From assembly GCA_013288705.1 (NCBI GenBank), contig JABDBI010000002.1, forward strand, positions 64,880-119,452: a stretch of 54,573 nt of DNA, read 5' to 3'. This document shows, in pieces, positions 1 through 54,573 of this stretch; positions within the stretch are counted from its first letter, which is position 1, and each line of letters starts with the position of its first letter. Source of the stretch: Methanobacteriota archaeon. GTDB taxonomy: Bacteria; Myxococcota; UBA727; JABDBI01. Made by a program: the position numbers and the translations under genes. The notes under the pieces are model-generated. The model saw nothing but the letters and a program-made list of their open reading frames with translations. It did not search any database and was not told the origin of the DNA.

Positions 1-924
1 CACTGCAATACCCAGGTGGATATCTTTCTTAAATTTAATCTTATCGCCGGCGACTTCAGCGTTGATGTAAGGATGGCGCTTGAGTACCTGACAAACTGCA
101 GCAGCCAAGAAAGTCGTATAGGTCAACGACATACCTTCTTCAGCTTTAAATCGATCTTTATGTGCCAAACGAACACGATCGATTTTACTATAGTCAACTT
201 CGAAAAAGGTCGTGACGTGCGCGCTAGTGCGTCGTGAAGCAATCATATTTTCCATGATCACACGACGCATGGTCGACACTGGCTGGAGCAGCTCTCGCTC
301 CCCAACAGGAATAGAGACTTGTGGCGCACCAGGGCGTGGAGCGGAGAGGCCTTTTGGTCCTTGACTCCGGTAAGCGATGTATTGCAGCAAATCATCTTTG
401 CTGATGCGTCCATCTCGGCCGCTGCCCGGAAGCAGATCGAGCTCGTGTTGGCCAATCTGATTGTCAGTGGCTATCTTGCGCACCAGCGGCGACAAAAATC
501 TTCGCATATCACCCGTCGTTGCCGGTGCGGGTTGTTCCGGAGTAGGAGAGGCTGCGGGAGCAGGCGGAGCCTTGGGCGTTTCGACAGCTTTTGCTTCTTT
601 TGTTTCTGGCTCCGCCTTGGCTTCTTCCGGAGCTTTTTTGCTTGGCGTCGCCTCGGGCTTTTCGGCTGTTGCTTGGGAGGCTTCGCCGGCGGCACCCACC
701 ATTCCAAGTACTGTACCAACTGCGACGGTTTCACCGGGGCCTACTGCTATATTAAGCAATACACCACTTGCAGGAGCAGGAATTTCCGCTTCGACTTTGT
801 CCGTCGAGATAAGAAGAATGTTCTCGTCTTTCTGTACTTTATCGCCAGGCGACTTCAGCCATTTGACAATCGTCCCCTCGGCAATTGATTCACCGAGTTG
901 AGGCATAATAATTTTTTCAGCCAT
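1..924 (-). CDS. 2-oxoacid dehydrogenase E2 (dihydrolipoyl acyltransferase), C-terminus cut by window edge
   Basis: Acyltransferase core of a 2-oxoacid dehydrogenase complex. It carries acyl groups on lipoyl-lysine and passes them to CoA. The 308 visible codons start at ATG 924. An N-terminal lipoyl domain (about residues 1-78) has the modified lysine in the motif STDKVEAEIPAP. An Ala/Pro/Glu/Lys-rich flexible linker follows (about 80-130). Next come a peripheral E3-binding domain (FLSPLVRKIA...DGRISKDDL, about 140-180) and the start of the catalytic domain (STMRRVIMENM, about 205 onward). The catalytic HxxxD motif lies beyond the edge. It is downstream of lpdA (E3) and lipB (lipoate transfer) on the same strand, so one cluster supplies E2, its cofactor loading and E3. 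The TDKV lipoyl motif is common in succinyl- and branched-chain-type E2s, but the substrate cannot be fixed from this fragment. Confidence 0.93.
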   Translation of the reverse strand, partial: MAEKIIMPQLGESIAEGTIVKWLKSPGDKVQKDENILLISTDKVEAEIPAPASGVLLNIAVGPGETVAVGTVLGMVGAAGEASQATAEKPEATPSKKAPEEAKAEPETKEAKAVETPKAPPAPAASPTPEQPAPATTGDMRRFLSPLVRKIATDNQIGQHELDLLPGSGRDGRISKDDLLQYIAYRSQGPKGLSAPRPGAPQVSIPVGERELLQPVSTMRRVIMENMIASRRTSAHVTTFFEVDYSKIDRVRLAHKDRFKAEEGMSLTYTTFLAAAVCQVLKRHPYINAEVAGDKIKFKKDIHLGIAV

Positions 925-936
925 AACACTCTCCAT

Positions 937-1626
937 TCACAGTTGCGGCTCCGTCATATCATGTGATGCCGCTCTTTTGTTGAAAATTTCACAAAGGTTT
1001 TTGGTGACCACACCGCAGATATCTGCGTAGGTCGGAACTGGCTGCGCGCGTTTTGTTAATTCGATCGCAAGGCTTGTCACGCCACGGCCAGTCAGGCCGC
1101 AGGGTACGATGCAATCGGTGAATTTAGCAAGCTCTGTCGTCACATTGATTGCAAATCCATGGCGGGTGATTCCCTTCGAAATGCCCACCCCGATTGCCAC
1201 CAACTTACTATTTCCCACCCAAACGCCGGTCATCCCGGGAACTGTATGGCAGCCTGTAACGCCAAACTCTTCGCAAGTGCGAATGAGTGCTTTCTCAAGG
1301 CCTCGCACATAGGCGCCCACATCCGGCGTGGCAGATTCAAGTTGCATCACCGGATATCCGACGAGTTGCCCAACGCCATGAAATGTAATGTCACCGCCGC
1401 GGTCAGTCTCGACCAACTCGATTCCGCGTGCTCGCAACTCTTCCTCCGGCACGAGCAAGTGTGTACGCCCGTGCTGGCGGGTGATGGTAATGGTGTCTTG
1501 ATGCTCGAGTAAGAGAAGCTGTGGCCCCAAACGATCAATGTCAGCCATCGCTGCTCGCATGACCGCCATACCGTCGATGTAAGGGATTCCCGTGCCCAGA
1601 AAACGGACACGGAGCGCATCAGCCAT
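937..1626 (-). CDS. lipB: Octanoyltransferase LipB
   Basis: Transfers octanoate from octanoyl-ACP to lipoyl domains, the first step of lipoate synthesis. 229 residues, the usual size. The family motif RGGDITFHGVGQLVGYP is at about residues 77-92. The catalytic pair of the family is visible as Lys141 (NSKLVAIGV) and Cys176 (DCIVPCGL). The ATG at 1626 lies 8 bases inside the end of lpdA, so translation is probably coupled. It sits between the E3 gene and the E2 gene whose lipoyl domain it is expected to modify. The sulphur-inserting enzyme LipA is not in the window. Confidence 0.95.
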   Translation of the reverse strand: MADALRVRFLGTGIPYIDGMAVMRAAMADIDRLGPQLLLLEHQDTITITRQHGRTHLLVPEEELRARGIELVETDRGGDITFHGVGQLVGYPVMQLESATPDVGAYVRGLEKALIRTCEEFGVTGCHTVPGMTGVWVGNSKLVAIGVGISKGITRHGFAINVTTELAKFTDCIVPCGLTGRGVTSLAIELTKRAQPVPTYADICGVVTKNLCEIFNKRAASHDMTEPQL

Positions 1627-3016
1627 GAATCGCGCGGCCAGTTGCTACTGAAGCCGCCTCATAGATAGATTCGTAAAGCGTCGGATGCGCATGCACTGTT
1701 CGTGCGACGTCATCGATAGTGGCTTCCATCTGCATTGCAAAAGCTGGTTCGGCGAGAAGTTCTGTCGCGTCGGGGCCGATGATATGTACGCCCAAAATTT
1801 CCCCATACTTCGCATCAGTCACAAACTTCACAAACCCGCGCTTCTTGCCCAAGATGCTGGCTTTACCACTGCGGGCAAAATCAAATTTGCCAATTTTAAC
1901 TTCGTAGCCACGTTTTTTTGCTTCTTCTTCGGTCAGTCCAGACCATGCTACCGGTGGATCGGAGTACACGCATGATGGTGTGTGATCATAGTTTAACGGC
2001 GTCGGATTTTTGCCGGCCATATGCTCAGCGGCAATGATGCCCTCAGCAGAGGCAGTATGTGCCAACCAGGGCGTATTCACGCAGTCCCCAATCGCATAGA
2101 TGCTCGGTTCATCAGATTGCATGTACCCACTGACGGCGATAAAACCTTTCTCTAGCTTCGCTTTCGTTTTTTCAAGACCAATATCACTGGTAAGTGGCGC
2201 ACGGCCGATACAAACCAGCACGTAGTCTGCGTCGACGACGATCGACTCGCCTGATGCACTGGTCAAGGTGGTGCGGGTGCTGTCTTTCTTGTTCGAGATC
2301 TCTGTCACTTTCGCGTTGAGGTGAAACTTCACACCCTGCTGCTCAAACTGGGTCATCAACTCTTTAGAACAGTCCGGGTCGGCCGGTGCCAAAGCACGCG
2401 GCAATGCCTCGATCACAGTGACCTGCGTGCCCAGACGTGCAAACACCGAGGCAAACTCAATACCGATGACACCGCCACCGACGATAGCAAGCGAGCCTGG
2501 AATATGATCAAGCTCAAGAATACTGTCGGAGCTCAAAATGCGTTTGGAAAATGCTGCAAAAGGTAACGCTCGGGGCGTAGAACCCACAGCGATCAAAACG
2601 TTCTTGGTGCTCAACTCGGTTTTTTTCTTGCTGGCGTCTTCAACGACGACCTTGCCAGCTCCAGCTAATTTCCCAAAGCCGCTAAATACATCCACCTTGC
2701 GCGATTTCATCAGATGGGCAACGCCACCAGCATTGGTGCTGACAATGCGCGACTTATAAGCTTGCACCTTGTCCCACTCAACACGTACGCCTTCCGCTTG
2801 GATGCCGATTTTGGATGCCTCTTTCATTTCGCTGTAAACATCAGCAGCATGCAAGAGCGCTTTGGTGGGAATACAGCCGCGATGCAGACAAGTGCCGCCG
2901 AGGGCCTTGTCCTTTTCTACGATCGCTGTTTTAAGGCCAAGAGCACTGGCACGAGCGGCGGCGACATAGCCACCTGGCCCCGAACCAATGACGACAAGAT
3001 CATAAGTTTGCGACAT
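1619..3016 (-). CDS. lpdA: Dihydrolipoyl dehydrogenase (E3)
   Basis: FAD enzyme that reoxidises dihydrolipoamide with NAD+ in 2-oxoacid dehydrogenase complexes. 465 residues, full length. The N-terminal dinucleotide fold is GSGPGGY (11-17). The redox disulfide is in GGTCLHRGCIPTK (Cys43, Cys48). A second nucleotide fold is GGGVIGIEFASVF, and AIGDC binds FAD. The C-terminal HAHPTLYE carries the catalytic His-Glu pair of the partner subunit. It lies 12 bases after rpmG, overlaps lipB by 8 bases and precedes the E2 gene, so it is probably co-transcribed with them. Confidence 0.96.
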   Translation of the reverse strand: MSQTYDLVVIGSGPGGYVAAARASALGLKTAIVEKDKALGGTCLHRGCIPTKALLHAADVYSEMKEASKIGIQAEGVRVEWDKVQAYKSRIVSTNAGGVAHLMKSRKVDVFSGFGKLAGAGKVVVEDASKKKTELSTKNVLIAVGSTPRALPFAAFSKRILSSDSILELDHIPGSLAIVGGGVIGIEFASVFARLGTQVTVIEALPRALAPADPDCSKELMTQFEQQGVKFHLNAKVTEISNKKDSTRTTLTSASGESIVVDADYVLVCIGRAPLTSDIGLEKTKAKLEKGFIAVSGYMQSDEPSIYAIGDCVNTPWLAHTASAEGIIAAEHMAGKNPTPLNYDHTPSCVYSDPPVAWSGLTEEEAKKRGYEVKIGKFDFARSGKASILGKKRGFVKFVTDAKYGEILGVHIIGPDATELLAEPAFAMQMEATIDDVARTVHAHPTLYESIYEAASVATGRAIHG

Positions 3017-3028
3017 ATAGGGTATTTC

Positions 3029-3199
3029 TTATTTGAGTTTGGTTTCTTTGAAATCCACATGCTTTTGCATTTTGGGATCATATTTTTTGAGCACCAATTT
3101 GTCTTTGGTGTTGTTCTTATTTTTTTGCGTGACATAGAAAAAGCCTGTTCCAGCTGTGGACTCAAGCTTAATCAATTCGCGGTTACCTTTTTTTGCCAT
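3029..3199 (-). CDS. rpmG: 50S ribosomal protein L33
   Basis: Small ribosomal protein of the large subunit E-site region. 56 residues, start ATG at 3199. It begins [15 protein letters not shown] and contains the family core [11 protein letters not shown] with a basic C-terminus. There is no CxxC pair, so it is the cysteine-free, zinc-independent form. It lies about 90 bases downstream of tRNA-Lys and 12 bases upstream of lpdA, all on the minus strand. The more usual rpmG-secE-nusG neighbourhood is absent. Confidence 0.92.
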
Positions 3200-3290
3200 G
3201 ACAGGACCCCAGTTTTAATCTTTACGCGCAGACCGGGGTACCATAATACCGGACTCAAGTCTAGAGCGGTTTGATCAAGTACAGATGATT

Positions 3291-3366
3291 TGGTGGGCCC
3301 GGAAAGAATCGAACTTTCAACCGCCGGATTAAGAGTCCATTGCTCTGCCAATTGAGCTACGAGCCC
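3291..3366 (-). tRNA. tRNA-Lys (anticodon CTT)
   Basis: Folds as a complete 76-nt tRNA on the minus strand, with CCA encoded. The 7-bp acceptor stem (GGGCTCG/CGGGCCC) has one G-U pair. The D stem is GCTC/GAGC. The anticodon loop CTCTTAA gives anticodon CTT, reading AAG lysine codons. The T arm is GAAAG-TTCGATT-CTTTC. The outermost anticodon-stem pair (A-G) is mismatched. Confidence 0.95.
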
Positions 3367-3395
3367 GAAAACAAATCTGTACCATGAACGCCCGA

Positions 3396-3425
3396 TATCT
3401 AACGGATGGTGCATTGGGCTGTCAA
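3396..3425 (-). promoter_or_regulatory. Putative sigma-70 promoter for tRNA-Lys
   Basis: Minus-strand reading: a perfect -35 TTGACA (3425-3420), an 18-base spacer and a weaker -10 TAGATA (3401-3396). The expected start is about 23 bases before the tRNA 5' end. Positions and spacing support it; the -10 matches only partly. Confidence 0.5.
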
Positions 3426-3522
3426 GACCGGTGTTGACCAAAACTTTAAAATGCCACATGTTGCCCGTTCACAAAATAAGTCCTCTGACAGCTGAGCTGT
3501 GAATGACTTGGGAGCAATACTG

Positions 3523-4275
3523 ATGAAAATGGGTCTGTTGGCTACTAAAGTTGGAATGACGCAAATATTCGTGAACGAGGGTGTGCGCGTACCGGTGACG
3601 GTTTTGCAAGTGAAGCCGAACGTCGTTTTGGCACACAAAACCATGGAACGCGATGGTTATACCGCTATTCAATTTGGTTACGGCGAGATTCGTGAAAAGC
3701 TCCTCTCAAAGGCAGAAATCGGCCACAGCAAAAAAGCTGGCGCGGGCCCAATGCGTGATCTGTGTGAGTTTCGGGTGCCTGAAGACAAGCTTGCAGAGTT
3801 TGCCGTCGGTACAACGCTAGGAGCTGCGTTTTTCGCCAATGCGAAATCTCTAGATATAAGCGGTACCAGCAAGGGTAAGGGTTTTGCCGGTGTAATGAAG
3901 CGCCACCACTTTTCTGGCTTTCCAGGTAGCCACGGTACCCACGAGTACTTCCGCCACGGTGGATCCATTGGTATGCGCGCGCAGCCGGGCAAGGTGCTTA
4001 AAGGTAAGCGCATGGCTGGCCAAATGGGCAATGAGCGTGTGACGCAAAAGAATCTACGTATTGTACAAATTATGGAAGAAGAAGGCCTCATCTTGGTGCG
4101 CGGTGCAGTGCCCGGCTCCAGGGGAAAAGTGGTTGAACTTCGCGTGTCGAATCGTGCTCCGAGAGCATTGCATGGCGTAGGCGGAGCGCAGGTTGAAGAA
4201 GCCAGCAAGAATCCAATGAAGGCTTCCAAAGCAGGCACCAAAGCCAAGCCGGCAGCAGCACCTAAGAAGAAATAG
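3523..4275 (+). CDS. rplC: 50S ribosomal protein L3, outside the S10 operon
   Basis: Primary rRNA-binding protein near the peptidyl-transferase centre. The ATG at 3523 (MKMGLLATKVGMTQIF) is chosen because GGGAGC precedes it at normal spacing. A GTG 24 bases upstream would add eight residues with no family match. 250 residues, longer than the usual ~210 because of a Lys/Ala-rich C-terminal tail (about 225-250). Core motifs are SKGKGFAGVMKRH and GSIGMRAQPGKVLKGKRMAG. The second lacks the GQNQTPG glutamine that PrmB methylates in E. coli. It is normally the second S10-operon gene, but no other ribosomal gene of that operon is adjacent here. Confidence 0.95.
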   Translation: MKMGLLATKVGMTQIFVNEGVRVPVTVLQVKPNVVLAHKTMERDGYTAIQFGYGEIREKLLSKAEIGHSKKAGAGPMRDLCEFRVPEDKLAEFAVGTTLGAAFFANAKSLDISGTSKGKGFAGVMKRHHFSGFPGSHGTHEYFRHGGSIGMRAQPGKVLKGKRMAGQMGNERVTQKNLRIVQIMEEEGLILVRGAVPGSRGKVVELRVSNRAPRALHGVGGAQVEEASKNPMKASKAGTKAKPAAAPKKK

Positions 4276-4293
4276 AAATAAGGCAGGATAAAT

Positions 4294-4599
4294 ATGTCGG
4301 CAGCAATTGATGAACTAACAGTTAACTGGGAAGAAGACGGCCAGCTCAAAGTCAAAGAGGTTGCCAAACACGTGCTTTCAAAGGGTGCTTGGGCCACTGT
4401 GATGTTTTTGTATGTGGAGATGGACCCGCAGACCAAGGAATACCGAGATCCCAAAATCAGTATTCGGCGGTATCGCAAGCGCGGCGATCAATATATGTTC
4501 CAGTCAAAGTTCAACATTTCGTCGGCTGCTCAGGGCAAAGAGATCGCGCGCATGATTCATGAGTGGTACAAAGACGGCGATGGGGAATCGGCGGAATAG
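4294..4599 (+). CDS. Conserved hypothetical protein (small, basic C-terminal half)
   Basis: 101 residues, 18 bases after rplC, preceded by AGGCAGGA at ribosome-binding distance. No named domain. The central stretch LSKGAWATVMFLYVEMDP, then SIRRYRKRGDQY and SKFNISSAAQGKEIARMI, resembles from memory a small uncharacterised protein common in deltaproteobacteria. The fold looks alpha/beta with a basic patch. Being in line with rplC suggests co-transcription, but no function is claimed. Its last 96 bases overlap the 3' end of the convergent TreY-like gene. Confidence 0.7.
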   Translation: MSAAIDELTVNWEEDGQLKVKEVAKHVLSKGAWATVMFLYVEMDPQTKEYRDPKISIRRYRKRGDQYMFQSKFNISSAAQGKEIARMIHEWYKDGDGESAE

Positions 4600-6120
4600 T
4601 GTGGCTGCCGAGATGAATTTTCGGTTGAACACAAAAGTCTCGCCGCTTAAGTAGCAGGTCCATTCTCGCGGCGAGTTTTTGGGCAAGTTCAGCGCTGTTT
4701 TTTGCCAAAATTCTGAGTCAAATCCAAGTTTGTGACGTGGCCGCAAATGGGAAATCCATCGGGGTACTGCAACAATCACGGCAGTTCCCTGATACCTGCG
4801 CATGAATCCAATCAGATGATTCCTGCTCTCTCCGGAGAATGAAAGCGGTACATAATCGCCCCGCATAAATAGATCTTCCGAGGAGCGACGCAACGCAAGT
4901 AACTTGTGCGCGAGGTCGAGTTGCATGTCATCGAGGCAGGGCGTTTGTGGCGACAGAATTTGCAGCGTCAGCATAGACGTCTTGTTGATTTCGGCAAAGA
5001 AGCTGACTCTCTTTTTTTCGATGAACTCGGACGCTAGATCGAGCGAAATGCCATCTTCTATAAGAGGCTGCTCACCGACGATGTTCAGCGCAAGCGATTG
5101 TAGCTTCCCCCGCGTTTTGTTAAGCAGATGAAAGTGCCTCACGGCGTTTCCCGGAGCTGGGTGTCCTCGTAGATGCAGGTGTCGCCTACGCAGCGTGCGC
5201 AACCCATCCGGATGCACGAAAAGCTGCAAGGCAGCTTGCGTCCACTGCGCGTCGGTATCGCAAGGCGAGTCATTCAATACCTGTAAGGTTCCATGAGCAG
5301 AATCACTGAGTTGATTGAGCTTCGCTGAACTATTGACGTTGATTGGTAGTTGAAAAACGTCAGCAGGGGATGGTTCCCCGACGAGGCTAAAGTGCTGTTG
5401 ATCGAGAAGCGCCCATAAAAAGTTTGCACCACAAGCGCTAAAAAAGTTCTCAAAGACCCGAAAACGATTTGGGCTAGCTGATATCCACCTGGACAATTCA
5501 ATCTTGAGTTCTTCGATCCCTGCAAACTTTCTGAGCACAGCAAATTCAAATTTGGCGCTGATAGCCAAAAGCGCGTCATATTCTTCTTTGCGCACGATGG
5601 GTCTCGCGACCGAAGCGTAATAGACCTGATTGAGAATCTCGGCGTAGGTATGGAGTGCAATTGGCAACCGATGTTTTTTGTAGCTGAAGAAGAACAGATG
5701 TTTGGCGTTGCACTGCAAACGCAGCTTTCCCGCGCAAATCGATCCTTCGATGGGCTCTTCAAGAATAGGTGATGCAATGGGTAGCACCGTGCCCCGAATC
5801 CGAGGAAGGTCAAAGAGGGCAAGGTGCTTTGATAGCATTCCCCTCTCAAGTACATCTCGCCAGTATGGGTTGTCGATCGAAGCTTCCAAAAAAGGCGGGG
5901 CCGGATTGGTGAGCAAGCCCATAGATGGATTTTGCTTTGCCAATCCATGCAACAGTTCGCGCAGCTTTTTTTCGCCACCTAGCTTATCGCTGACCTTGTT
6001 GAAATCGGCTCTCGAAAGAAGCTCAGAGATATGCAAATGGGAGAAGTGGTTTGCTAACCACCCGAGGTCTTGGGCAGGAAAATCCTTCAGCTTATAAACT
6101 GCGGTTGGGTTTTTTAGCAT
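4504..6120 (-). CDS. Degenerate maltooligosyltrehalose synthase (TreY) homologue lacking catalytic residues
   Basis: 538 residues; TreY enzymes (GH13) are usually 700 or more. Family landmarks run in order: the YKLK start (9-12), LGGE (47-50), NPYWRDVLERG (84-94), LLDQQHFSL (238-246), HPDGL (303-307), LLALRRSSEDLFMRGDYVPL (407-426), AVPRW (451-455) and EWTCYLSGETF (486-496). The active site is gone. HGYD and DxxPNH are deleted or replaced. The nucleophile Asp of RIDHPDGL is Val302 in LQLFVHPDGL. The acid Glu of VEKIL is Leu345 in ALNIV. The PGVPDxYQGxE segment and the region after it are deleted. The frame is open throughout, so it is not a fresh pseudogene. ATG 6120 lies inside the end of dacB (29-bp overlap). 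The last ~18 residues pass the normal TreY end and overlap the convergent small gene. Homology is read by eye. Confidence 0.75.
   Translation of the reverse strand: MLKNPTAVYKLKDFPAQDLGWLANHFSHLHISELLSRADFNKVSDKLGGEKKLRELLHGLAKQNPSMGLLTNPAPPFLEASIDNPYWRDVLERGMLSKHLALFDLPRIRGTVLPIASPILEEPIEGSICAGKLRLQCNAKHLFFFSYKKHRLPIALHTYAEILNQVYYASVARPIVRKEEYDALLAISAKFEFAVLRKFAGIEELKIELSRWISASPNRFRVFENFFSACGANFLWALLDQQHFSLVGEPSPADVFQLPINVNSSAKLNQLSDSAHGTLQVLNDSPCDTDAQWTQAALQLFVHPDGLRTLRRRHLHLRGHPAPGNAVRHFHLLNKTRGKLQSLALNIVGEQPLIEDGISLDLASEFIEKKRVSFFAEINKTSMLTLQILSPQTPCLDDMQLDLAHKLLALRRSSEDLFMRGDYVPLSFSGESRNHLIGFMRRYQGTAVIVAVPRWISHLRPRHKLGFDSEFWQKTALNLPKNSPREWTCYLSGETFVFNRKFISAATLFRRFPIAVFVPLMNHARDLFALSSRRNVEL
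4639..4680 (+). terminator. Probable rho-independent terminator after rplC and the small gene
   Basis: A perfect 8-bp stem CTCGCCGC (4639-4646) / GCGGCGAG (4668-4675) with a 21-nt loop, followed directly by TTTTT (4676-4680). It lies 40 bases past the stop of the small gene, inside the opposite-strand TreY-like gene. The loop is longer than typical. Confidence 0.5.
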
Positions 6121-7570
6121 CTTCGACGAGGAGGGCTAGAATTTTCTCTTGTAGCGCTAGATACGGCGATTTCGCCCCGGTGAAACCGTTGACCATGATG
6201 GCGAATGCAAGAATATCCCCACCCGGGGTGGTAAGATATCCTGCGAGAGAACTTACTCCAGAAAGCGAGCCGGTCTTGGCGCGGATTTTCCCTCTCATGT
6301 CCTCCTGTGAGAATCGGGTCGCTAGAGTTCCATCGAGGCCGGCAAGCGGCAGTGACGCGATAAACTCCGGAGCGATATGAAAGTCATTCCACGCGTAGAG
6401 CAACAGCTTGACCATTTGGGTAGGACTCATCAGGCTATAGCGTGATGCACCAGACCCATCGGCAACCGACGCGTGCTTCAGGGAAACACCAGCATTATTA
6501 CGGAGGAAACTCTGCACAGCTTCAAGCCCACCATCAAATGTCCCAGGCAATGGTCCAGTCTTGGCACCCATGGTTTTGAGCAAGCATTCCATTCCGTGGT
6601 TGTTGGAGGCTTTCATGAAATCAATGAGCATTTCGCTCATCTGGCGTGAAACGTGTTCTGTTAACCTTACTGTTTGCTGGGGTGTTTTCTCGACGCGGAT
6701 ATTTCCGTTAAAACGAATTCCCGCTGCTTTGAGCTTCTCTTGCAAAATGTGGCCAGCGAACAGATTGGGATTTGAGACTGCGAACGTTTTATAGACGGGT
6801 GCAGCATCAACAGGGAGTTCACCGCTGATATCGATGGCATCATGTTTTATGAGTCCCTGTTGCTCAGCAGTGGTAACGCGGAGGTCATTTAAGTTTTGTG
6901 ATGTTTTGGCTTTGACATCAAGTCGAATAAAATTAGAGTAGGGTTCGAAGATAGCCTGTACTTTCTCGCCCACGCGATTGCCCGGATTGACGCGCACGAC
7001 AAAGCGATTTTGATTGACGTTAACGCCGCTGATTGGGGCAGAAAACCCATGGGAAGCGTCGTCCCACATCCAGCCATTGCCATAATAGACGTCGTCAAAG
7101 ACGCTTGCATCGATCACGATATCGCCTTCGATATTCTTGACTCCGAGCTGCAGGAGCTCATGGGCGAGCGTTGCCAAATCCATGTCGGTGAGTGTGGGGT
7201 CACCTTGGCCAATCAGAAACAGATCCTGAACGATGTGCTTCTTGCGATTGAACCCTTGGGTGGCAAGCTTGGTGGTATAGCGAAAACCGGGGCCGAGGTT
7301 TTGCAGTGCTGCAGCAGCGGTTACCAATTTCAGCGTGCTCGCTGGCGTATAGAGCCGATCGGCATCGTGCGCGTAAATCACCTGGCCGGACTGCACGGAA
7401 CTGATTAGCACACCGATATGCGCATTTTGCCCTTCTGTTGCGATCCAGGAATCGATTTGGTTGACCAACGAATTTCCAGCAACAGGCGGTACGGGCTTTG
7501 GCCGCTCATATTCGCTTGTTGTTTTGCAAGCAACCATTATAAGCAGTAGTATCAATATGAAATGTTTCAT
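6092..7570 (-). CDS. dacB: D-alanyl-D-alanine carboxypeptidase/endopeptidase (PBP4, peptidase S13), probable lipoprotein
   Basis: Periplasmic peptidoglycan-trimming enzyme. 492 residues, typical for DacB. A hydrophobic N-terminus ends in VAC (Cys15), so a lipoprotein signal is likely although -3 is Met. Penicillin-binding-protein motifs are the nucleophile STLK (Ser78, Lys81), SNN in the KASNNHGME stretch, and KTG in IRAKTGSLSG. A large insert domain separates the first two motifs, as in class C PBPs. It is transcribed divergently from the DASS transporter (15-base gap) and overlaps the downstream TreY-like gene by 29 bases, suggesting translational coupling. Confidence 0.93.
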   Translation of the reverse strand: MKHFILILLLIMVACKTTSEYERPKPVPPVAGNSLVNQIDSWIATEGQNAHIGVLISSVQSGQVIYAHDADRLYTPASTLKLVTAAAALQNLGPGFRYTTKLATQGFNRKKHIVQDLFLIGQGDPTLTDMDLATLAHELLQLGVKNIEGDIVIDASVFDDVYYGNGWMWDDASHGFSAPISGVNVNQNRFVVRVNPGNRVGEKVQAIFEPYSNFIRLDVKAKTSQNLNDLRVTTAEQQGLIKHDAIDISGELPVDAAPVYKTFAVSNPNLFAGHILQEKLKAAGIRFNGNIRVEKTPQQTVRLTEHVSRQMSEMLIDFMKASNNHGMECLLKTMGAKTGPLPGTFDGGLEAVQSFLRNNAGVSLKHASVADGSGASRYSLMSPTQMVKLLLYAWNDFHIAPEFIASLPLAGLDGTLATRFSQEDMRGKIRAKTGSLSGVSSLAGYLTTPGGDILAFAIMVNGFTGAKSPYLALQEKILALLVEDAKKPNRSL

Positions 7571-7585
7571 GGATGGTAGTGTGAC

Positions 7586-8992
7586 ATGTTACTAAATTCT
7601 CGTAAACGTAATCTTTTAATTTCTGTTTTAGTCGGCGTCATGATTTGGTTTTTGCCTCCGCCAGAGGGTGTTGATCTCAATGGCTGGAAGCTGTTTGCGA
7701 TCTTTGTGGGCACGATCGCGACGGTGGTGCTCGATGCGCTGCCGATGGGCGCGGGTACCCTACTGGGCTTAACGGTCGCAGTATGCACCAAAACGATGCC
7801 GTTTAAAGAAGCGTTTTCGGGCTATGTGAGCGAGGTCACGTGGCTAGTTTTGATCGCTTTCTTTATTGCACATGGTTTTATCCAAACGGGTCTTGGCAAG
7901 CGCATCGCGTATTGGATTGTGGCGTTGGTGGGCAAGAGAACCGTTGGTCTTGCATATGGTCTGTCGTTTGCCGATCTTTTGCTTGCGCCTGCTATTCCAA
8001 GCGTGACTGCGCGGGCAGGTGGGGTGGTTTTCCCGATTGCGCAGTCGTTGGCGTATACATTTCAGAGCAGAGCTGAGGATGGCACGGCGAGGCGTATTGG
8101 TGCCTACCTCATCATGGTTGCATTTCATGGGACGGTGATTACCAGCGCGATGTTCTTGACGGCGATGGCAGCAAATCCACTGGCTGCGAAACTAGCTGGG
8201 CAAGCCGGTGTGCAAATCACCTGGGGCAATTGGGCGCTTGCTGCTTTGGTGCCTGGGCTTTTGAGTCTTGCGGTGATGCCCTGGGTGATCATGTGGGCGT
8301 ATCCGCCCGAGCTTAAGGCGACGCCTCATGCGGTGGAGCATGCGCGTCGTGAGTTGCATGCGATGGGCCCAATGAGCAGGGCTGAAAAGTTGATGGCCGT
8401 CGGATTTGTTGGTCTTTTAGCGTTATGGATTTTTGGCCCTCTGGTGAAAATTGACGCGACGACGACCGCGCTGCTAGGTCTAGCGTTTTTGTTGGTGACA
8501 GACGTGCTCAGCTGGCAGGATTTATTGAAGCAGCACAATGCATGGGAAACCTTCATTTGGTTTGGTGCGTTGATTGCGCTTGCGGATGGGCTGAATAAGT
8601 TTGGCCTCGCTGCATGGTTTGGCAATTGGGCGGCTGCACTGCTCGGTGGTACGCATTGGGGCGTGGCGGTTTTGGGCCTGTTTTTGATTTACTTCTATGT
8701 CCATTATTTCTTTGCCAGCAGCACTGCGCATGTTGGGGCGCTCTATCTCCCGTTCTTGTTAGTCGGCATTAAACTTGGTGCACCGCCACTCATGACTGCA
8801 TTGGCGTTTGCTTTTGCAAGCAATCTATTTGGTGGGTTGACGCACTATGGTTGTGGTCCGGCGCCGATTTTGTATGGCGCGGGTTTTGTGTCGCTCAAAG
8901 ATTGGTGGCGGGTGGGCTTTATTATGAGTGTGGTCAATATTGTGATCTGGCTCACGGCTGGTGTGGCTTGGTGGGCATGGCTCGGTTATTGA
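7586..8992 (+). CDS. DASS-family (CitT-like) divalent anion:Na+ symporter
   Basis: Inner-membrane transporter of about 12 hydrophobic segments, 468 residues. The DASS family moves di- and tricarboxylates (2-oxoglutarate, malate, citrate, tartrate) with Na+ or by exchange. Typical stretches are PSVTARAGGVVFPI (about residues 138-151), SSTAHVGALYLPFL and FGGLTHYGCGPAPI near the C-terminus, close to plant and bacterial oxoglutarate/malate translocators. The exact substrate is not readable. The coding strand is strongly G/T-rich. The TGA stop shares its last base with palindrome R1. A diverged copy of the last ~34 codons recurs at 9769-9870. Confidence 0.9.
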   Translation: MLLNSRKRNLLISVLVGVMIWFLPPPEGVDLNGWKLFAIFVGTIATVVLDALPMGAGTLLGLTVAVCTKTMPFKEAFSGYVSEVTWLVLIAFFIAHGFIQTGLGKRIAYWIVALVGKRTVGLAYGLSFADLLLAPAIPSVTARAGGVVFPIAQSLAYTFQSRAEDGTARRIGAYLIMVAFHGTVITSAMFLTAMAANPLAAKLAGQAGVQITWGNWALAALVPGLLSLAVMPWVIMWAYPPELKATPHAVEHARRELHAMGPMSRAEKLMAVGFVGLLALWIFGPLVKIDATTTALLGLAFLLVTDVLSWQDLLKQHNAWETFIWFGALIALADGLNKFGLAAWFGNWAAALLGGTHWGVAVLGLFLIYFYVHYFFASSTAHVGALYLPFLLVGIKLGAPPLMTALAFAFASNLFGGLTHYGCGPAPILYGAGFVSLKDWWRVGFIMSVVNIVIWLTAGVAWWAWLGY

Positions 8993-9026
8993 AATTCCCC
9001 CTTTGGAAAAGGGGGCGGGGGGATTT
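8992..9026. repeat. Palindromic repeat family 1, copy R1 (intergenic)
   Basis: GC-rich imperfect palindrome (C5 tracts against G5 tracts). Read on the minus strand it matches the family consensus that starts AAATCCCCC and ends AAAGGGGGAA. It begins at the stop codon of the DASS gene. It may act as a terminator hairpin for that gene. Confidence 0.85.
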
Positions 9027-9032
9027 CGCATT

Positions 9033-9518
9033 CTAGTCAGCAAGCCTAGCAGTCTTTTTAATTATTTCCAGCTCACGCACGACTGCCAAATCTTTGGCTC
9101 GGCCCAGAGCTTTTTTCGAGGTGATAAGATCTTGGAGCGAAATCACCTTGCATTTTTTACCGAAGATTTCAATCTCGTCCGCCTGTGCACACACTCGGTC
9201 AAATGATCCTACACCTGTGACTTCACTTACTACATCCAGCACGCCTAGATCTGTCTCAAGGTAAATGTTCCTCAGATTTGCTGTATCTGTTGGAAATTGC
9301 AAAAACGACAGTTTTTTGCTCGTCATTCTATGGGCAGGATGAAAAGCAGAGAGGCAGCGGCGCATCTCTTCAACCTGCTTTGGATCGACTAGCATGCAGA
9401 TATCAAGGTCCTGAGTGACCATTGAGGATCCGTGAACAACGCTCGCAAATCCACCGATTAATACAAAATTGATGTTTGCGTTTAACAGCAGTTCAAGCAG
9501 ATTGCCAAGGCTTTGCAT
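9033..9518 (-). CDS. Nucleotidyltransferase-fold protein
   Basis: 161 residues. The N-terminus LLNANINFVLIGGFASVVHG...TQDLDICM has the nucleotidyltransferase-superfamily pattern GG-x-A-x(3)-HG followed by an acidic D-x-D pair (TQDLDI), the metal-binding site. The C-terminal half contains a conserved SLQDLITSKKALGRAKDL segment seen in small stand-alone members of the superfamily. Such proteins often act in toxin-antitoxin or defence pairs; that is a family trend, not shown here. The gene overlaps its upstream partner (9493-9726) by 26 bases. It sits in a cassette flanked by duplicated transporter sequence. Confidence 0.72.
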   Translation of the reverse strand: MQSLGNLLELLLNANINFVLIGGFASVVHGSSMVTQDLDICMLVDPKQVEEMRRCLSAFHPAHRMTSKKLSFLQFPTDTANLRNIYLETDLGVLDVVSEVTGVGSFDRVCAQADEIEIFGKKCKVISLQDLITSKKALGRAKDLAVVRELEIIKKTARLAD

Positions 9519-9726
9519 GGGTTAAGAACCTTCCCGCGTTTTTCAGGGCTTGCATGAATCGGAGTGCATCGTCGTGCTTTTGAATGCGCTGTTCGTAAGA
9601 AAGGCGTAAGTTGATCGCGATCAGAGAGATGTCGACATCATGTATTTCATGATCTTGATTGGCCTGTGACGCATTTTTTCTTGAGCGCATACAAGTACTC
9701 ATAGAGGATTTTTGTTTGCTTTCCAA
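9493..9726 (-). CDS. Small helical partner of the nucleotidyltransferase
   Basis: 77 residues, charged, largely helical. The stretch LRLSYEQRIQKHDDALRFMQ followed by ALKNAG resembles small proteins encoded directly upstream of stand-alone nucleotidyltransferases. No catalytic motif is visible. The 26-base overlap with the next gene indicates a two-gene unit. The first ~20 residues (Ser/Lys-rich) look unstructured, and the true start may be an internal Met. Function is unknown; an antitoxin or adaptor role is only an inference from the pairing. Confidence 0.5.
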   Translation of the reverse strand: MESKQKSSMSTCMRSRKNASQANQDHEIHDVDISLIAINLRLSYEQRIQKHDDALRFMQALKNAGRFLTHAKPWQSA

Positions 9727-9768
9727 GGTATAGCGAAAAATTAGAAAAAGAGAGAAGGAGCGGTGGAG

Positions 9769-9870
9769 TCGGTAAAGGACTGGTGGCGGGTGGGTTTTAT
9801 CATGAATGTGGTTAACATTGTGATTTGGCTCACCGCTGGCGCGGCTTGGTGGGCATGGCTTGGTTATTGA
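9769..9870 (+). pseudogene. Remnant 3' end of a second DASS transporter gene
   Basis: About 34 codons encoding SVKDWWRVGFIMNVVNIV...WWAWLGY and a stop. It aligns with the last codons of the DASS gene at 7586-8992. With the adjoining palindrome the match runs 9769-9904 against 8891-9026, the same 136-base length. I count about 15 differences, most of them at synonymous third positions. The reading frame is intact but there is no 5' part, so this is the tail of a lost or replaced paralogue that evolved as a gene before truncation. Confidence 0.8.
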
Positions 9871-9904
9871 AATTCCCCCTTTGGAAAAGGGGGCAGGGGG
9901 ATTT
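9870..9904. repeat. Palindromic repeat family 1, copy R2 (intergenic)
   Basis: Nearly identical to R1 and at the same position relative to the transporter stop codon, so the repeat was duplicated together with the transporter 3' end. Same orientation as R1. Confidence 0.85.
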
Positions 9905-9947
9905 CACATGTTGCCGCAGCGACGTCCCCTTTTCAAGGTGGAACAGG

Positions 9948-10334
9948 TTAACTCCGATTGCCAAGACGTAAATGGTCCAACCCCGCATCAACAATAGCAT
10001 CAAGTGCCTTGCTCACCGATTTGTGCATCTGCTTTGCAGCTTTCGCTAAAAGATAATGGCGATCGCTCGACGTTCTATAAGCGATATTGCCCTTGTAAGC
10101 TTCTTTATTGATGGGTTCAGGGATGGGGTCTCCCTGCTTGAGATAAAGTTTGATGGATGCTCTTAAGGCGTCCTTAATCTCTTTCATTCCCTCTTCAATA
10201 GTTTTTGCGTCGGTGCATACACCAGGTAATTCATTCACTCTGATAATGAAGTAATCCTCTCCATTGTCAGACGCCTGTTCAATTGTGTACGACCATTTCA
10301 AATGAAGATAATAATTGAGATTTTTAGTAGTCAT
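9948..10334 (-). CDS. hicB: HicB-type antitoxin
   Basis: 128 residues. The N-terminal partially degraded RNase-H-like HicB fold is recognisable: YTIEQASDNGEDYFIIRVNE, then LPGVCTDAKTIEEGMKEIKD and ALRASIKLYLKQGDPIPEP. The C-terminal part (about 90-128, AKAAKQMHKSVSKALDAIV) looks like a small DNA-binding helix unit. It is expected to bind and neutralise HicA and to repress the operon. It overlaps hicA by 11 bases, in the usual toxin-first order. Confidence 0.88.
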   Translation of the reverse strand: MTTKNLNYYLHLKWSYTIEQASDNGEDYFIIRVNELPGVCTDAKTIEEGMKEIKDALRASIKLYLKQGDPIPEPINKEAYKGNIAYRTSSDRHYLLAKAAKQMHKSVSKALDAIVDAGLDHLRLGNRS

Positions 10335-10554
10335 GGTCTTGTAATACCTCCTTTAAATCGTTCAGTTGATAGGGCAACAGTTCTGTTCTTTTTTTGATGG
10401 AAACGTTTCGAGCATAACCCTTCTTGCGGAATACATGGTGGGAGCCGCAGACTTCGACCTCAAAGCCAAGCCTTTTGAGTAAAGTTTCTGCTTCTTGGTA
10501 AGAAATCGTCCTGCCATCAAGAATTTTCCTGATTAACTTTTCGATCTTGCTCAT
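10324..10554 (-). CDS. hicA: HicA-type mRNA interferase toxin
   Basis: 76 residues with a double-stranded-RNA-binding-like fold. The catalytic histidine of the family lies in GSHHVFRKKGYARNVSI (about residues 37-53). HicA toxins cleave mRNAs until bound by HicB. The ATG at 10554 gives a normal N-terminus (LIRKILDGRTISYQEAETLL). The best upstream promoter would start transcription almost at this ATG, so the mRNA may be nearly leaderless. Confidence 0.85.
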   Translation of the reverse strand: MSKIEKLIRKILDGRTISYQEAETLLKRLGFEVEVCGSHHVFRKKGYARNVSIKKRTELLPYQLNDLKEVLQDHDY

Positions 10555-10560
10555 ATAGAA

Positions 10561-10589
10561 TTGATATCATTTTTGATATCTTTCATCAA
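10561..10589 (-). promoter_or_regulatory. Putative hicAB promoter with operator-like repeats
   Basis: On the minus strand: -35 TTGATG (10589-10584), a 17-base spacer, -10 TATCAA (10566-10561). Two copies of TTGATATC (plus-strand 10561-10568 and 10573-10580, 12 bases apart, each containing the palindrome GATATC) overlap the -10 and spacer, as expected for HicB autorepression. Confidence 0.5.
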
Positions 10590-10624
10590 GCATAAAGGCA
10601 CTTCCCGCAGTGTGGGAGGTCGGA

Positions 10625-10660
10625 AAATCCCCCTTGCCCCCTTTTTTAAAGGGGGAATCT
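10625..10660. repeat. Palindromic repeat family 1, copy R3 (intergenic)
   Basis: Plus-strand copy of the family consensus (AAATCCCCCTTGCCCCC then AAAGGGGGAA) between the hicAB promoter and the ATP synthase operon. With R1 and R2 it brackets the two toxin-like cassettes. Confidence 0.85.
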
Positions 10661-10689
10661 TATCCGGCCGCGCTGCTTGGGGTTGGATA

Positions 10690-10718
10690 TTGACTTAGAC
10701 CCGGTTTGGCGGTAGATG
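10690..10718 (+). promoter_or_regulatory. Possible promoter of the ATP synthase operon
   Basis: TTGACT (10690-10695), a 17-base spacer, TAGATG (10713-10718). The -35 is good and the -10 weak. A start near 10725 would leave a short leader holding the AGAGG ribosome-binding site at 10726-10730. Confidence 0.35.
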
Positions 10719-10736
10719 CGTGGCCAGAGGTCGGCC

Positions 10737-11213
10737 ATGGAAATTAACATCACCATTTTGATCCAAATCGGATTGTTTTTGTTTTTATTCGGCTGGCTAT
10801 CGCAATTCCTATTCGCCCCTTTTATGCGCCTCTTCGATGAGCGCGAGCGCCGTATTGAAGGCGCTAAGCATGAAGCAGTGGAGCTGCAAGAAGCAGCTCA
10901 GCAAAAGTTGCAAATGGCAGAAGAAAAGGTCAGGAGCGCGCAAAGCGAGGCCAGACAAGTGTTGGCAGAACTCAAAGCTGAGGGACTTTCTCATCAGCGC
11001 AACATTCTTGATAGTGCGCGCGCTGGTGCGCAAGAGAAGCTGACTGAGGCGCGCGCCATACTGGCCCACGAAAGCCAAGGCGCGCAAGCGAAACTTTCGG
11101 GTGAAGTGAAGCAAATCTCAGAACTCCTGCTCGCAAAAGTTCTTGGTGAACATGAGATGACGCCGGGTTCTTCTACACAGCGCGTTGTGAAAATGGAGTG
11201 CTCAAGTGCATAG
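10737..11213 (+). CDS. atpF': ATP synthase Fo subunit b'
   Basis: 158 residues from ATG 10737, chosen because AGAGG lies six bases upstream and the protein then begins with its membrane segment (MEINITILIQIGLFLFLFGW). An earlier ATG at 10716 would add seven residues with no hydrophobic role. One N-terminal transmembrane helix is followed by a long charged coiled coil (about 35-135), the peripheral stalk. FAPFMRLFDERERRI after the helix is typical of b-type subunits. It pairs with the b subunit encoded immediately downstream (8-base overlap); b/b' heterodimers occur in cyanobacteria, alphaproteobacteria and many deltaproteobacteria. Confidence 0.88.
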   Translation: MEINITILIQIGLFLFLFGWLSQFLFAPFMRLFDERERRIEGAKHEAVELQEAAQQKLQMAEEKVRSAQSEARQVLAELKAEGLSHQRNILDSARAGAQEKLTEARAILAHESQGAQAKLSGEVKQISELLLAKVLGEHEMTPGSSTQRVVKMECSSA

Positions 11214-11736
11214 CAGCAACGAGATCAACTGGTGGCAAATGGGGAGCGAATTTGCCGATAGGCCAGCTTTTGGTTGGTACTCTCTTACATTTTTGATGTT
11301 TGTCATCATCCTGTTTTACGCCGTGCGCAAACCTTTGATGCTATATCTTGAGGCGCGTTCCAAAGATATTAGAACTGCTATCGAAGAAGCTAAGCGCGCA
11401 AAGGCTGACGCGGATCAAAAGCTTAAAGAATATGATGGTCGTCTTGCGGGGCTCGACCAAGAGCTCGAGAAAATGCGCGCCGATTTTGCCAAGCAGGGCG
11501 AACTGGAAAAGGCAGAGCTTTTGAAAGCAGCCGAGAAACTTGCAGAGCAAATTGGCAAAGACGCTGAGGAGCAAATTTCTGCAGAGCTGCGACAAGCGAA
11601 AAATCAGCTCCGTGCGGAAGCTGTGGAGCTCGCGAGTAATTTGGCGACCAAAGAATTGGCGCATCGTGTTAGCCCGGATATGCAGAGAGAATTTCGCAAC
11701 ACCTTCGTCAACGACTTGAAAGAGATTAGGCATTAA
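11206..11736 (+). CDS. atpF: ATP synthase Fo subunit b
   Basis: 176 residues starting at GTG 11206, inside the end of the b' gene. A short polar N-terminus (SNEINWWQMGSEF) precedes one transmembrane helix (about 24-42) and RKPLMLYLEARSKDI. A long Lys/Glu/Ala coiled coil to about residue 150 forms the stator stalk that holds alpha3beta3 via the delta subunit. The next gene (delta) begins three bases after the stop. Confidence 0.9.
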   Translation: MHSSNEINWWQMGSEFADRPAFGWYSLTFLMFVIILFYAVRKPLMLYLEARSKDIRTAIEEAKRAKADADQKLKEYDGRLAGLDQELEKMRADFAKQGELEKAELLKAAEKLAEQIGKDAEEQISAELRQAKNQLRAEAVELASNLATKELAHRVSPDMQREFRNTFVNDLKEIRH

Positions 11737-11739
11737 CCC

Positions 11740-12291
11740 ATGCGTGAAGAAAAAATTGCACAACGTTATGCAAAGGCGCTGATGCTGGTCGCAACTGATG
11801 ACGCTTTGCTGCTCCGCATCGAGAACGAACTTGCGGCGTTTGCCAAGCTTTGCGGCGAGAAAAAGAGTTTATTTGATGAGCTGTTGGAGAATCCAAGCTT
11901 TAGCAAGGAAGATCGCGTCAACGTGATTAAGCAGATTGCCCAGCAGTTTGCTGTGCATGAACTGGTGCAGAAGTTCTTGGTTTTATTGGTCGAGAAGGGT
12001 CGCGCTAAATATTTGCCCTCGGTGCATGAAGCTTTTTTACGTGAGATGGATGCACATCTGGGGCGTGTGCGTGCGCGTATCACCAGCTTTACGACGCTGG
12101 AGCAAGATGCTGTGGCAGCAATCGCGGATGCGTTGCAAAAGCGTGTGGGTAAGAAAGTTGTGCCCGAAGTACGAGTCGATACGTCGGTGCTGGGTGGAAT
12201 GAAAGCCAATATTGGTGGCCTCCTATTTGATGGCACTTTGCAGACCAGGCTAGCCAAACTCAAGCAAGCTTTGGCGGAATCCCCGGTTTAA
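11740..12291 (+). CDS. atpH: ATP synthase F1 subunit delta
   Basis: 183 residues, normal length. It links the peripheral stalk to the top of F1 (OSCP homologue). The N-terminal helical domain begins EEKIAQRYAKALMLVA. The C-terminal signature is VRVDTSVLGGMKANIGG followed by LLFDGTLQTRLAKL. It sits between b and alpha as in standard operons. Its presence argues against an N-type Na+-ATPase operon, which lacks delta. Confidence 0.93.
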   Translation: MREEKIAQRYAKALMLVATDDALLLRIENELAAFAKLCGEKKSLFDELLENPSFSKEDRVNVIKQIAQQFAVHELVQKFLVLLVEKGRAKYLPSVHEAFLREMDAHLGRVRARITSFTTLEQDAVAAIADALQKRVGKKVVPEVRVDTSVLGGMKANIGGLLFDGTLQTRLAKLKQALAESPV

Positions 12292-12312
12292 GAATTTTTG
12301 GAGAAGGGTTTT

Positions 12313-13896
12313 ATGGAATTGCGAGCAGAAGAAATCTCGAGAATCATTAAAGACCAGATTAAGGACTTTGATGCGCGGACACAAGTGGCGGAAACTGGCA
12401 CGGTGTTGTCTGTAGGCGACGGTGTGGCGCGCGTCTATGGGCTGGAGCGCGTGCAGGCTGGTGAGCTGGTGGAGTTCACCGGTGGCGTCAAGGGTCTTGT
12501 GCTCAACCTCGATGAAGATAGCGTCGGTATTGCCATCATGGGTAGCGATACCAATATTCGCGAAGGCGATGTGGTGAAGCGTACCGGTAACATTGCCGAT
12601 GTCGCCGTGGGTGATGCTGTGCTGGGCCGTGTGCTCAATGGTCTTGGTGATCCGATTGATGACAAAGGCCCGATTTTGGGGACAGGCCGACGTCATATTG
12701 AAACCAAAGCCCCGGGTATTATTGCCCGTGAGCCGGTGTCGGAGCCTTTGCAAACAGGTATCAAAGCCATCGATGCCATGATTCCCGTCGGTCGTGGTCA
12801 GCGTGAGTTGATCATTGGTGACCGCCAAACTGGCAAGACGGCGATTGCGATCGATACCATCATTAACCAGAAATCTACTGGCGTAAAATGTGTGTATGTG
12901 GCTATTGGTCAGAAGCAATCTACTGTGGCTCAGGTCGTCGACAAGTTGCGTAAGCATGGCGCTATGGATTACACCGTGGTGGTTTCTGCGACGGCATCTG
13001 ACCCAGCGCCATTGCAGTTTTTGGCTCCCTATACAGGCTGCGCGCTTGCTGAATATTGGCGAGACAATGGTGAGCATGCGCTCATCATCTATGACGATTT
13101 GTCGAAGCAAGCTGTTGCTTATCGCCAGCTGTCGCTGCTCTTGCGTCGTCCGCCGGGCCGCGAGGCGTTTCCTGGCGACGTGTTTTATCTCCACAGCCGT
13201 TTGCTAGAGCGTGCTGCGAAGATCACGACCAATGAGAAAGAACTGGCGGCCTATCCACAGATCAAAAAGGGTGGCGGTAGTTTGACCGCATTGCCGATTA
13301 TTGAGACACAGGCGGGTGACGTTTCTGCATACATTCCCACCAACGTGATTTCGATTACCGATGGTCAGATTTATCTGGAAACCGATTTATTTTACGCGGG
13401 TCAGCGCCCAGCCGTGAACGTTGGTTTGTCGGTATCTCGTGTAGGTGGTGCGGCTCAGGTTGCGTCGATGAAGCAGCTTGCTGGTACCATGCGTTTGGAC
13501 TTGGCTCAATACCGTGAATTGGCGGCATTTGCGCAGTTTGGTTCTGATCTTGATAAGGCCACGGTAGAGCAGATTGCTCGTGGTGAGCGCGTGTTCGAGC
13601 TCTTGAAGCAAGGGCAATACTCGCCTATCGGCGTCGAAGAGCAGATCGTGCAGATTTTTGCTGCTACGCAGCCACGTAGCAAAGAATCGAATGAGACTTT
13701 TGTGCGGCGCTATCCGGCCAAAGAGATCCCACGCTATGCGGTGGAGCTGGTGCAGTTTATGCGCGCGCAGCATCCGGATGTCTTGACTGATATCCGCAGC
13801 AATCCGAAGCGTAAGATCGACGATGCGATGCGTGAGCGTTTGAATACGGCTTTGTTGGCATTTGAGCAAATCTTTGAAGTGAAACAGGCGAACTAA
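12313..13896 (+). CDS. atpA: ATP synthase F1 subunit alpha
   Basis: 527 residues from ATG 12313 ([16 protein letters not shown]), preceded by GGAGAAGGG at 12299-12307. Regulatory, non-catalytic nucleotide-binding subunit. It has the beta-barrel domain (about 27-95), the P-loop [14 protein letters not shown] (about 170-183), the arginine-finger region ([12 protein letters not shown]) and the C-terminal helical bundle ([19 protein letters not shown]). The family is very conserved. It is followed by gamma with a one-base gap. Confidence 0.97.
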
Positions 13897-13897
13897 T

Positions 13898-14773
13898 ATG
13901 GCGTCGCTTAGAGACATACGAAAGCGCATTCGGAGTGTGAAGAGCTCCGAGAAAATCACCAAAGCCATGAAGATGGTGGCGGCGTCGAAATTGCGCCGCG
14001 CGCAGGAAGAAGTGCGCAAGGCACGGCCTTATGCGATGAAGCTCGAGGAAGTGATTGGCCACCTGGCCATGCGTGTGGCGTCGCAGGGTGAGACGCCTCA
14101 TCCCTTGTTGCTCGATCGTCCGGAGAAGAAGCGTGTCGAGATATTGGTGCTGACGTCCGACCGTGGGCTATGCGGAGCGTTTAACTCCAACATTGTTCGT
14201 CGTACCCAGCGCTTTTTGTTCGACATGAAGCCTAGCCATGAAGAGATTCGCATCTCCACACTTGGTAAAAAGGGTTTCGATGCGTTTACGCGTGAAGGTC
14301 TCCCAATTCGCACAAACTATACCGGCGTGCTTGAGAAGGTGAACTTTAAGAAAGCATCCGAGATCGCTAAAGAAGTTTGTGCTTCTTACGTGGCCGATGA
14401 GCTCGATGCTGTTTGGCTTGTTTATAACGAGTTTAAGAGCGCCATTTCGCAGAAAGTGGTGGTGAAGCAGATGCTGCCGATCGTGCCTGCGGTGGCGCCG
14501 CAGGGCGAGTCGCCGGTCGACTTTTTGTATGAGCCGGCGCAGGGCGAACTTTTGGAGCAATTATTGCCGCAATATTTTGCGACAGAGCTTTTTCAGGCAT
14601 TTTTGGAATCAGTTGCCTCGGAATATGGCGCACGTATGACGGCCATGGATAACGCGACGCGCAATGCCAAAGAGATGATTGGCTCGCTGACCTTACAATA
14701 TAACCGCGCGCGGCAAGCTGCGATTACCAAAGAGTTGATGGAAATCATTGGTGGTGCCGAGGCGCTCGCTTGA
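13898..14773 (+). CDS. atpG: ATP synthase F1 subunit gamma
   Basis: 291 residues. Central rotor shaft. N-terminal coiled coil MASLRDIRKRIRSVKSSEKI followed by TKAMKMVAASKLRRAQ; Rossmann-like middle with LTSDRGLCGAFNSNIVR; C-terminal helix ASEYGARMTAMDNATRNAKE, all diagnostic. In most bacteria atpD (beta) and atpC (epsilon) follow. Here the next genes are atpZ and atpI, starting with an overlapping TGATG at the gamma stop. Confidence 0.96.
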   Translation: MASLRDIRKRIRSVKSSEKITKAMKMVAASKLRRAQEEVRKARPYAMKLEEVIGHLAMRVASQGETPHPLLLDRPEKKRVEILVLTSDRGLCGAFNSNIVRRTQRFLFDMKPSHEEIRISTLGKKGFDAFTREGLPIRTNYTGVLEKVNFKKASEIAKEVCASYVADELDAVWLVYNEFKSAISQKVVVKQMLPIVPAVAPQGESPVDFLYEPAQGELLEQLLPQYFATELFQAFLESVASEYGARMTAMDNATRNAKEMIGSLTLQYNRARQAAITKELMEIIGGAEALA

Positions 14774-15009
14774 TGAAGAAGCAGGACGCCGAGGCCTATC
14801 GGGTGTTCATCCGGACAAGTGCAATCGGCCTTGAAGTGGGGCTCAGCATTGTTGTAGGCTTTTTCTTAGGCCATACGGTGGATCGTTATGCGGGGACCAA
14901 ACCGTGGGGATCTATTATTGGGTTTGTGTTTGGTGTGCTTGCGGCGGGGAAGACGCTTTATACGTTTTCGAAGAAATATCTCAAAGATAACCAAGATGAT
15001 GAAAAATGA
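14773..15009 (+). CDS. atpZ: AtpZ/AtpI-type ATP synthase accessory protein
   Basis: 78 residues from ATG 14773, which overlaps the gamma stop (TGATG). Two transmembrane segments with the family pattern VGFFLGHTVDRY and GTKPWGSIIGFVFGV (short hairpin with an Asp and a GTxPW turn). AtpZ-type proteins accompany Fo genes and have been implicated in Mg2+/Ca2+ handling and c-ring assembly. It overlaps the next gene by ATGA. Confidence 0.8.
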   Translation: MKKQDAEAYRVFIRTSAIGLEVGLSIVVGFFLGHTVDRYAGTKPWGSIIGFVFGVLAAGKTLYTFSKKYLKDNQDDEK

Positions 15010-15398
15010 CGGATAAACTTGAGGAAGGACGACAAGAGCTTTGGAAGCTGACCAAGTGGGCCGTTGTTGCTGTGGTAGCGGTGGTCGTTGGGTTGGCGTT
15101 GCTGAATCTGTTCTTTAGCATGCTTCCGATTTTGGTGGGATTCGTAATTGGCGCGTCGCTGTCGATTGGGAACTTGCATTTGCTTGGGCGGTCTTTTGCG
15201 TCGTTGATTTATAAGCAGAAGGCAGCGGGCAGGGCGGTGGCGGGGACGTTGCTGTCGTTTGCGCTGATGGGCGTGGCGGTTTGGTTTGTGGTGATTTTCT
15301 TCAAGAAGCTGTTGCTTGGCGTTGCGCTCGGGTTAGCTAGCCCGCTGATTTTTGGGCTGCTGTATGCGGTGACATCGGACAAATCGAAGGGAAACTAG
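15006..15398 (+). CDS. atpI: ATP synthase subunit I-like membrane protein
   Basis: 130 residues, four predicted transmembrane helices. Position (between AtpZ and subunit a), size and the GFVIGASLSIGNLHLLGRSF stretch fit AtpI/UncI-like proteins that help c-ring assembly. Similarity at sequence level is loose, so the name rests mainly on context. Its coding strand is strongly G/T-rich, in contrast to the following C-rich atpB. Confidence 0.65.
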   Translation: MTDKLEEGRQELWKLTKWAVVAVVAVVVGLALLNLFFSMLPILVGFVIGASLSIGNLHLLGRSFASLIYKQKAAGRAVAGTLLSFALMGVAVWFVVIFFKKLLLGVALGLASPLIFGLLYAVTSDKSKGN

Positions 15399-15467
15399 AC
15401 CCGTTGACCTTGGGTGTGTTTTGGGGCATGAAGCTGCTCTAAACTCCTCGCTCGAGATTCGTCACCC

Positions 15468-16259
15468 ATGGATCATCACCACTCCTGGTACAACTTTTTG
15501 CCTTGGTACGACGCGCTCTACCACTACTTCCAAGACAATTTCGCCGGCACCGTCGTGTTCAACGGCGGCATTATGCCGGCACATGGCCACTTCGAAACCA
15601 TCCATCACTTGGTCGCTGGCGTACTCGTGATCCTCACCCTCGTGGTACTATCGCTCATGGCGCGTGCCCGCCTGCGCAACCTAGAAGAAGCCGTCATCCC
15701 ATCACCAAAATTTAATCTCCTCAACTTCTTTGAAATGATTTTGCAAGTTGTGATGAACCTCATGCGCGACGTCATCGGCGACGACTACAAACGTCACGTC
15801 CCATTCGTCGGCTCACTTGCGCTATTTATTCTATTCTCCAATTTGCTCGGACTTGTCCCCGGATTCATCCCGCCCACCGACAATCTGAACACCACGCTCG
15901 CGTGTGGTCTTGTCGTCTTTATCTATTTTAACGTCCAAGGCTTCAAAGCCCACGGCATTGGCCACATCACCCACTTGGCCAACCCAATCGGCGAATGGTG
16001 GGGCTGGTTCCTCGCGCCGCTCCTGTTCCCCATCGAGGCCATTGGACTCTTGGTGCGGCCCTTTTCCCTCGGTGTTCGTCTCGCCGGCAATATGATCGGC
16101 GACCACCGCGTGCTTTTGGCTTTCGCTGGATTGGTGCCTTTTGTGGTGCCCTTGCCATTTTTTGCTTTGGGTCTATTGGTCGCTGTCATTCAAACGGTGG
16201 TCTTTTGTCTTTTAACTTGTGTCTATATTTCTTTGCATACGCAGGAAGCTAGCCACTAA
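15468..16259 (+). CDS. atpB: ATP synthase Fo subunit a
   Basis: 263 residues, the membrane stator with the ion half-channels. It begins [17 protein letters not shown]. The conserved helix with the essential arginine is [21 protein letters not shown], where the Arg in GVRLAGNM faces the c-ring glutamate. The C-terminal helix [20 protein letters not shown] is also typical. The first ~660 bases use C-ending codons heavily, unlike the G/T-ending codons of atpI and of the last ~130 bases of atpB itself. Confidence 0.96.
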
Positions 16260-16276
16260 ACTTTTGGAGAAGGTTC

Positions 16277-16603
16277 ATGAAAAACGTAGGTGTGAAATTT
16301 TTTGGTTTTATTGCAACTCTAACAATGGCTTCCGCTGCGTTTGCTGCTGAAGGGGTAGAGGGTGCTTCCTCTTCTCACTTCGGCCTCTATGCAATTGCTG
16401 CAGCGTTGGCGATTGGCTTGCCCGCCTTGGGCGGCACACTCGGCCAGGGCCGTGCGGCTTCGGCAGCGCTCGAGGGTATTGCGCGTAATCCAGGGGCGTC
16501 GGGTAAGATTTTCGTGCCGATGATTCTTTGTATGGCGCTGATTGAGTCGCTGGTGTTGTTTGGTTTGGTCATGGCCATTATGTTGTCGGGTAACATTCAC
16601 TAA
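16277..16603 (+). CDS. atpE: ATP synthase Fo subunit c with N-terminal signal-like extension
   Basis: 108 residues. A cleavable-looking leader (about 1-24, ending ASAAFAAEG) precedes the two-helix hairpin. Helix 1 contains [20 protein letters not shown]; helix 2 is [18 protein letters not shown]. The ion-binding carboxylate is Glu90. Gln57 and Ser91 occupy the Gln32 and Ser66 positions of Na+-binding c subunits (33-residue Gln-to-Glu spacing kept), but the Thr67 and Tyr70 positions are Leu and Phe, so ion specificity is uncertain. GGAGAAGG precedes the ATG. prmA starts on the base after its stop codon. Confidence 0.94.
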
Positions 16604-17491
16604 ATGACTGAAACTTGGCGACAATTATCGATTACCGTCGCCGAGGAGTTCAGTGCAGATGTGCAGGCGCTGCTTCTTGCGGAAGGGGCGCTTGGGCTCG
16701 AAGTTGTCGATGACGAGACGCGGGCTGTGCCGGAGAAGCCGTTTGTGGCGCGGCATGTCGCGGAGATTGTGGCGACGTTTTCGAGCGGGAAATCCCCCTT
16801 TGTCCCCCTTTTTCAAAGGGGGGAAGTTATCTCGTATCGGTGGGGGGAGATTGCCGATCAGGGGTGGGAGGATCGGTTTCGGGCGGAGTGGAAGGCGTTT
16901 TCTCTCGGGGAAGGGATTTGGATTGTGCCCTCGTGGGAGCAGGCACAATTCAGTATGCCATCTGACGCTACCGTTGTTCTCTATCTCGATCCTGGGCTTG
17001 CTTTTGGCACAGGCCATCACGAAACTACGGCGCTCTGCGGGCGCGGTTTAGTTCACGCAGTTCGAAATTATGGTAGGCCAGAAGCGCTTCGTGTGCTCGA
17101 CGTGGGTACTGGCACCGGTATCTTGGCTTTCATCGCTTTGAAACTCGGCGTGAAAGACGTCGTCGGTACCGATATAGACCACAAGGCACTCGAAGTAGCG
17201 ATGGAAAACGCAAAAGTGAATCTTTGCGATGATCGCTTTCAAGTCACCGATGCGCAGCCAGACTACGCAGGCCAAGTTTTTGACATCGTGGTTGCCAATA
17301 TTTTATCGCAGCCACTCATCGACATGGCCGCTCAAATCAAAGGCGCACTCAAGCCTAAAGGCAGATTGCTTTTGAGTGGTATCTTGCGCGATCAAGCAGA
17401 AGGTGTGCGCCGCGCTTATCAAGCACAAGGGTTGCTGCATCTGCAAACAGAAGAAGAGAATGGTTGGGTGCTGATCTCTTTTCAAGGATGA
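16604..17491 (+). CDS. prmA: Ribosomal protein L11 methyltransferase
   Basis: Trimethylates ribosomal protein L11 using S-adenosylmethionine. 295 residues. The small N-terminal L11-binding domain (TWRQLSITVAEEFSADVQAL) is followed by a linker and the class I methyltransferase domain: DPGLAFGTGHHETT, LDVGTGTGILAFIALKLG, and the catalytic-loop motif VVANILSQPLIDMA. The peptide KSPFVPLFQRGE at about residues 63-74 is encoded by palindrome R4 and lies between N-terminal domain and catalytic region. It begins right after atpE and ends tail-to-tail with pdxA (10-base overlap). Confidence 0.93.
   Translation: MTETWRQLSITVAEEFSADVQALLLAEGALGLEVVDDETRAVPEKPFVARHVAEIVATFSSGKSPFVPLFQRGEVISYRWGEIADQGWEDRFRAEWKAFSLGEGIWIVPSWEQAQFSMPSDATVVLYLDPGLAFGTGHHETTALCGRGLVHAVRNYGRPEALRVLDVGTGTGILAFIALKLGVKDVVGTDIDHKALEVAMENAKVNLCDDRFQVTDAQPDYAGQVFDIVVANILSQPLIDMAAQIKGALKPKGRLLLSGILRDQAEGVRRAYQAQGLLHLQTEEENGWVLISFQG
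16790..16825 (+). repeat. Palindromic repeat family 1, copy R4, in frame in prmA
   Basis: AAATCCCCCTTTGTCCCCC followed by an A/T spacer and AAAGGGGGGAA. It encodes KSPFVPLFQRGE without disturbing the prmA frame. The peptide matches those made from R5 and R7 in menD and menC. Confidence 0.9.
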
Positions 17492-18537
17492 AAGAGCTTA
17501 TGCAATCTCGCACTTTCTTTGTGTAATCCGAGTAATGAAGCCAGGCATATCGCTTCCGTGAGAGAATCAGCGTCGGCAGTGCCAGTGCCAACAATATCAT
17601 CTGCAGTGCCATGAGCCGGGCTCGTGCGAGGTACCGTAAGTCCAAACGTAATGTTCGCCACGCGACCACCTGCAACGAGCTTATAGGGCGCAAGCCCTTG
17701 ATCATGCATCATTGCCAGCACAGCATGTGGCCACTTGTCTTTGTGCACGCGATGCAAGTTGCCAAAGAAACCATCTGCTGGGACAGGACCTTCGACGTGC
17801 AGTCCTTCGCTTTGCAAACGCTGTATTGCCGGGATGATGATATCCTGTTCTTCCGTACCGATAAGGCCACCTTCGCCCGCATGGGGATTTAGCCCAAGCA
17901 CGACGATGCGTATGTCTCCACTCGGCGTTTCACAAAGGTCAGACGCCGCATCGCGCAAACGCATCGTGAGTTTGTATATCTTGTCAGCGGTGATTTCCTC
18001 GGACACACGCTTGATGGGCACATGAATAGTCGCGAGCCCAAGCGCAAAAGTTGGCCCATAAAAACACATGAGCGGCGGGTCATCGTCGCTTTTCAAATAG
18101 TGATGGAGAAGCTCTGTCTGCCCTGCAAACGACTTTCCTTCCACATCTTTGAGCGCAGCTTTGCGTATTGGCCCGGTTACAATTCCCGTTAGTTTCCCAG
18201 ATTGTGCGAGCTTGATGGCTTCGAGAAGCGCTTGTTTTTGCGCGACGAGTGCGTTGCCATCGGGAGGTGCGCCGGGTGTCACGAGAAGTGCAGGATCGTC
18301 GCTGTCTTCCTTGGTGCAGTAGACCATCTGCGGACCAAAACGCCCATGGATCAGAACAAGATGGCCATTGCGTTCCGCCTTGACCTCCCGCATTCCCGCG
18401 CACCGCATGAGATGCCCAGCGCTGCCACACCACATGAAGCGCGCACCGACGGGCAACGCAGCTGCAGCGATTGCTAAGGGAAATAGTTCTGGCCCAATGC
18501 CCGCCGGACATCCGGGTGTAAGCGCAAGCGTGACCAT
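17482..18537 (-). CDS. pdxA: 4-hydroxythreonine-4-phosphate dehydrogenase
   Basis: NAD-dependent step of DXP-dependent pyridoxal-phosphate synthesis. 351 residues, full length. Diagnostic regions: LTPGCPAGIGPEL at the N-terminus; GPIRKAALKDVEGKSFAGQT and ELLHHY; GLNPHAGEGGLIGTEE; DGFFGNLHRV; and MMHDQGLAPYKLV with a metal-ligand His. The other metal His residues are in LLHH and NPHAG. The C-terminus is convergent with prmA. It is divergent from lgt. Confidence 0.94.
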   Translation of the reverse strand: MVTLALTPGCPAGIGPELFPLAIAAAALPVGARFMWCGSAGHLMRCAGMREVKAERNGHLVLIHGRFGPQMVYCTKEDSDDPALLVTPGAPPDGNALVAQKQALLEAIKLAQSGKLTGIVTGPIRKAALKDVEGKSFAGQTELLHHYLKSDDDPPLMCFYGPTFALGLATIHVPIKRVSEEITADKIYKLTMRLRDAASDLCETPSGDIRIVVLGLNPHAGEGGLIGTEEQDIIIPAIQRLQSEGLHVEGPVPADGFFGNLHRVHKDKWPHAVLAMMHDQGLAPYKLVAGGRVANITFGLTVPRTSPAHGTADDIVGTGTADADSLTEAICLASLLGLHKESARLHKLFHP

Positions 18538-18615
18538 GGTTTTTGGTCCTTTATGCTGGTGGTGTTTTATGATACGCTGCGCAGCAAAATAAGTCTATCG
18601 TCGGAGCGTGTCGCT

Positions 18616-19518
18616 ATGTTGCCTGAACTGTTTCGTTTGCCAATCATTCATTTGCCTGTTCATACCTATGGCGTTATGATGGTCACCGGCTTTTTAGCCG
18701 CCCTCTATATTTCATACAGGCAGGGTCTGCGCCAAGGCATGCTCTACAATGATGCTTTGGATTTTGGCTTTTGGGCGCTTTTAGGCGGCATTCTCGGCGC
18801 GCGCATCGTCTTCATCATGGTGGAATGGCGATCTTATTTTATCGAGCGGCCTTTCGTCAAAGTAGAAGCGCTAGGTATCAATATCCCCGCGGTGTTTGCC
18901 TTGTGGCAAGGTGGCCTCGTCTTTTGGGGCTCTATGATTGGTGGTGCGGTTGCGTTTTGGATCTTTTGCCAAAAGCGTGGTTTGCCCAAAGCCCAGTTTG
19001 CCGATTTAATGGTTATTGGCATTCCACTCGCCCAGGTGTTTGGTCGTATTGGCTGTGTAGCGGCGGGTTGCTGTTACGGTTCTCCTTATTATCACATCGA
19101 TGCAGTTGGCAAGGTTGTTTCTGACTTGCCGCTTGCGATGCGCTTTCCGATGGGTTCGCTCGCGTACAATGGTTTATTGGAGAAAGCGAGTCCGCAGCTC
19201 ACGGAAGTCATGCACAATCTTGGCACCACACCACCACTTTTTCCTTCTCAACTTGCAGAAGCGTTTGGTGCGGCCGGTATCTTTTTTGTTTTGCTATTTG
19301 TTTCAACGCGCAAGTGGTTTCACGGTCAGGTGCTGCTCACCTACGCAATATTGTATTCGGTGATGCGATCCATTCTGGAGCTCTACCGTGGTGATGCGGC
19401 ACGTGGCTATGTGATCCCTGGCGTGTTGTCGACAAGTCAATTTATTTCAATTTTAGTCGTCGGCGCTTCAATTATTGCTATGCTGTACTGGCGAGGACAA
19501 AATCAACGCAAGGCATAA
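18616..19518 (+). CDS. lgt: Prolipoprotein diacylglyceryl transferase
   Basis: Inner-membrane enzyme that attaches diacylglycerol to the lipobox cysteine of prolipoproteins. The ATG at 18616 (MLPELFRLPIIHLPVHTYGV) is preferred: GGAG lies nine bases upstream and the start matches family N-termini. An upstream start at 18553 would add 21 unrelated residues. 300 residues and about seven transmembrane helices. The conserved periplasmic motif is QVFGRIGCVAAGCCYG (the GR-x-G region). The many lipoprotein signals in the window are its expected substrates. thyA follows after three bases, an arrangement also seen in E. coli. Confidence 0.94.
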   Translation: MLPELFRLPIIHLPVHTYGVMMVTGFLAALYISYRQGLRQGMLYNDALDFGFWALLGGILGARIVFIMVEWRSYFIERPFVKVEALGINIPAVFALWQGGLVFWGSMIGGAVAFWIFCQKRGLPKAQFADLMVIGIPLAQVFGRIGCVAAGCCYGSPYYHIDAVGKVVSDLPLAMRFPMGSLAYNGLLEKASPQLTEVMHNLGTTPPLFPSQLAEAFGAAGIFFVLLFVSTRKWFHGQVLLTYAILYSVMRSILELYRGDAARGYVIPGVLSTSQFISILVVGASIIAMLYWRGQNQRKA

Positions 19519-19521
19519 GTC

Positions 19522-20316
19522 ATGCAGCAATATCTGGCCCTGATGCAGCACATACTTGCGCATGGGGCACAAAAAGCGGATCGAACGGGCACGGGTACGT
19601 TGAGCGTGTTTGGCTACCAAATGCGTTTTGATTTGAGCGCTGGTTTTCCATTGCTCACAACGAAGAAAGTGCATTTGCGGTCGATTATCCACGAGCTTTT
19701 GTGGTTTTTGCGGGGCGACACCAATGTGCGTTCGCTGAATGAGAACAAAGTGACGATTTGGGATGAGTGGGCTGATAAAGATGGTGAACTAGGTCCCATC
19801 TATGGCAAGCAATGGCGTTCTTGGCCCGACGGAAATGGCGGTGAAGTGGATCAAATTGCAAACTTGACTCACATGCTGAAGAACAATCCGGATTCACGGC
19901 GGCTTATCGTGAGCGCTTGGAACGTGCCAGAGTTGGACAAGATGGCGTTGCCACCCTGTCATTGTTTGTTTCAGTTTTACGTCGCCAATGGGCGGCTTTC
20001 TTGCCAGCTCTATCAGCGCAGCGCGGATGTTTTTTTGGGCGTGCCATTTAACATCGCTTCTTATGCGTTGCTCACGCAGATGGTTGCCCAGGTGGCCGGA
20101 CTGCAGCTAGGCGAATTTATACACACGTTTGGGGATGCGCATCTTTACTTAAACCATCTTGACCAGGCGAAAGAGCAGTTGGCGAGAGTGCCATATGCGC
20201 TTCCTACAATGCAGATTAATCCGTCGGTACGATCGATTTTTGATTTTCGATTTGAAGATTTTAGCCTTGTGAACTACCAAAGCCACCCTCGGATAGAGGC
20301 GCCTATTTCGGTGTAA
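19522..20316 (+). CDS. thyA: Thymidylate synthase
   Basis: Methylates dUMP to dTMP with methylenetetrahydrofolate. 264 residues, exactly the E. coli ThyA length. The catalytic cysteine is in [31 protein letters not shown] and [15 protein letters not shown] bind dUMP and folate. An [11 protein letters not shown] loop near the N-terminus holds the phosphate-binding arginine. It lies between lgt and folA, which regenerates the folate it oxidises. Confidence 0.97.
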
Positions 20317-20320
20317 CAGC

Positions 20321-20785
20321 ATGATCATTTCTTTGATTGCAGCGATGACGCCGAGCGGAGTGATTGGCAAAGACAATGCGCTACCTTGGCGATTGCCGGA
20401 AGATTTGAAGAATTTTAAGCGGGTGACGCTCGGCAAGCCGATTATTATGGGTCGCAAGACGTTTGAGTCGATGAATAGTAAGCCGCTGCCCGGGAGGCAC
20501 AATATCATATTGACGCACGCGCAAGATTTTGAGGCGCCTGGATGTACAGTTGTGCATTCGGTCGAAGAGGCTTTGCATGCGGCGGGAAATGTAGAAGAGG
20601 TTGTGGTGATCGGAGGGGCGAAGGTTTATGAGGAGTTCTTGCCGATTGCTACGCGTTTCTATTTGACCCGGGTCCATCACGAATATGATGGGGATACGTA
20701 TTTTCCGAACGTGAACTGGGGACAATGGAAAGTGATTGAGGAGAGCAGGCGGGAGTCATTTACAATGGTCACAATGGAGAGGTAA
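20321..20785 (+). CDS. folA: Dihydrofolate reductase
   Basis: NADPH-dependent reduction of dihydrofolate. 154 residues. Family motifs: MIISLIAAMTPSGVIGKDNA, then LPWRLPEDLKNFKR with the catalytic acidic residue in the PED segment, GKPIIMGRKTFESM, and VVIGGAKVYEEFLP. It starts four bases after thyA, so the two are co-expressed. A large hairpin follows at the stop codon. Confidence 0.96.
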   Translation: MIISLIAAMTPSGVIGKDNALPWRLPEDLKNFKRVTLGKPIIMGRKTFESMNSKPLPGRHNIILTHAQDFEAPGCTVVHSVEEALHAAGNVEEVVVIGGAKVYEEFLPIATRFYLTRVHHEYDGDTYFPNVNWGQWKVIEESRRESFTMVTMER

Positions 20786-20853
20786 CTTGTAATTTCCGTC
20801 AATTTTGACGGTTTTTGCTTGTAAAAAACGGCAAAAATGACGGAAATTGCAAG
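20786..20853. terminator. Large imperfect hairpin, probable bidirectional terminator
   Basis: Two ~33-base arms (from CTTGTAATTTCCGTCA to TGACGGAAATTGCAAG) match at roughly 28 of 33 positions and contain T/A runs on both strands. The hairpin sits between convergent folA and the deacetylase-like gene. The left arm alone can also form CCGTCAA/TTGACGG, so an alternative smaller stem exists. Confidence 0.6.
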
Positions 20854-20858
20854 AAGGG

Positions 20859-22097
20859 CTAGTTTCTAAACACCTGCGTCAGCTCTCCAAGCGTCACATA
20901 TACCGCCGGTCCCATGTCCCGATAATATGCATGCTGCTCCACGTGGTCGATCGCCTTTTGCATGCGCACAAAGCGATCATGCGTGAACGAATCTACGGGG
21001 TGAAAACCAATCTGGTACACGGTAGATCGATTGAGTGGCTTACCCTCAGGCTGATTCTGGTCGTACACCTGAATCATATCTTTCGCAGAGATGTAATCTA
21101 CCAACACACCGTTGTCTGGCACCTCGAGCAGTGACGGAAACGGATAGTAAGGTTGGCTGGTCTCGGTAATGCCCGCCCAACGCGCCATGTTCCAATCATA
21201 TAACGGATAACCCAGCCAAGAAATAAGTCGATGTGCTGGTACTGCTGATGAATCCGCATTGAATCCAGTGTTGATCAGTGCGCGAAACACCGTGTCGCTC
21301 GCAGTCCATCCACCCGCGCGAAAAGATGTTGGTCGCCCGAGGCCATGTTTGGCGTAAACTTCGATGGATGTTTGCAAGATCTTTGTCATTTCCTCTTCCG
21401 AGTAAGCTGCCAAAATCGTCGTGTAGCCAGTACCGTCGTCAGTGCCAAACGTCTCTTTGGTTTTGCAGTTTACACCCGTGGTATTTACGAAATGACACCA
21501 GCCGTGGATGTGAACGCCCAGTTCATCGCCGTATACATTACGTTGCCGCTTGATAAATGTATCGATTTCTTGTCGCCTGGCTTCGGTGATTTCTGGATCA
21601 GTATAGTGATACGGCGCGAAGAACTGGGTGATGCGCAGTTTGGGAAAGCGCTGATGCAAGTCTTCCATCCAATTGAGTACCGTATTGTCGGTACGTGTGT
21701 CATCCCAGTCGGTAGAGACGACGACGTACAATGGGTATGAAACGTGGAGCGTTGTCGTTGCGACGATGCTCGAACTGGGTTTGCTTTTTACATTGACTGT
21801 ATAGTCGCCTGGCCCCAGATCTTGAATGGGCAGTTCGACGCGCAGTGGTCCGCTCATGGTGCGTGTTGCTGTTACGCTCAATGCATCGCCGACTGATACT
21901 TTGTATTCGTTATCGCTCAGGTGCGACCCTATTGTTAGGATTGCGCGTTCTTCGCCTTGCGTGAGGCCATCACTTTTTAAGACCCAAGACTTCTCGAGAA
22001 CGATTTCCGGAACCGTAGGTCTCGGAGCCGCAAGGGCAAAGTGGGATGAGAGGGTGAATGCAGCGATGAGGAAAGAAATTGGGTGTCTACTAACCAT
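20859..22097 (-). CDS. Exported polysaccharide-deacetylase-like (NodB-fold) protein
   Basis: 412 residues with a Sec signal peptide (about 1-23, ending FALAAP). A beta-rich N-terminal domain (about 30-120, VSVGDALSVTATRTMSGPLR) precedes a polysaccharide-deacetylase-like catalytic fold. Candidate metal and catalytic residues are the double Asp in VVSTDWDDTRTD and the His-x-His in DELGVHIHGWCHF. FRAGGWTASD and QIGFHPVDS resemble later NodB motifs. The order Asp, HxH, Arg fits carbohydrate esterase family 4 or a relative; the substrate is unknown. It is the last of three minus-strand genes for exported proteins. Confidence 0.65.
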   Translation of the reverse strand: MVSRHPISFLIAAFTLSSHFALAAPRPTVPEIVLEKSWVLKSDGLTQGEERAILTIGSHLSDNEYKVSVGDALSVTATRTMSGPLRVELPIQDLGPGDYTVNVKSKPSSSIVATTTLHVSYPLYVVVSTDWDDTRTDNTVLNWMEDLHQRFPKLRITQFFAPYHYTDPEITEARRQEIDTFIKRQRNVYGDELGVHIHGWCHFVNTTGVNCKTKETFGTDDGTGYTTILAAYSEEEMTKILQTSIEVYAKHGLGRPTSFRAGGWTASDTVFRALINTGFNADSSAVPAHRLISWLGYPLYDWNMARWAGITETSQPYYPFPSLLEVPDNGVLVDYISAKDMIQVYDQNQPEGKPLNRSTVYQIGFHPVDSFTHDRFVRMQKAIDHVEQHAYYRDMGPAVYVTLGELTQVFRN

Positions 22098-22143
22098 GGC
22101 ATGTTTCCTATGAGGGTGCCATGGTTAGTAGTGGCGTGCGGTA

Positions 22144-22860
22144 TCAATTGGCTATCGGACAAGTGATTTCACATGCTGCCGACGTACCCGGCTCGCATTT
22201 CTTGATGTATTTGATCAACGAAGTGGCTTCACCGAAATCTTCGCTAGTATGGAGTGGAGTGATGTCTGGCATTTGTTCAAAGCCAGGGAGATTGGTTGGA
22301 TCGCAGGCGGATTTGACGTTGAGCGAGATCTCAGTCGTCGAAGGCGTGGGATACTCTGGGTTAGTTGCTAAAGCATCGACGAGTGTTTTCTTGAGCTTGT
22401 ACTGACAGGTTACGTACCTTCCAATTTCAGGAGAACGCTCTGGTTCCGTTACAATGATGGCCACCGGGTCGTCGATCAAGTCGCTTATAGCGGCGCGAAT
22501 GAGCGCTTCCATTTCCCGTTCTTGAACCAAAAGTCCGAACTGTAGGGCTGCAGTCTCCGTTGGACCGATCTCGGTTGGGTCAAAAAACCATAAAACTGTT
22601 GTTCCAAAAGGGTCAGCAGTGACCTGTTTACTAATAGCCGATAGTGCAGGGCAATGGATTTGATGCTGTGGTAATGGTTTGCTGATATTGAACAGCGACT
22701 CCCACGGCGATTCCCTCAGCGAATCAACATATCCAGCATCAAAATCTTGCGGCTCAATATCATAGATATACGTGAGATTTGGATCATCCGTGTAATTTTT
22801 GCTGGCGCCAAGTGCCAAGAAACACGCAATTAACCCGATTATTCGCAATTGAATTCGCAT
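22144..22860 (-). CDS. Exported protein of unknown function (LWFFD family)
   Basis: 238 residues, not recognised. The N-terminus MRIQLRIIGLIACFLALGAS is a signal sequence. LIAC could be a lipobox, but the following residues are hydrophobic, so ordinary Sec cleavage is equally possible. Six to seven cysteines suggest disulfides in the periplasm or outside. The segment TTVLWFFDPTEIGP followed by a helix QEREMEALIRAAISDL resembles LYYLWFFDSK plus its following helix in the lipoprotein at 31667-32164, so the two may be distant paralogues. It lies between the deacetylase-like gene and the DUF3465 gene. Confidence 0.6.
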   Translation of the reverse strand: MRIQLRIIGLIACFLALGASKNYTDDPNLTYIYDIEPQDFDAGYVDSLRESPWESLFNISKPLPQHQIHCPALSAISKQVTADPFGTTVLWFFDPTEIGPTETAALQFGLLVQEREMEALIRAAISDLIDDPVAIIVTEPERSPEIGRYVTCQYKLKKTLVDALATNPEYPTPSTTEISLNVKSACDPTNLPGFEQMPDITPLHTSEDFGEATSLIKYIKKCEPGTSAACEITCPIAN

Positions 22861-22915
22861 ATTAGTACTCCTGTTGATTCAGCCTATAACAGGAGTACTG
22901 TCGCGACGCCACCCA

Positions 22916-23437
22916 TCAATCTTCAGGATCCGGTATAGGCTCCGCGCCGATGTGTGTGCGCTGTCCACACAGAACGCCATCAATAACCAAAAATCCCGAC
23001 TCATGCCTCGAAGAAGGAGAAGCGTGTACCCAATGCATAATCGCACCATCCGGCGATGGCGGATAATGCCCTGTTCTAGCATCTGCCGTGATGTAGTCTC
23101 CGCACGCTTCAATTTTTTCCCCAGGCCTTAAATCTGGTACCGACCCAAAATCTTCGTTGTAGACAATTTCGATAGTACCATCGTCGGAATCGGCAATTCG
23201 TACCTCGAGATGGTGGTGGTTACTGTGATCATGGTAGTTTCGCACCAGAGTACCGAGGATATGGGCGCGCGCATGGAATTGATTTCGGGTATCCCGCTTC
23301 AACTCGAGCACGCGCGCGTTATCGACCGGCAACTCTTGCCCATGGGACAAACAGACAGGTGCCCGTTCATCTGCTTGGCTCATCGCGATTGGCAAATAGA
23401 AAAACAAAAGTGCGATTCTTATCACGTGTTGTTTCAT
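22916..23437 (-). CDS. Exported DUF3465-type protein
   Basis: 173 residues from ATG 23437. An upstream extension of 33 codons exists but the signal peptide begins here (MKQHVIRIALLFFYLPIAMS). The mature part has the DUF3465 pattern: an OB-like strand set with HARAHILGTLVRNYHDHSNH and HHLEVRI, EKIEACGDYITA, and the C-terminal GAIMHWVHASPSSRHESGFL. The recurring histidines could bind metal. The biochemical role of the family is not known to me. It is divergent from crcB with a 91-base gap. Confidence 0.75.
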   Translation of the reverse strand: MKQHVIRIALLFFYLPIAMSQADERAPVCLSHGQELPVDNARVLELKRDTRNQFHARAHILGTLVRNYHDHSNHHHLEVRIADSDDGTIEIVYNEDFGSVPDLRPGEKIEACGDYITADARTGHYPPSPDGAIMHWVHASPSSRHESGFLVIDGVLCGQRTHIGAEPIPDPED

Positions 23438-23528
23438 CGAACACCCATTGAGTGTACTGGCCAAGTAACTTAGTGTTGTACAGGCAGGCTGATGTTCAGG
23501 ATAAGAAAAATTGGGAGCCGCGGCTGAC

Positions 23529-23912
23529 ATGGGCAAGTTTCTTTTGATCGGTTTGGGCGGCGCGGTTGGTACTTGGGCACGCTACCTGATTTCTGGGTTC
23601 ATGCTTCGCATGCTCGGAACAGCATTCCCATATGGCACGCTGACGGTGAACCTGGTTGGGTCGTTTTTGATCGGTGCGATTATGCACATTGGGCTGTCGA
23701 CTGAACTATTATCGCCGACGACGCGAATTGTTTTGACCGTGGGCGTGATGGGCGGATTTACAACCTATTCAAGCTTCAACTATGAGACAATGCAGTACTT
23801 TCAAGAGGGCGAGCTCTTCCGAGGTTTGCTCAATCTGCTGGTCATGGTTTGTTGTTGTGTCGTTGCAGGTTGGATGGGATTGGTATTTGCTAGGCGGCTT
23901 GTGGGTAGCTGA
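23529..23912 (+). CDS. crcB: Fluoride channel CrcB/Fluc
   Basis: Small dual-topology membrane protein that exports fluoride. 127 residues from ATG 23529, four transmembrane helices. Diagnostic motifs: GGAVGTWARYLIS, GTLTVNLVGSFLIGAI with the pore Asn, and GGFTTYSSFNYE carrying the Phe-box and Na+-site region. It is followed by a DUF190 gene, a common crcB partner. No convincing fluoride riboswitch was found upstream. Confidence 0.94.
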   Translation: MGKFLLIGLGGAVGTWARYLISGFMLRMLGTAFPYGTLTVNLVGSFLIGAIMHIGLSTELLSPTTRIVLTVGVMGGFTTYSSFNYETMQYFQEGELFRGLLNLLVMVCCCVVAGWMGLVFARRLVGS

Positions 23913-23929
23913 CGCATGAAGGAGAAGAC

Positions 23930-24271
23930 ATGAGAGTCCTCGATGGAGAGCAGGTTTTGGTGCGCATCTTTATTGGCGAGTCCAGTAAGTGGCAAGGTGA
24001 AAGCTTGCGAAAAGCGCTATTGGAGCGGCTGAAAACAGAGGGTTTTGCCGGGGCGACGGCGTTTCATGCGACAGCCGGTTTTGGTGCGCGCAGCATCATG
24101 CATACTGCGAGCATCTTGCGCCTCTCGGAAGATCTGCCGGTGCTGATTGAAGTTGTCGATACGAAAGAAAAGATCAATGCACTCATGCCGATATTGGATG
24201 AGATGATATCCGGGGGCATGGTGACTATGGAAAACGTGCGGGTTCTAAAGTATGGCCCGAGATCTGATTGA
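23930..24271 (+). CDS. DUF190 family protein (crcB-associated)
   Basis: 113 residues with a ferredoxin-like/PII-like alpha-beta pattern. Typical pieces are QVLVRIFIGESSKWQGESL, GFAGATAFHATAGFGA, LPVLIEVVDTKEKINAL and MVTMENVRVLKY. DUF190 proteins commonly neighbour crcB; a regulatory role linked to fluoride export is inferred only from that association. It starts 17 bases after crcB with AGGAG upstream (GAAGGAGAAGAC). Confidence 0.88.
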   Translation: MRVLDGEQVLVRIFIGESSKWQGESLRKALLERLKTEGFAGATAFHATAGFGARSIMHTASILRLSEDLPVLIEVVDTKEKINALMPILDEMISGGMVTMENVRVLKYGPRSD

Positions 24272-24296
24272 CATCGCGTACGTAATAGCGTACCAT
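24268..24296 (+). promoter_or_regulatory. Promoter and probable operator of yefM-yoeB
   Basis: TTGACA (24268-24273), a 17-base spacer and TACCAT (24291-24296). GCGTAC occurs twice (24275-24280 and 24288-24293), within the spacer and running into the -10, a likely binding site for the YefM repressor. Confidence 0.6.
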
Positions 24297-24318
24297 CTGT
24301 GTATGGAGGTTCCACCCG

Positions 24319-24561
24319 ATGTCAATCATGACAGCCAGTCAAGCGCGCAAAAATTTCTATCGCCTTGTCGATCAAGTGGGCGAAGATCATGTGCCGGTTT
24401 TCGTTACAGGGAAACGGCATAGCGCAGTTCTTATCAGCGAAGAGGATTGGCGAAGTATAGAGGAAACGCTTTATTTGACGAGCATTCCAGGAATGGCTGA
24501 TTCTATTCGCGATGGTATGCGTATACCTCCATCTAAGATGTCGAAGGCGCTGAAGTGGTAA
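24319..24561 (+). CDS. yefM: YefM/Phd-family antitoxin
   Basis: 80 residues. The N-terminal DNA-binding and dimerisation fold is MTASQARKNFYRLVDQVGED with PVFVTGKRHSAVLISEEDW. The C-terminal segment ETLYLTSIPGMADSIRDGM is the toxin-wrapping tail. It represses its own promoter in complex with the toxin in characterised homologues. GGAGGT precedes the start. The toxin gene overlaps by seven bases. Confidence 0.93.
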   Translation: MSIMTASQARKNFYRLVDQVGEDHVPVFVTGKRHSAVLISEEDWRSIEETLYLTSIPGMADSIRDGMRIPPSKMSKALKW

Positions 24562-24827
24562 AACCTCAGTGGGTTTTGGTGTATTCAAAGCATGCACAAA
24601 AGGACGCTAAGAAACTTGCCTCTGCAGGGTTACGAGCAAAAGCACTTACGTTGCTGGATTTATTGCAAGAGAACCCATTTAAGGTCCCGCCACCTTATGA
24701 GAAGTTAGTGGGTGATTTGAGTGGAGCTTACTCAAGACGCATCAATATCCAGCATCGCTTGGTCTATCAGGTATTAGAGAAGGAGCACATCGTTAAGATT
24801 CTGAGGATGTGGACGCATTACGAATAG
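24555..24827 (+). CDS. yoeB: YoeB/Txe-family mRNA interferase toxin
   Basis: 90 residues, RelE fold, ribosome-dependent mRNA cleavage. Motifs: WVLVYSKHAQKDAKKL, NPFKVPPPYEKLVGDLSGAY, SRRINIQHRLVYQVL and the C-terminal RMWTHYE, in which the His-Tyr pair is catalytic. The last 35 bases overlap the 3' end of convergent ampG. Confidence 0.94.
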   Translation: MVKPQWVLVYSKHAQKDAKKLASAGLRAKALTLLDLLQENPFKVPPPYEKLVGDLSGAYSRRINIQHRLVYQVLEKEHIVKILRMWTHYE

Positions 24828-26094
24828 CGCCGCCTTTCCGTATCAACCATAGCAGTACAATCATCGCCGGCGCTGCGAGCAGCGATGTTCCGACAAAGTA
24901 CATCTCCCAGCTCATACTCTGCGCCATTAATCCCGACGCGCTCGCCAAAATCGTATCGCCCGATTTTGCAACAGAAGAAAGCAACGCATATTGCGTCGCT
25001 GTATAAGAGATATGGCATAAGCTCGATAGATAAGCCACAAATGCCGCCGTCGCCATGCCACCAGCTATATTCTCTACCGCAATCGTGACCATCAACATGC
25101 TGGTGTCATGCCCAACCATCGCTTGAACCGCGAACACCAAATTCGAGAACATCTGAATAAGCCCACAAACAAGCAACGCGCGCATGATGCCAAACCGATT
25201 CACCAACACACCGCCGGTGAACCCGCCCAAGATCGTCGCGATCACACCAAACACTTTCGAAATATTAGCAATCTCAATCTTGCTAAATCCCATCGCCAAA
25301 TAAAACGGATTACTCATACGCGTGACAAACGCGTCGCCAAGCTTAAACAACAAAATAAACACCAACACCCAAACCCAGTTAGGCCGCGACATAAAATCCC
25401 GAAACGGCTCCACCACCGCCTCCCGCAATTGTTCTTTGAACCCTCTCCCCTTGTGGGAGAGGGCAGGGTGAGGGGGCCGTGCCACCGGCTCCCTACACAA
25501 CAACACCGTGACAAGCCCAATCCCCACCAATGCCGCCATACATGCGTAAGCTACAAACCACCCAAAAAACGTCGCCAAATAAAGCGCCCCCGCCCCTGCA
25601 ATCAACATCCCAATACGATACCCAAACACCACCATGGCAGCCCCAGCGCCATAGGTCTTCTCATCCAAAATTTCCACACGAAACGCGTCGATGACAATAT
25701 CTTGGCTAGCCGAACAAAACGTCACCATCAAAGCCAGCAACACAACCATAATGGGATGTTCCACTGGCTTAGCAGTGCCAAGCGCAAGCAAAGAAATAAC
25801 CAACCCGATTTGCGTGAACACCATCCACCCACGCCGGCGTCCAAGCAGGCGTGTGAGCACTGGAATGGGCAAACGATCGACGAGTGGCGACCACAACCAT
25901 TTCAACGTATAGGGCAGTGCAACCAAACCAAACGCACCAATAGCAGCGCGATTCACACCCTCTTCGGTGAGCCATACACTCAATGTGCTAGCGGTAAGTA
26001 GAAGCGGCAGCCCGCTTGAAACCCCCAGAAAAAAAATCGCAATTAAACGAGGCTGGCAATAAATTGCAATCGAACTTAAGAAAGATCCACCCAT
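24793..26094 (-). CDS. ampG: AmpG-type muropeptide permease (MFS)
   Basis: Major-facilitator transporter that imports anhydro-muropeptides during peptidoglycan recycling. 433 residues, about 12 transmembrane helices. Characteristic AmpG regions: FFLGVSSGLPLLLTASTLSV, LKWLWSPLVDR, FCSASQDIVIDAFRVE and the C-terminal ENIAGGMATAAFVAYLSSLC. The central cytoplasmic loop contains PPHPALSHKGRGF, encoded by a family 2 palindrome. It overlaps the preceding aldehyde dehydrogenase by 19 bases. It would complement DacB, the PBP4 homologue encoded at 6092-7570. Its coding strand is markedly G/T-rich. Confidence 0.9.
   Translation of the reverse strand: MGGSFLSSIAIYCQPRLIAIFFLGVSSGLPLLLTASTLSVWLTEEGVNRAAIGAFGLVALPYTLKWLWSPLVDRLPIPVLTRLLGRRRGWMVFTQIGLVISLLALGTAKPVEHPIMVVLLALMVTFCSASQDIVIDAFRVEILDEKTYGAGAAMVVFGYRIGMLIAGAGALYLATFFGWFVAYACMAALVGIGLVTVLLCREPVARPPHPALSHKGRGFKEQLREAVVEPFRDFMSRPNWVWVLVFILLFKLGDAFVTRMSNPFYLAMGFSKIEIANISKVFGVIATILGGFTGGVLVNRFGIMRALLVCGLIQMFSNLVFAVQAMVGHDTSMLMVTIAVENIAGGMATAAFVAYLSSLCHISYTATQYALLSSVAKSGDTILASASGLMAQSMSWEMYFVGTSLLAAPAMIVLLWLIRKGGAIRNASTSSES
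25441..25475 (-). repeat. Palindromic repeat family 2, in frame in ampG
   Basis: Palindrome CCCTCTCCCC / GGGAGAGGG with an adjoining AGGGTGAGGG tail. On the coding (minus) strand it reads CCCTCACCC then CCCTCTCCC and encodes PPHPALSHKGRG in the loop between the two six-helix halves of the transporter. Confidence 0.85.
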
Positions 26095-27515
26095 ACAGAT
26101 TTCGTCTCGGTGTATTGCTCCAACGCAGCCTGGCCTAAATCGCGGCCAAATCCGGATTCTTTAAAGCCCCCAAAGGGCAACGCTGGATCATATAGGTTAT
26201 AAGCATTCACCCACACTGTGCCAGCTCTGATATTTTGTGCAAGTCTGAGCGCCTTCTTAATGTCTTTTGTCCATATGCCAGCAGCAAGACCGTAGCGCGA
26301 AGCATTTGCTTGTTGCAGCGCGTCCTCGGCGTTGTCAAATGGAATGACTGCTAACACCGGGCCAAAGATCTCTTCTTGCGCAATCGCCATTTCGTTTGTG
26401 ACGGCCGAAAAAATAGTTGGCTCGACGAAGTAACCTTTGCCGCCGTTTACGTGCGCTGCACGGTTTCCACCGATGGCGATTTTCGCACCGCCGGCTTTGC
26501 CCTTGTCGATGTAGGAGAGAACGCGATCCATTTGTTCTTGGCTGACCAAGGGGCCCATGCGCGTGGTCTTTTCGCGGGGATCCCCGAGCGTGTACTTTGC
26601 CGTAGCTTCCACTAGCCCAGACAACACGTCGTTGTAGATGCTGCGCTCAACAAATAGTCGGCTGCCTGCAGCACACACTTCGCCCTTGTTGTAGAAAATT
26701 CCGGTGAGGGCGCCACGTAATGCGGATTTGAGATCAGCATCAGCAAAAATAATCTGTGGGCTCTTGCCGCCAAGCTCGAGCGTCACACGCTTGAGCGTTG
26801 CAGCCGCGCGCTGCATGACAATGCGGCCCACTTCGGTGGAACCGGTAAACGCGATCTTATCGACGTCGGGATGGTCTACCAAAGCTTGACCAGCATCTCC
26901 AAAGCCTGTGACAACGTTGAATACGCCAGCAGGAAACCCCGCTTTAAGCGAAAGATCCGCTAGTTTTAATGCTGTGAGTGGAGTTTGCTCTGCTGGTTTG
27001 AGCACCACCGCGTTTCCCATCGCGAGCGCTGGTGCAACTTTCCATGCTGCCATCATGAGCGGAAAGTTCCACGGTGTAATGATGCCACAGACGCCTATCG
27101 GTTCGCGCAGCGTGCACTTGAGTGCTGTGGGTGACGATGTGGTTGTTCCATGGGTTTTGGTAGACCAGCCAGCGTAATATTTAAACACTTCGGCCGCAAA
27201 GGGTATCTCGATCTTGCCAGAATCAAAGAGCGTCTTACCCGTGTCGAGCGTTTCTAAGAGAGCGAGTTCGTCGCTATGTTCAGAAATGAGCTCGCCAAGT
27301 CGCCATAGCAACGCTTGACGTTTTGCGCCATCAAATTGTGCCCAGGGGCCCCTCAGTGCCGCTCTTGCAGCTTTGACAGCACGGTCGACGTCAGCTTCGT
27401 CGCTCTGCTCAACAGAAGTGATAACCTCTTCAGTAGCCGGATTGATGGTGGCGAAAGACTTGTGACGCGCAGCATCGACAAATTCGCCACCAATAAACAG
27501 CTTGAGGGGCTCCAC
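26076..27515 (-). CDS. NAD(P)-dependent aldehyde dehydrogenase
   Basis: 479 residues, full length. It oxidises an aldehyde to a carboxylate. Start GTG 27515, with AGAGGT at ribosome-binding distance. Motifs in order: TPWNFPLMMAAWKVAPALA, FTGSTEVGRIV (coenzyme site), the general-base Glu in TLELGGKSPQII, the catalytic Cys in NKGEVCAAGSRLFV, and EEIFGPVLAVIPF. It resembles betaine/phenylacetaldehyde/gamma-aminobutyraldehyde-type enzymes; the substrate cannot be assigned. It lies nine bases after lon and overlaps ampG. Confidence 0.9.
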   Translation of the reverse strand: MEPLKLFIGGEFVDAARHKSFATINPATEEVITSVEQSDEADVDRAVKAARAALRGPWAQFDGAKRQALLWRLGELISEHSDELALLETLDTGKTLFDSGKIEIPFAAEVFKYYAGWSTKTHGTTTSSPTALKCTLREPIGVCGIITPWNFPLMMAAWKVAPALAMGNAVVLKPAEQTPLTALKLADLSLKAGFPAGVFNVVTGFGDAGQALVDHPDVDKIAFTGSTEVGRIVMQRAAATLKRVTLELGGKSPQIIFADADLKSALRGALTGIFYNKGEVCAAGSRLFVERSIYNDVLSGLVEATAKYTLGDPREKTTRMGPLVSQEQMDRVLSYIDKGKAGGAKIAIGGNRAAHVNGGKGYFVEPTIFSAVTNEMAIAQEEIFGPVLAVIPFDNAEDALQQANASRYGLAAGIWTKDIKKALRLAQNIRAGTVWVNAYNLYDPALPFGGFKESGFGRDLGQAALEQYTETKSVWVDLS

Positions 27516-27524
27516 CTGATACCT

Positions 27525-29954
27525 CTAGGCCTGCGCCTGTGCCCGTCGTGATGCGGCAGATTCCTTCTTGGACGGACTTCCATTTTGTAGCGCAGCATCC
27601 AAAACGTCGTCAACCACCTTGGCAAAAATAAAGTGGATCTCTTTTTTCACGTTGGGAGGAATATCAACCAAATCCTTCTCATTACGTGCTGGCATGATGA
27701 TATTTTTGATTCCAGCCCGATGAGCCGCTAGGACTTTTTCCTTGATGCCGCCAACAGGTAGCACAAGCCCGCGCAAGGTGACTTCGCCTGTCATCGCGGT
27801 ATCGGGTTTAGCACAACGGCCAGTCAGTAATGATACCAAAGCAGAGATGATGGTCACACCGGCTGATGGACCATCCTTGGGAATGGCGCCGGCAGGAAAG
27901 TGAATGTGGAGATCTGTCTTTTCAAGAAAATGCTCGTCCAGTTTTCCCGCAAGGCCTAAGTCCATTGCGCGGCTGCGCACCCAACTCAAAGCAGTTTGTG
28001 CCGATTCCTTCATGACATCGCCAAGCTGCCCAGTGAGAATGAGTTGCCCCTTGCCGCCCATTTTGGTGGCTTCAATGAAAAGCAAATCACCACCTGCTGC
28101 AGTCCACGCGAGCCCTGTTGCAACGCCAGGCACGGAGGTACGCTCGGCTGATTCGTTGTAAAACTTTTCGGGCCCTAGAATCTTATTGAGCCGGTCGACG
28201 GTAATAATCTCTTTTGGAAAAGTCTCTTTAGGTTGATTACCTTTCGCCACTTCCACAGCAACCGACCGACAGATCGATGCCAGTTCACGCTCCAAATTAC
28301 GCACACCAGCTTCACGCGTATATGTCGTCGCGATCTTTAGAATGGTCTCATCGGGAATCTCTATCAGATCTTTGGTAATACCGTGCTCTGCTATCTGCTT
28401 TGGAATCAGGTGCTGTGATGCGATATTGAGTTTCTCTTCAAACGTGTAGCCAGGTAGCTCAATGATCTCCATGCGATCTTTGAGCGCAGCTGGGATCGTC
28501 TCGCTCTGATTGGCTGTAGCGATAAACAGAACTTTGGACAAATCAAACGCCACATCCAGGTAGTGATCGCTAAAAGTATTGTTCTGCTCTGGATCGAGTA
28601 CCTCAAGCAAGGCGCTAGAAGGATCGCCTCGGAAATCGTGGCCGAGTTTGTCGATTTCATCGAGCAGAAATACTGGGTTGTTCGTACCAGCTTTTTTCAT
28701 TCCCTGAATGACGCGGCCGGGCAATGCTCCAATATAGGTTCGCCGGTGACCACGAATTTCTGCTTCATCACGCACACCGCCAAGTGAAACACGGTGGAAT
28801 TTACGACCAAGCGCATTGGCAATCGAACGTCCGAGAGATGTTTTGCCCACACCTGGGGGACCAAGAAAACAGAGAATGGGTCCCTTCATGTCACTCTTGA
28901 GTTTGCGTACGGCGAGATATTCTATGATGCGCTTCTTAATTTTCTCTAAGCCACAATGATCTGCATCGAGATGCGCTTTGGCGTTCTCGAGATCCAAATT
29001 GTCTTTGCTGCTCTTTGCCCATGGAAGTTCCGCAAGCCAATCGAGATAGGTGCGGGCAACCGTATATTCCGCTTGGCTCGGCTGCATGTTCTTCATGCGC
29101 TTGAGTTCGCGCTTTGCAGCCTTGTCGGCTTCCTCCGGCAAGTTTGCACTTTTTAGGCGCTTTTCAAGTTCTTCGAGGCCACTCTCGTCTTCGTCTTTGT
29201 CGCCGAGCTCTTCTTTGATGGCTTTAAGTTGCTGGCGCAGGTAGTATTCACGCTGCGTTTTGCTCATCTCGCCTTTTACTTGCGAGTTAATCTTATTGGA
29301 AAGTTTGAGCACTTCGAATTGTCGATTGAGCAGCTCCAACACTTTGGTGAGACGGCGCTTCAGGCTTACAGCTTCGAGAACATCTTGCTTTTCTTCGATG
29401 GTAGCGTCGATATTCGCTGTAATGAGATCTGCCAGATGGCCAGGTGCAGAAATTGAGTCGAGCAATTGCTTGGCCATGACAGGAATTTCCGGCAGCAGGT
29501 CAATTACCTCTCGGGCCGTGTTCTTCAAGTTCATGGACAGCGCTTCTACCTCTACGTCGGAGGCACCTTCGTCGACCAAAGGTGTAATGCGCGCAGAGAA
29601 GAAGGGGTCTTGCTGCGTAAACGCGTCTACACGAAATCGACAAACGCCCTCGACAACAATGTTGAAGCCATCTTTGCCGGTGCGTGCCAGCTTAATAATG
29701 CGGGCAGCAGTGCCAACCTGATACATGTCTTCGGCAGAAGGATCGTCAATTTCTGGTGCGCGCTGGGTCACAATGCCAAGAAGGCTTTTTTCTTGGGTGG
29801 CCTCTTCAATGAGGCGAATTGTTTTGGTGCGTCCAATCGTCAGGGGCATGACGGCGCCTGGAAAAAACACACTGTTGCGCAATGGCAAGATGGGCAATTC
29901 GGCAGGTAAATTCAGCGAATGATTTTCCTCGCCACCGCTTTTTTGTGAAGTCAC
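27525..29954 (-). CDS. lon: ATP-dependent protease Lon
   Basis: Cytosolic AAA+ serine protease. 809 residues, normal. Start GTG 29954 with a strong GGAGG six bases upstream. N-terminal substrate domain (PAELPILPLRNSVFFPGAVM), coiled-coil region, Walker A GPPGVGKTSLGRS, Walker B VFLLDEIDKL, and the protease domain with the catalytic Ser in PKDGPSAGVTI and Lys in GGIKEKVLAAHRAGI. A short basic tail rich in Lys/Ser/Ala/Gln ends the protein. It probably heads an operon with the aldehyde dehydrogenase and ampG. Confidence 0.97.
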   Translation of the reverse strand: MTSQKSGGEENHSLNLPAELPILPLRNSVFFPGAVMPLTIGRTKTIRLIEEATQEKSLLGIVTQRAPEIDDPSAEDMYQVGTAARIIKLARTGKDGFNIVVEGVCRFRVDAFTQQDPFFSARITPLVDEGASDVEVEALSMNLKNTAREVIDLLPEIPVMAKQLLDSISAPGHLADLITANIDATIEEKQDVLEAVSLKRRLTKVLELLNRQFEVLKLSNKINSQVKGEMSKTQREYYLRQQLKAIKEELGDKDEDESGLEELEKRLKSANLPEEADKAAKRELKRMKNMQPSQAEYTVARTYLDWLAELPWAKSSKDNLDLENAKAHLDADHCGLEKIKKRIIEYLAVRKLKSDMKGPILCFLGPPGVGKTSLGRSIANALGRKFHRVSLGGVRDEAEIRGHRRTYIGALPGRVIQGMKKAGTNNPVFLLDEIDKLGHDFRGDPSSALLEVLDPEQNNTFSDHYLDVAFDLSKVLFIATANQSETIPAALKDRMEIIELPGYTFEEKLNIASQHLIPKQIAEHGITKDLIEIPDETILKIATTYTREAGVRNLERELASICRSVAVEVAKGNQPKETFPKEIITVDRLNKILGPEKFYNESAERTSVPGVATGLAWTAAGGDLLFIEATKMGGKGQLILTGQLGDVMKESAQTALSWVRSRAMDLGLAGKLDEHFLEKTDLHIHFPAGAIPKDGPSAGVTIISALVSLLTGRCAKPDTAMTGEVTLRGLVLPVGGIKEKVLAAHRAGIKNIIMPARNEKDLVDIPPNVKKEIHFIFAKVVDDVLDAALQNGSPSKKESAASRRAQAQA

Positions 29955-30022
29955 CCTAAACCTCCAGGCGTTTTTTGGCTCTCCAGTTCAGTATAGAGGT
30001 TATGGGCAATAAGGCAAGTACT

Positions 30023-31651
30023 TCACTGTGGCGAGACGAATGCCGTGAAGTTGCCTTGGTCATCTGTAATGGTTTGGCCAAGGATTGTAGCCGCCTGAAC
30101 AATGTGAACAAAGGCCTTCTTTACTGGCATTTGGTTGGTGGAATCTACGACTTGACCGGAGATCGTCACCGGATCAGGCAGCACGACGGTGAGTGCGTGG
30201 TCAGCAGGAAAATTGAATGTCGTTGAGTAGAATGGTAACTGAGACCCGGCGGGAGGGGTCACGTTAAGCATGTAAAAGCCCTCATCAAGTTGCACTGGAG
30301 CACACGCAGATACAGGATTAAGCCCCGCTGAGCTGCAGAAGTTTCCTGAAGCATCTGTTTGAGCTTCAATGAGTAAGGTGCTGTTGCCAACGATAGGTTG
30401 TAGTTCCGTAGAATTTTGCGGGCCCAGGCGATTGAATTGCAGACGTGCGCCGTTTACCGGTTGGAGATTTTTGCTCGCAAGGGTCCCCGTAATGACATCT
30501 CTTGGCGCCAATGTGATTGTTTTGGTTGAAATGCTCTGATCGACGATGAATTGCGTATTCGTCATTACTTTATATGGACTTCCACCTGGAGGAATGGCTG
30601 AAATCGAATAGGTCCCATTCGCAAGCACAAAGTCTGCCACGCCATTTGCATCTGTGTCCATCTGCAATTGCGATGTTCCTTTGCCGACGCTGCCTTGCAG
30701 ATTGACATGGATATTGGGCAACGGCGTCTGATCAGGCGCCAGGACGGAGAATTTTATGTGATGGAGGCCAGCGATAGAGCCCAGAGAAATGACACCGAGA
30801 TCCGCTGTTGGTTTTTGCAAGTTAATTGTGAGGGGCTGCAGGATGACCGGCAAATAGGAAAAATTTGATAAGGGCTCAATCTGCAAGATCAGTGACTTCG
30901 ATGGATCGGCATCGTAGAGTGGACTCGCCAGTTGAATTGAAAATGCGCCAGTTCCGTCTGGGCTGGCAACAGCAGAAACCAATCGCGAACCTTGCAAAAT
31001 GGAGACCTGAACTTGTGTAGAGTAATCTTCGACATGGATCGCGTCTCCACTGCTGGTGATCTGGCCGCTCACCATCGTGCCCGAATAGGAAAGTGGAACG
31101 TTTTGCTCAAAGTCCGCATTGTTTTGCGCCCAAAAGAACACCGGTGGCTTGCCGTTTTTCCCGAGTTGATTGACGGCGACTCGGTATCGTTGGTCGGCAA
31201 TGAAAGCGAATGTGAAACCGCTTTGATCCTGGCTGATTGGTGCAATCACATCATTGGTGAGGCTTGTTGTGGGGTCAGGTATGGCAATAATGTCAGGGGA
31301 GATGGCAGAAATGTCAGATATCGTGACGTTGCTGCCGGGTTTGCTGGTATACTTGCTGTGAAAATGAATGGTCGGGAGCAGCTGGATGAGCTCGGGAGAA
31401 GAGCTTCCTAGCGCAAGCTTATCGATGCGTTGCTTGAGCAGCCCGCTGTCGCTTGGCGGTTCAACCTGCACACTGACATATTTTGTTGGAGCGGCCAGTG
31501 GGTTTTGTACAGCGGCAGTTCCTGATGGTGTCGGCGGTGGTGAGATTGGTTGCACTGGAGATGCTAACGGAAGATTGGTTACGGCACTATTGGCGCAGCT
31601 CACGCTGAGAATCAATGATGCCAAAATCAAAACCGCTCTTGTTTTCACCAT
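30023..31651 (-). CDS. Probable lipoprotein with carboxypeptidase-regulatory-like (beta-sandwich) repeats
   Basis: 542 residues from ATG 31651, chosen over ATG 31657 because a G-run lies eight bases upstream. The N-terminus MVKTRAVLILASLILSVSCA looks like a lipoprotein signal, though the lipobox (SVSC) is imperfect. Pro/Ser/Thr-rich spacing follows (about 25-70). Several repeated modules resemble CarboxypepD_reg-like or Cna-B folds: LPNIHVNLQGSVGKGTSQLQ with TDANGVADFVLANGTYSIS, VITGTLASKNLQPVNGARLQ, and VTISGQVVDSTNQMPVKKAF with ITDDQGNFTAFV. Such folds serve in cell-surface adhesion or assembly; the partner is unknown. It is last in the coaBC-TPR-regulator-lipoprotein run. Confidence 0.68.
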   Translation of the reverse strand: MVKTRAVLILASLILSVSCANSAVTNLPLASPVQPISPPPTPSGTAAVQNPLAAPTKYVSVQVEPPSDSGLLKQRIDKLALGSSSPELIQLLPTIHFHSKYTSKPGSNVTISDISAISPDIIAIPDPTTSLTNDVIAPISQDQSGFTFAFIADQRYRVAVNQLGKNGKPPVFFWAQNNADFEQNVPLSYSGTMVSGQITSSGDAIHVEDYSTQVQVSILQGSRLVSAVASPDGTGAFSIQLASPLYDADPSKSLILQIEPLSNFSYLPVILQPLTINLQKPTADLGVISLGSIAGLHHIKFSVLAPDQTPLPNIHVNLQGSVGKGTSQLQMDTDANGVADFVLANGTYSISAIPPGGSPYKVMTNTQFIVDQSISTKTITLAPRDVITGTLASKNLQPVNGARLQFNRLGPQNSTELQPIVGNSTLLIEAQTDASGNFCSSAGLNPVSACAPVQLDEGFYMLNVTPPAGSQLPFYSTTFNFPADHALTVVLPDPVTISGQVVDSTNQMPVKKAFVHIVQAATILGQTITDDQGNFTAFVSPQ

Positions 31652-31666
31652 GATCATCGCCCCCAG

Positions 31667-32164
31667 CTAACAAGGATTGTCCGTAAATGAAGCAGCCCAA
31701 TGCACGTAATCTTCAAGCGCGTCTCTATCGAGATATTTGTTTGCCGGAATGAGATATTGGCGGTTAGCGACAAAGAACTCGACCAAGTGTGCTTGCCCGA
31801 AGAAATTAGTTGAGAGCTTTGCTCCAATCAGGTTTTCTAGTGTCGCGCGATCAAGTGTGATGGACACTACAGCGCTGCTGCGTGCCTGCGGCATGATGAT
31901 CCCAGAAGTCACCAGCTTGCTATCGAAGAACCAAAGATAATAAAGGTTGTCGCTCGCGTTGGCATCGGAAATCGGCGGAACCTGATAGGTGGGCCCTGCG
32001 CAGTTGCTGCCAATATTGATGGGCCTCAATGTATCGATTGGCTGCGGATTTACGTAGCGCTTATCGATGAGCGGTGGGTAATTGACCGAACTGTCCACAA
32101 AACCCTCATGGTAGTCTAAACACGACACCAGAGTAGTAAGCAAGAACAGTGCCAAAATTCTCAT
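31667..32164 (-). CDS. Small lipoprotein of unknown function (LWFFD family)
   Basis: 165 residues. A clear lipoprotein signal (MRILALFLLTTLVSC, Cys15). Not recognised as a named family. The segment LYYLWFFDSKLVTSG followed by a predicted helix (LDRATLENLIGAKLS) and an AHLVEFFVANRQYLIP strand pair resembles the exported protein at 22144-22860. Start ATG 32164 overlaps the stop of the sigma-54 regulator (ATGA), so it is translationally coupled to the regulator. The gap to the next lipoprotein gene is 15 bases. Confidence 0.65.
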   Translation of the reverse strand: MRILALFLLTTLVSCLDYHEGFVDSSVNYPPLIDKRYVNPQPIDTLRPINIGSNCAGPTYQVPPISDANASDNLYYLWFFDSKLVTSGIIMPQARSSAVVSITLDRATLENLIGAKLSTNFFGQAHLVEFFVANRQYLIPANKYLDRDALEDYVHWAASFTDNPC

Positions 32165-33915
32165 ACGGTTTGTTCTGCCAAATGCCGAAAGACTGTACGT
32201 GGATCAACGCCCAGTTCTTTGGCCGTTTTTGTGCGATTGCCTGCGTTTCGTTCCAAGGCATCTAAAATATATTGCTTGCGAAATCGTTCCAGTGCGGCGG
32301 ATAGAGGTAAGACATTGGCCATGATGTCTTCGGCAATGTCCAAGTCGTATGGTCCAATACGGTTCGTTTCGCACATCACGAGGGCGCGCCGCAATCGGTT
32401 TTCTAATTGGCGCACATTGCCCGGCCAGCTGTAATTGAGTAGTGCGTTTTGCGCTTCTTCCGTTAACCCTGTGATTGATTTACCATAGACTTGCGCCAAT
32501 TTTTGCAGGAAGTAGTTGGCGATCACCAGCACATCATTGCCGCGCTCCCTGAGGGGCGGAACGTCGATTTGCACAACGTTGAGGCGATAGTAGAGATCCT
32601 CACGGAAGGAGCTCTCCTTGACCATCGCAAGCAGAGGGCGATGGGTCGCGCTAATAATGCGAATATCGACTTCTTCTGGCACTGTGCCGCCCACACGCGT
32701 AATACAGTGGTCTTGCAACGCGCGCAGGATCTTGACTTGCAGGTGCAGCGGCATTTCACCTATCTCATCGAGAAATAGTGTTCCCCCGTGCGCTGCCTGA
32801 AAGCGACCGATGTGATTGCCTGTAGCGCCGGTAAAAGAGCCCTTCGCGTGGCCAAACAACTCGCTTTCCAGAAGATTCTCTGGAATTGCTCCGCAATTGA
32901 TGACGACAAAAGGACCATCAGCTCGGTTGGACCTTCGATGCAACTCACGGGCGATAAGCTCTTTACCTGTTCCAGTTTCACCGGTGATGAGCACGCTGAT
33001 GTCTGCTTGCGCAACCTTGTCGATGGCACGGAACACGGTTTGCATACCGCTGCAGCTGCCAATGATGCTGCCGAACTTTGTATATTCTAAGCTGGCCTTT
33101 AAACTATCCTTTTCCGCGTTGAGTGCGTTAATGTGAAACGCGTTTTGAACCAAAAGAGATGCCTGCGCAGCAAAAACCATCAATATCTCCAGGCTGGCTT
33201 GGTCGAAGGCGTGGGTAAACGAATTATTGCCCACATAAATGGCCCCAAACAGGTTTGCCTGGTGAATGAGTGGCACACACATCACAGAAGTCAGACGGTA
33301 GCTGACGACCGACATGCTAGACTTAAACTCTGCATCGCTCTGCGCATCGCTCACGACGACAGGACTCTTGTTTAGAAGAACCTTCTGTAGGATTGAATCG
33401 CTTAACGCGTCCTCCGACTGAGTCAGTGCTTCTTGGCGCCAATTTCGTGCAACTTTAATTTTTGGAGCACCCTCTTCAATCAAGACAAGAAGTCCCTTTT
33501 CTGCGCTAGAAATGGCGACGATCTCATCCATCAGTGCATTGAGTAGTTCGGGGATCTGTGTTTCAAGCGCGAGTCGACGAGAAAATTCAAGAAGGCGCAA
33601 ATAGGCTTTTACCTCTCTGCCTTCGTCCGTGTTTTGCTTCGCCTGCTGGGGGGGCAACTCTTGAAGAAAATGAAATATCGTGTCGGCGATATGAATTTCA
33701 TCACCGTGACAAAGCGTGTGTTGCAACACAGGCTTTTTACCAACGTATACTGGGCAGCGCTTATCGGTCGCAACAAGCGTCATGGTGTTCGCATTTTTGC
33801 TTAGGCGAGCTGCAACATTGGGAACGCTTTTGCTGTCAATGTGGAAGTCGGCGCTTTTATCCGAACCGATGGTCGTCAAACTCTTAAACAGGGGCTTGTT
33901 ATTCAGGAACGGCAT
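32161..33915 (-). CDS. Sigma-54-dependent activator with FHA, GAF, AAA+ and Fis-type HTH domains
   Basis: 584 residues from ATG 33915. A GTG at 33966 would add 17 residues, and neither start has a strong ribosome-binding site. An FHA-like sandwich (about 1-90, TTIGSDKSADFHID) suggests phosphothreonine sensing. A GAF domain follows (about 110-255, VSYRLTSVMCVPLIHQANLF). The AAA+ domain has Walker A GETGTGKELIARE, the sigma-54 contact loop as GSFTGA in place of consensus GAFTGA, and Walker B GGTLFLDEIGEMP. The C-terminal helix-turn-helix is NRTKTAKELGVDPRTVFRHL. FHA-linked activators of this kind are typical of Myxococcota-like bacteria. It is embedded between envelope-protein genes, which are candidate targets. 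It overlaps the TPR gene by 17 bases. Confidence 0.92.
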   Translation of the reverse strand: MPFLNNKPLFKSLTTIGSDKSADFHIDSKSVPNVAARLSKNANTMTLVATDKRCPVYVGKKPVLQHTLCHGDEIHIADTIFHFLQELPPQQAKQNTDEGREVKAYLRLLEFSRRLALETQIPELLNALMDEIVAISSAEKGLLVLIEEGAPKIKVARNWRQEALTQSEDALSDSILQKVLLNKSPVVVSDAQSDAEFKSSMSVVSYRLTSVMCVPLIHQANLFGAIYVGNNSFTHAFDQASLEILMVFAAQASLLVQNAFHINALNAEKDSLKASLEYTKFGSIIGSCSGMQTVFRAIDKVAQADISVLITGETGTGKELIARELHRRSNRADGPFVVINCGAIPENLLESELFGHAKGSFTGATGNHIGRFQAAHGGTLFLDEIGEMPLHLQVKILRALQDHCITRVGGTVPEEVDIRIISATHRPLLAMVKESSFREDLYYRLNVVQIDVPPLRERGNDVLVIANYFLQKLAQVYGKSITGLTEEAQNALLNYSWPGNVRQLENRLRRALVMCETNRIGPYDLDIAEDIMANVLPLSAALERFRKQYILDALERNAGNRTKTAKELGVDPRTVFRHLAEQTV

Positions 33916-34753
33916 GGCGGTCAAGTTCTTGCAGAAATTCCGCGGTTTGTTGTTTGATATTGTCACTCGGAGGCGGGCTGCTTGGCAAGTTTAGCAGAGA
34001 ATCTGTGACGCTGTATATATACACGCCCAAGAAGAGTCCAAGCGCTGTGAATTGGACAGATTGTGCGATCGTATAGGAAGTCTTTGTGGAAGAGCTCGCA
34101 ACGCCAGATGTGCCAGAAGTGACGTAGGAGTTTTTCCACCAATAGGCGCTAATGTTGAGGGCAAGCAGCGCCCCTTCTGACGCAGCGATTAGGGCGCCCT
34201 TGGTGGTCTCGCCATTTTGAAATTGACCAAATCCAAAGGGAACAAAAGCGGCGAGCACGGCACTGTTGCGGCTTCTCTTTTTCTCCGGCTGTTCAGTCTT
34301 TACATCAGCGTGTTCTTTTTTTGGTGCTTGTTCCTCGTGGGCAGCTTTCTCGCGTGCTTGTTCTATTTCCTTCAGTTTTTCGTGGGTTTCAGTTTTGAGC
34401 GCGGCAAACAACTTGAGGACCTGCGGTGGCGTCGCGAAGGGGTCAAGGACATAATCTGGTTTTAGAAAAAGCAGGTCACGTAGTTCCTTTTCTGCTAGAT
34501 CTTTTTTTCCTTGCTGAAAATAGCAAACGCCAAGCATGTGGTAGAGATCTGCAAACTGGTTTTCATCGTCAAAATTATGGGTATCTTGCAGTGGCTTCAG
34601 GAGGCTTATGACGCGCTTGCAATCGTTTTTCTCAAACGCTTTCGCGCTTTGCTTAAGCGTTGCATGAACGTCCCCGGCGCGAACTCCAGAACAAAAAAAA
34701 CCGATTGCTATTAGCAAGAGCGTGCACGTTGCACGCTGAAAATGCGTTGTCAT
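33899..34753 (-). CDS. TPR-containing membrane protein
   Basis: 284 residues with a signal peptide (about 1-26, ending GVRAGD). One or two tetratricopeptide-like units (LYHMLGVCYFQQGKKDLAEK, FLKPDYVLDPFATPPQVLKL) are followed by a charged Lys/Glu coiled-coil linker (about 118-160). Two or three hydrophobic segments follow (AAFVPFGFGQFQNGETTKGA, then a helix near the C-terminus). PFGFGQFQNGETTKG is a turn motif I associate with uncharacterised deltaproteobacterial TPR proteins. It lies eight bases after coaBC and overlaps the sigma-54 activator gene. Function unknown. Confidence 0.75.
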   Translation of the reverse strand: MTTHFQRATCTLLLIAIGFFCSGVRAGDVHATLKQSAKAFEKNDCKRVISLLKPLQDTHNFDDENQFADLYHMLGVCYFQQGKKDLAEKELRDLLFLKPDYVLDPFATPPQVLKLFAALKTETHEKLKEIEQAREKAAHEEQAPKKEHADVKTEQPEKKRSRNSAVLAAFVPFGFGQFQNGETTKGALIAASEGALLALNISAYWWKNSYVTSGTSGVASSSTKTSYTIAQSVQFTALGLFLGVYIYSVTDSLLNLPSSPPPSDNIKQQTAEFLQELDRHAVPE

Positions 34754-34761
34754 CGCGAAAA

Positions 34762-35970
34762 TTAATAACGCAAAACCTGTTGCAATACAACGTCGAGGAT
34801 GCGGTCGGCGACCTCATCTTTGCTCGCCTGAGCAATTTCTTTGACGACCGCTTCACGATTCACGATAATTACTGCGTTGGTGTCGGATAAAAAGCCATTT
34901 TTCTTATCGCTGACGTCGTTCGCACAAATGAGATCGGCCCCTTTATCTTGGCATTTTTGGACAGCGTTTGTGATGATGTTTGAAGTTTCCGCCGCGAAGC
35001 CAACAAGAAAAGGCTTACTTGTCAACTGCCCCAGCGACGCTAAAATATCGGGATTCTTCTCAAGCTCTAGTGTGTGGGTGGGATGATCTGCCTTTTTGAT
35101 TTTTTCTTTGGCTACATGAACGGGCCGGAAATCTGCCACGGCAGCACACAGGACGGCAATGTCTGTGTGGGTTGCAAGCTTCATGGTTTGTGCAAACATC
35201 TGTTCTGCGCTTTTAACTGCGTAAGAGAATAGCTGGTTGAGTTTTGGGATCGCTACTTGCAAAGGGCCATGAACCAAGTGGACCTGCGCGCCGCGGTGGG
35301 CGAAGGCACGTGCCAAGGCAACGCCCATTTTACCGGAGGAGTAATTGGAGATAAACCGAACAGGGTCAATTTCTTCGAGCGTTGGACCAGCGGTGACGAT
35401 GACACGCTTGCCCACATAGTCCTTGGGTGCGAGTTGGTATAAAATTTCTTCCAGTATTTTTGCGGGCTCTGCCATGCGACCAATGCCGGTCCTGCCAGAC
35501 GCAAGATCACCTTCTGCTGGACCGACAATAATGACGCCCCTCTTTTGCAGTGTAGCGACGTTTTCTTGCGTCGCGGGGTGCTGCCACATATGCGTTTCCA
35601 TCGCCGGCGCTACAATGACCGGACCTTGAAACGAGAGCAGGGTTTGCAGCAAAACTTCATCGGCCATGCCATGGGCCATTTTGGCCAAAAGATCACAGGT
35701 GGCCGGTGCGACTACCATCAAATTGGCCCTATAGGCTTCTTCGATGTGGCTGATGATGCCTCCCTCGACTTGTAAGGGTTTGCTGAGGCAAGTTGAGCCA
35801 GACAGCGCTTCTAAAGATAGTTCCGTGACAAAGTGCAGCGCTGACCTAGTTGGCGCAGGCCGCACAGATGCTCCATGTTTCTTGAGCAGGCGAATAAGCT
35901 CAAGCGTGCGGTAGGCCGAAATACCCCCGCCAACTCCCACCAGAACATGTTTGTCTGAAAGCGTGATCAC
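34762..35970 (-). CDS. coaBC: Bifunctional phosphopantothenoylcysteine decarboxylase/phosphopantothenate-cysteine ligase
   Basis: Two consecutive steps of coenzyme A synthesis. 402 residues. The N-terminal flavoprotein decarboxylase half (about 1-180) has GGISAYRTLELIRLL and the catalytic His75 (ISHIEEAY). The C-terminal ligase half has AGPTLEEIDPVRFISNYSSG and KMGVALARAF, with KKADHPTHTLELEKNPDILA. The decarboxylase motif PxMNxxMW is PAMETHMW (Glu125 for Asn125), and the lid cysteine position 158 is Ser (DLASGRTGIGRM), using E. coli Dfp numbering, which happens to coincide. It appears to head the operon continuing into the TPR, regulator and lipoprotein genes. Confidence 0.94.
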   Translation of the reverse strand: MITLSDKHVLVGVGGGISAYRTLELIRLLKKHGASVRPAPTRSALHFVTELSLEALSGSTCLSKPLQVEGGIISHIEEAYRANLMVVAPATCDLLAKMAHGMADEVLLQTLLSFQGPVIVAPAMETHMWQHPATQENVATLQKRGVIIVGPAEGDLASGRTGIGRMAEPAKILEEILYQLAPKDYVGKRVIVTAGPTLEEIDPVRFISNYSSGKMGVALARAFAHRGAQVHLVHGPLQVAIPKLNQLFSYAVKSAEQMFAQTMKLATHTDIAVLCAAVADFRPVHVAKEKIKKADHPTHTLELEKNPDILASLGQLTSKPFLVGFAAETSNIITNAVQKCQDKGADLICANDVSDKKNGFLSDTNAVIIVNREAVVKEIAQASKDEVADRILDVVLQQVLRY

Positions 35971-36023
35971 AGGTTAATTCTACCGTGCCAATATGATAAG
36001 GGAAAGGGTCCTTTGAGGTGGAA

Positions 36024-36392
36024 ATGTCGAAAATTGACGGTCGGGCGGCTCTTCTGCTTGCATCCAAGGCTGATCGCTCAGCTTTGCCGGCCTTGTATCA
36101 AGCTGCCCTTGATCTCACGGCCCCTGCGGATACGCGAGCACGTGTGATGCGCGCCATCGCAGAACTGGTAGATGGAAGAGATGCATTCGACGAGAGTGCG
36201 ATGGCAACTTTTGCAAAATTGGAGCAGGATGCTGATCATCTGGTGCGCGGCTATTTGGCAAGGACCTATTGGCGTATCGGTGGTTTGGTAGGTCAGGAAC
36301 GGCTGCAGAAGATGGCCAACGATCGCCACGCATGGGTTCGGGAACAAGTTTCAGATCCCCCTATGCAATTGGCGGGCGTTGGTCAAGGATGA
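36024..36392 (+). CDS. Small HEAT-like helical protein, unknown function
   Basis: 122 residues. ATG 36024 is used because GAGGTG lies just upstream. Composition and spacing (ALPALYQAALDLTAPADTRA, RVMRAIAELVDGRD, HLVRGYLARTYWRIGG, ERLQKMANDRHAWVREQV) suggest two or three HEAT-type helical hairpins, that is, a protein-interaction module. No signal peptide. It ends 32 bases before mreB and is probably co-transcribed with it. Confidence 0.6.
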   Translation: MSKIDGRAALLLASKADRSALPALYQAALDLTAPADTRARVMRAIAELVDGRDAFDESAMATFAKLEQDADHLVRGYLARTYWRIGGLVGQERLQKMANDRHAWVREQVSDPPMQLAGVGQG

Positions 36393-36423
36393 ATGGGTCA
36401 GAGATAAAAAGGGGCTTGCAAAA

Positions 36424-37449
36424 GTGTTTGGTAAATTTTTCGGCATGTTTGGTATCGATCTTGCCATTGACCTAGGTACGGCCAATACCCTCGTGCATGT
36501 GCGCGGTTTGGGGATTGTGCTCAATGAACCCAGCGTGGTGGCGATTGTTAAAAATGGGCATCAGACAAAAGTGCTCGCCGTAGGTAAAGACGCGAAAGAA
36601 ATGTTGGGCAAGACGCCCGGAAATATTGTCGCTATACGGCCCATGCGTGACGGCGTCATCGCAGATTTTACCGTGACAGAAGCGATGATTAAGAGCTTCA
36701 TTGCCAAAGCAACGAAACGTTCTTTTTTTGTGCGCGGTCGTTTGATTATCTCGGTGCCCGCAGAAATTACGTCTATTGAGCAAAAAGCTGTGCGCGAGGC
36801 TGCGATGGGTGCGGGTGTGCGCGAAGTGCATCTCATCGAGCAACCGATGGCGGCAGCCGTGGGTGCGGGGCTTCCTGTTCGTGATGCCCGTGGCTCCATG
36901 ATTATCGACATTGGCGGTGGAACGACGGACGTGGCGGTGATCTCTCTCAACGGCATCGTGGCATCGCAGACTTTGCGTGTAGCGGGTGACAAACTCGACG
37001 AAGCCATCGTGAACTTTGTGCGCAAGCGTCACAATATTTTGATTGGCGAGCGCACTGCAGAATTGATTAAGATTAAGATCGGCTCTGCTGTGCCGCTTGA
37101 AGAAGAATTGCAGATCGAAGTGAAGGGCAGAGATTTGATCACCGGTGTTCCGCGATCCATTTCTGTGACCAGTTTTGAGGTGCGCGAGGCGTTGCAGGAT
37201 AGCATGCGCAAGTTTGTGCAGTGCTGTAAATCTGTGCTCGAGAGAACGCCACCAGAGCTATCTGCGGACATTATTGATCGCGGTATTGTGTTGTGCGGCG
37301 GTGGTGCACAGATCAAAGGGCTCGATAAATTGCTCTCTGAGCAGACGGGGATCCCGGTTTATGTTGCTGAGAACCCACTCTATGCGGTGGTAGATGGTGT
37401 TGGGCAAGTGCTCGAGAATATGGATACCTATCGTGGGCTTTTGCTGTAA
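36424..37449 (+). CDS. mreB: Rod-shape-determining actin-like protein MreB
   Basis: Bacterial actin that organises cell-wall elongation. 341 residues from GTG 36424 (MFGKFFGMFGIDLAIDLGTA), chosen by ribosome-binding site (AAAAGGGG nine bases upstream) and family N-termini. Phosphate-binding loops DLGTANTLVHV and DIGGGTTDVAVISLNG and the adenosine motif GIVLCGGGAQIKGLD are intact. mreC, mreD and rodA do not follow. The N-terminus is amphipathic and fits membrane binding. It points to a rod or curved cell. Confidence 0.97.
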   Translation: MFGKFFGMFGIDLAIDLGTANTLVHVRGLGIVLNEPSVVAIVKNGHQTKVLAVGKDAKEMLGKTPGNIVAIRPMRDGVIADFTVTEAMIKSFIAKATKRSFFVRGRLIISVPAEITSIEQKAVREAAMGAGVREVHLIEQPMAAAVGAGLPVRDARGSMIIDIGGGTTDVAVISLNGIVASQTLRVAGDKLDEAIVNFVRKRHNILIGERTAELIKIKIGSAVPLEEELQIEVKGRDLITGVPRSISVTSFEVREALQDSMRKFVQCCKSVLERTPPELSADIIDRGIVLCGGGAQIKGLDKLLSEQTGIPVYVAENPLYAVVDGVGQVLENMDTYRGLLL

Positions 37450-38206
37450 GTCTTTCGCTGCTACCTTGTGTCTTCTTCTGCTTGCTGGCTGTCCTAGACA
37501 TATTCCGGCAGTCGCCTTGCCTAAGCAAGAAGTTGAGATTGCGCTGAAGCTGCTTGCCAAAGAAAATGCTCGTCGGCATCAAGTGCAAGGTACGCTTCAG
37601 GCCAGGTTCTCTGGCTTAAAGCAGTTTTTGGGAAGTGTCGAAATCGATATCATCGCCCAAGCGCCTTCGCGAATTTATGTTGCGCAGCGCTCCTTTTTTT
37701 CGCAGCCGAGCAAATTATTTGCGAGCGATGGTGAAACATCGACGTTGCTTGATCTCGCGGATGTCAATAAGCCCCTCTACTTGCGCAGCAGCGCGCGATC
37801 GGGATCGATTGAGGGCATGTTGCCGATTGCTGTGTCACCAAGTGACATGACCGGGCTCTTGCTTGGCCAGGCTCCAATTGTAGACGCACAGATCACGGAT
37901 GCGCTGACAGACGGGAGCCAATTCCAATTGAGCTTACTGCAACCAGATGGGCGCAAAGCCGTCATTTGGATACGTCCCTCCGATGGGCTGATGGTGGCAT
38001 CTGCCATGTTTGATACAAGGGGTGACATGATTTATCACGTCGATTATGAAGATATGCGAGACGAGAAGGGTGTGATGTTTGCGCATCGATGGATTGTTCG
38101 GGCGAGGCATGGTGTTGATGAGATCAAGCTCATCTTGCAAGCGAAGGAAATTGAAATTAACGGACCTCTGTTTCCAAAAGAAGCTTTTTCTTTGCCCGCG
38201 CCATGA
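37433..38206 (+). CDS. LolB-like / DUF4292-type outer-membrane lipoprotein
   Basis: 257 residues from GTG 37433, which overlaps mreB by 17 bases and gives a perfect lipoprotein signal (CLLLLAGC, Cys20). The mature part is beta-rich: VQGTLQARFSGLKQFLGSVE, PSRIYVAQRSFFSQPSKLFA, LMVASAMFDTRGDMIYHVDY. This matches the LolA/LolB-like half-barrel pattern common to outer-membrane lipoproteins of the DUF4292 type. A role in lipoprotein or lipid transfer is inferred from fold resemblance only. Confidence 0.7.
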   Translation: MGFCCKSFAATLCLLLLAGCPRHIPAVALPKQEVEIALKLLAKENARRHQVQGTLQARFSGLKQFLGSVEIDIIAQAPSRIYVAQRSFFSQPSKLFASDGETSTLLDLADVNKPLYLRSSARSGSIEGMLPIAVSPSDMTGLLLGQAPIVDAQITDALTDGSQFQLSLLQPDGRKAVIWIRPSDGLMVASAMFDTRGDMIYHVDYEDMRDEKGVMFAHRWIVRARHGVDEIKLILQAKEIEINGPLFPKEAFSLPAP

Positions 38207-38221
38207 GCTAGTTGAGGGATT

Positions 38222-39199
38222 ATGCTCGAAGAAGTTTTAAAAATCCAAGATCTAACGGTTGAGTTCGCCACCGATGAGGGCGCTATCCGCGCTGTCGATG
38301 GCGTGAATCTGAAGATTAAGAAAGGCAAAACGCTCGGTGTGGTCGGTGAGTCTGGCTGTGGCAAGAGTGTGACGGCTTTGAGTATCATGCGCTTGATCCC
38401 CATGCCACCAGGGAGATTTGCCAGCGGCGTGATCGACTACGAAGGTCGCAATTTGCGCGATCTGCCTGAGAAGGAGATGCGTGCGCTTCGAGGCAATCGC
38501 ATCTCGATGATATTTCAGGAGCCGATGACCTCGCTCAATCCGGTGTTTACCATCGGCGATCAGATTGCCGAGGCTGTGCGTCTACATCAAGGTGTTAGCA
38601 GGAAGGAGGCGATGGATAAAGCGGTCGATATGCTCCATCTCGTTGGTATTCCGGTGCCGGAAGAGCGCATCAAAACCTACCCGCACCAGCTTTCGGGTGG
38701 CATGCGCCAGCGTGTGATGATCGCCATGGCGTTATCGTGCAAGCCAGATTTACTGATTGCCGATGAGCCGACCACGGCTCTTGATGTGACCATTCAAGCG
38801 CAAATCATGGAGCTTCTCAATCGTTTGCAGCGAGAGATGGGGATGAGCATCATTCTCATCACCCATGACCTAGGTGTGGTAGCGGAAACCTGTGACGATG
38901 TGACGGTGATGTATGCCGGTCGGGTGGTTGAAGAGGCGAACGTCAATGCGATTTTTCAAAAGCCGCTTCATCCCTACACCCATGGCTTGTTGAATTCTGT
39001 TCCGGGATTTAACCAAGAGGGGACGCGCTTGAAGACGATCCCGGGGCTGGTGCCAAACCTGTTGCGTTTACCTAAGGGTTGTCGTTTTCAAGATCGCTGC
39101 CCGCGGGTAATTGGGCGTTGTCGAGAAGTGGAGCCAGAGCTTGAAGAAATGTCGCCGGGGCATTTTGCTCGCTGCTATAACCCCGTGCCGCATAATTGA
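38222..39199 (+). CDS. dppD: Oligo/dipeptide ABC transporter ATPase (DppD/OppD type)
   Basis: 325 residues. Walker [16 protein letters not shown], signature [15 protein letters not shown], Walker [15 protein letters not shown], and the H-loop ITHDLGVV. The C-terminal extension [19 protein letters not shown] (Cys-rich) is typical of the peptide-transport subgroup and binds an iron-sulfur cluster in some members. It is followed after 14 bases by the paired ATPase. No permease or solute-binding gene is adjacent, so substrate is unknown. Confidence 0.92.
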
Positions 39200-39213
39200 C
39201 GGAGAAGCTGAAG

Positions 39214-40209
39214 ATGGAAACGAGCGTGCAACCCGACAAGCTTCTCGAAGTGAAAAACCTCAAAAAGTACTTTCCCGTAACCAAGGGGACGTTTCGTAAG
39301 GTCACGCAGCAGTTGCGTGCAGTAGACGACGTCACGTTCGATATTTTTCGCGGCGAAACGCTCGGTTTGGTGGGTGAGTCTGGCTGTGGGAAGTCGACGC
39401 TTGGGCGAACGGTGCTTCGCCTATATGAACCCACAGCAGGCAAGTTGAGTTATAATCATCAAGATATTACCAACTTGCCGATGTCGCAGCTTCGATCATT
39501 GCGACGCAGCATGCAGATTATTTTTCAGGATCCCTACGCTTCACTGAACCCGCGCATGACTGTGGGCAATATCATTGGTGAGGCGTTGCAGATTCACAAA
39601 TTGTTTCCAGACAAGAGCAGCCGTGAAAAACGGGTACTCGATTTGTTGTCGCTCGTTGGTTTGAGACCGGAGGCGATGCAGCGGTATCCACATGAATTTT
39701 CTGGCGGGCAGCGTCAGCGCATAGGCATTGCGCGAGCTTTGGCAGTGGAGCCAAAATTTATTGTTTGCGATGAGCCCATTTCGGCACTCGATGTCTCTAT
39801 TCAGGCACAGATTGTGAACTTGCTGCAAGATTTGCAAGAGCAGCTTGGGTTGACGTATCTGTTCATAGCGCACGACCTGATGGTGGTGAAGCATATCTCC
39901 ACGCGTGTGGCGGTGATGTATCTGGGTAATATTGTCGAGGTGGCGCCGGCGAAGGCGCTTTATGCAGATCCGAAGCATCCCTATACGCAGGCGCTACTGA
40001 GTGCGGTGCCATTGCCGGACCCCACACGTAAGCATCAGCGTGTGATGTTGAAGGGCGAGGTGCCGAGTCCGATTAATCCGCCACAGGGATGCAAATTTCA
40101 TCCACGGTGTCCGCAGGTGATGGAGATTTGCCGCCATCAGGCTCCGCCGCTGATTTCCATTGGCGAGGGGCGGCAGGTGGCGTGTCATTTGTATCCGCCT
40201 AAGGCTTGA
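39214..40209 (+). CDS. dppF: Oligo/dipeptide ABC transporter ATPase (DppF/OppF type)
   Basis: 331 residues from ATG 39214, with GGAGAAG upstream at 39201-39207. Walker [14 protein letters not shown], signature [15 protein letters not shown], Walker [16 protein letters not shown]-terminal [19 protein letters not shown]. The N-terminus [20 protein letters not shown] is typical of OppF. It makes a heterodimer with the preceding ATPase. Permeases must be encoded elsewhere. Confidence 0.92.
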
Positions 40210-40221
40210 CGCGGATCATGC

Positions 40222-40497
40222 TCAGCTTGCTGAAAAGCCGTCGGGAAGCGCATTGATCGTTGAGACAATTTCCGTTCGGCTAACCTGATGCTCATCAAAA
40301 GTTACTTCTACCTTGGTGCTTCGATGATTGGCTTTGACCCGACTGACGCCGTTAAGTAGGCGCACCGCCTGCTCAACTTTCTGCTCGCATGAAGAACAGA
40401 TCATGCCTTTCACTTTGATTTCAGCTGTGGCGGCATGAAGAGCCATCGGTGCAAAAAGCACAAGAGCGACTCGTAGGAGCCTGCTGCGTAAATTCAT
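40222..40497 (-). CDS. Small exported heavy-metal-associated (HMA) protein
   Basis: 91 residues. A signal peptide (about 1-22, LVLFAPMALHAATA) is followed by one HMA domain with the metal motif GMICSSC and the family pattern KVEQAVRLLNGVSRVKA. MerP-like periplasmic carriers have this layout. No P-type ATPase or mer gene is adjacent, so the metal (copper, mercury or other) is unassigned. It is convergent with dppF, 12 bases away. Confidence 0.85.
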   Translation of the reverse strand: MNLRSRLLRVALVLFAPMALHAATAEIKVKGMICSSCEQKVEQAVRLLNGVSRVKANHRSTKVEVTFDEHQVSRTEIVSTINALPDGFSAS

Positions 40498-40564
40498 AAT
40501 TGTCTCCTTTGCAAAGCCGAGATATCACAATAGTGTCGCATGCAAACGGGAAAAGAAGACTCAA

Positions 40565-40996
40565 ATGGCATTTTCATCAAATACAGGTAAAGGTATCGGG
40601 GGCTCCTTCCCCCCCATGAGCGAGATCAATGTGACGCCCTTTGTGGATGTCATGTTGGTGCTCTTGGTTATTTTCATGGTTACAGCGCCGATGATGGTGC
40701 AGGGCCTGCAGGTGCAACTTCCTGAAACCAAGTCCGAACCAGTCGCCAACGCCGAAGGAAAGCTGGTGCTAACCCTCATGCGTGATCACCGTGTGTTAAT
40801 TGGCGATATCGAAGTGCCGCTGGCCAAACTCAAAGATCTTCTGGCCAATAATGCCAAAGTGAAAGCCGATAAAGAAGTTTTGCTGAAAGCCGACGCACAT
40901 TTGAGTTATGGTTTTGTCATGAAGGTCATGGCCATGGCCAAAGATGGTGGCGCGGAAAATATTGGCATGATCACCGAGCCAGAGCATGAAGGATAG
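40565..40996 (+). CDS. tolR: TolR/ExbD-type proton-motor stator protein
   Basis: 143 residues. An N-terminal cytoplasmic stub is followed by MSEINVTPFVDVMLVLLVIF, a transmembrane helix with the conserved Asp of the ion path, and a periplasmic domain. It overlaps the TolA/TonB-like gene by 11 bases and precedes tolB, so TolR is preferred to ExbD. The usual upstream tolQ is absent; the HMA gene on the other strand lies there instead. Confidence 0.9.
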   Translation: MAFSSNTGKGIGGSFPPMSEINVTPFVDVMLVLLVIFMVTAPMMVQGLQVQLPETKSEPVANAEGKLVLTLMRDHRVLIGDIEVPLAKLKDLLANNAKVKADKEVLLKADAHLSYGFVMKVMAMAKDGGAENIGMITEPEHEG

Positions 40997-41633
40997 GTCT
41001 GTCTTTGCAGTCGCTTTGCTCTTTAGTCTCATTGGCCATGTGCTAGTGATCGCTGCCTACATGTTTTTTTCTCGTATGAGTCCACCACTGAATTTAGATC
41101 AGCGTCCAATTCGGGTGACGTTGATTCGAGCAGGCAAGGAAAGAGAAAAAACACTTTTGCCAAGACTGCCAACCGAGCAGCATGTAGAGGTCAAAAAAGT
41201 CGTCAACAAAGAACCAACGCAAAAAAAGAAAGATCTTTTGGACGTGCTCAAGAAGCGCCTTGGTAAGCCATCCGACGAAGGTATGAAAGGCGGCGTGCAA
41301 GGTGGTGAAAATTTGCAGGGTGAGCTTGCAGAGAGCTATACGCAGCAAGTTTATGAGCGCATCAAAGAATCTTATGCCCTGCCACCGATGATGATGCAGG
41401 ACAAGTATCGGCAACTGATGCTATGGGTGAGAATTTACATTGCGGCGAATGGGTCGCTGATTCGCGTGAAGATCGAAAAGTCCTCTGGTGTTGCCATATT
41501 TGACAATACGGTGGTCGTTGGCGCAAAGAGTATCAAGGATTTTGGGCCTCCTCCCCTATTGTCCCGCGATGTGTACGCGCGACAAGGATTATTGTTGGTC
41601 TATTGCCCTGTTGAGTGTCCGAAAGGAGAGTGA
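40986..41633 (+). CDS. tolA: TolA/TonB-like energy transducer
   Basis: 215 residues. An N-terminal transmembrane anchor (about 8-28) leads to a charged Lys/Glu linker (about 45-100) and a C-terminal TolA/TonB-type domain (YTQQVYERIKESYALPPMMM, VRIYIAANGSLIRVKIEKSS). The linker is much shorter than the long helix of E. coli TolA. Its order between tolR and tolB supports a Tol-Pal role linking the inner-membrane motor to the outer membrane. Confidence 0.82.
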   Translation: MKDRSVFAVALLFSLIGHVLVIAAYMFFSRMSPPLNLDQRPIRVTLIRAGKEREKTLLPRLPTEQHVEVKKVVNKEPTQKKKDLLDVLKKRLGKPSDEGMKGGVQGGENLQGELAESYTQQVYERIKESYALPPMMMQDKYRQLMLWVRIYIAANGSLIRVKIEKSSGVAIFDNTVVVGAKSIKDFGPPPLLSRDVYARQGLLLVYCPVECPKGE

Positions 41634-41637
41634 ACAA

Positions 41638-42933
41638 GTGTCTCGTTTTTCAAAGTGGCTGCAGCTGTTCGGCCTATTGTTGTTTTGCTTTTCGGCCGAC
41701 GCCAAACCACCATTGCATGCTGCGCTCAAGATTGAAGGAGCCCGATTTAGGCCCCTGCAGATTGCTGTGCCTGACATCAAAGTGAGCGCACCGACGAGCG
41801 CTGCGTTGACGCAGTTTGCTGGCCAGGTGACATCTACGGTGCGTCGAGATCTAGAACTCTCCGGCGTGTTCACGGTATTGGATCCGCGCTCGTATATCAG
41901 CGATAAGAAAATGGAGGATTGGGTTAACATCGGGGCCGAGGGTGTAATTAAGGCCAGCGTTGAGACCGGTGGCACCGGAGCAGCAGCGCATGCGCAGATG
42001 TCTCAGGTCGGTCTGATGAAGAGCGGGAAGTCAACCACATACAAGGCGACATTGGCGGAGCCAGTGCTGCTTGGTCACCAAATCGCCAACGATGCATACT
42101 TGTTTTTCACGGGTGATCCGGGAATTTTTTCCACGCACATTGTTGCGATCAAAGAGGTGAGCAGGGTCAAGCAGGTCGTCATGATGGACGCAGATGGCCA
42201 GAATGAACGTCAACTCACTCAAGGCGAAGGTCCTTATCTGCTCCCGATCTTGACTCCTGAAGGCAATTCGGTTCTCTATACATCCTACCTCAACAACAAT
42301 CCCAGCTTGTTTGAGATGAATCTGGGAAGCACAAAAACACAAGTTATCTCTACACGGCCGGGTCTGAATATTGGTCCTAGCATTTCGCCGGATCGGAGAA
42401 AAATTGCCCTGACGCTTTCCAAAGACGGCAATAGCGAAATTTACTTGATAGATCGTCAAGGGCAGAATTTGCAGCGCCTCACGAATTCCTGGGGAATCGA
42501 CACGTCGCCTTCTTTTAGTCCCGACGGAAAGCAGATTGCATTCGTATCGTCACGGTCGGGCAATCCGCACATCTACACAATGAACATCGATGGTACCAAT
42601 CAAAAGCGCATGACGTTTCAAGGGAAGTACAATCAGACCCCACGGTGGAGCCCACGAGGCGATTTGATCGTATTTTGTGGCCGCGATGAAAACAACGTGT
42701 TTGATATTTTTACCCTCGAAGTGAAATCGGGAACGCTCGCGCGTTTGACGCAAAATCAGGGTAGCAACGAGGAGCCATCATTTGCACCAAATGGTCGATT
42801 GATTGTGTTTAGCTCGACCAGAAGTGGAGCAAGGGATCTTTTCATCAGCAATCTCGATGGATCATTCCAGAAGCAAATCACCTCTGGTGGCAAGTATTGG
42901 ACGCCCAATTGGGGAGGGTTGAATGGCCGCTGA
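41638..42933 (+). CDS. tolB: Tol-Pal periplasmic beta-propeller protein TolB
   Basis: 431 residues from GTG 41638 with AGGAG upstream. A signal peptide (about 1-21, FGLLLFCFSADA) precedes an alpha/beta D1 domain and a beta-propeller of WD/PD40-like blades, each with a motif such as SFSPDGKQIAFVSSRSGN (others at PSISPDRRKIALTLSKDGN and PRWSPRGDLIVF). It overlaps menG by 11 bases. The pal gene that usually follows is missing. Confidence 0.94.
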   Translation: MSRFSKWLQLFGLLLFCFSADAKPPLHAALKIEGARFRPLQIAVPDIKVSAPTSAALTQFAGQVTSTVRRDLELSGVFTVLDPRSYISDKKMEDWVNIGAEGVIKASVETGGTGAAAHAQMSQVGLMKSGKSTTYKATLAEPVLLGHQIANDAYLFFTGDPGIFSTHIVAIKEVSRVKQVVMMDADGQNERQLTQGEGPYLLPILTPEGNSVLYTSYLNNNPSLFEMNLGSTKTQVISTRPGLNIGPSISPDRRKIALTLSKDGNSEIYLIDRQGQNLQRLTNSWGIDTSPSFSPDGKQIAFVSSRSGNPHIYTMNIDGTNQKRMTFQGKYNQTPRWSPRGDLIVFCGRDENNVFDIFTLEVKSGTLARLTQNQGSNEEPSFAPNGRLIVFSSTRSGARDLFISNLDGSFQKQITSGGKYWTPNWGGLNGR

Positions 42934-43630
42934 AACGGTCACTCCGATGTTTGATCGCATTGCCCATCGCTATGACTTGCTCAACCGCTTGCTGTCGTTT
43001 GGGCAAGACCAAGGGTGGCGTCGACGTGTGTTGCAATTTTTGCCTCCAAGGCGAGCGATGCACGTGCTCGATATGGCGACTGGAACCGGAGACTTGGCTA
43101 TGTCGATGGTTCAATATTCGCCCGCTATAGGTGAGGTTGTTGGGCTGGATCTTTCTGGCAACATGCTCGAGATCGGCAAGCGCAAAGTGTTGCGCGCGGG
43201 GCAGAGTGGCAAGATTACGCTGCAGAAAGGCGATGCAATGGCGATTCCATTTGCGGATGAATCGTTTGATGCGGTGACCATCGCCTTTGGTATTCGCAAC
43301 GTGGTTGATTGCAAGGCGGCGCTTTCGGAGATGTACCGGGTCTTAAAGCCGTCGGGCAGGGTGATTGTGCTGGAGTTTTCGCTACCGGAAAATGCTCTGT
43401 TGCGATGTTGCTATCTTTTCTATTTTCGTCACGTTTTGCCTGTTCTGGGTGGGTTTATCTCGGGTAACAAAGAGGCATATCGTTATTTGAATCAATCCGT
43501 CGAACATTTCCCTTATGGTGCGCGTTTTGTCAGTATGATGCGTACCGTTGGTTTTCACGACGTGCAGTGTAATCCTCTTACTTTTGGGGTCGCGAGCATT
43601 TATTGTGGCGAAAAGGGCGATCGTCCATGA
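42923..43630 (+). CDS. menG: Demethylmenaquinone methyltransferase (UbiE/MenG)
   Basis: S-adenosylmethionine-dependent C-methylation of demethylmenaquinone, the last step of menaquinone synthesis. 235 residues. Family motifs: VTPMFDRIAHRYDLLNRLLS, MHVLDMATGTGDLAMSM, FADESFDAVTIAFGIRNVVD and KPSGRVIVLEFSLPENALLR. In a bacterium with Men genes and no visible Ubi genes, the MenG role is inferred. It overlaps tolB by 11 bases and menF by ATGA. Confidence 0.93.
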   Translation: MAAETVTPMFDRIAHRYDLLNRLLSFGQDQGWRRRVLQFLPPRRAMHVLDMATGTGDLAMSMVQYSPAIGEVVGLDLSGNMLEIGKRKVLRAGQSGKITLQKGDAMAIPFADESFDAVTIAFGIRNVVDCKAALSEMYRVLKPSGRVIVLEFSLPENALLRCCYLFYFRHVLPVLGGFISGNKEAYRYLNQSVEHFPYGARFVSMMRTVGFHDVQCNPLTFGVASIYCGEKGDRP

Positions 43631-44892
43631 GCGAGCCGTCTTTCTTGCGCGTTGCGATTCCATTTGAAGGGGCGTCACCGCTGGGCTGGTTGGCTGGGCA
43701 GGATCACGCTGCCAAATTATATTGGGCGAGTCGTGATGGGGATTTCGAAGTAGCGGGAGTTGGCGTCGCGCTACGTGTAGATTCTTTGGAAAACGCTATG
43801 CTCCATTTGCGTGACGGTGACACAGAACGATATTTTTATGGCAGCATGCGCTTTGATGATCGGCGTGCGCCAGATGACATTTGGGGGCCTTTTGGCAAAG
43901 CATGTTTTATGCTGCCGGCTATCGAGCTCCGTCGCGTTGGCAACAAGTGTCAGTTGATTGGCAACGGTACTTACTTCGATGAATCGCAAAGGGATGCATG
44001 CATACAGAGCATTCACGAGAATCTCGATGGTGTTGTAAGGGCAAACACATCACCGACATTAGCTCTTGCCACCGTAGGACCTGGAACTAGTTTTCCCGAT
44101 TGGCCCAGATGGGAACAGGCAATTGCATCTTGCCTGACTGCACTGGAGCAAAGACACCTCGAGAAAGTTGTACTCGCGCGCAAGAAGACGTACACGTTTG
44201 CGCACCCAAAGGATGCTTCACATTTGATGCAGCGTCTAAGGGAAAGTGCTCCGGGCGCATATCATTTTTGTTTTCAACTGGGTGGCGAGTTGGCATTTTT
44301 GGGCGCATCTCCGGAGCAGCTTTTCATGCGCGACGGTTTGCATATTGATACGGAGAGTCTCGCAGGCACACGCCGTCGGGATGTGGATGAAGAGAGAGAT
44401 ACAGAGCTCGCAAATGAGTTGCAGCATAGTGCTAAAGAATGCTGGGAGCATGACCTTGTACGCCAGCAAATCGAATCGGCTCTTCACACACTGTGTATCG
44501 ACCATGGGGTGAAGGACCAACGGCAGATTATCAAGCTGCCTAATGTGCAACACCTGCGTACGCGATTTTCAGGTGTTCTGCGCGAGGGTATCAGCGATGA
44601 AGATATTATTGATGCGATGCATCCAACCTCTGCGGTATGTGGTTTTCCGAGGGAGAAATCGTTTGAGCCGATTGCGCATTATGAGCAGTTTGATCGTGGT
44701 CATTATGCAGGACCAGTGGGTTATGTCGGTGCGAAAAAGAGTGAGTTTGCAGTGGGGATTCGTTCCGGGTTGATTTGTGGCAATCAGCTGCATCTTTTTG
44801 CCGGCGCTGGAATTGTGAAGGGCTCGCAGGCAAAGGCGGAATGGGACGAGATTGATCATAAAATGCGTATTTGGACGAGATTACTAGAATGA
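43627..44892 (+). CDS. menF: Isochorismate synthase (menaquinone-type)
   Basis: Converts chorismate to isochorismate. 421 residues from ATG 43627, overlapping the menG stop. The chorismate-binding fold is diagnostic: LEKVVLARKKTYTF with the Lys that activates water, LAFLGASPEQLFMRD, TESLAGTRRRD, MHPTSAVCGFPRE and FDRGHYAGPVGYVG. The next gene is menD (ATGA-type overlap), which takes its product. Confidence 0.95.
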   Translation: MSEPSFLRVAIPFEGASPLGWLAGQDHAAKLYWASRDGDFEVAGVGVALRVDSLENAMLHLRDGDTERYFYGSMRFDDRRAPDDIWGPFGKACFMLPAIELRRVGNKCQLIGNGTYFDESQRDACIQSIHENLDGVVRANTSPTLALATVGPGTSFPDWPRWEQAIASCLTALEQRHLEKVVLARKKTYTFAHPKDASHLMQRLRESAPGAYHFCFQLGGELAFLGASPEQLFMRDGLHIDTESLAGTRRRDVDEERDTELANELQHSAKECWEHDLVRQQIESALHTLCIDHGVKDQRQIIKLPNVQHLRTRFSGVLREGISDEDIIDAMHPTSAVCGFPREKSFEPIAHYEQFDRGHYAGPVGYVGAKKSEFAVGIRSGLICGNQLHLFAGAGIVKGSQAKAEWDEIDHKMRIWTRLLE

Positions 44893-46565
44893 TAAATGAA
44901 TTGATAAGGCTCGGGGTAGACTACTTTTGTATTGCGCCTGGTTCTAGATCTACGCCTCTCGCGGCGCAGGTTGCTAGAAATGAGAATGCACGGCACATAA
45001 TTTGTTACGATGAGCGTAGCTTGGCGTTCTTCGCGCTTGGATATGCGCGTGCGACGGGAAAACCTGCAGCGGTGATTGTGACGTCGGGGACGGCTGTTGC
45101 GAACTTGTATCCTGCGGTGGTGGAAGCTGCGATGGATCGGGTGCCGATGATTTTGTTGACTGCTGATCGGCCGCCGGAGCTCCATCATGTCGGGGCGAAT
45201 CAGACGATTCGGCAGGCGCGGATGTTTGGGGATTATGTGCGTTGGTTTGTTGATGTTCCCCCGGATGGGTATGCGTCGGAGCGGGGGTTGTTGAGTACGG
45301 TTCGGGAGGCGGTGGCGAAGGCGATGGGGTTTCCGAAGGGGGTGGTGCACTTGAATTGTATGTTTCGGGAGCCGTTGCTTGGCGAGAGTTCGGAGAAATC
45401 CCCCTTGGTCCCCCTTTTGCAAAGGGGGAATTTTTTTGGGCATCCGGAGGTGAGGGTATCGGCTGGGGATTTGGATGTGGTTGTTGACGTCGTGAAGAGA
45501 GCCGAGAATGGGCTTGTGGTGCTTGGGGCGATTCGGAGTAAGGAGGAGCAGCGGGCGGTTGTGCGGCTGTGTGAAGAGCTTCGGTGGCCGGTGTTTGCGG
45601 ATGTGTTGTCGGGGCTGCGCACTTTTAGTGGGCGGGAGAATATTGCGAACTTTGATCATCTGTTGTTGAAGGGGGATTTGTTTAAGCGAATGCCTGACGT
45701 CGTGCTGCAGATTGGTGGGAGGTTGGTGTCGAAGCGGTTGCAGGCGTTTTTGGATGGGAGGGCGGGGGAGCGGCATATATTTGTTGATAATCATCCGGAT
45801 AGGTTGGATCCGGGGCATACGGTGACGGATCGGGTGTGGGGGGATTTGAGTTTGTTCGCTGGGGATTTTTGTGGGAGGTTGGCACCCTCACCCCGCCCTC
45901 TCCCGCTAGCGGGAGAGGGAGAAGAATTATCTCGCTACTCACAAGAAGTGGAGCGTCGGATTGATGCGTTGCTCGAGGGGGAAAGCGTTGCGCATGAGTG
46001 TGGGGTGGCGCGTGCGATTACGAAGCACATCTCCGATGATATGGGGCTTTATTTGTCGGCGAGTATGCCTATTCGCGACATGCTCATGTTTGCTAAGGTC
46101 GGGGCAATGCCGCATATTGGAGCAAACCGGGGGGCGAGTGGGATCGACGGCGTAATTAGTAGCGCCTGCGGTTTTGCTGCTGGGTTACAGAAACCTACAA
46201 CACTGTTGATTGGTGATCTGGCATTTTTGCATGACAGCAATGGGCTTTCTTTGTTCCGATCAACATCGGTGCCAATGACTATTGTAGTGATCAACAATCA
46301 GGGTGGCGGGATGTTTCATTTTCTGCCCGTCGCAAAGCATCCGGATGTGTTGACGCCCTTTGTGGACTCGCCGCATAATTTTATGCTGAAAGGGCTTTGT
46401 AACACATTTGGCGTGGCGCATGTGCGAGTAGAAACGCAACGCGATTTCGAAGCATGTTATCGAGATGCGCTGGCTGGCCAAACCCACCGTGTAATTGAGG
46501 TGGTCTCTGATAAAGCGCGCAATTTTACATTTCATGAAAAGATGAAGGACGCTGTGCTTCGATGA
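44889..46565 (+). CDS. menD: 2-succinyl-5-enolpyruvyl-6-hydroxy-3-cyclohexene-1-carboxylate synthase (MenD)
   Basis: Thiamine-diphosphate enzyme that adds succinic semialdehyde (from 2-oxoglutarate) to isochorismate. 558 residues from ATG 44889. PYR domain with APGSRSTPLA and the activating Glu in ICYDERSLAFFALGYA; central domain; PP domain with GANRGASGIDGVISSACGFA, GDLAFLHDSNGL and NNQGGGMFHFLP. Two palindromes are translated in frame in inter-domain linkers: KSPLVPLLQRG (about 170-180) and APSPRPLPLAGEGEE (about 332-346). The middle of the gene (45060-45880) is very G-rich; for example, 45721-45780 has 29 G and 7 C. Confidence 0.95.
   Translation: MINELIRLGVDYFCIAPGSRSTPLAAQVARNENARHIICYDERSLAFFALGYARATGKPAAVIVTSGTAVANLYPAVVEAAMDRVPMILLTADRPPELHHVGANQTIRQARMFGDYVRWFVDVPPDGYASERGLLSTVREAVAKAMGFPKGVVHLNCMFREPLLGESSEKSPLVPLLQRGNFFGHPEVRVSAGDLDVVVDVVKRAENGLVVLGAIRSKEEQRAVVRLCEELRWPVFADVLSGLRTFSGRENIANFDHLLLKGDLFKRMPDVVLQIGGRLVSKRLQAFLDGRAGERHIFVDNHPDRLDPGHTVTDRVWGDLSLFAGDFCGRLAPSPRPLPLAGEGEELSRYSQEVERRIDALLEGESVAHECGVARAITKHISDDMGLYLSASMPIRDMLMFAKVGAMPHIGANRGASGIDGVISSACGFAAGLQKPTTLLIGDLAFLHDSNGLSLFRSTSVPMTIVVINNQGGGMFHFLPVAKHPDVLTPFVDSPHNFMLKGLCNTFGVAHVRVETQRDFEACYRDALAGQTHRVIEVVSDKARNFTFHEKMKDAVLR
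45396..45430 (+). repeat. Palindromic repeat family 1, copy R5, in frame in menD
   Basis: AAATCCCCCTTGGTCCCCC followed by TTTTGCAAAGGGGGAA, encoding KSPLVPLLQRGN at the boundary between PYR and central domains. R7 in menC is identical over these 35 bases. Confidence 0.92.
45885..45921 (+). repeat. Palindromic repeat family 2, in frame in menD
   Basis: CCCTCACCCCGCCCTCTCCC followed by GCTAGCGGGAGAGGGAGA, encoding PSPRPLPLAGEGE in the linker between central and PP domains. It is read in a different frame from the ampG copy. Confidence 0.88.
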
Positions 46566-47266
46566 AGCCGCGGCTCATATTTCTGCATGGCTTTTTGGGC
46601 TGCCCCGAAGACTGGACTGAAGTGAAGGCTGGTTTATCTGAGGAGTTTGAGACAGCTGCGCATGGCACCGATCGCTGTGGCATCATTGGCTACTCTATGG
46701 GTGGTCGCCTTGCGTTGCAACTTCTGCTTCGTCATCCGGAACGTTTTTGGGGCGGAGTGATTATTTCGGCAAGCCCGGGACTAAGAACCGACGAAGAGCG
46801 CGTGCTCCGACGAGAACACGATGAGAATTTAGCGAAGCAACTTGAAGACAATGGACTCGATGCATTCCTTGCTGAATGGTATGAACAACCCTTATTTGCA
46901 TCTTTCAAAAGAGCTCCAGGTTTTTCCGAGGCTCTCGCACGCAGAAAGCAGGGCCCTCTCAGCAATTATGCAAGACAACTTCGCGAACTGGGGCTTGGCA
47001 TGCAACCTTCTTTATGGGAAGAGCTCCAAAGCATCTCGGTTCCCCTGCAATTTGTTTGCGGTGAGCTGGATCATAAGTTTGCAGGATTGGCAGCGCAAAT
47101 GCACGCGCAGTGCCCCTCGAGTGAGTTAGTCGTGTTGCCTCGCTGCGGGCATGTTGTACATATCGAGGATCCCAGCGCGCTCGTGCGGGTCATGCTGCCA
47201 TTTCTGCTCGAATGTTGGAGGACTTCACGTGACCGCGACCAATTGGATAACAGCCAAAGAATTTAG
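46562..47266 (+). CDS. menH: SHCHC synthase-type alpha/beta hydrolase (MenH)
   Basis: Eliminates pyruvate from the MenD product. 234 residues. Oxyanion region [14 protein letters not shown], nucleophile elbow [12 protein letters not shown], the Asp in [10 protein letters not shown], and the catalytic His in [12 protein letters not shown]. Relative to E. coli MenH, the segment between HG and GYSMG is short (about 20 residues missing), so the first beta-strand region is compact. It overlaps menD by four bases and menB by 38. Confidence 0.88.
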
Positions 47267-48050
47267 CGACATTCTCTATCAAAAAGCAGAAGGAATCGCG
47301 AAGATCACCATCAACCGCCCCGAGGTGCGAAACGCCTTTCGACCACTCACGGTGATGGAGATGAGCAAGGCTCTCGACGATGCACGTGATGATGCGTCGA
47401 TTGGTGTGGTGATTCTCACCGGCTACGGCGGACTTGCGTTTTGCTCCGGTGGAGATCAAAGAGTGCGCGGCGATGCTGGGTACAAAGATGATCAGGGCGT
47501 TCACCGTCTGAATGTACTCGATTTCCAGCGCCAGATTCGTACCTGCCCGAAGCCCGTCGTGGCTATGGTAGCGGGGTATGCAATAGGTGGTGGCCATGTG
47601 CTGCACATGATGTGCGATCTGACGATTGCCGCCGACAACGCTGTGTTTGGGCAAACGGGCCCTAAAGTGGGCTCTTTCGATGGCGGTTATGGCGCGAGCT
47701 ACATGGCGCGCATCGTTGGCCAAAAGAAAGCGCGGGAGATTTGGTTTTTGTGCCGGCAGTACAATGCGCAGCAAGCTCTCGAGATGGGCTTAGTGAATCA
47801 TGTGGTACCACTTGATAATCTCGAGGAAGAAACCGTGAAGTGGTGCAAAGAAATGCTCGCCAATTCACCGATTGCGTTACGCTGTCTAAAGGCAGCTTTG
47901 AACGCCGATTGTGATGGGCAGGCAGGTTTGCAGGAGCTTGCTGGTTGCGCGACGATGTTGTTTTATATGTCCGAGGAAGGGCAAGAAGGTCGTAATGCCT
48001 ACCTCGAGCGCAGAAAGCCAGACTTTTCACAATTCCCGAGGCGCCCATGA
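47229..48050 (+). CDS. menB: 1,4-dihydroxy-2-naphthoyl-CoA synthase
   Basis: Crotonase-fold ring closure of o-succinylbenzoyl-CoA. 273 residues from GTG 47229, preceded by GGAGG seven bases upstream; starts further upstream would give residues unlike the family. MenB signatures: [52 protein letters not shown] and [20 protein letters not shown]. It overlaps the end of menH by 38 bases. Confidence 0.96.
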
Positions 48051-48892
48051 GAGTTTGGCTATTAGCAGCAAGGCCCAAAACACTCGGAGCGGCAATTGCG
48101 CCGGTATTGATCGGAGGAGCTCTTGCTTACGGTGACCGTGTGTTTTATGCCCCCGCTTTTGTGGCCGCGATGCTGGTCGCGATTTTGATTCAAATCGGTA
48201 CAAATTTTGCCAACGACTATTTTGATCATCAAAAAGGCGCCGACACCGCCGAACGCATTGGTCCGGTGCGTGCAACTGCAGCGGGATTAATACAGCCGGA
48301 GCAAATGCGTAAGGCATTTTTATTGATGTTCTTTCTTGCAGCCCTCGTTGGTTGCTATCTCGCTTATCGAGGCGGATGGCTTGTTGTGATGCTTGGTCTT
48401 CTCTCGATCGCTTGTGGGATACTCTACACCGGTGGGCCTTTTCCTTTCGCCTACATCGGTTTCAGTGAGTTACTTGTAATCGTGTTTTTTGGCCCTGTCG
48501 CCGTGGCTGGGACTTATTACGTGCAGGCACTCCACGTGAGCACCAGCGCGATCTTGCTTGGACTATGCCCCGGGCTTGTGTCAACGACACTCCTCGTGAC
48601 CAACAACCTGCGCGATCGCGAACAGGATACCAAGGCGAGCAAGAAGACACTGGCAGTGCGTTTTGGTGTGCTTTTTTCCCAAATGGAATACACCGGCTGT
48701 CTTGTGGTCGCTTTGTTGATTCTAGCGTTTTACCTGCCATTCACTGCAATTGCGCTTGCTCTGATAGCAATACCTTTGGTCAAACAAATATGGACATTTC
48801 AGATGCCGGTTGAGCTGAATGGACTGCTTGCGCGCACAGGTCAATTTGTGTTGCTGCTCAGTGCTGCCTTCTCGGTTGGGTGGCTGTTGTGA
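48047..48892 (+). CDS. menA: 1,4-dihydroxy-2-naphthoate polyprenyltransferase
   Basis: Inner-membrane UbiA-family enzyme that attaches the polyprenyl tail. 281 residues, about eight or nine transmembrane helices. [20 protein letters not shown] at the start, the first Asp motif [15 protein letters not shown], and the second motif [20 protein letters not shown]. It overlaps menB and menC by four bases each (ATGA and GTGA). Confidence 0.95.
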
Positions 48893-49944
48893 CCGATGCC
48901 CAACTTGATATTTATCCGTATGAGCTTCCTCTGGTAAAGCCATTCGCTCTGCGTGGTGTGACGGATCACGTTCTTGTGAGGCGAGGCCTTATTATTGCGC
49001 TTCGCGACGACAAGGGCCATGTCGGCTTCGGCGAAGTAGCGCCGCTGCCGGGCTTTCACCAAGAAACTTTGGAAGAAGCTCAAGCCCAACTCGAAGCACT
49101 GCAAGAATTTTCCCCCTTTGAAAAAGGGGGACCAAGGGGGATTTCCCCAACCGTCACCTTCGGTCTGGACATCGCCCAAGCCTACCTGCAAGCAAGTCAA
49201 CGCGGTATCTCTCTCGCCACTCTACTCGGGCGCGAGTCTCGCCCATATGTCGATCTACATGCACTCATCGATGGCGACTTTGACCAGTCGGTAAACACCG
49301 CCATCCAAAGCACCACACAAGGCTATCGCGCGCTCAAAATCAAAGTCGGCCGGGCGTCTGTGCAGCACGACATCGAGATGATAAACGCCATTCGCAAAAT
49401 GGTGGGCAAACAGATTTGTTTGCGGCCAGATGCTAATCGGGCATGGACCCTAGATGAGGCTGTGGCGTTTGCAGAAGGTGTTCGACGAGCTTCAGTTGAA
49501 TACGTCGAGGAGCCGTTGCGTGATCCCGGTGAGATTGAGGCGTTTTATGATCGAGGGGGAGTGAGGGTGGCGCTCGATGAGACGATGCTTGAAGAGAAAT
49601 CCCCCTTGGTCCCCCTTTTGCAAAGGGGGAAAATTTTGGCGATTGGGGCGTTGGTGGTGAAGCCTACTGTGGTTGGGTCGTTGAAGAAAGTGCTCGGGAT
49701 AATGGAACAGGCGAATAGCTTGGGCATTTCATGTGTTTTGAGCGCGACGTTTGAGTCGGGGCTTGGATTGAGCGCGTTGGCTGAGTTGGCGGCGATGGCG
49801 AATACGCGAGATGTGTTTGCCGGTATTGCGACTCATGAGTGGCTGAAGAAAGACCTCTTGCAGCCTCCGTTTCGGCCATTTAGAGGGCGAGTGGACATAA
49901 GCAGCGCTTCGAAATGGGGTACAAGTTGGACTTGGCCAAAATAA
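48889..49944 (+). CDS. menC: o-Succinylbenzoate synthase
   Basis: Enolase-superfamily dehydration giving o-succinylbenzoate. 351 residues from GTG 48889, overlapping the menA stop. Catalytic elements are intact: the Lys pair in ALKIKVGRA, metal ligands in LRPDANRAW, VEYVEEPL and VALDETML, and Lys in LVVKPTVVGS. Two palindromes are translated in frame: R6 as FSPFEKGGPRGISP (about 74-87, between capping and barrel domains) and R7 as KSPLVPLLQRGKI (about 237-249, between two metal/catalytic strands). Base composition flips within the gene: 49141-49200 has C 23, G 10; 49501-49560 has C 10, G 24. Confidence 0.94.
   Translation: MTDAQLDIYPYELPLVKPFALRGVTDHVLVRRGLIIALRDDKGHVGFGEVAPLPGFHQETLEEAQAQLEALQEFSPFEKGGPRGISPTVTFGLDIAQAYLQASQRGISLATLLGRESRPYVDLHALIDGDFDQSVNTAIQSTTQGYRALKIKVGRASVQHDIEMINAIRKMVGKQICLRPDANRAWTLDEAVAFAEGVRRASVEYVEEPLRDPGEIEAFYDRGGVRVALDETMLEEKSPLVPLLQRGKILAIGALVVKPTVVGSLKKVLGIMEQANSLGISCVLSATFESGLGLSALAELAAMANTRDVFAGIATHEWLKKDLLQPPFRPFRGRVDISSASKWGTSWTWPK
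49108..49144 (-). repeat. Palindromic repeat family 1, copy R6, in frame in menC (reverse orientation)
   Basis: Plus strand reads TTTCCCCCTTTGAAAAAGGG then GGACCAAGGGGGATTT, the reverse complement of the consensus. It encodes FSPFEKGGPRGIS. It is the only coding family 1 copy in reverse orientation and lies in the C-rich half of the gene. Confidence 0.9.
49597..49633 (+). repeat. Palindromic repeat family 1, copy R7, in frame in menC
   Basis: Identical to R5 over its first 35 bases (AAATCCCCCTTGGTCCCCC onward). It encodes KSPLVPLLQRGK directly after the LDETML strand of the barrel. Confidence 0.92.
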
Positions 49945-50597
49945 CATTGTTTGTAGCGGCATTGTGTGTGGCGATTTCTGCGCACGCGGGAGCAATGTTG
50001 CCAGTGCTGCTCATTCGCGGTCTCGATCATCGAGATGTTGCGCTGCGACCCTTGCAAGAGAAGCTGCAAAATGAGGGTTTTGCCAATGTGCGTGTTGCGG
50101 CATTTACACCCAGGCATGGCACCGAGAGTATCGAGCTTGTGGCCAAGCAAGCGGAAGAAGTTGCCCAACAACTCATGAAAGATACTGGTAGCAAGCAGAT
50201 CGATGTGATCGGGTTTAGCATGGGCGCGCTTGCAGCTCGCTATGTGATTCAGCGCTTGGGCGGCAAGACCTTTGTGCGTAAGTTTATTTCCATCTCAGGG
50301 CCGCAACTTGGCACCTGGTCGGCCTATGTGCGCATGTTTCACGTCGCTGTGCGGGAGATGGCGCCGAATAGTAACTTTCTAAAGGATCTCGAGCGCGATA
50401 AAGATCCATTCGGCAAAGTCGAGTTGTATAGTTTTTACACGCCCTACGATATCATTGTGTTTCCGGCAAAGAACTCCATTTTACCAAACTCGACGGTGAA
50501 GAGTTTTCACGTCACGTTGCATCACCAAATGTTAAAAGATCCCGAAGTGCTCGATGCCGTTGTGCATGCGTTGCGGGAAGGTCCGCATGCCACGTAG
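49914..50597 (+). CDS. Exported lipase/esterase-like alpha/beta hydrolase
   Basis: 227 residues. A signal peptide (about 1-25, LFVAALCVAISAHAGA) precedes a lipase-like alpha/beta hydrolase. LPVLLIRGLDHRDVALRPLQ is near the oxyanion hole. The nucleophile elbow is DVIGFSMGALAARYVIQRL. SISGPQLGTWSAY follows, and the late His of KSFHVTLHHQ is a candidate catalytic base. It resembles EstA/LipA-type triacylglycerol lipases. It is translated in overlap with menC (31 bases) and menE (11 bases), so it sits inside the menaquinone operon, yet no menaquinone step is known to need it. Confidence 0.75.
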   Translation: MGYKLDLAKITLFVAALCVAISAHAGAMLPVLLIRGLDHRDVALRPLQEKLQNEGFANVRVAAFTPRHGTESIELVAKQAEEVAQQLMKDTGSKQIDVIGFSMGALAARYVIQRLGGKTFVRKFISISGPQLGTWSAYVRMFHVAVREMAPNSNFLKDLERDKDPFGKVELYSFYTPYDIIVFPAKNSILPNSTVKSFHVTLHHQMLKDPEVLDAVVHALREGPHAT

Positions 50598-51672
50598 TAA
50601 GAGAAAAGTCTTTGCGCTTTGCTCCACGCGTGACCCCGACCACATTAGACGCCAATGGCTTGCCGAGCTGTCCCCTTTCCAATCAGAAGAAAATGAGGCG
50701 TGCGTTATTCTGCCCACCTCGGGAAGTTCAGGAATTCCGAAGGCGGTATGTTTAACGTTTGCCCAGCTTGTTGCCAACGCAGAATCGGCGGTGACCAACG
50801 CAGAATTTTCTGCGGATAGCTGCGCTCTGCTATCGCTACCTCTTTACCATGTGGGTGGGCTGAGTGTGGTCATCAGGGCTGCATTGGTCGGCGGTAACTT
50901 GGCTAGAAAAGAGGCCGCGGGAGTGACACATCTGTCCTTGGTGCCAACCCAGCTGTATCGTATGATGCGCGATGACAATGCGTTGCGTGCATTGTCTAAG
51001 CTAAAAGTCATTACCGTCGGCGGTGCCCCACTATCGCCAGCGCTTGTGGATCTTGCCTTAGGGCATGGCCTTCCCATGATGACCACCTATGGGCTGAGCG
51101 AAATGGGGTCTCAGGTGGCGGCGACCAAGCCTGGGGCATCGCGAGAGGAATTGCTTTCTTCTGGGCGGTTACTTGCCAACCGTGAGCTCGTCATTGTTGA
51201 TGGCGAAATCTGCGTCAAAGGCCCATCTCTCTTTTCTGGCTACGTCGAAGGAGCGGTTTTGCGAAAACCCGTTGACGCACAGGGATTTTTTCATACTGGA
51301 GACATGGGCTTCGTTGATGAAAAGGGGCTTTTGCATGTGCGTGGTCGCAAAGACAACATGATGATCTCGGGGGGCGAGAATATTCAAGCAGAAGAAATTG
51401 AAGCTGCGCTTCGCCTACATGAAGGTGTTGAAGAAGCCGTAGTTGTAGCCAAACCAGATGCCGAATATGGGCAAAGACCAGTCGCTTTTGTAAAAGCTGT
51501 CGCCAGCCATGATCTTCCCCCTGATACACTGCGTGGCCATCTTGAGCAGCATGTGGCGCGCTTTAAGATTCCCGATACCTTTCTGCCATGGCCAAGCCAT
51601 TTGCCAGGTGACTCATTGAAAATACAGCGCCGAAGTTTTCAAAGAGAGTTGGCGCTGCTTAAGTCGATCTGA
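50587..51672 (+). CDS. menE: o-Succinylbenzoate-CoA ligase, short form
   Basis: ANL-superfamily adenylating enzyme that activates o-succinylbenzoate for MenB. 361 residues from ATG 50587, about 90 fewer than typical MenE. The N-terminal ~80-100 residues before the P-loop are reduced. Motifs: P-loop ILPTSGSSGIPKAVCLT, TVGGAPLSPAL, MTTYGLSEMGSQVAA, FHTGDMGFVDEKG, RGRKDNMMISGGENI and the C-terminal catalytic Lys (SLKIQRRSF). It closes the menaquinone operon. Its 3' end overlaps convergent purE by 34 bases. Confidence 0.9.
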   Translation: MPRSKRKVFALCSTRDPDHIRRQWLAELSPFQSEENEACVILPTSGSSGIPKAVCLTFAQLVANAESAVTNAEFSADSCALLSLPLYHVGGLSVVIRAALVGGNLARKEAAGVTHLSLVPTQLYRMMRDDNALRALSKLKVITVGGAPLSPALVDLALGHGLPMMTTYGLSEMGSQVAATKPGASREELLSSGRLLANRELVIVDGEICVKGPSLFSGYVEGAVLRKPVDAQGFFHTGDMGFVDEKGLLHVRGRKDNMMISGGENIQAEEIEAALRLHEGVEEAVVVAKPDAEYGQRPVAFVKAVASHDLPPDTLRGHLEQHVARFKIPDTFLPWPSHLPGDSLKIQRRSFQRELALLKSI

Positions 51673-52175
51673 ACGCTCGCAGTTTTGGCTGTTTGTTGGC
51701 CTATCCAATGGGTGAGTGTCTTGCGAACCTCCGCATTGCCCACGGCTAGAATTCGCGCCGCCAAAAGACCGGCATTTTTAGCCCCAGCTTGTCCGATGGC
51801 AACCGTCGCCACGGGCACGCCACCTGGCATCTGTGCGATGGCTAGCAAAGCATCAATGCCATTTAGCGCAGTGGCATTCAGGGGGACCCCGATGATCGGT
51901 AGCCAAGTCTTGGCTGCGAGCACCCCAGGAAGCGCAGCTGACGCGCCAGCACCCGCGATGATCACAGCTAAGCCACGCCCCGCTGCTTCATGTGCATAAG
52001 CGAAAGTGAGATCGGGCGTGCGATGGGCAGAAAGTACCCTGATCTCAAAGGGAATTTGCAGCTCCTCCAGCACAGTCGCAGCAGGCATCATAGCCGGCAA
52101 GTCGCTTTGGCTACCCATGAGAATGCCGACGCGTGGAGAATCTGTGGTGAAATATTGAAAGTGTGTATGGGTCAT
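51639..52175 (-). CDS. purE: N5-carboxyaminoimidazole ribonucleotide mutase (PurE)
   Basis: Purine synthesis, rearranging N5-CAIR to CAIR. 178 residues. Substrate loops GILMGSQSDLPAM and VLSAHRTPDLTFAYAHEAAG, then AGAGASAALPGVLAAKTWLP and GIDALLAIAQMPGGVPVATV. PurK, its usual partner, is not in the window. It is divergent from rpsA. Confidence 0.95.
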   Translation of the reverse strand: MTHTHFQYFTTDSPRVGILMGSQSDLPAMMPAATVLEELQIPFEIRVLSAHRTPDLTFAYAHEAAGRGLAVIIAGAGASAALPGVLAAKTWLPIIGVPLNATALNGIDALLAIAQMPGGVPVATVAIGQAGAKNAGLLAARILAVGNAEVRKTLTHWIGQQTAKTASVQIDLSSANSL

Positions 52176-52203
52176 GTGGCGGGCTTAATACGACGAATCC
52201 CTT

Positions 52204-52234
52204 TTGACAAATGGATTCAAATGAACGATAAAAT
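52204..52234 (+). promoter_or_regulatory. Putative promoter of rpsA
   Basis: A perfect -35 TTGACA (52204-52209) and -10 TAAAAT (52229-52234) with a longish 19-base spacer, in the 147-base gap between purE and rpsA. The transcript would have a leader of about 80 bases, room for S1-type autoregulation. Confidence 0.5.
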
Positions 52235-52322
52235 CGGCCTTTACGAAACCCGTTCATGACGAAAGTGCGTCTTATGCACTTTAGGTCATCGCAGAAATGA
52301 TAAAGAAGGTAGAACAAGATAT

Positions 52323-54080
52323 ATGGAACCACAACAAAACCCAGTGACACGAAAAAACGAAGAGGAATTGTCTTTTGCCGATCTGTTGAATGAGAGCTTT
52401 GCCCGTGATGAAGTCATTGAAGGTGAGATTGTATCGGCGCTCGTTTTATCCGTGAACAAAGATTTTGTCTTGGTTGATTGTGGTTACAAGTCAGAAGGGT
52501 TGATTGCCACCAACGAATTTCCCAGTGTGAACGGTGAGCCCCAAATCAAAGTGGGCGATCGTGTCGATGTGATGGTTGAGTCTCGCGAAGATGAGACAGG
52601 CCACATGGTGCTCAGTAAAGAAAAAGCCGACCGCGTGAAAGTGTGGGACGATATTTCTGAAGCTTGTGAGCGCGACGAAGTGGTCGAAGGCACTGTGGTG
52701 GGCCGTGTGAAGGGCGGTTTGCAAGTAGACATCGGCGTGCGCGCCTTTTTGCCAGGCAGCCAAGTGGATTTGCGCCCTGTTCGCAACCTTGAGCGGCTGA
52801 TCGGCGAGCGATTTCAGTTTAAAGTCATTAAGTTTAACAAGAAGCGTGGCAACATTGTGCTCAGCCGCCGCGCTCTTCTTGAGAAAGAACGCGAAGAAAA
52901 ACGTGGCGTGACGTTACTGCACTTGCATGAAGGCGCAGTGATGGAAGGCATCGTGAAGAACCTCACTGACTATGGCGCCTTTATCGATCTTGGCGGCGTA
53001 GATGGTTTGCTTCACGTAACCGACATGAGCTGGGGTCGCGTGCAAAATCCCAGCGAGCTCTTTCAGGTGGGCAGCAAGGTCACTGTGAAAGTGCTGAAAT
53101 ATGATTCAGAGCATGAGCGCGTTTCGCTTGGTATGAAGCAGACCCAAGATGACCCCTGGTTGAAGGCGCAAGAGCTCTTCCCGGTAGGCACCCGTGTGAA
53201 AGGGAAGGTTGTTTCGCTCACCGACTATGGCGCATTTATCGAGCTCATTCCGGGTGTGGAAGGTCTTATCCACGTATCGGAAATGTCTTGGACCAAGCGT
53301 GTGAAGCATCCGTCGAAGATCGTCAATATTGGTGATGATGTGGAAGCCCTGGTGCTCGACATCGACCAAGAGAACAAGCGTATTTCTCTCGGCATGAAGC
53401 AAGTAGAGCCCAATCCGTGGACCTTGTTGGAAGAGCGTTATCCCGTGGGTACGGTTATCCGTGGCCAGGTGCGTAACCTTACCGACTTTGGTATTTTCAT
53501 TGGCATCGAAGATGGCATCGATGGTTTGGTGCACATCAGCGACTTGTCGTGGACACATCGTGTGAAGCATCCATCTGAAATGTTCCAGAAGGGCGACGAA
53601 GTTGAAGCTGTGGTGCTCAATATCGATGCTGAAAACGAGCGTTTTTCTCTCGGTATTAAGCAGCTGCACGAAGATCCCTGGGGTCGTATCCCCCATGTGT
53701 ACCCACGTGGTGCGCGTGTGAAGGGTAAAGTGACCAAGGTTGCAGACTTCGGTGCATTTGTGGAAATTGAGCCAGGTATTGATGGTCTTTGCCACGTATC
53801 GGAATTCTCCGAGGATCACATAGAGGATCCATATAGCTTCGTGAAAGCTGGCGATGAAGTCGAAGTGATGATCATCGATATCGATTCTGAAGAGCGCAAG
53901 ATTGGCTTGTCGATGAAGGCGATCTCCAAGGCTGAGAAGGGTGTTGATTATCGCTCATATTTGGCACAGCAGAAGCCGTCTGCTGCACCGATGAAGAATG
54001 GCAAGGGTATGGGAACTTTCGGCGAGGCTTTTAAAGACAAGCTGAGCATGAATGCTGTTTCCGACAAAGATAAAGAATAA
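52323..54080 (+). CDS. rpsA: 30S ribosomal protein S1
   Basis: RNA-binding ribosomal protein that helps load mRNA. 585 residues with six S1 (OB-fold) repeats beginning at about residues 34, 117, 202, 287, 374 and 461. The last four follow the pattern G-x-V-x(3)-DYGAF(V/I)-(D/E)-x(n)-GL-(L/I/V/C)-H-(V/I)-(S/T) and are the most alike. Repeats 1 and 2 are divergent (ribosome-binding in E. coli S1). A short Lys/Met-rich tail ends the protein. It is followed by murJ after 11 bases. Confidence 0.97.
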   Translation: MEPQQNPVTRKNEEELSFADLLNESFARDEVIEGEIVSALVLSVNKDFVLVDCGYKSEGLIATNEFPSVNGEPQIKVGDRVDVMVESREDETGHMVLSKEKADRVKVWDDISEACERDEVVEGTVVGRVKGGLQVDIGVRAFLPGSQVDLRPVRNLERLIGERFQFKVIKFNKKRGNIVLSRRALLEKEREEKRGVTLLHLHEGAVMEGIVKNLTDYGAFIDLGGVDGLLHVTDMSWGRVQNPSELFQVGSKVTVKVLKYDSEHERVSLGMKQTQDDPWLKAQELFPVGTRVKGKVVSLTDYGAFIELIPGVEGLIHVSEMSWTKRVKHPSKIVNIGDDVEALVLDIDQENKRISLGMKQVEPNPWTLLEERYPVGTVIRGQVRNLTDFGIFIGIEDGIDGLVHISDLSWTHRVKHPSEMFQKGDEVEAVVLNIDAENERFSLGIKQLHEDPWGRIPHVYPRGARVKGKVTKVADFGAFVEIEPGIDGLCHVSEFSEDHIEDPYSFVKAGDEVEVMIIDIDSEERKIGLSMKAISKAEKGVDYRSYLAQQKPSAAPMKNGKGMGTFGEAFKDKLSMNAVSDKDKE

Positions 54081-54091
54081 AGGCCGCCACG

Positions 54092-54573
54092 ATGGAGGGG
54101 CAAGGCATCGATGAAGTGCGCGCGCCTGTGGACGCGCATGCGGCTGAAGCCGGCAAAATAACCCGCGGCGCAGGTGTGGTGGCTTTTTTCACCAGCATCT
54201 CGCGGGTTGCCGGCCTCGCGCGTGATTTGGTCATGAGCCATCTTTTTGGCGCCACGGCCATCTCTGATGCTTTTAACGTCGCGTTTGTTATCCCCAACAT
54301 GATGCGCCGCTTCGTCGCAGAAGGGGCGCTGACTGTTTCGTTCATTCCCGTCTATACAGAAGTCAGGCATAAGCAGGGCGACGACAAAGCAAAGGATTTC
54401 TACCGCGCGACCCTTGGACTGTTGCTGATTCTGCTCGTGCTATTGACGCTTGGTGGTGTTCTAGCTGCGCGCCCCATGGTCTATGCGTTGGCCAGCGGGT
54501 TTGCTGAAGATCCGCAAAAATATGAACTGACCATTTCGCTTACGCGATGGATGTTCCCCTATATATTTTTTGT
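54092..54573 (+). CDS. murJ: Lipid II flippase MurJ, C-terminus cut by window edge
   Basis: 160 codons are visible from ATG 54092. A cytoplasmic N-terminus is followed by the MurJ start region VAFFTSISRVAGLARDLVMS and HLFGATAISDAFNVAFVIPN, then MMRRFVAEGALTVSFIPVYT, with the Arg residues and the ALTVSF segment typical of the family. TM helices 1-3 are partly covered. MurJ flips lipid-linked peptidoglycan precursors. It is probably co-transcribed with rpsA. Confidence 0.94.
   Translation, partial: MEGQGIDEVRAPVDAHAAEAGKITRGAGVVAFFTSISRVAGLARDLVMSHLFGATAISDAFNVAFVIPNMMRRFVAEGALTVSFIPVYTEVRHKQGDDKAKDFYRATLGLLLILLVLLTLGGVLAARPMVYALASGFAEDPQKYELTISLTRWMFPYIFF

Follow-up and report, generated by a model that had tools for sequence, protein, structure and literature searches.

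The open reading frame (ORF) P0001, which encodes 538 residues on the minus strand of the window (the whole stretch of DNA analysed, 54,573 nucleotides), descends from the maltooligosyltrehalose synthase TreY and, as judged from its sequence, has lost catalysis. We favour the reading of P0001 as a selected non-catalytic derivative of TreY over that of a recently abandoned gene, and consider it on balance probable that this former enzyme, presumably cytoplasmic, has been retained at least for a time. The ORF and its parts are located as follows:

4504–6120, minus strand: TreY-derived ORF P0001, 538 residues, open frame; TIGR02401 match with E = 5.7e-32, below the cut-off.
5548–6006, minus strand: N-terminal conserved block, residues 39–191 (TreY profile positions 58–210); 57 bits, i-Evalue 1.5e-19.
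5887–5907, minus strand: site of the active-site motif DIVPNHM, now NPAPPFL (residues 72–78), lacking 5 of the 6 residues that are nearly invariant in TreYs.
4927–5547, minus strand: degenerate or deleted catalytic core, residues 192–398; shuffle-like score against the TreY core profile, pLDDT below 50 over residues 240–358.
5200–5214, minus strand: HPDGL, putative remnant of the nucleophile motif (residues 303–307), with the Asp replaced by Val302.
4567–4926, minus strand: C-terminal conserved domain, residues 399–518 (TreY profile positions 827–947); 95 bits, i-Evalue 4e-31, pLDDT mostly 85–96 with a TreY alignment.

The descent from TreY is indicated by profile and database searches. TIGR02401, the NCBIfam model of TreY, matched P0001 with 110.9 bits, below its cut-off of 498.65 bits, and a profile of 951 positions built from 47 TreYs, which were drawn by intact TreY length from 80 fetched loci, gave 154 bits in two ordered blocks. 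The best matches in a sequence search of the PDB were maltooligosyltrehalose synthases, one of them at E = 2.5e-6. The Pfam GH13/alpha-amylase model did not match P0001, and the only match to another family, to CARD in Pfam (E = 0.09), was spurious and was rejected; no family matched better than TreY. The homology to TreY and the 538 open codons of the original prediction are thus borne out. Its description of P0001 as a full-length homologue does not hold: the profile recognises only residues 39–191 and 399–518, and the intact TreYs of the comparison set have approximately 780–1,100 residues. Within the first 38 residues of P0001, PTAVYKL resembles PxATYRL (by eye only). In a tree of the flanking blocks, the P0001 branch has a length of 2.06 compared with a median of 0.55 (approximately four times), and its placement is unresolved, with support of approximately 0.65–0.68.

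The approximately 617 TreY positions between the two blocks correspond to 207 residues in P0001. TreY landmarks had been predicted to run from the first block to the last, which is not the case in this region: against the profile of the TreY core, the P0001 core (residues 192–398) scored −1.7 bits, a value equalled or beaten by 62 of 2,000 shuffled sequences, and two multiple alignments (A1 and A2) disagree on its placement. The three GH13 catalytic carboxylates fall in the region matching the P0001 core according to the motif positions established for GH13 and to the aligned TreYs. The loss of catalysis appears safe because the missing region holds all three carboxylates. The catalytic Asp, Glu, and Asp of GLRIDHxDGL, VEKIL, and THDTKR were not recognised in P0001, and neither the alignments nor the TreY profile revealed an EKIL-type, THDTKR, or DxYQG/DPDNRR block. 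Outside the core, the HGYD loop is absent in the alignment with TreYs and DIVPNH reads NPAPPF. The VPNH-type, HGYD, and DxYQG motifs are gone, as predicted. The open and partly conserved protein might be taken for an enzyme that has stayed active after its active site was rearranged, which is extremely improbable given that not one of the three catalytic motifs can be recognised, that VPNH and HGYD are lost, and that the genes for substrate supply and TreZ were not found (see below).

The only credible remnant of the core is HPDGL (residues 303–307). The pattern H.DGL, present in 47 of 47 TreYs, occurred by chance in 0.3% of core shuffles (approximately 0.003), and HPDGL itself in 0.02% (approximately 2e-4). 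The remnant supports the predicted position of Val302 in the slot of the nucleophile Asp, with a mapping that is not secure, the alignments placing the region differently; nothing supports the prediction that Leu345 occupies the position of the acid Glu. HPDGL also stands in the right order, which argues against a single recombination event that swapped the treY core for unrelated coding DNA and left a chimera with a new middle domain. Such a chimera would agree with a core that scores like shuffled sequence between clear flanks; we consider it improbable, since DIVPNHM and HGYD, both lost, are not part of the core, and the core, which is predicted to be disordered, has no Pfam family. Compensated frameshifts in the core were rejected on the basis that the two other frames of the same strand have no TreY similarity.

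Structure prediction with AlphaFold and an alignment of 38 TreYs yielded a model of mean pLDDT 64, in which residues 360–530 were mostly confident, the N-terminal block was moderate, and residues 240–358 were below 50. The alignment feeds into the confidence of this model, which is therefore not independent proof of folding; the single-sequence model (mean pLDDT 33) was uninformative. The best PDB match to the model in Foldseek was a TreY (3hje, E = 1.2e-4), although the two structures fit poorly overall (TM 0.31). This poor fit and the disorder predicted for the core speak against the reading of P0001 as a retained protein. A complete (β/α)8 barrel is not present in P0001, and the predicted preservation of the scaffold was too strong a statement: most of the (β/α)8 core is gone or unrecognisable.

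The reading frame of P0001 has the character of coding sequence. Its 538 codons contain no stop, each of the five remaining frames contains 16–29 stops, with the plus strand full of them, and the chance of a 538-codon open frame at the local base composition is approximately 2e-11. The GC content at the three codon positions (0.56/0.39/0.54) is that of coding sequence here and is similar to that of the neighbouring genes. Among the real genes of the window, P0001 has one of the lowest codon-usage scores (0.04 per codon), which is nevertheless well above those of two spurious-looking ORFs in the window (−0.10 and −0.17). Inspection by eye revealed no obvious Shine-Dalgarno sequence upstream of P0001 and no signal peptide.

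Conservation of the flanks is concentrated where TreYs are most constrained. Among the 270 aligned flank positions, P0001 keeps 24 of the 31 columns that are at least 90% conserved in TreYs, and retention falls with column conservation, to 11 of 82 in the variable columns. Five of the 7 losses among the nearly invariant columns are located in DIVPNHM (Fisher p = 0.0007, a descriptive value, as the motif was singled out after the losses were seen). Outside this motif, P0001 retains 23 of 25 invariant columns; of all columns conserved to at least 90%, intact TreYs retain 96% on average. This conservation could also have been inherited from the period in which the enzyme was active.

These features bear on the reading that P0001 is a treY undergoing decay as the genome shrinks, in which OtsAB sufficed, the core deletions happened to be in frame, and the decay is too recent for a stop or frameshift to have arisen. 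We regard this reading as possible and, on the whole, unlikely. The weak codon-usage score and the long branch agree with it, as do the overlaps with both neighbouring genes and the run-on ends of the ORF described below. Against it stand a core that diverged past recognition with no stop, for which the chance is approximately 8e-5 over 207 random codons (the length of the core), flanks that keep nearly all invariant residues, and at least 3 separate active-site changes, all in frame. In a neutral simulation of the ORF, the chance that no stop had arisen was 6% at 0.05 substitutions per site and less than 1% at 0.1, frameshifts being uncounted. A core changed past recognition beside intact flanks is not predicted by uniform neutral decay.

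P0001 overlaps a gene at each end:

6092–7570, minus strand: dacB-like PBP4 gene (Peptidase_S13; TIGR00666, 2.6e-100), upstream, with a 29-nucleotide overlap with the start of P0001.
4294–4599, plus strand: conserved gene of 101 residues, convergent, with a 96-nucleotide overlap with the 3′ end of P0001; residues 1–93 are 74–82% identical in four members of the family.

The start codon of P0001 sits within the last codons of dacB, and the conservation of dacB relative to its closest relative (in genome G006) stops at approximately residue 478, approximately five residues short of the overlap. At the other end, the TreY homology (to residue 518, approximately position 4567) nearly meets the end of the conserved part of the 101-residue gene (approximately position 4572), and P0001 continues past residue 518 antisense to that gene, which is without a Pfam family. 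The spacers on either side of P0001 seem to have disappeared through deletions that would have halted where its conserved parts end. That both of these ends survive favours retention. The 29-nucleotide overlap with dacB looks like gene compaction. In G006, dacB and a divergent DASS symporter gene adjoin as in the window and no TreY-like gene follows; such a gene was also absent after the dacB copies seen in G002, G004, G005, and G007, and a dacB-treY operon common to these relatives was rejected. The envelope link that the coupling to dacB had suggested is therefore not supported, given the closest dacB locus, the compaction-like overlap, and the lack of a visible signal peptide. A second dacB-like gene in the same genome (L155, contig C40) is 33% identical to that of the window.

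The source genome (assembly of 1.63 Mb, 74% complete) belongs to a family of small genomes; the family includes genomes of 1.1–1.8 Mb, and two (G001 and G003) are approximately 0.3 and 0.5 Mb and are listed as 87–91% complete. OtsA and OtsB are encoded close together on one contig. TreZ, one of the genes that the original prediction had proposed to look for elsewhere, was not found in this 74%-complete genome, nor were GlgB and GlgX, which like TreZ are GH13 proteins; the only GH13 found there is oligoglucosidase-like by eye. Glycogen phosphorylase (GlgP) was found in none of the eight family genomes. The presence of an OtsA/OtsB route to trehalose, together with these absences, counts in favour of a retained non-catalytic derivative. 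The small genome and the missing TreZ, GlgP, GlgB, and GlgX are also in line with a decaying treY. Another locus of this genome (L153:8202-12116, contig C30) contains two adjacent large ORFs of 787 and 509 residues, which have similar leader-like N-termini ending in a double glycine (KLTEKELTEVAGG and ELTEKELSKVAGG) and no Pfam match above the curated cut-off.

The original prediction had proposed to look for the same catalytic losses in related genomes. Neither the 16 genomes of the order, nor the 195 of the phylum, nor the named genome collection yielded a relative with these losses; the matches in the phylum were all partial, to apparently ordinary TreYs. That the gene occurs in this genome alone of those searched also agrees with decay. 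The claim of a pseudoenzyme instead of a random pseudogene thus draws support from the open frame, the losses centred on the active site, and the invariant flank residues kept outside the motif; it is not proven, since no genome searched has a relative that shares these losses.

In the favoured reading of P0001 as a selected non-catalytic derivative, the genome would no longer need TreY chemistry, and selection would keep a binding surface made up of the C-terminal β domain and the subdomain-B-like N-terminal part. This surface would most plausibly bind an α-glucan or a protein that partnered the ancestral enzyme. The barrel core would then have been free to change and to shrink in frame. P0001 might even represent a new type of GH13-derived protein, a suggestion we make with considerable doubt, in which a TreY C-terminal domain and a subdomain-B-like part are joined by a flexible degenerate linker in place of the barrel, and which would bind glucan or protein beside the OtsAB trehalose route. 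Should the protein be produced, it would clearly exemplify a TIM-barrel enzyme that loses its core while its accessory domains are still selected, a process rarely caught in a single gene; if the gene is dying, it would be an example of ordinary genome reduction. The library searched contained no literature that joins TreY with pseudoenzymes.

Compared with TreY (GH13_26, EC 5.4.99.15, TIGR02401), P0001 has an N-terminal block and a C-terminal domain that align at TreY positions 58–210 and 827–947. Unlike TreY, P0001 is shorter, lies far under the family cut-off, has a catalytic core and catalytic motifs that are all absent or unrecognisable, and has no TreZ partner among the genes found in the 74%-complete genome. 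Non-catalytic GH13 homologues exist, for example the animal SLC3 heavy chains 4F2hc and rBAT. P0001 resembles these proteins in its GH13 origin, in being without the catalytic residues, and in a possible binding or scaffold role. By contrast, the barrel of 4F2hc and rBAT is still recognisable and both are anchored in the membrane, whereas P0001 is derived from TreY and has lost most of the barrel.
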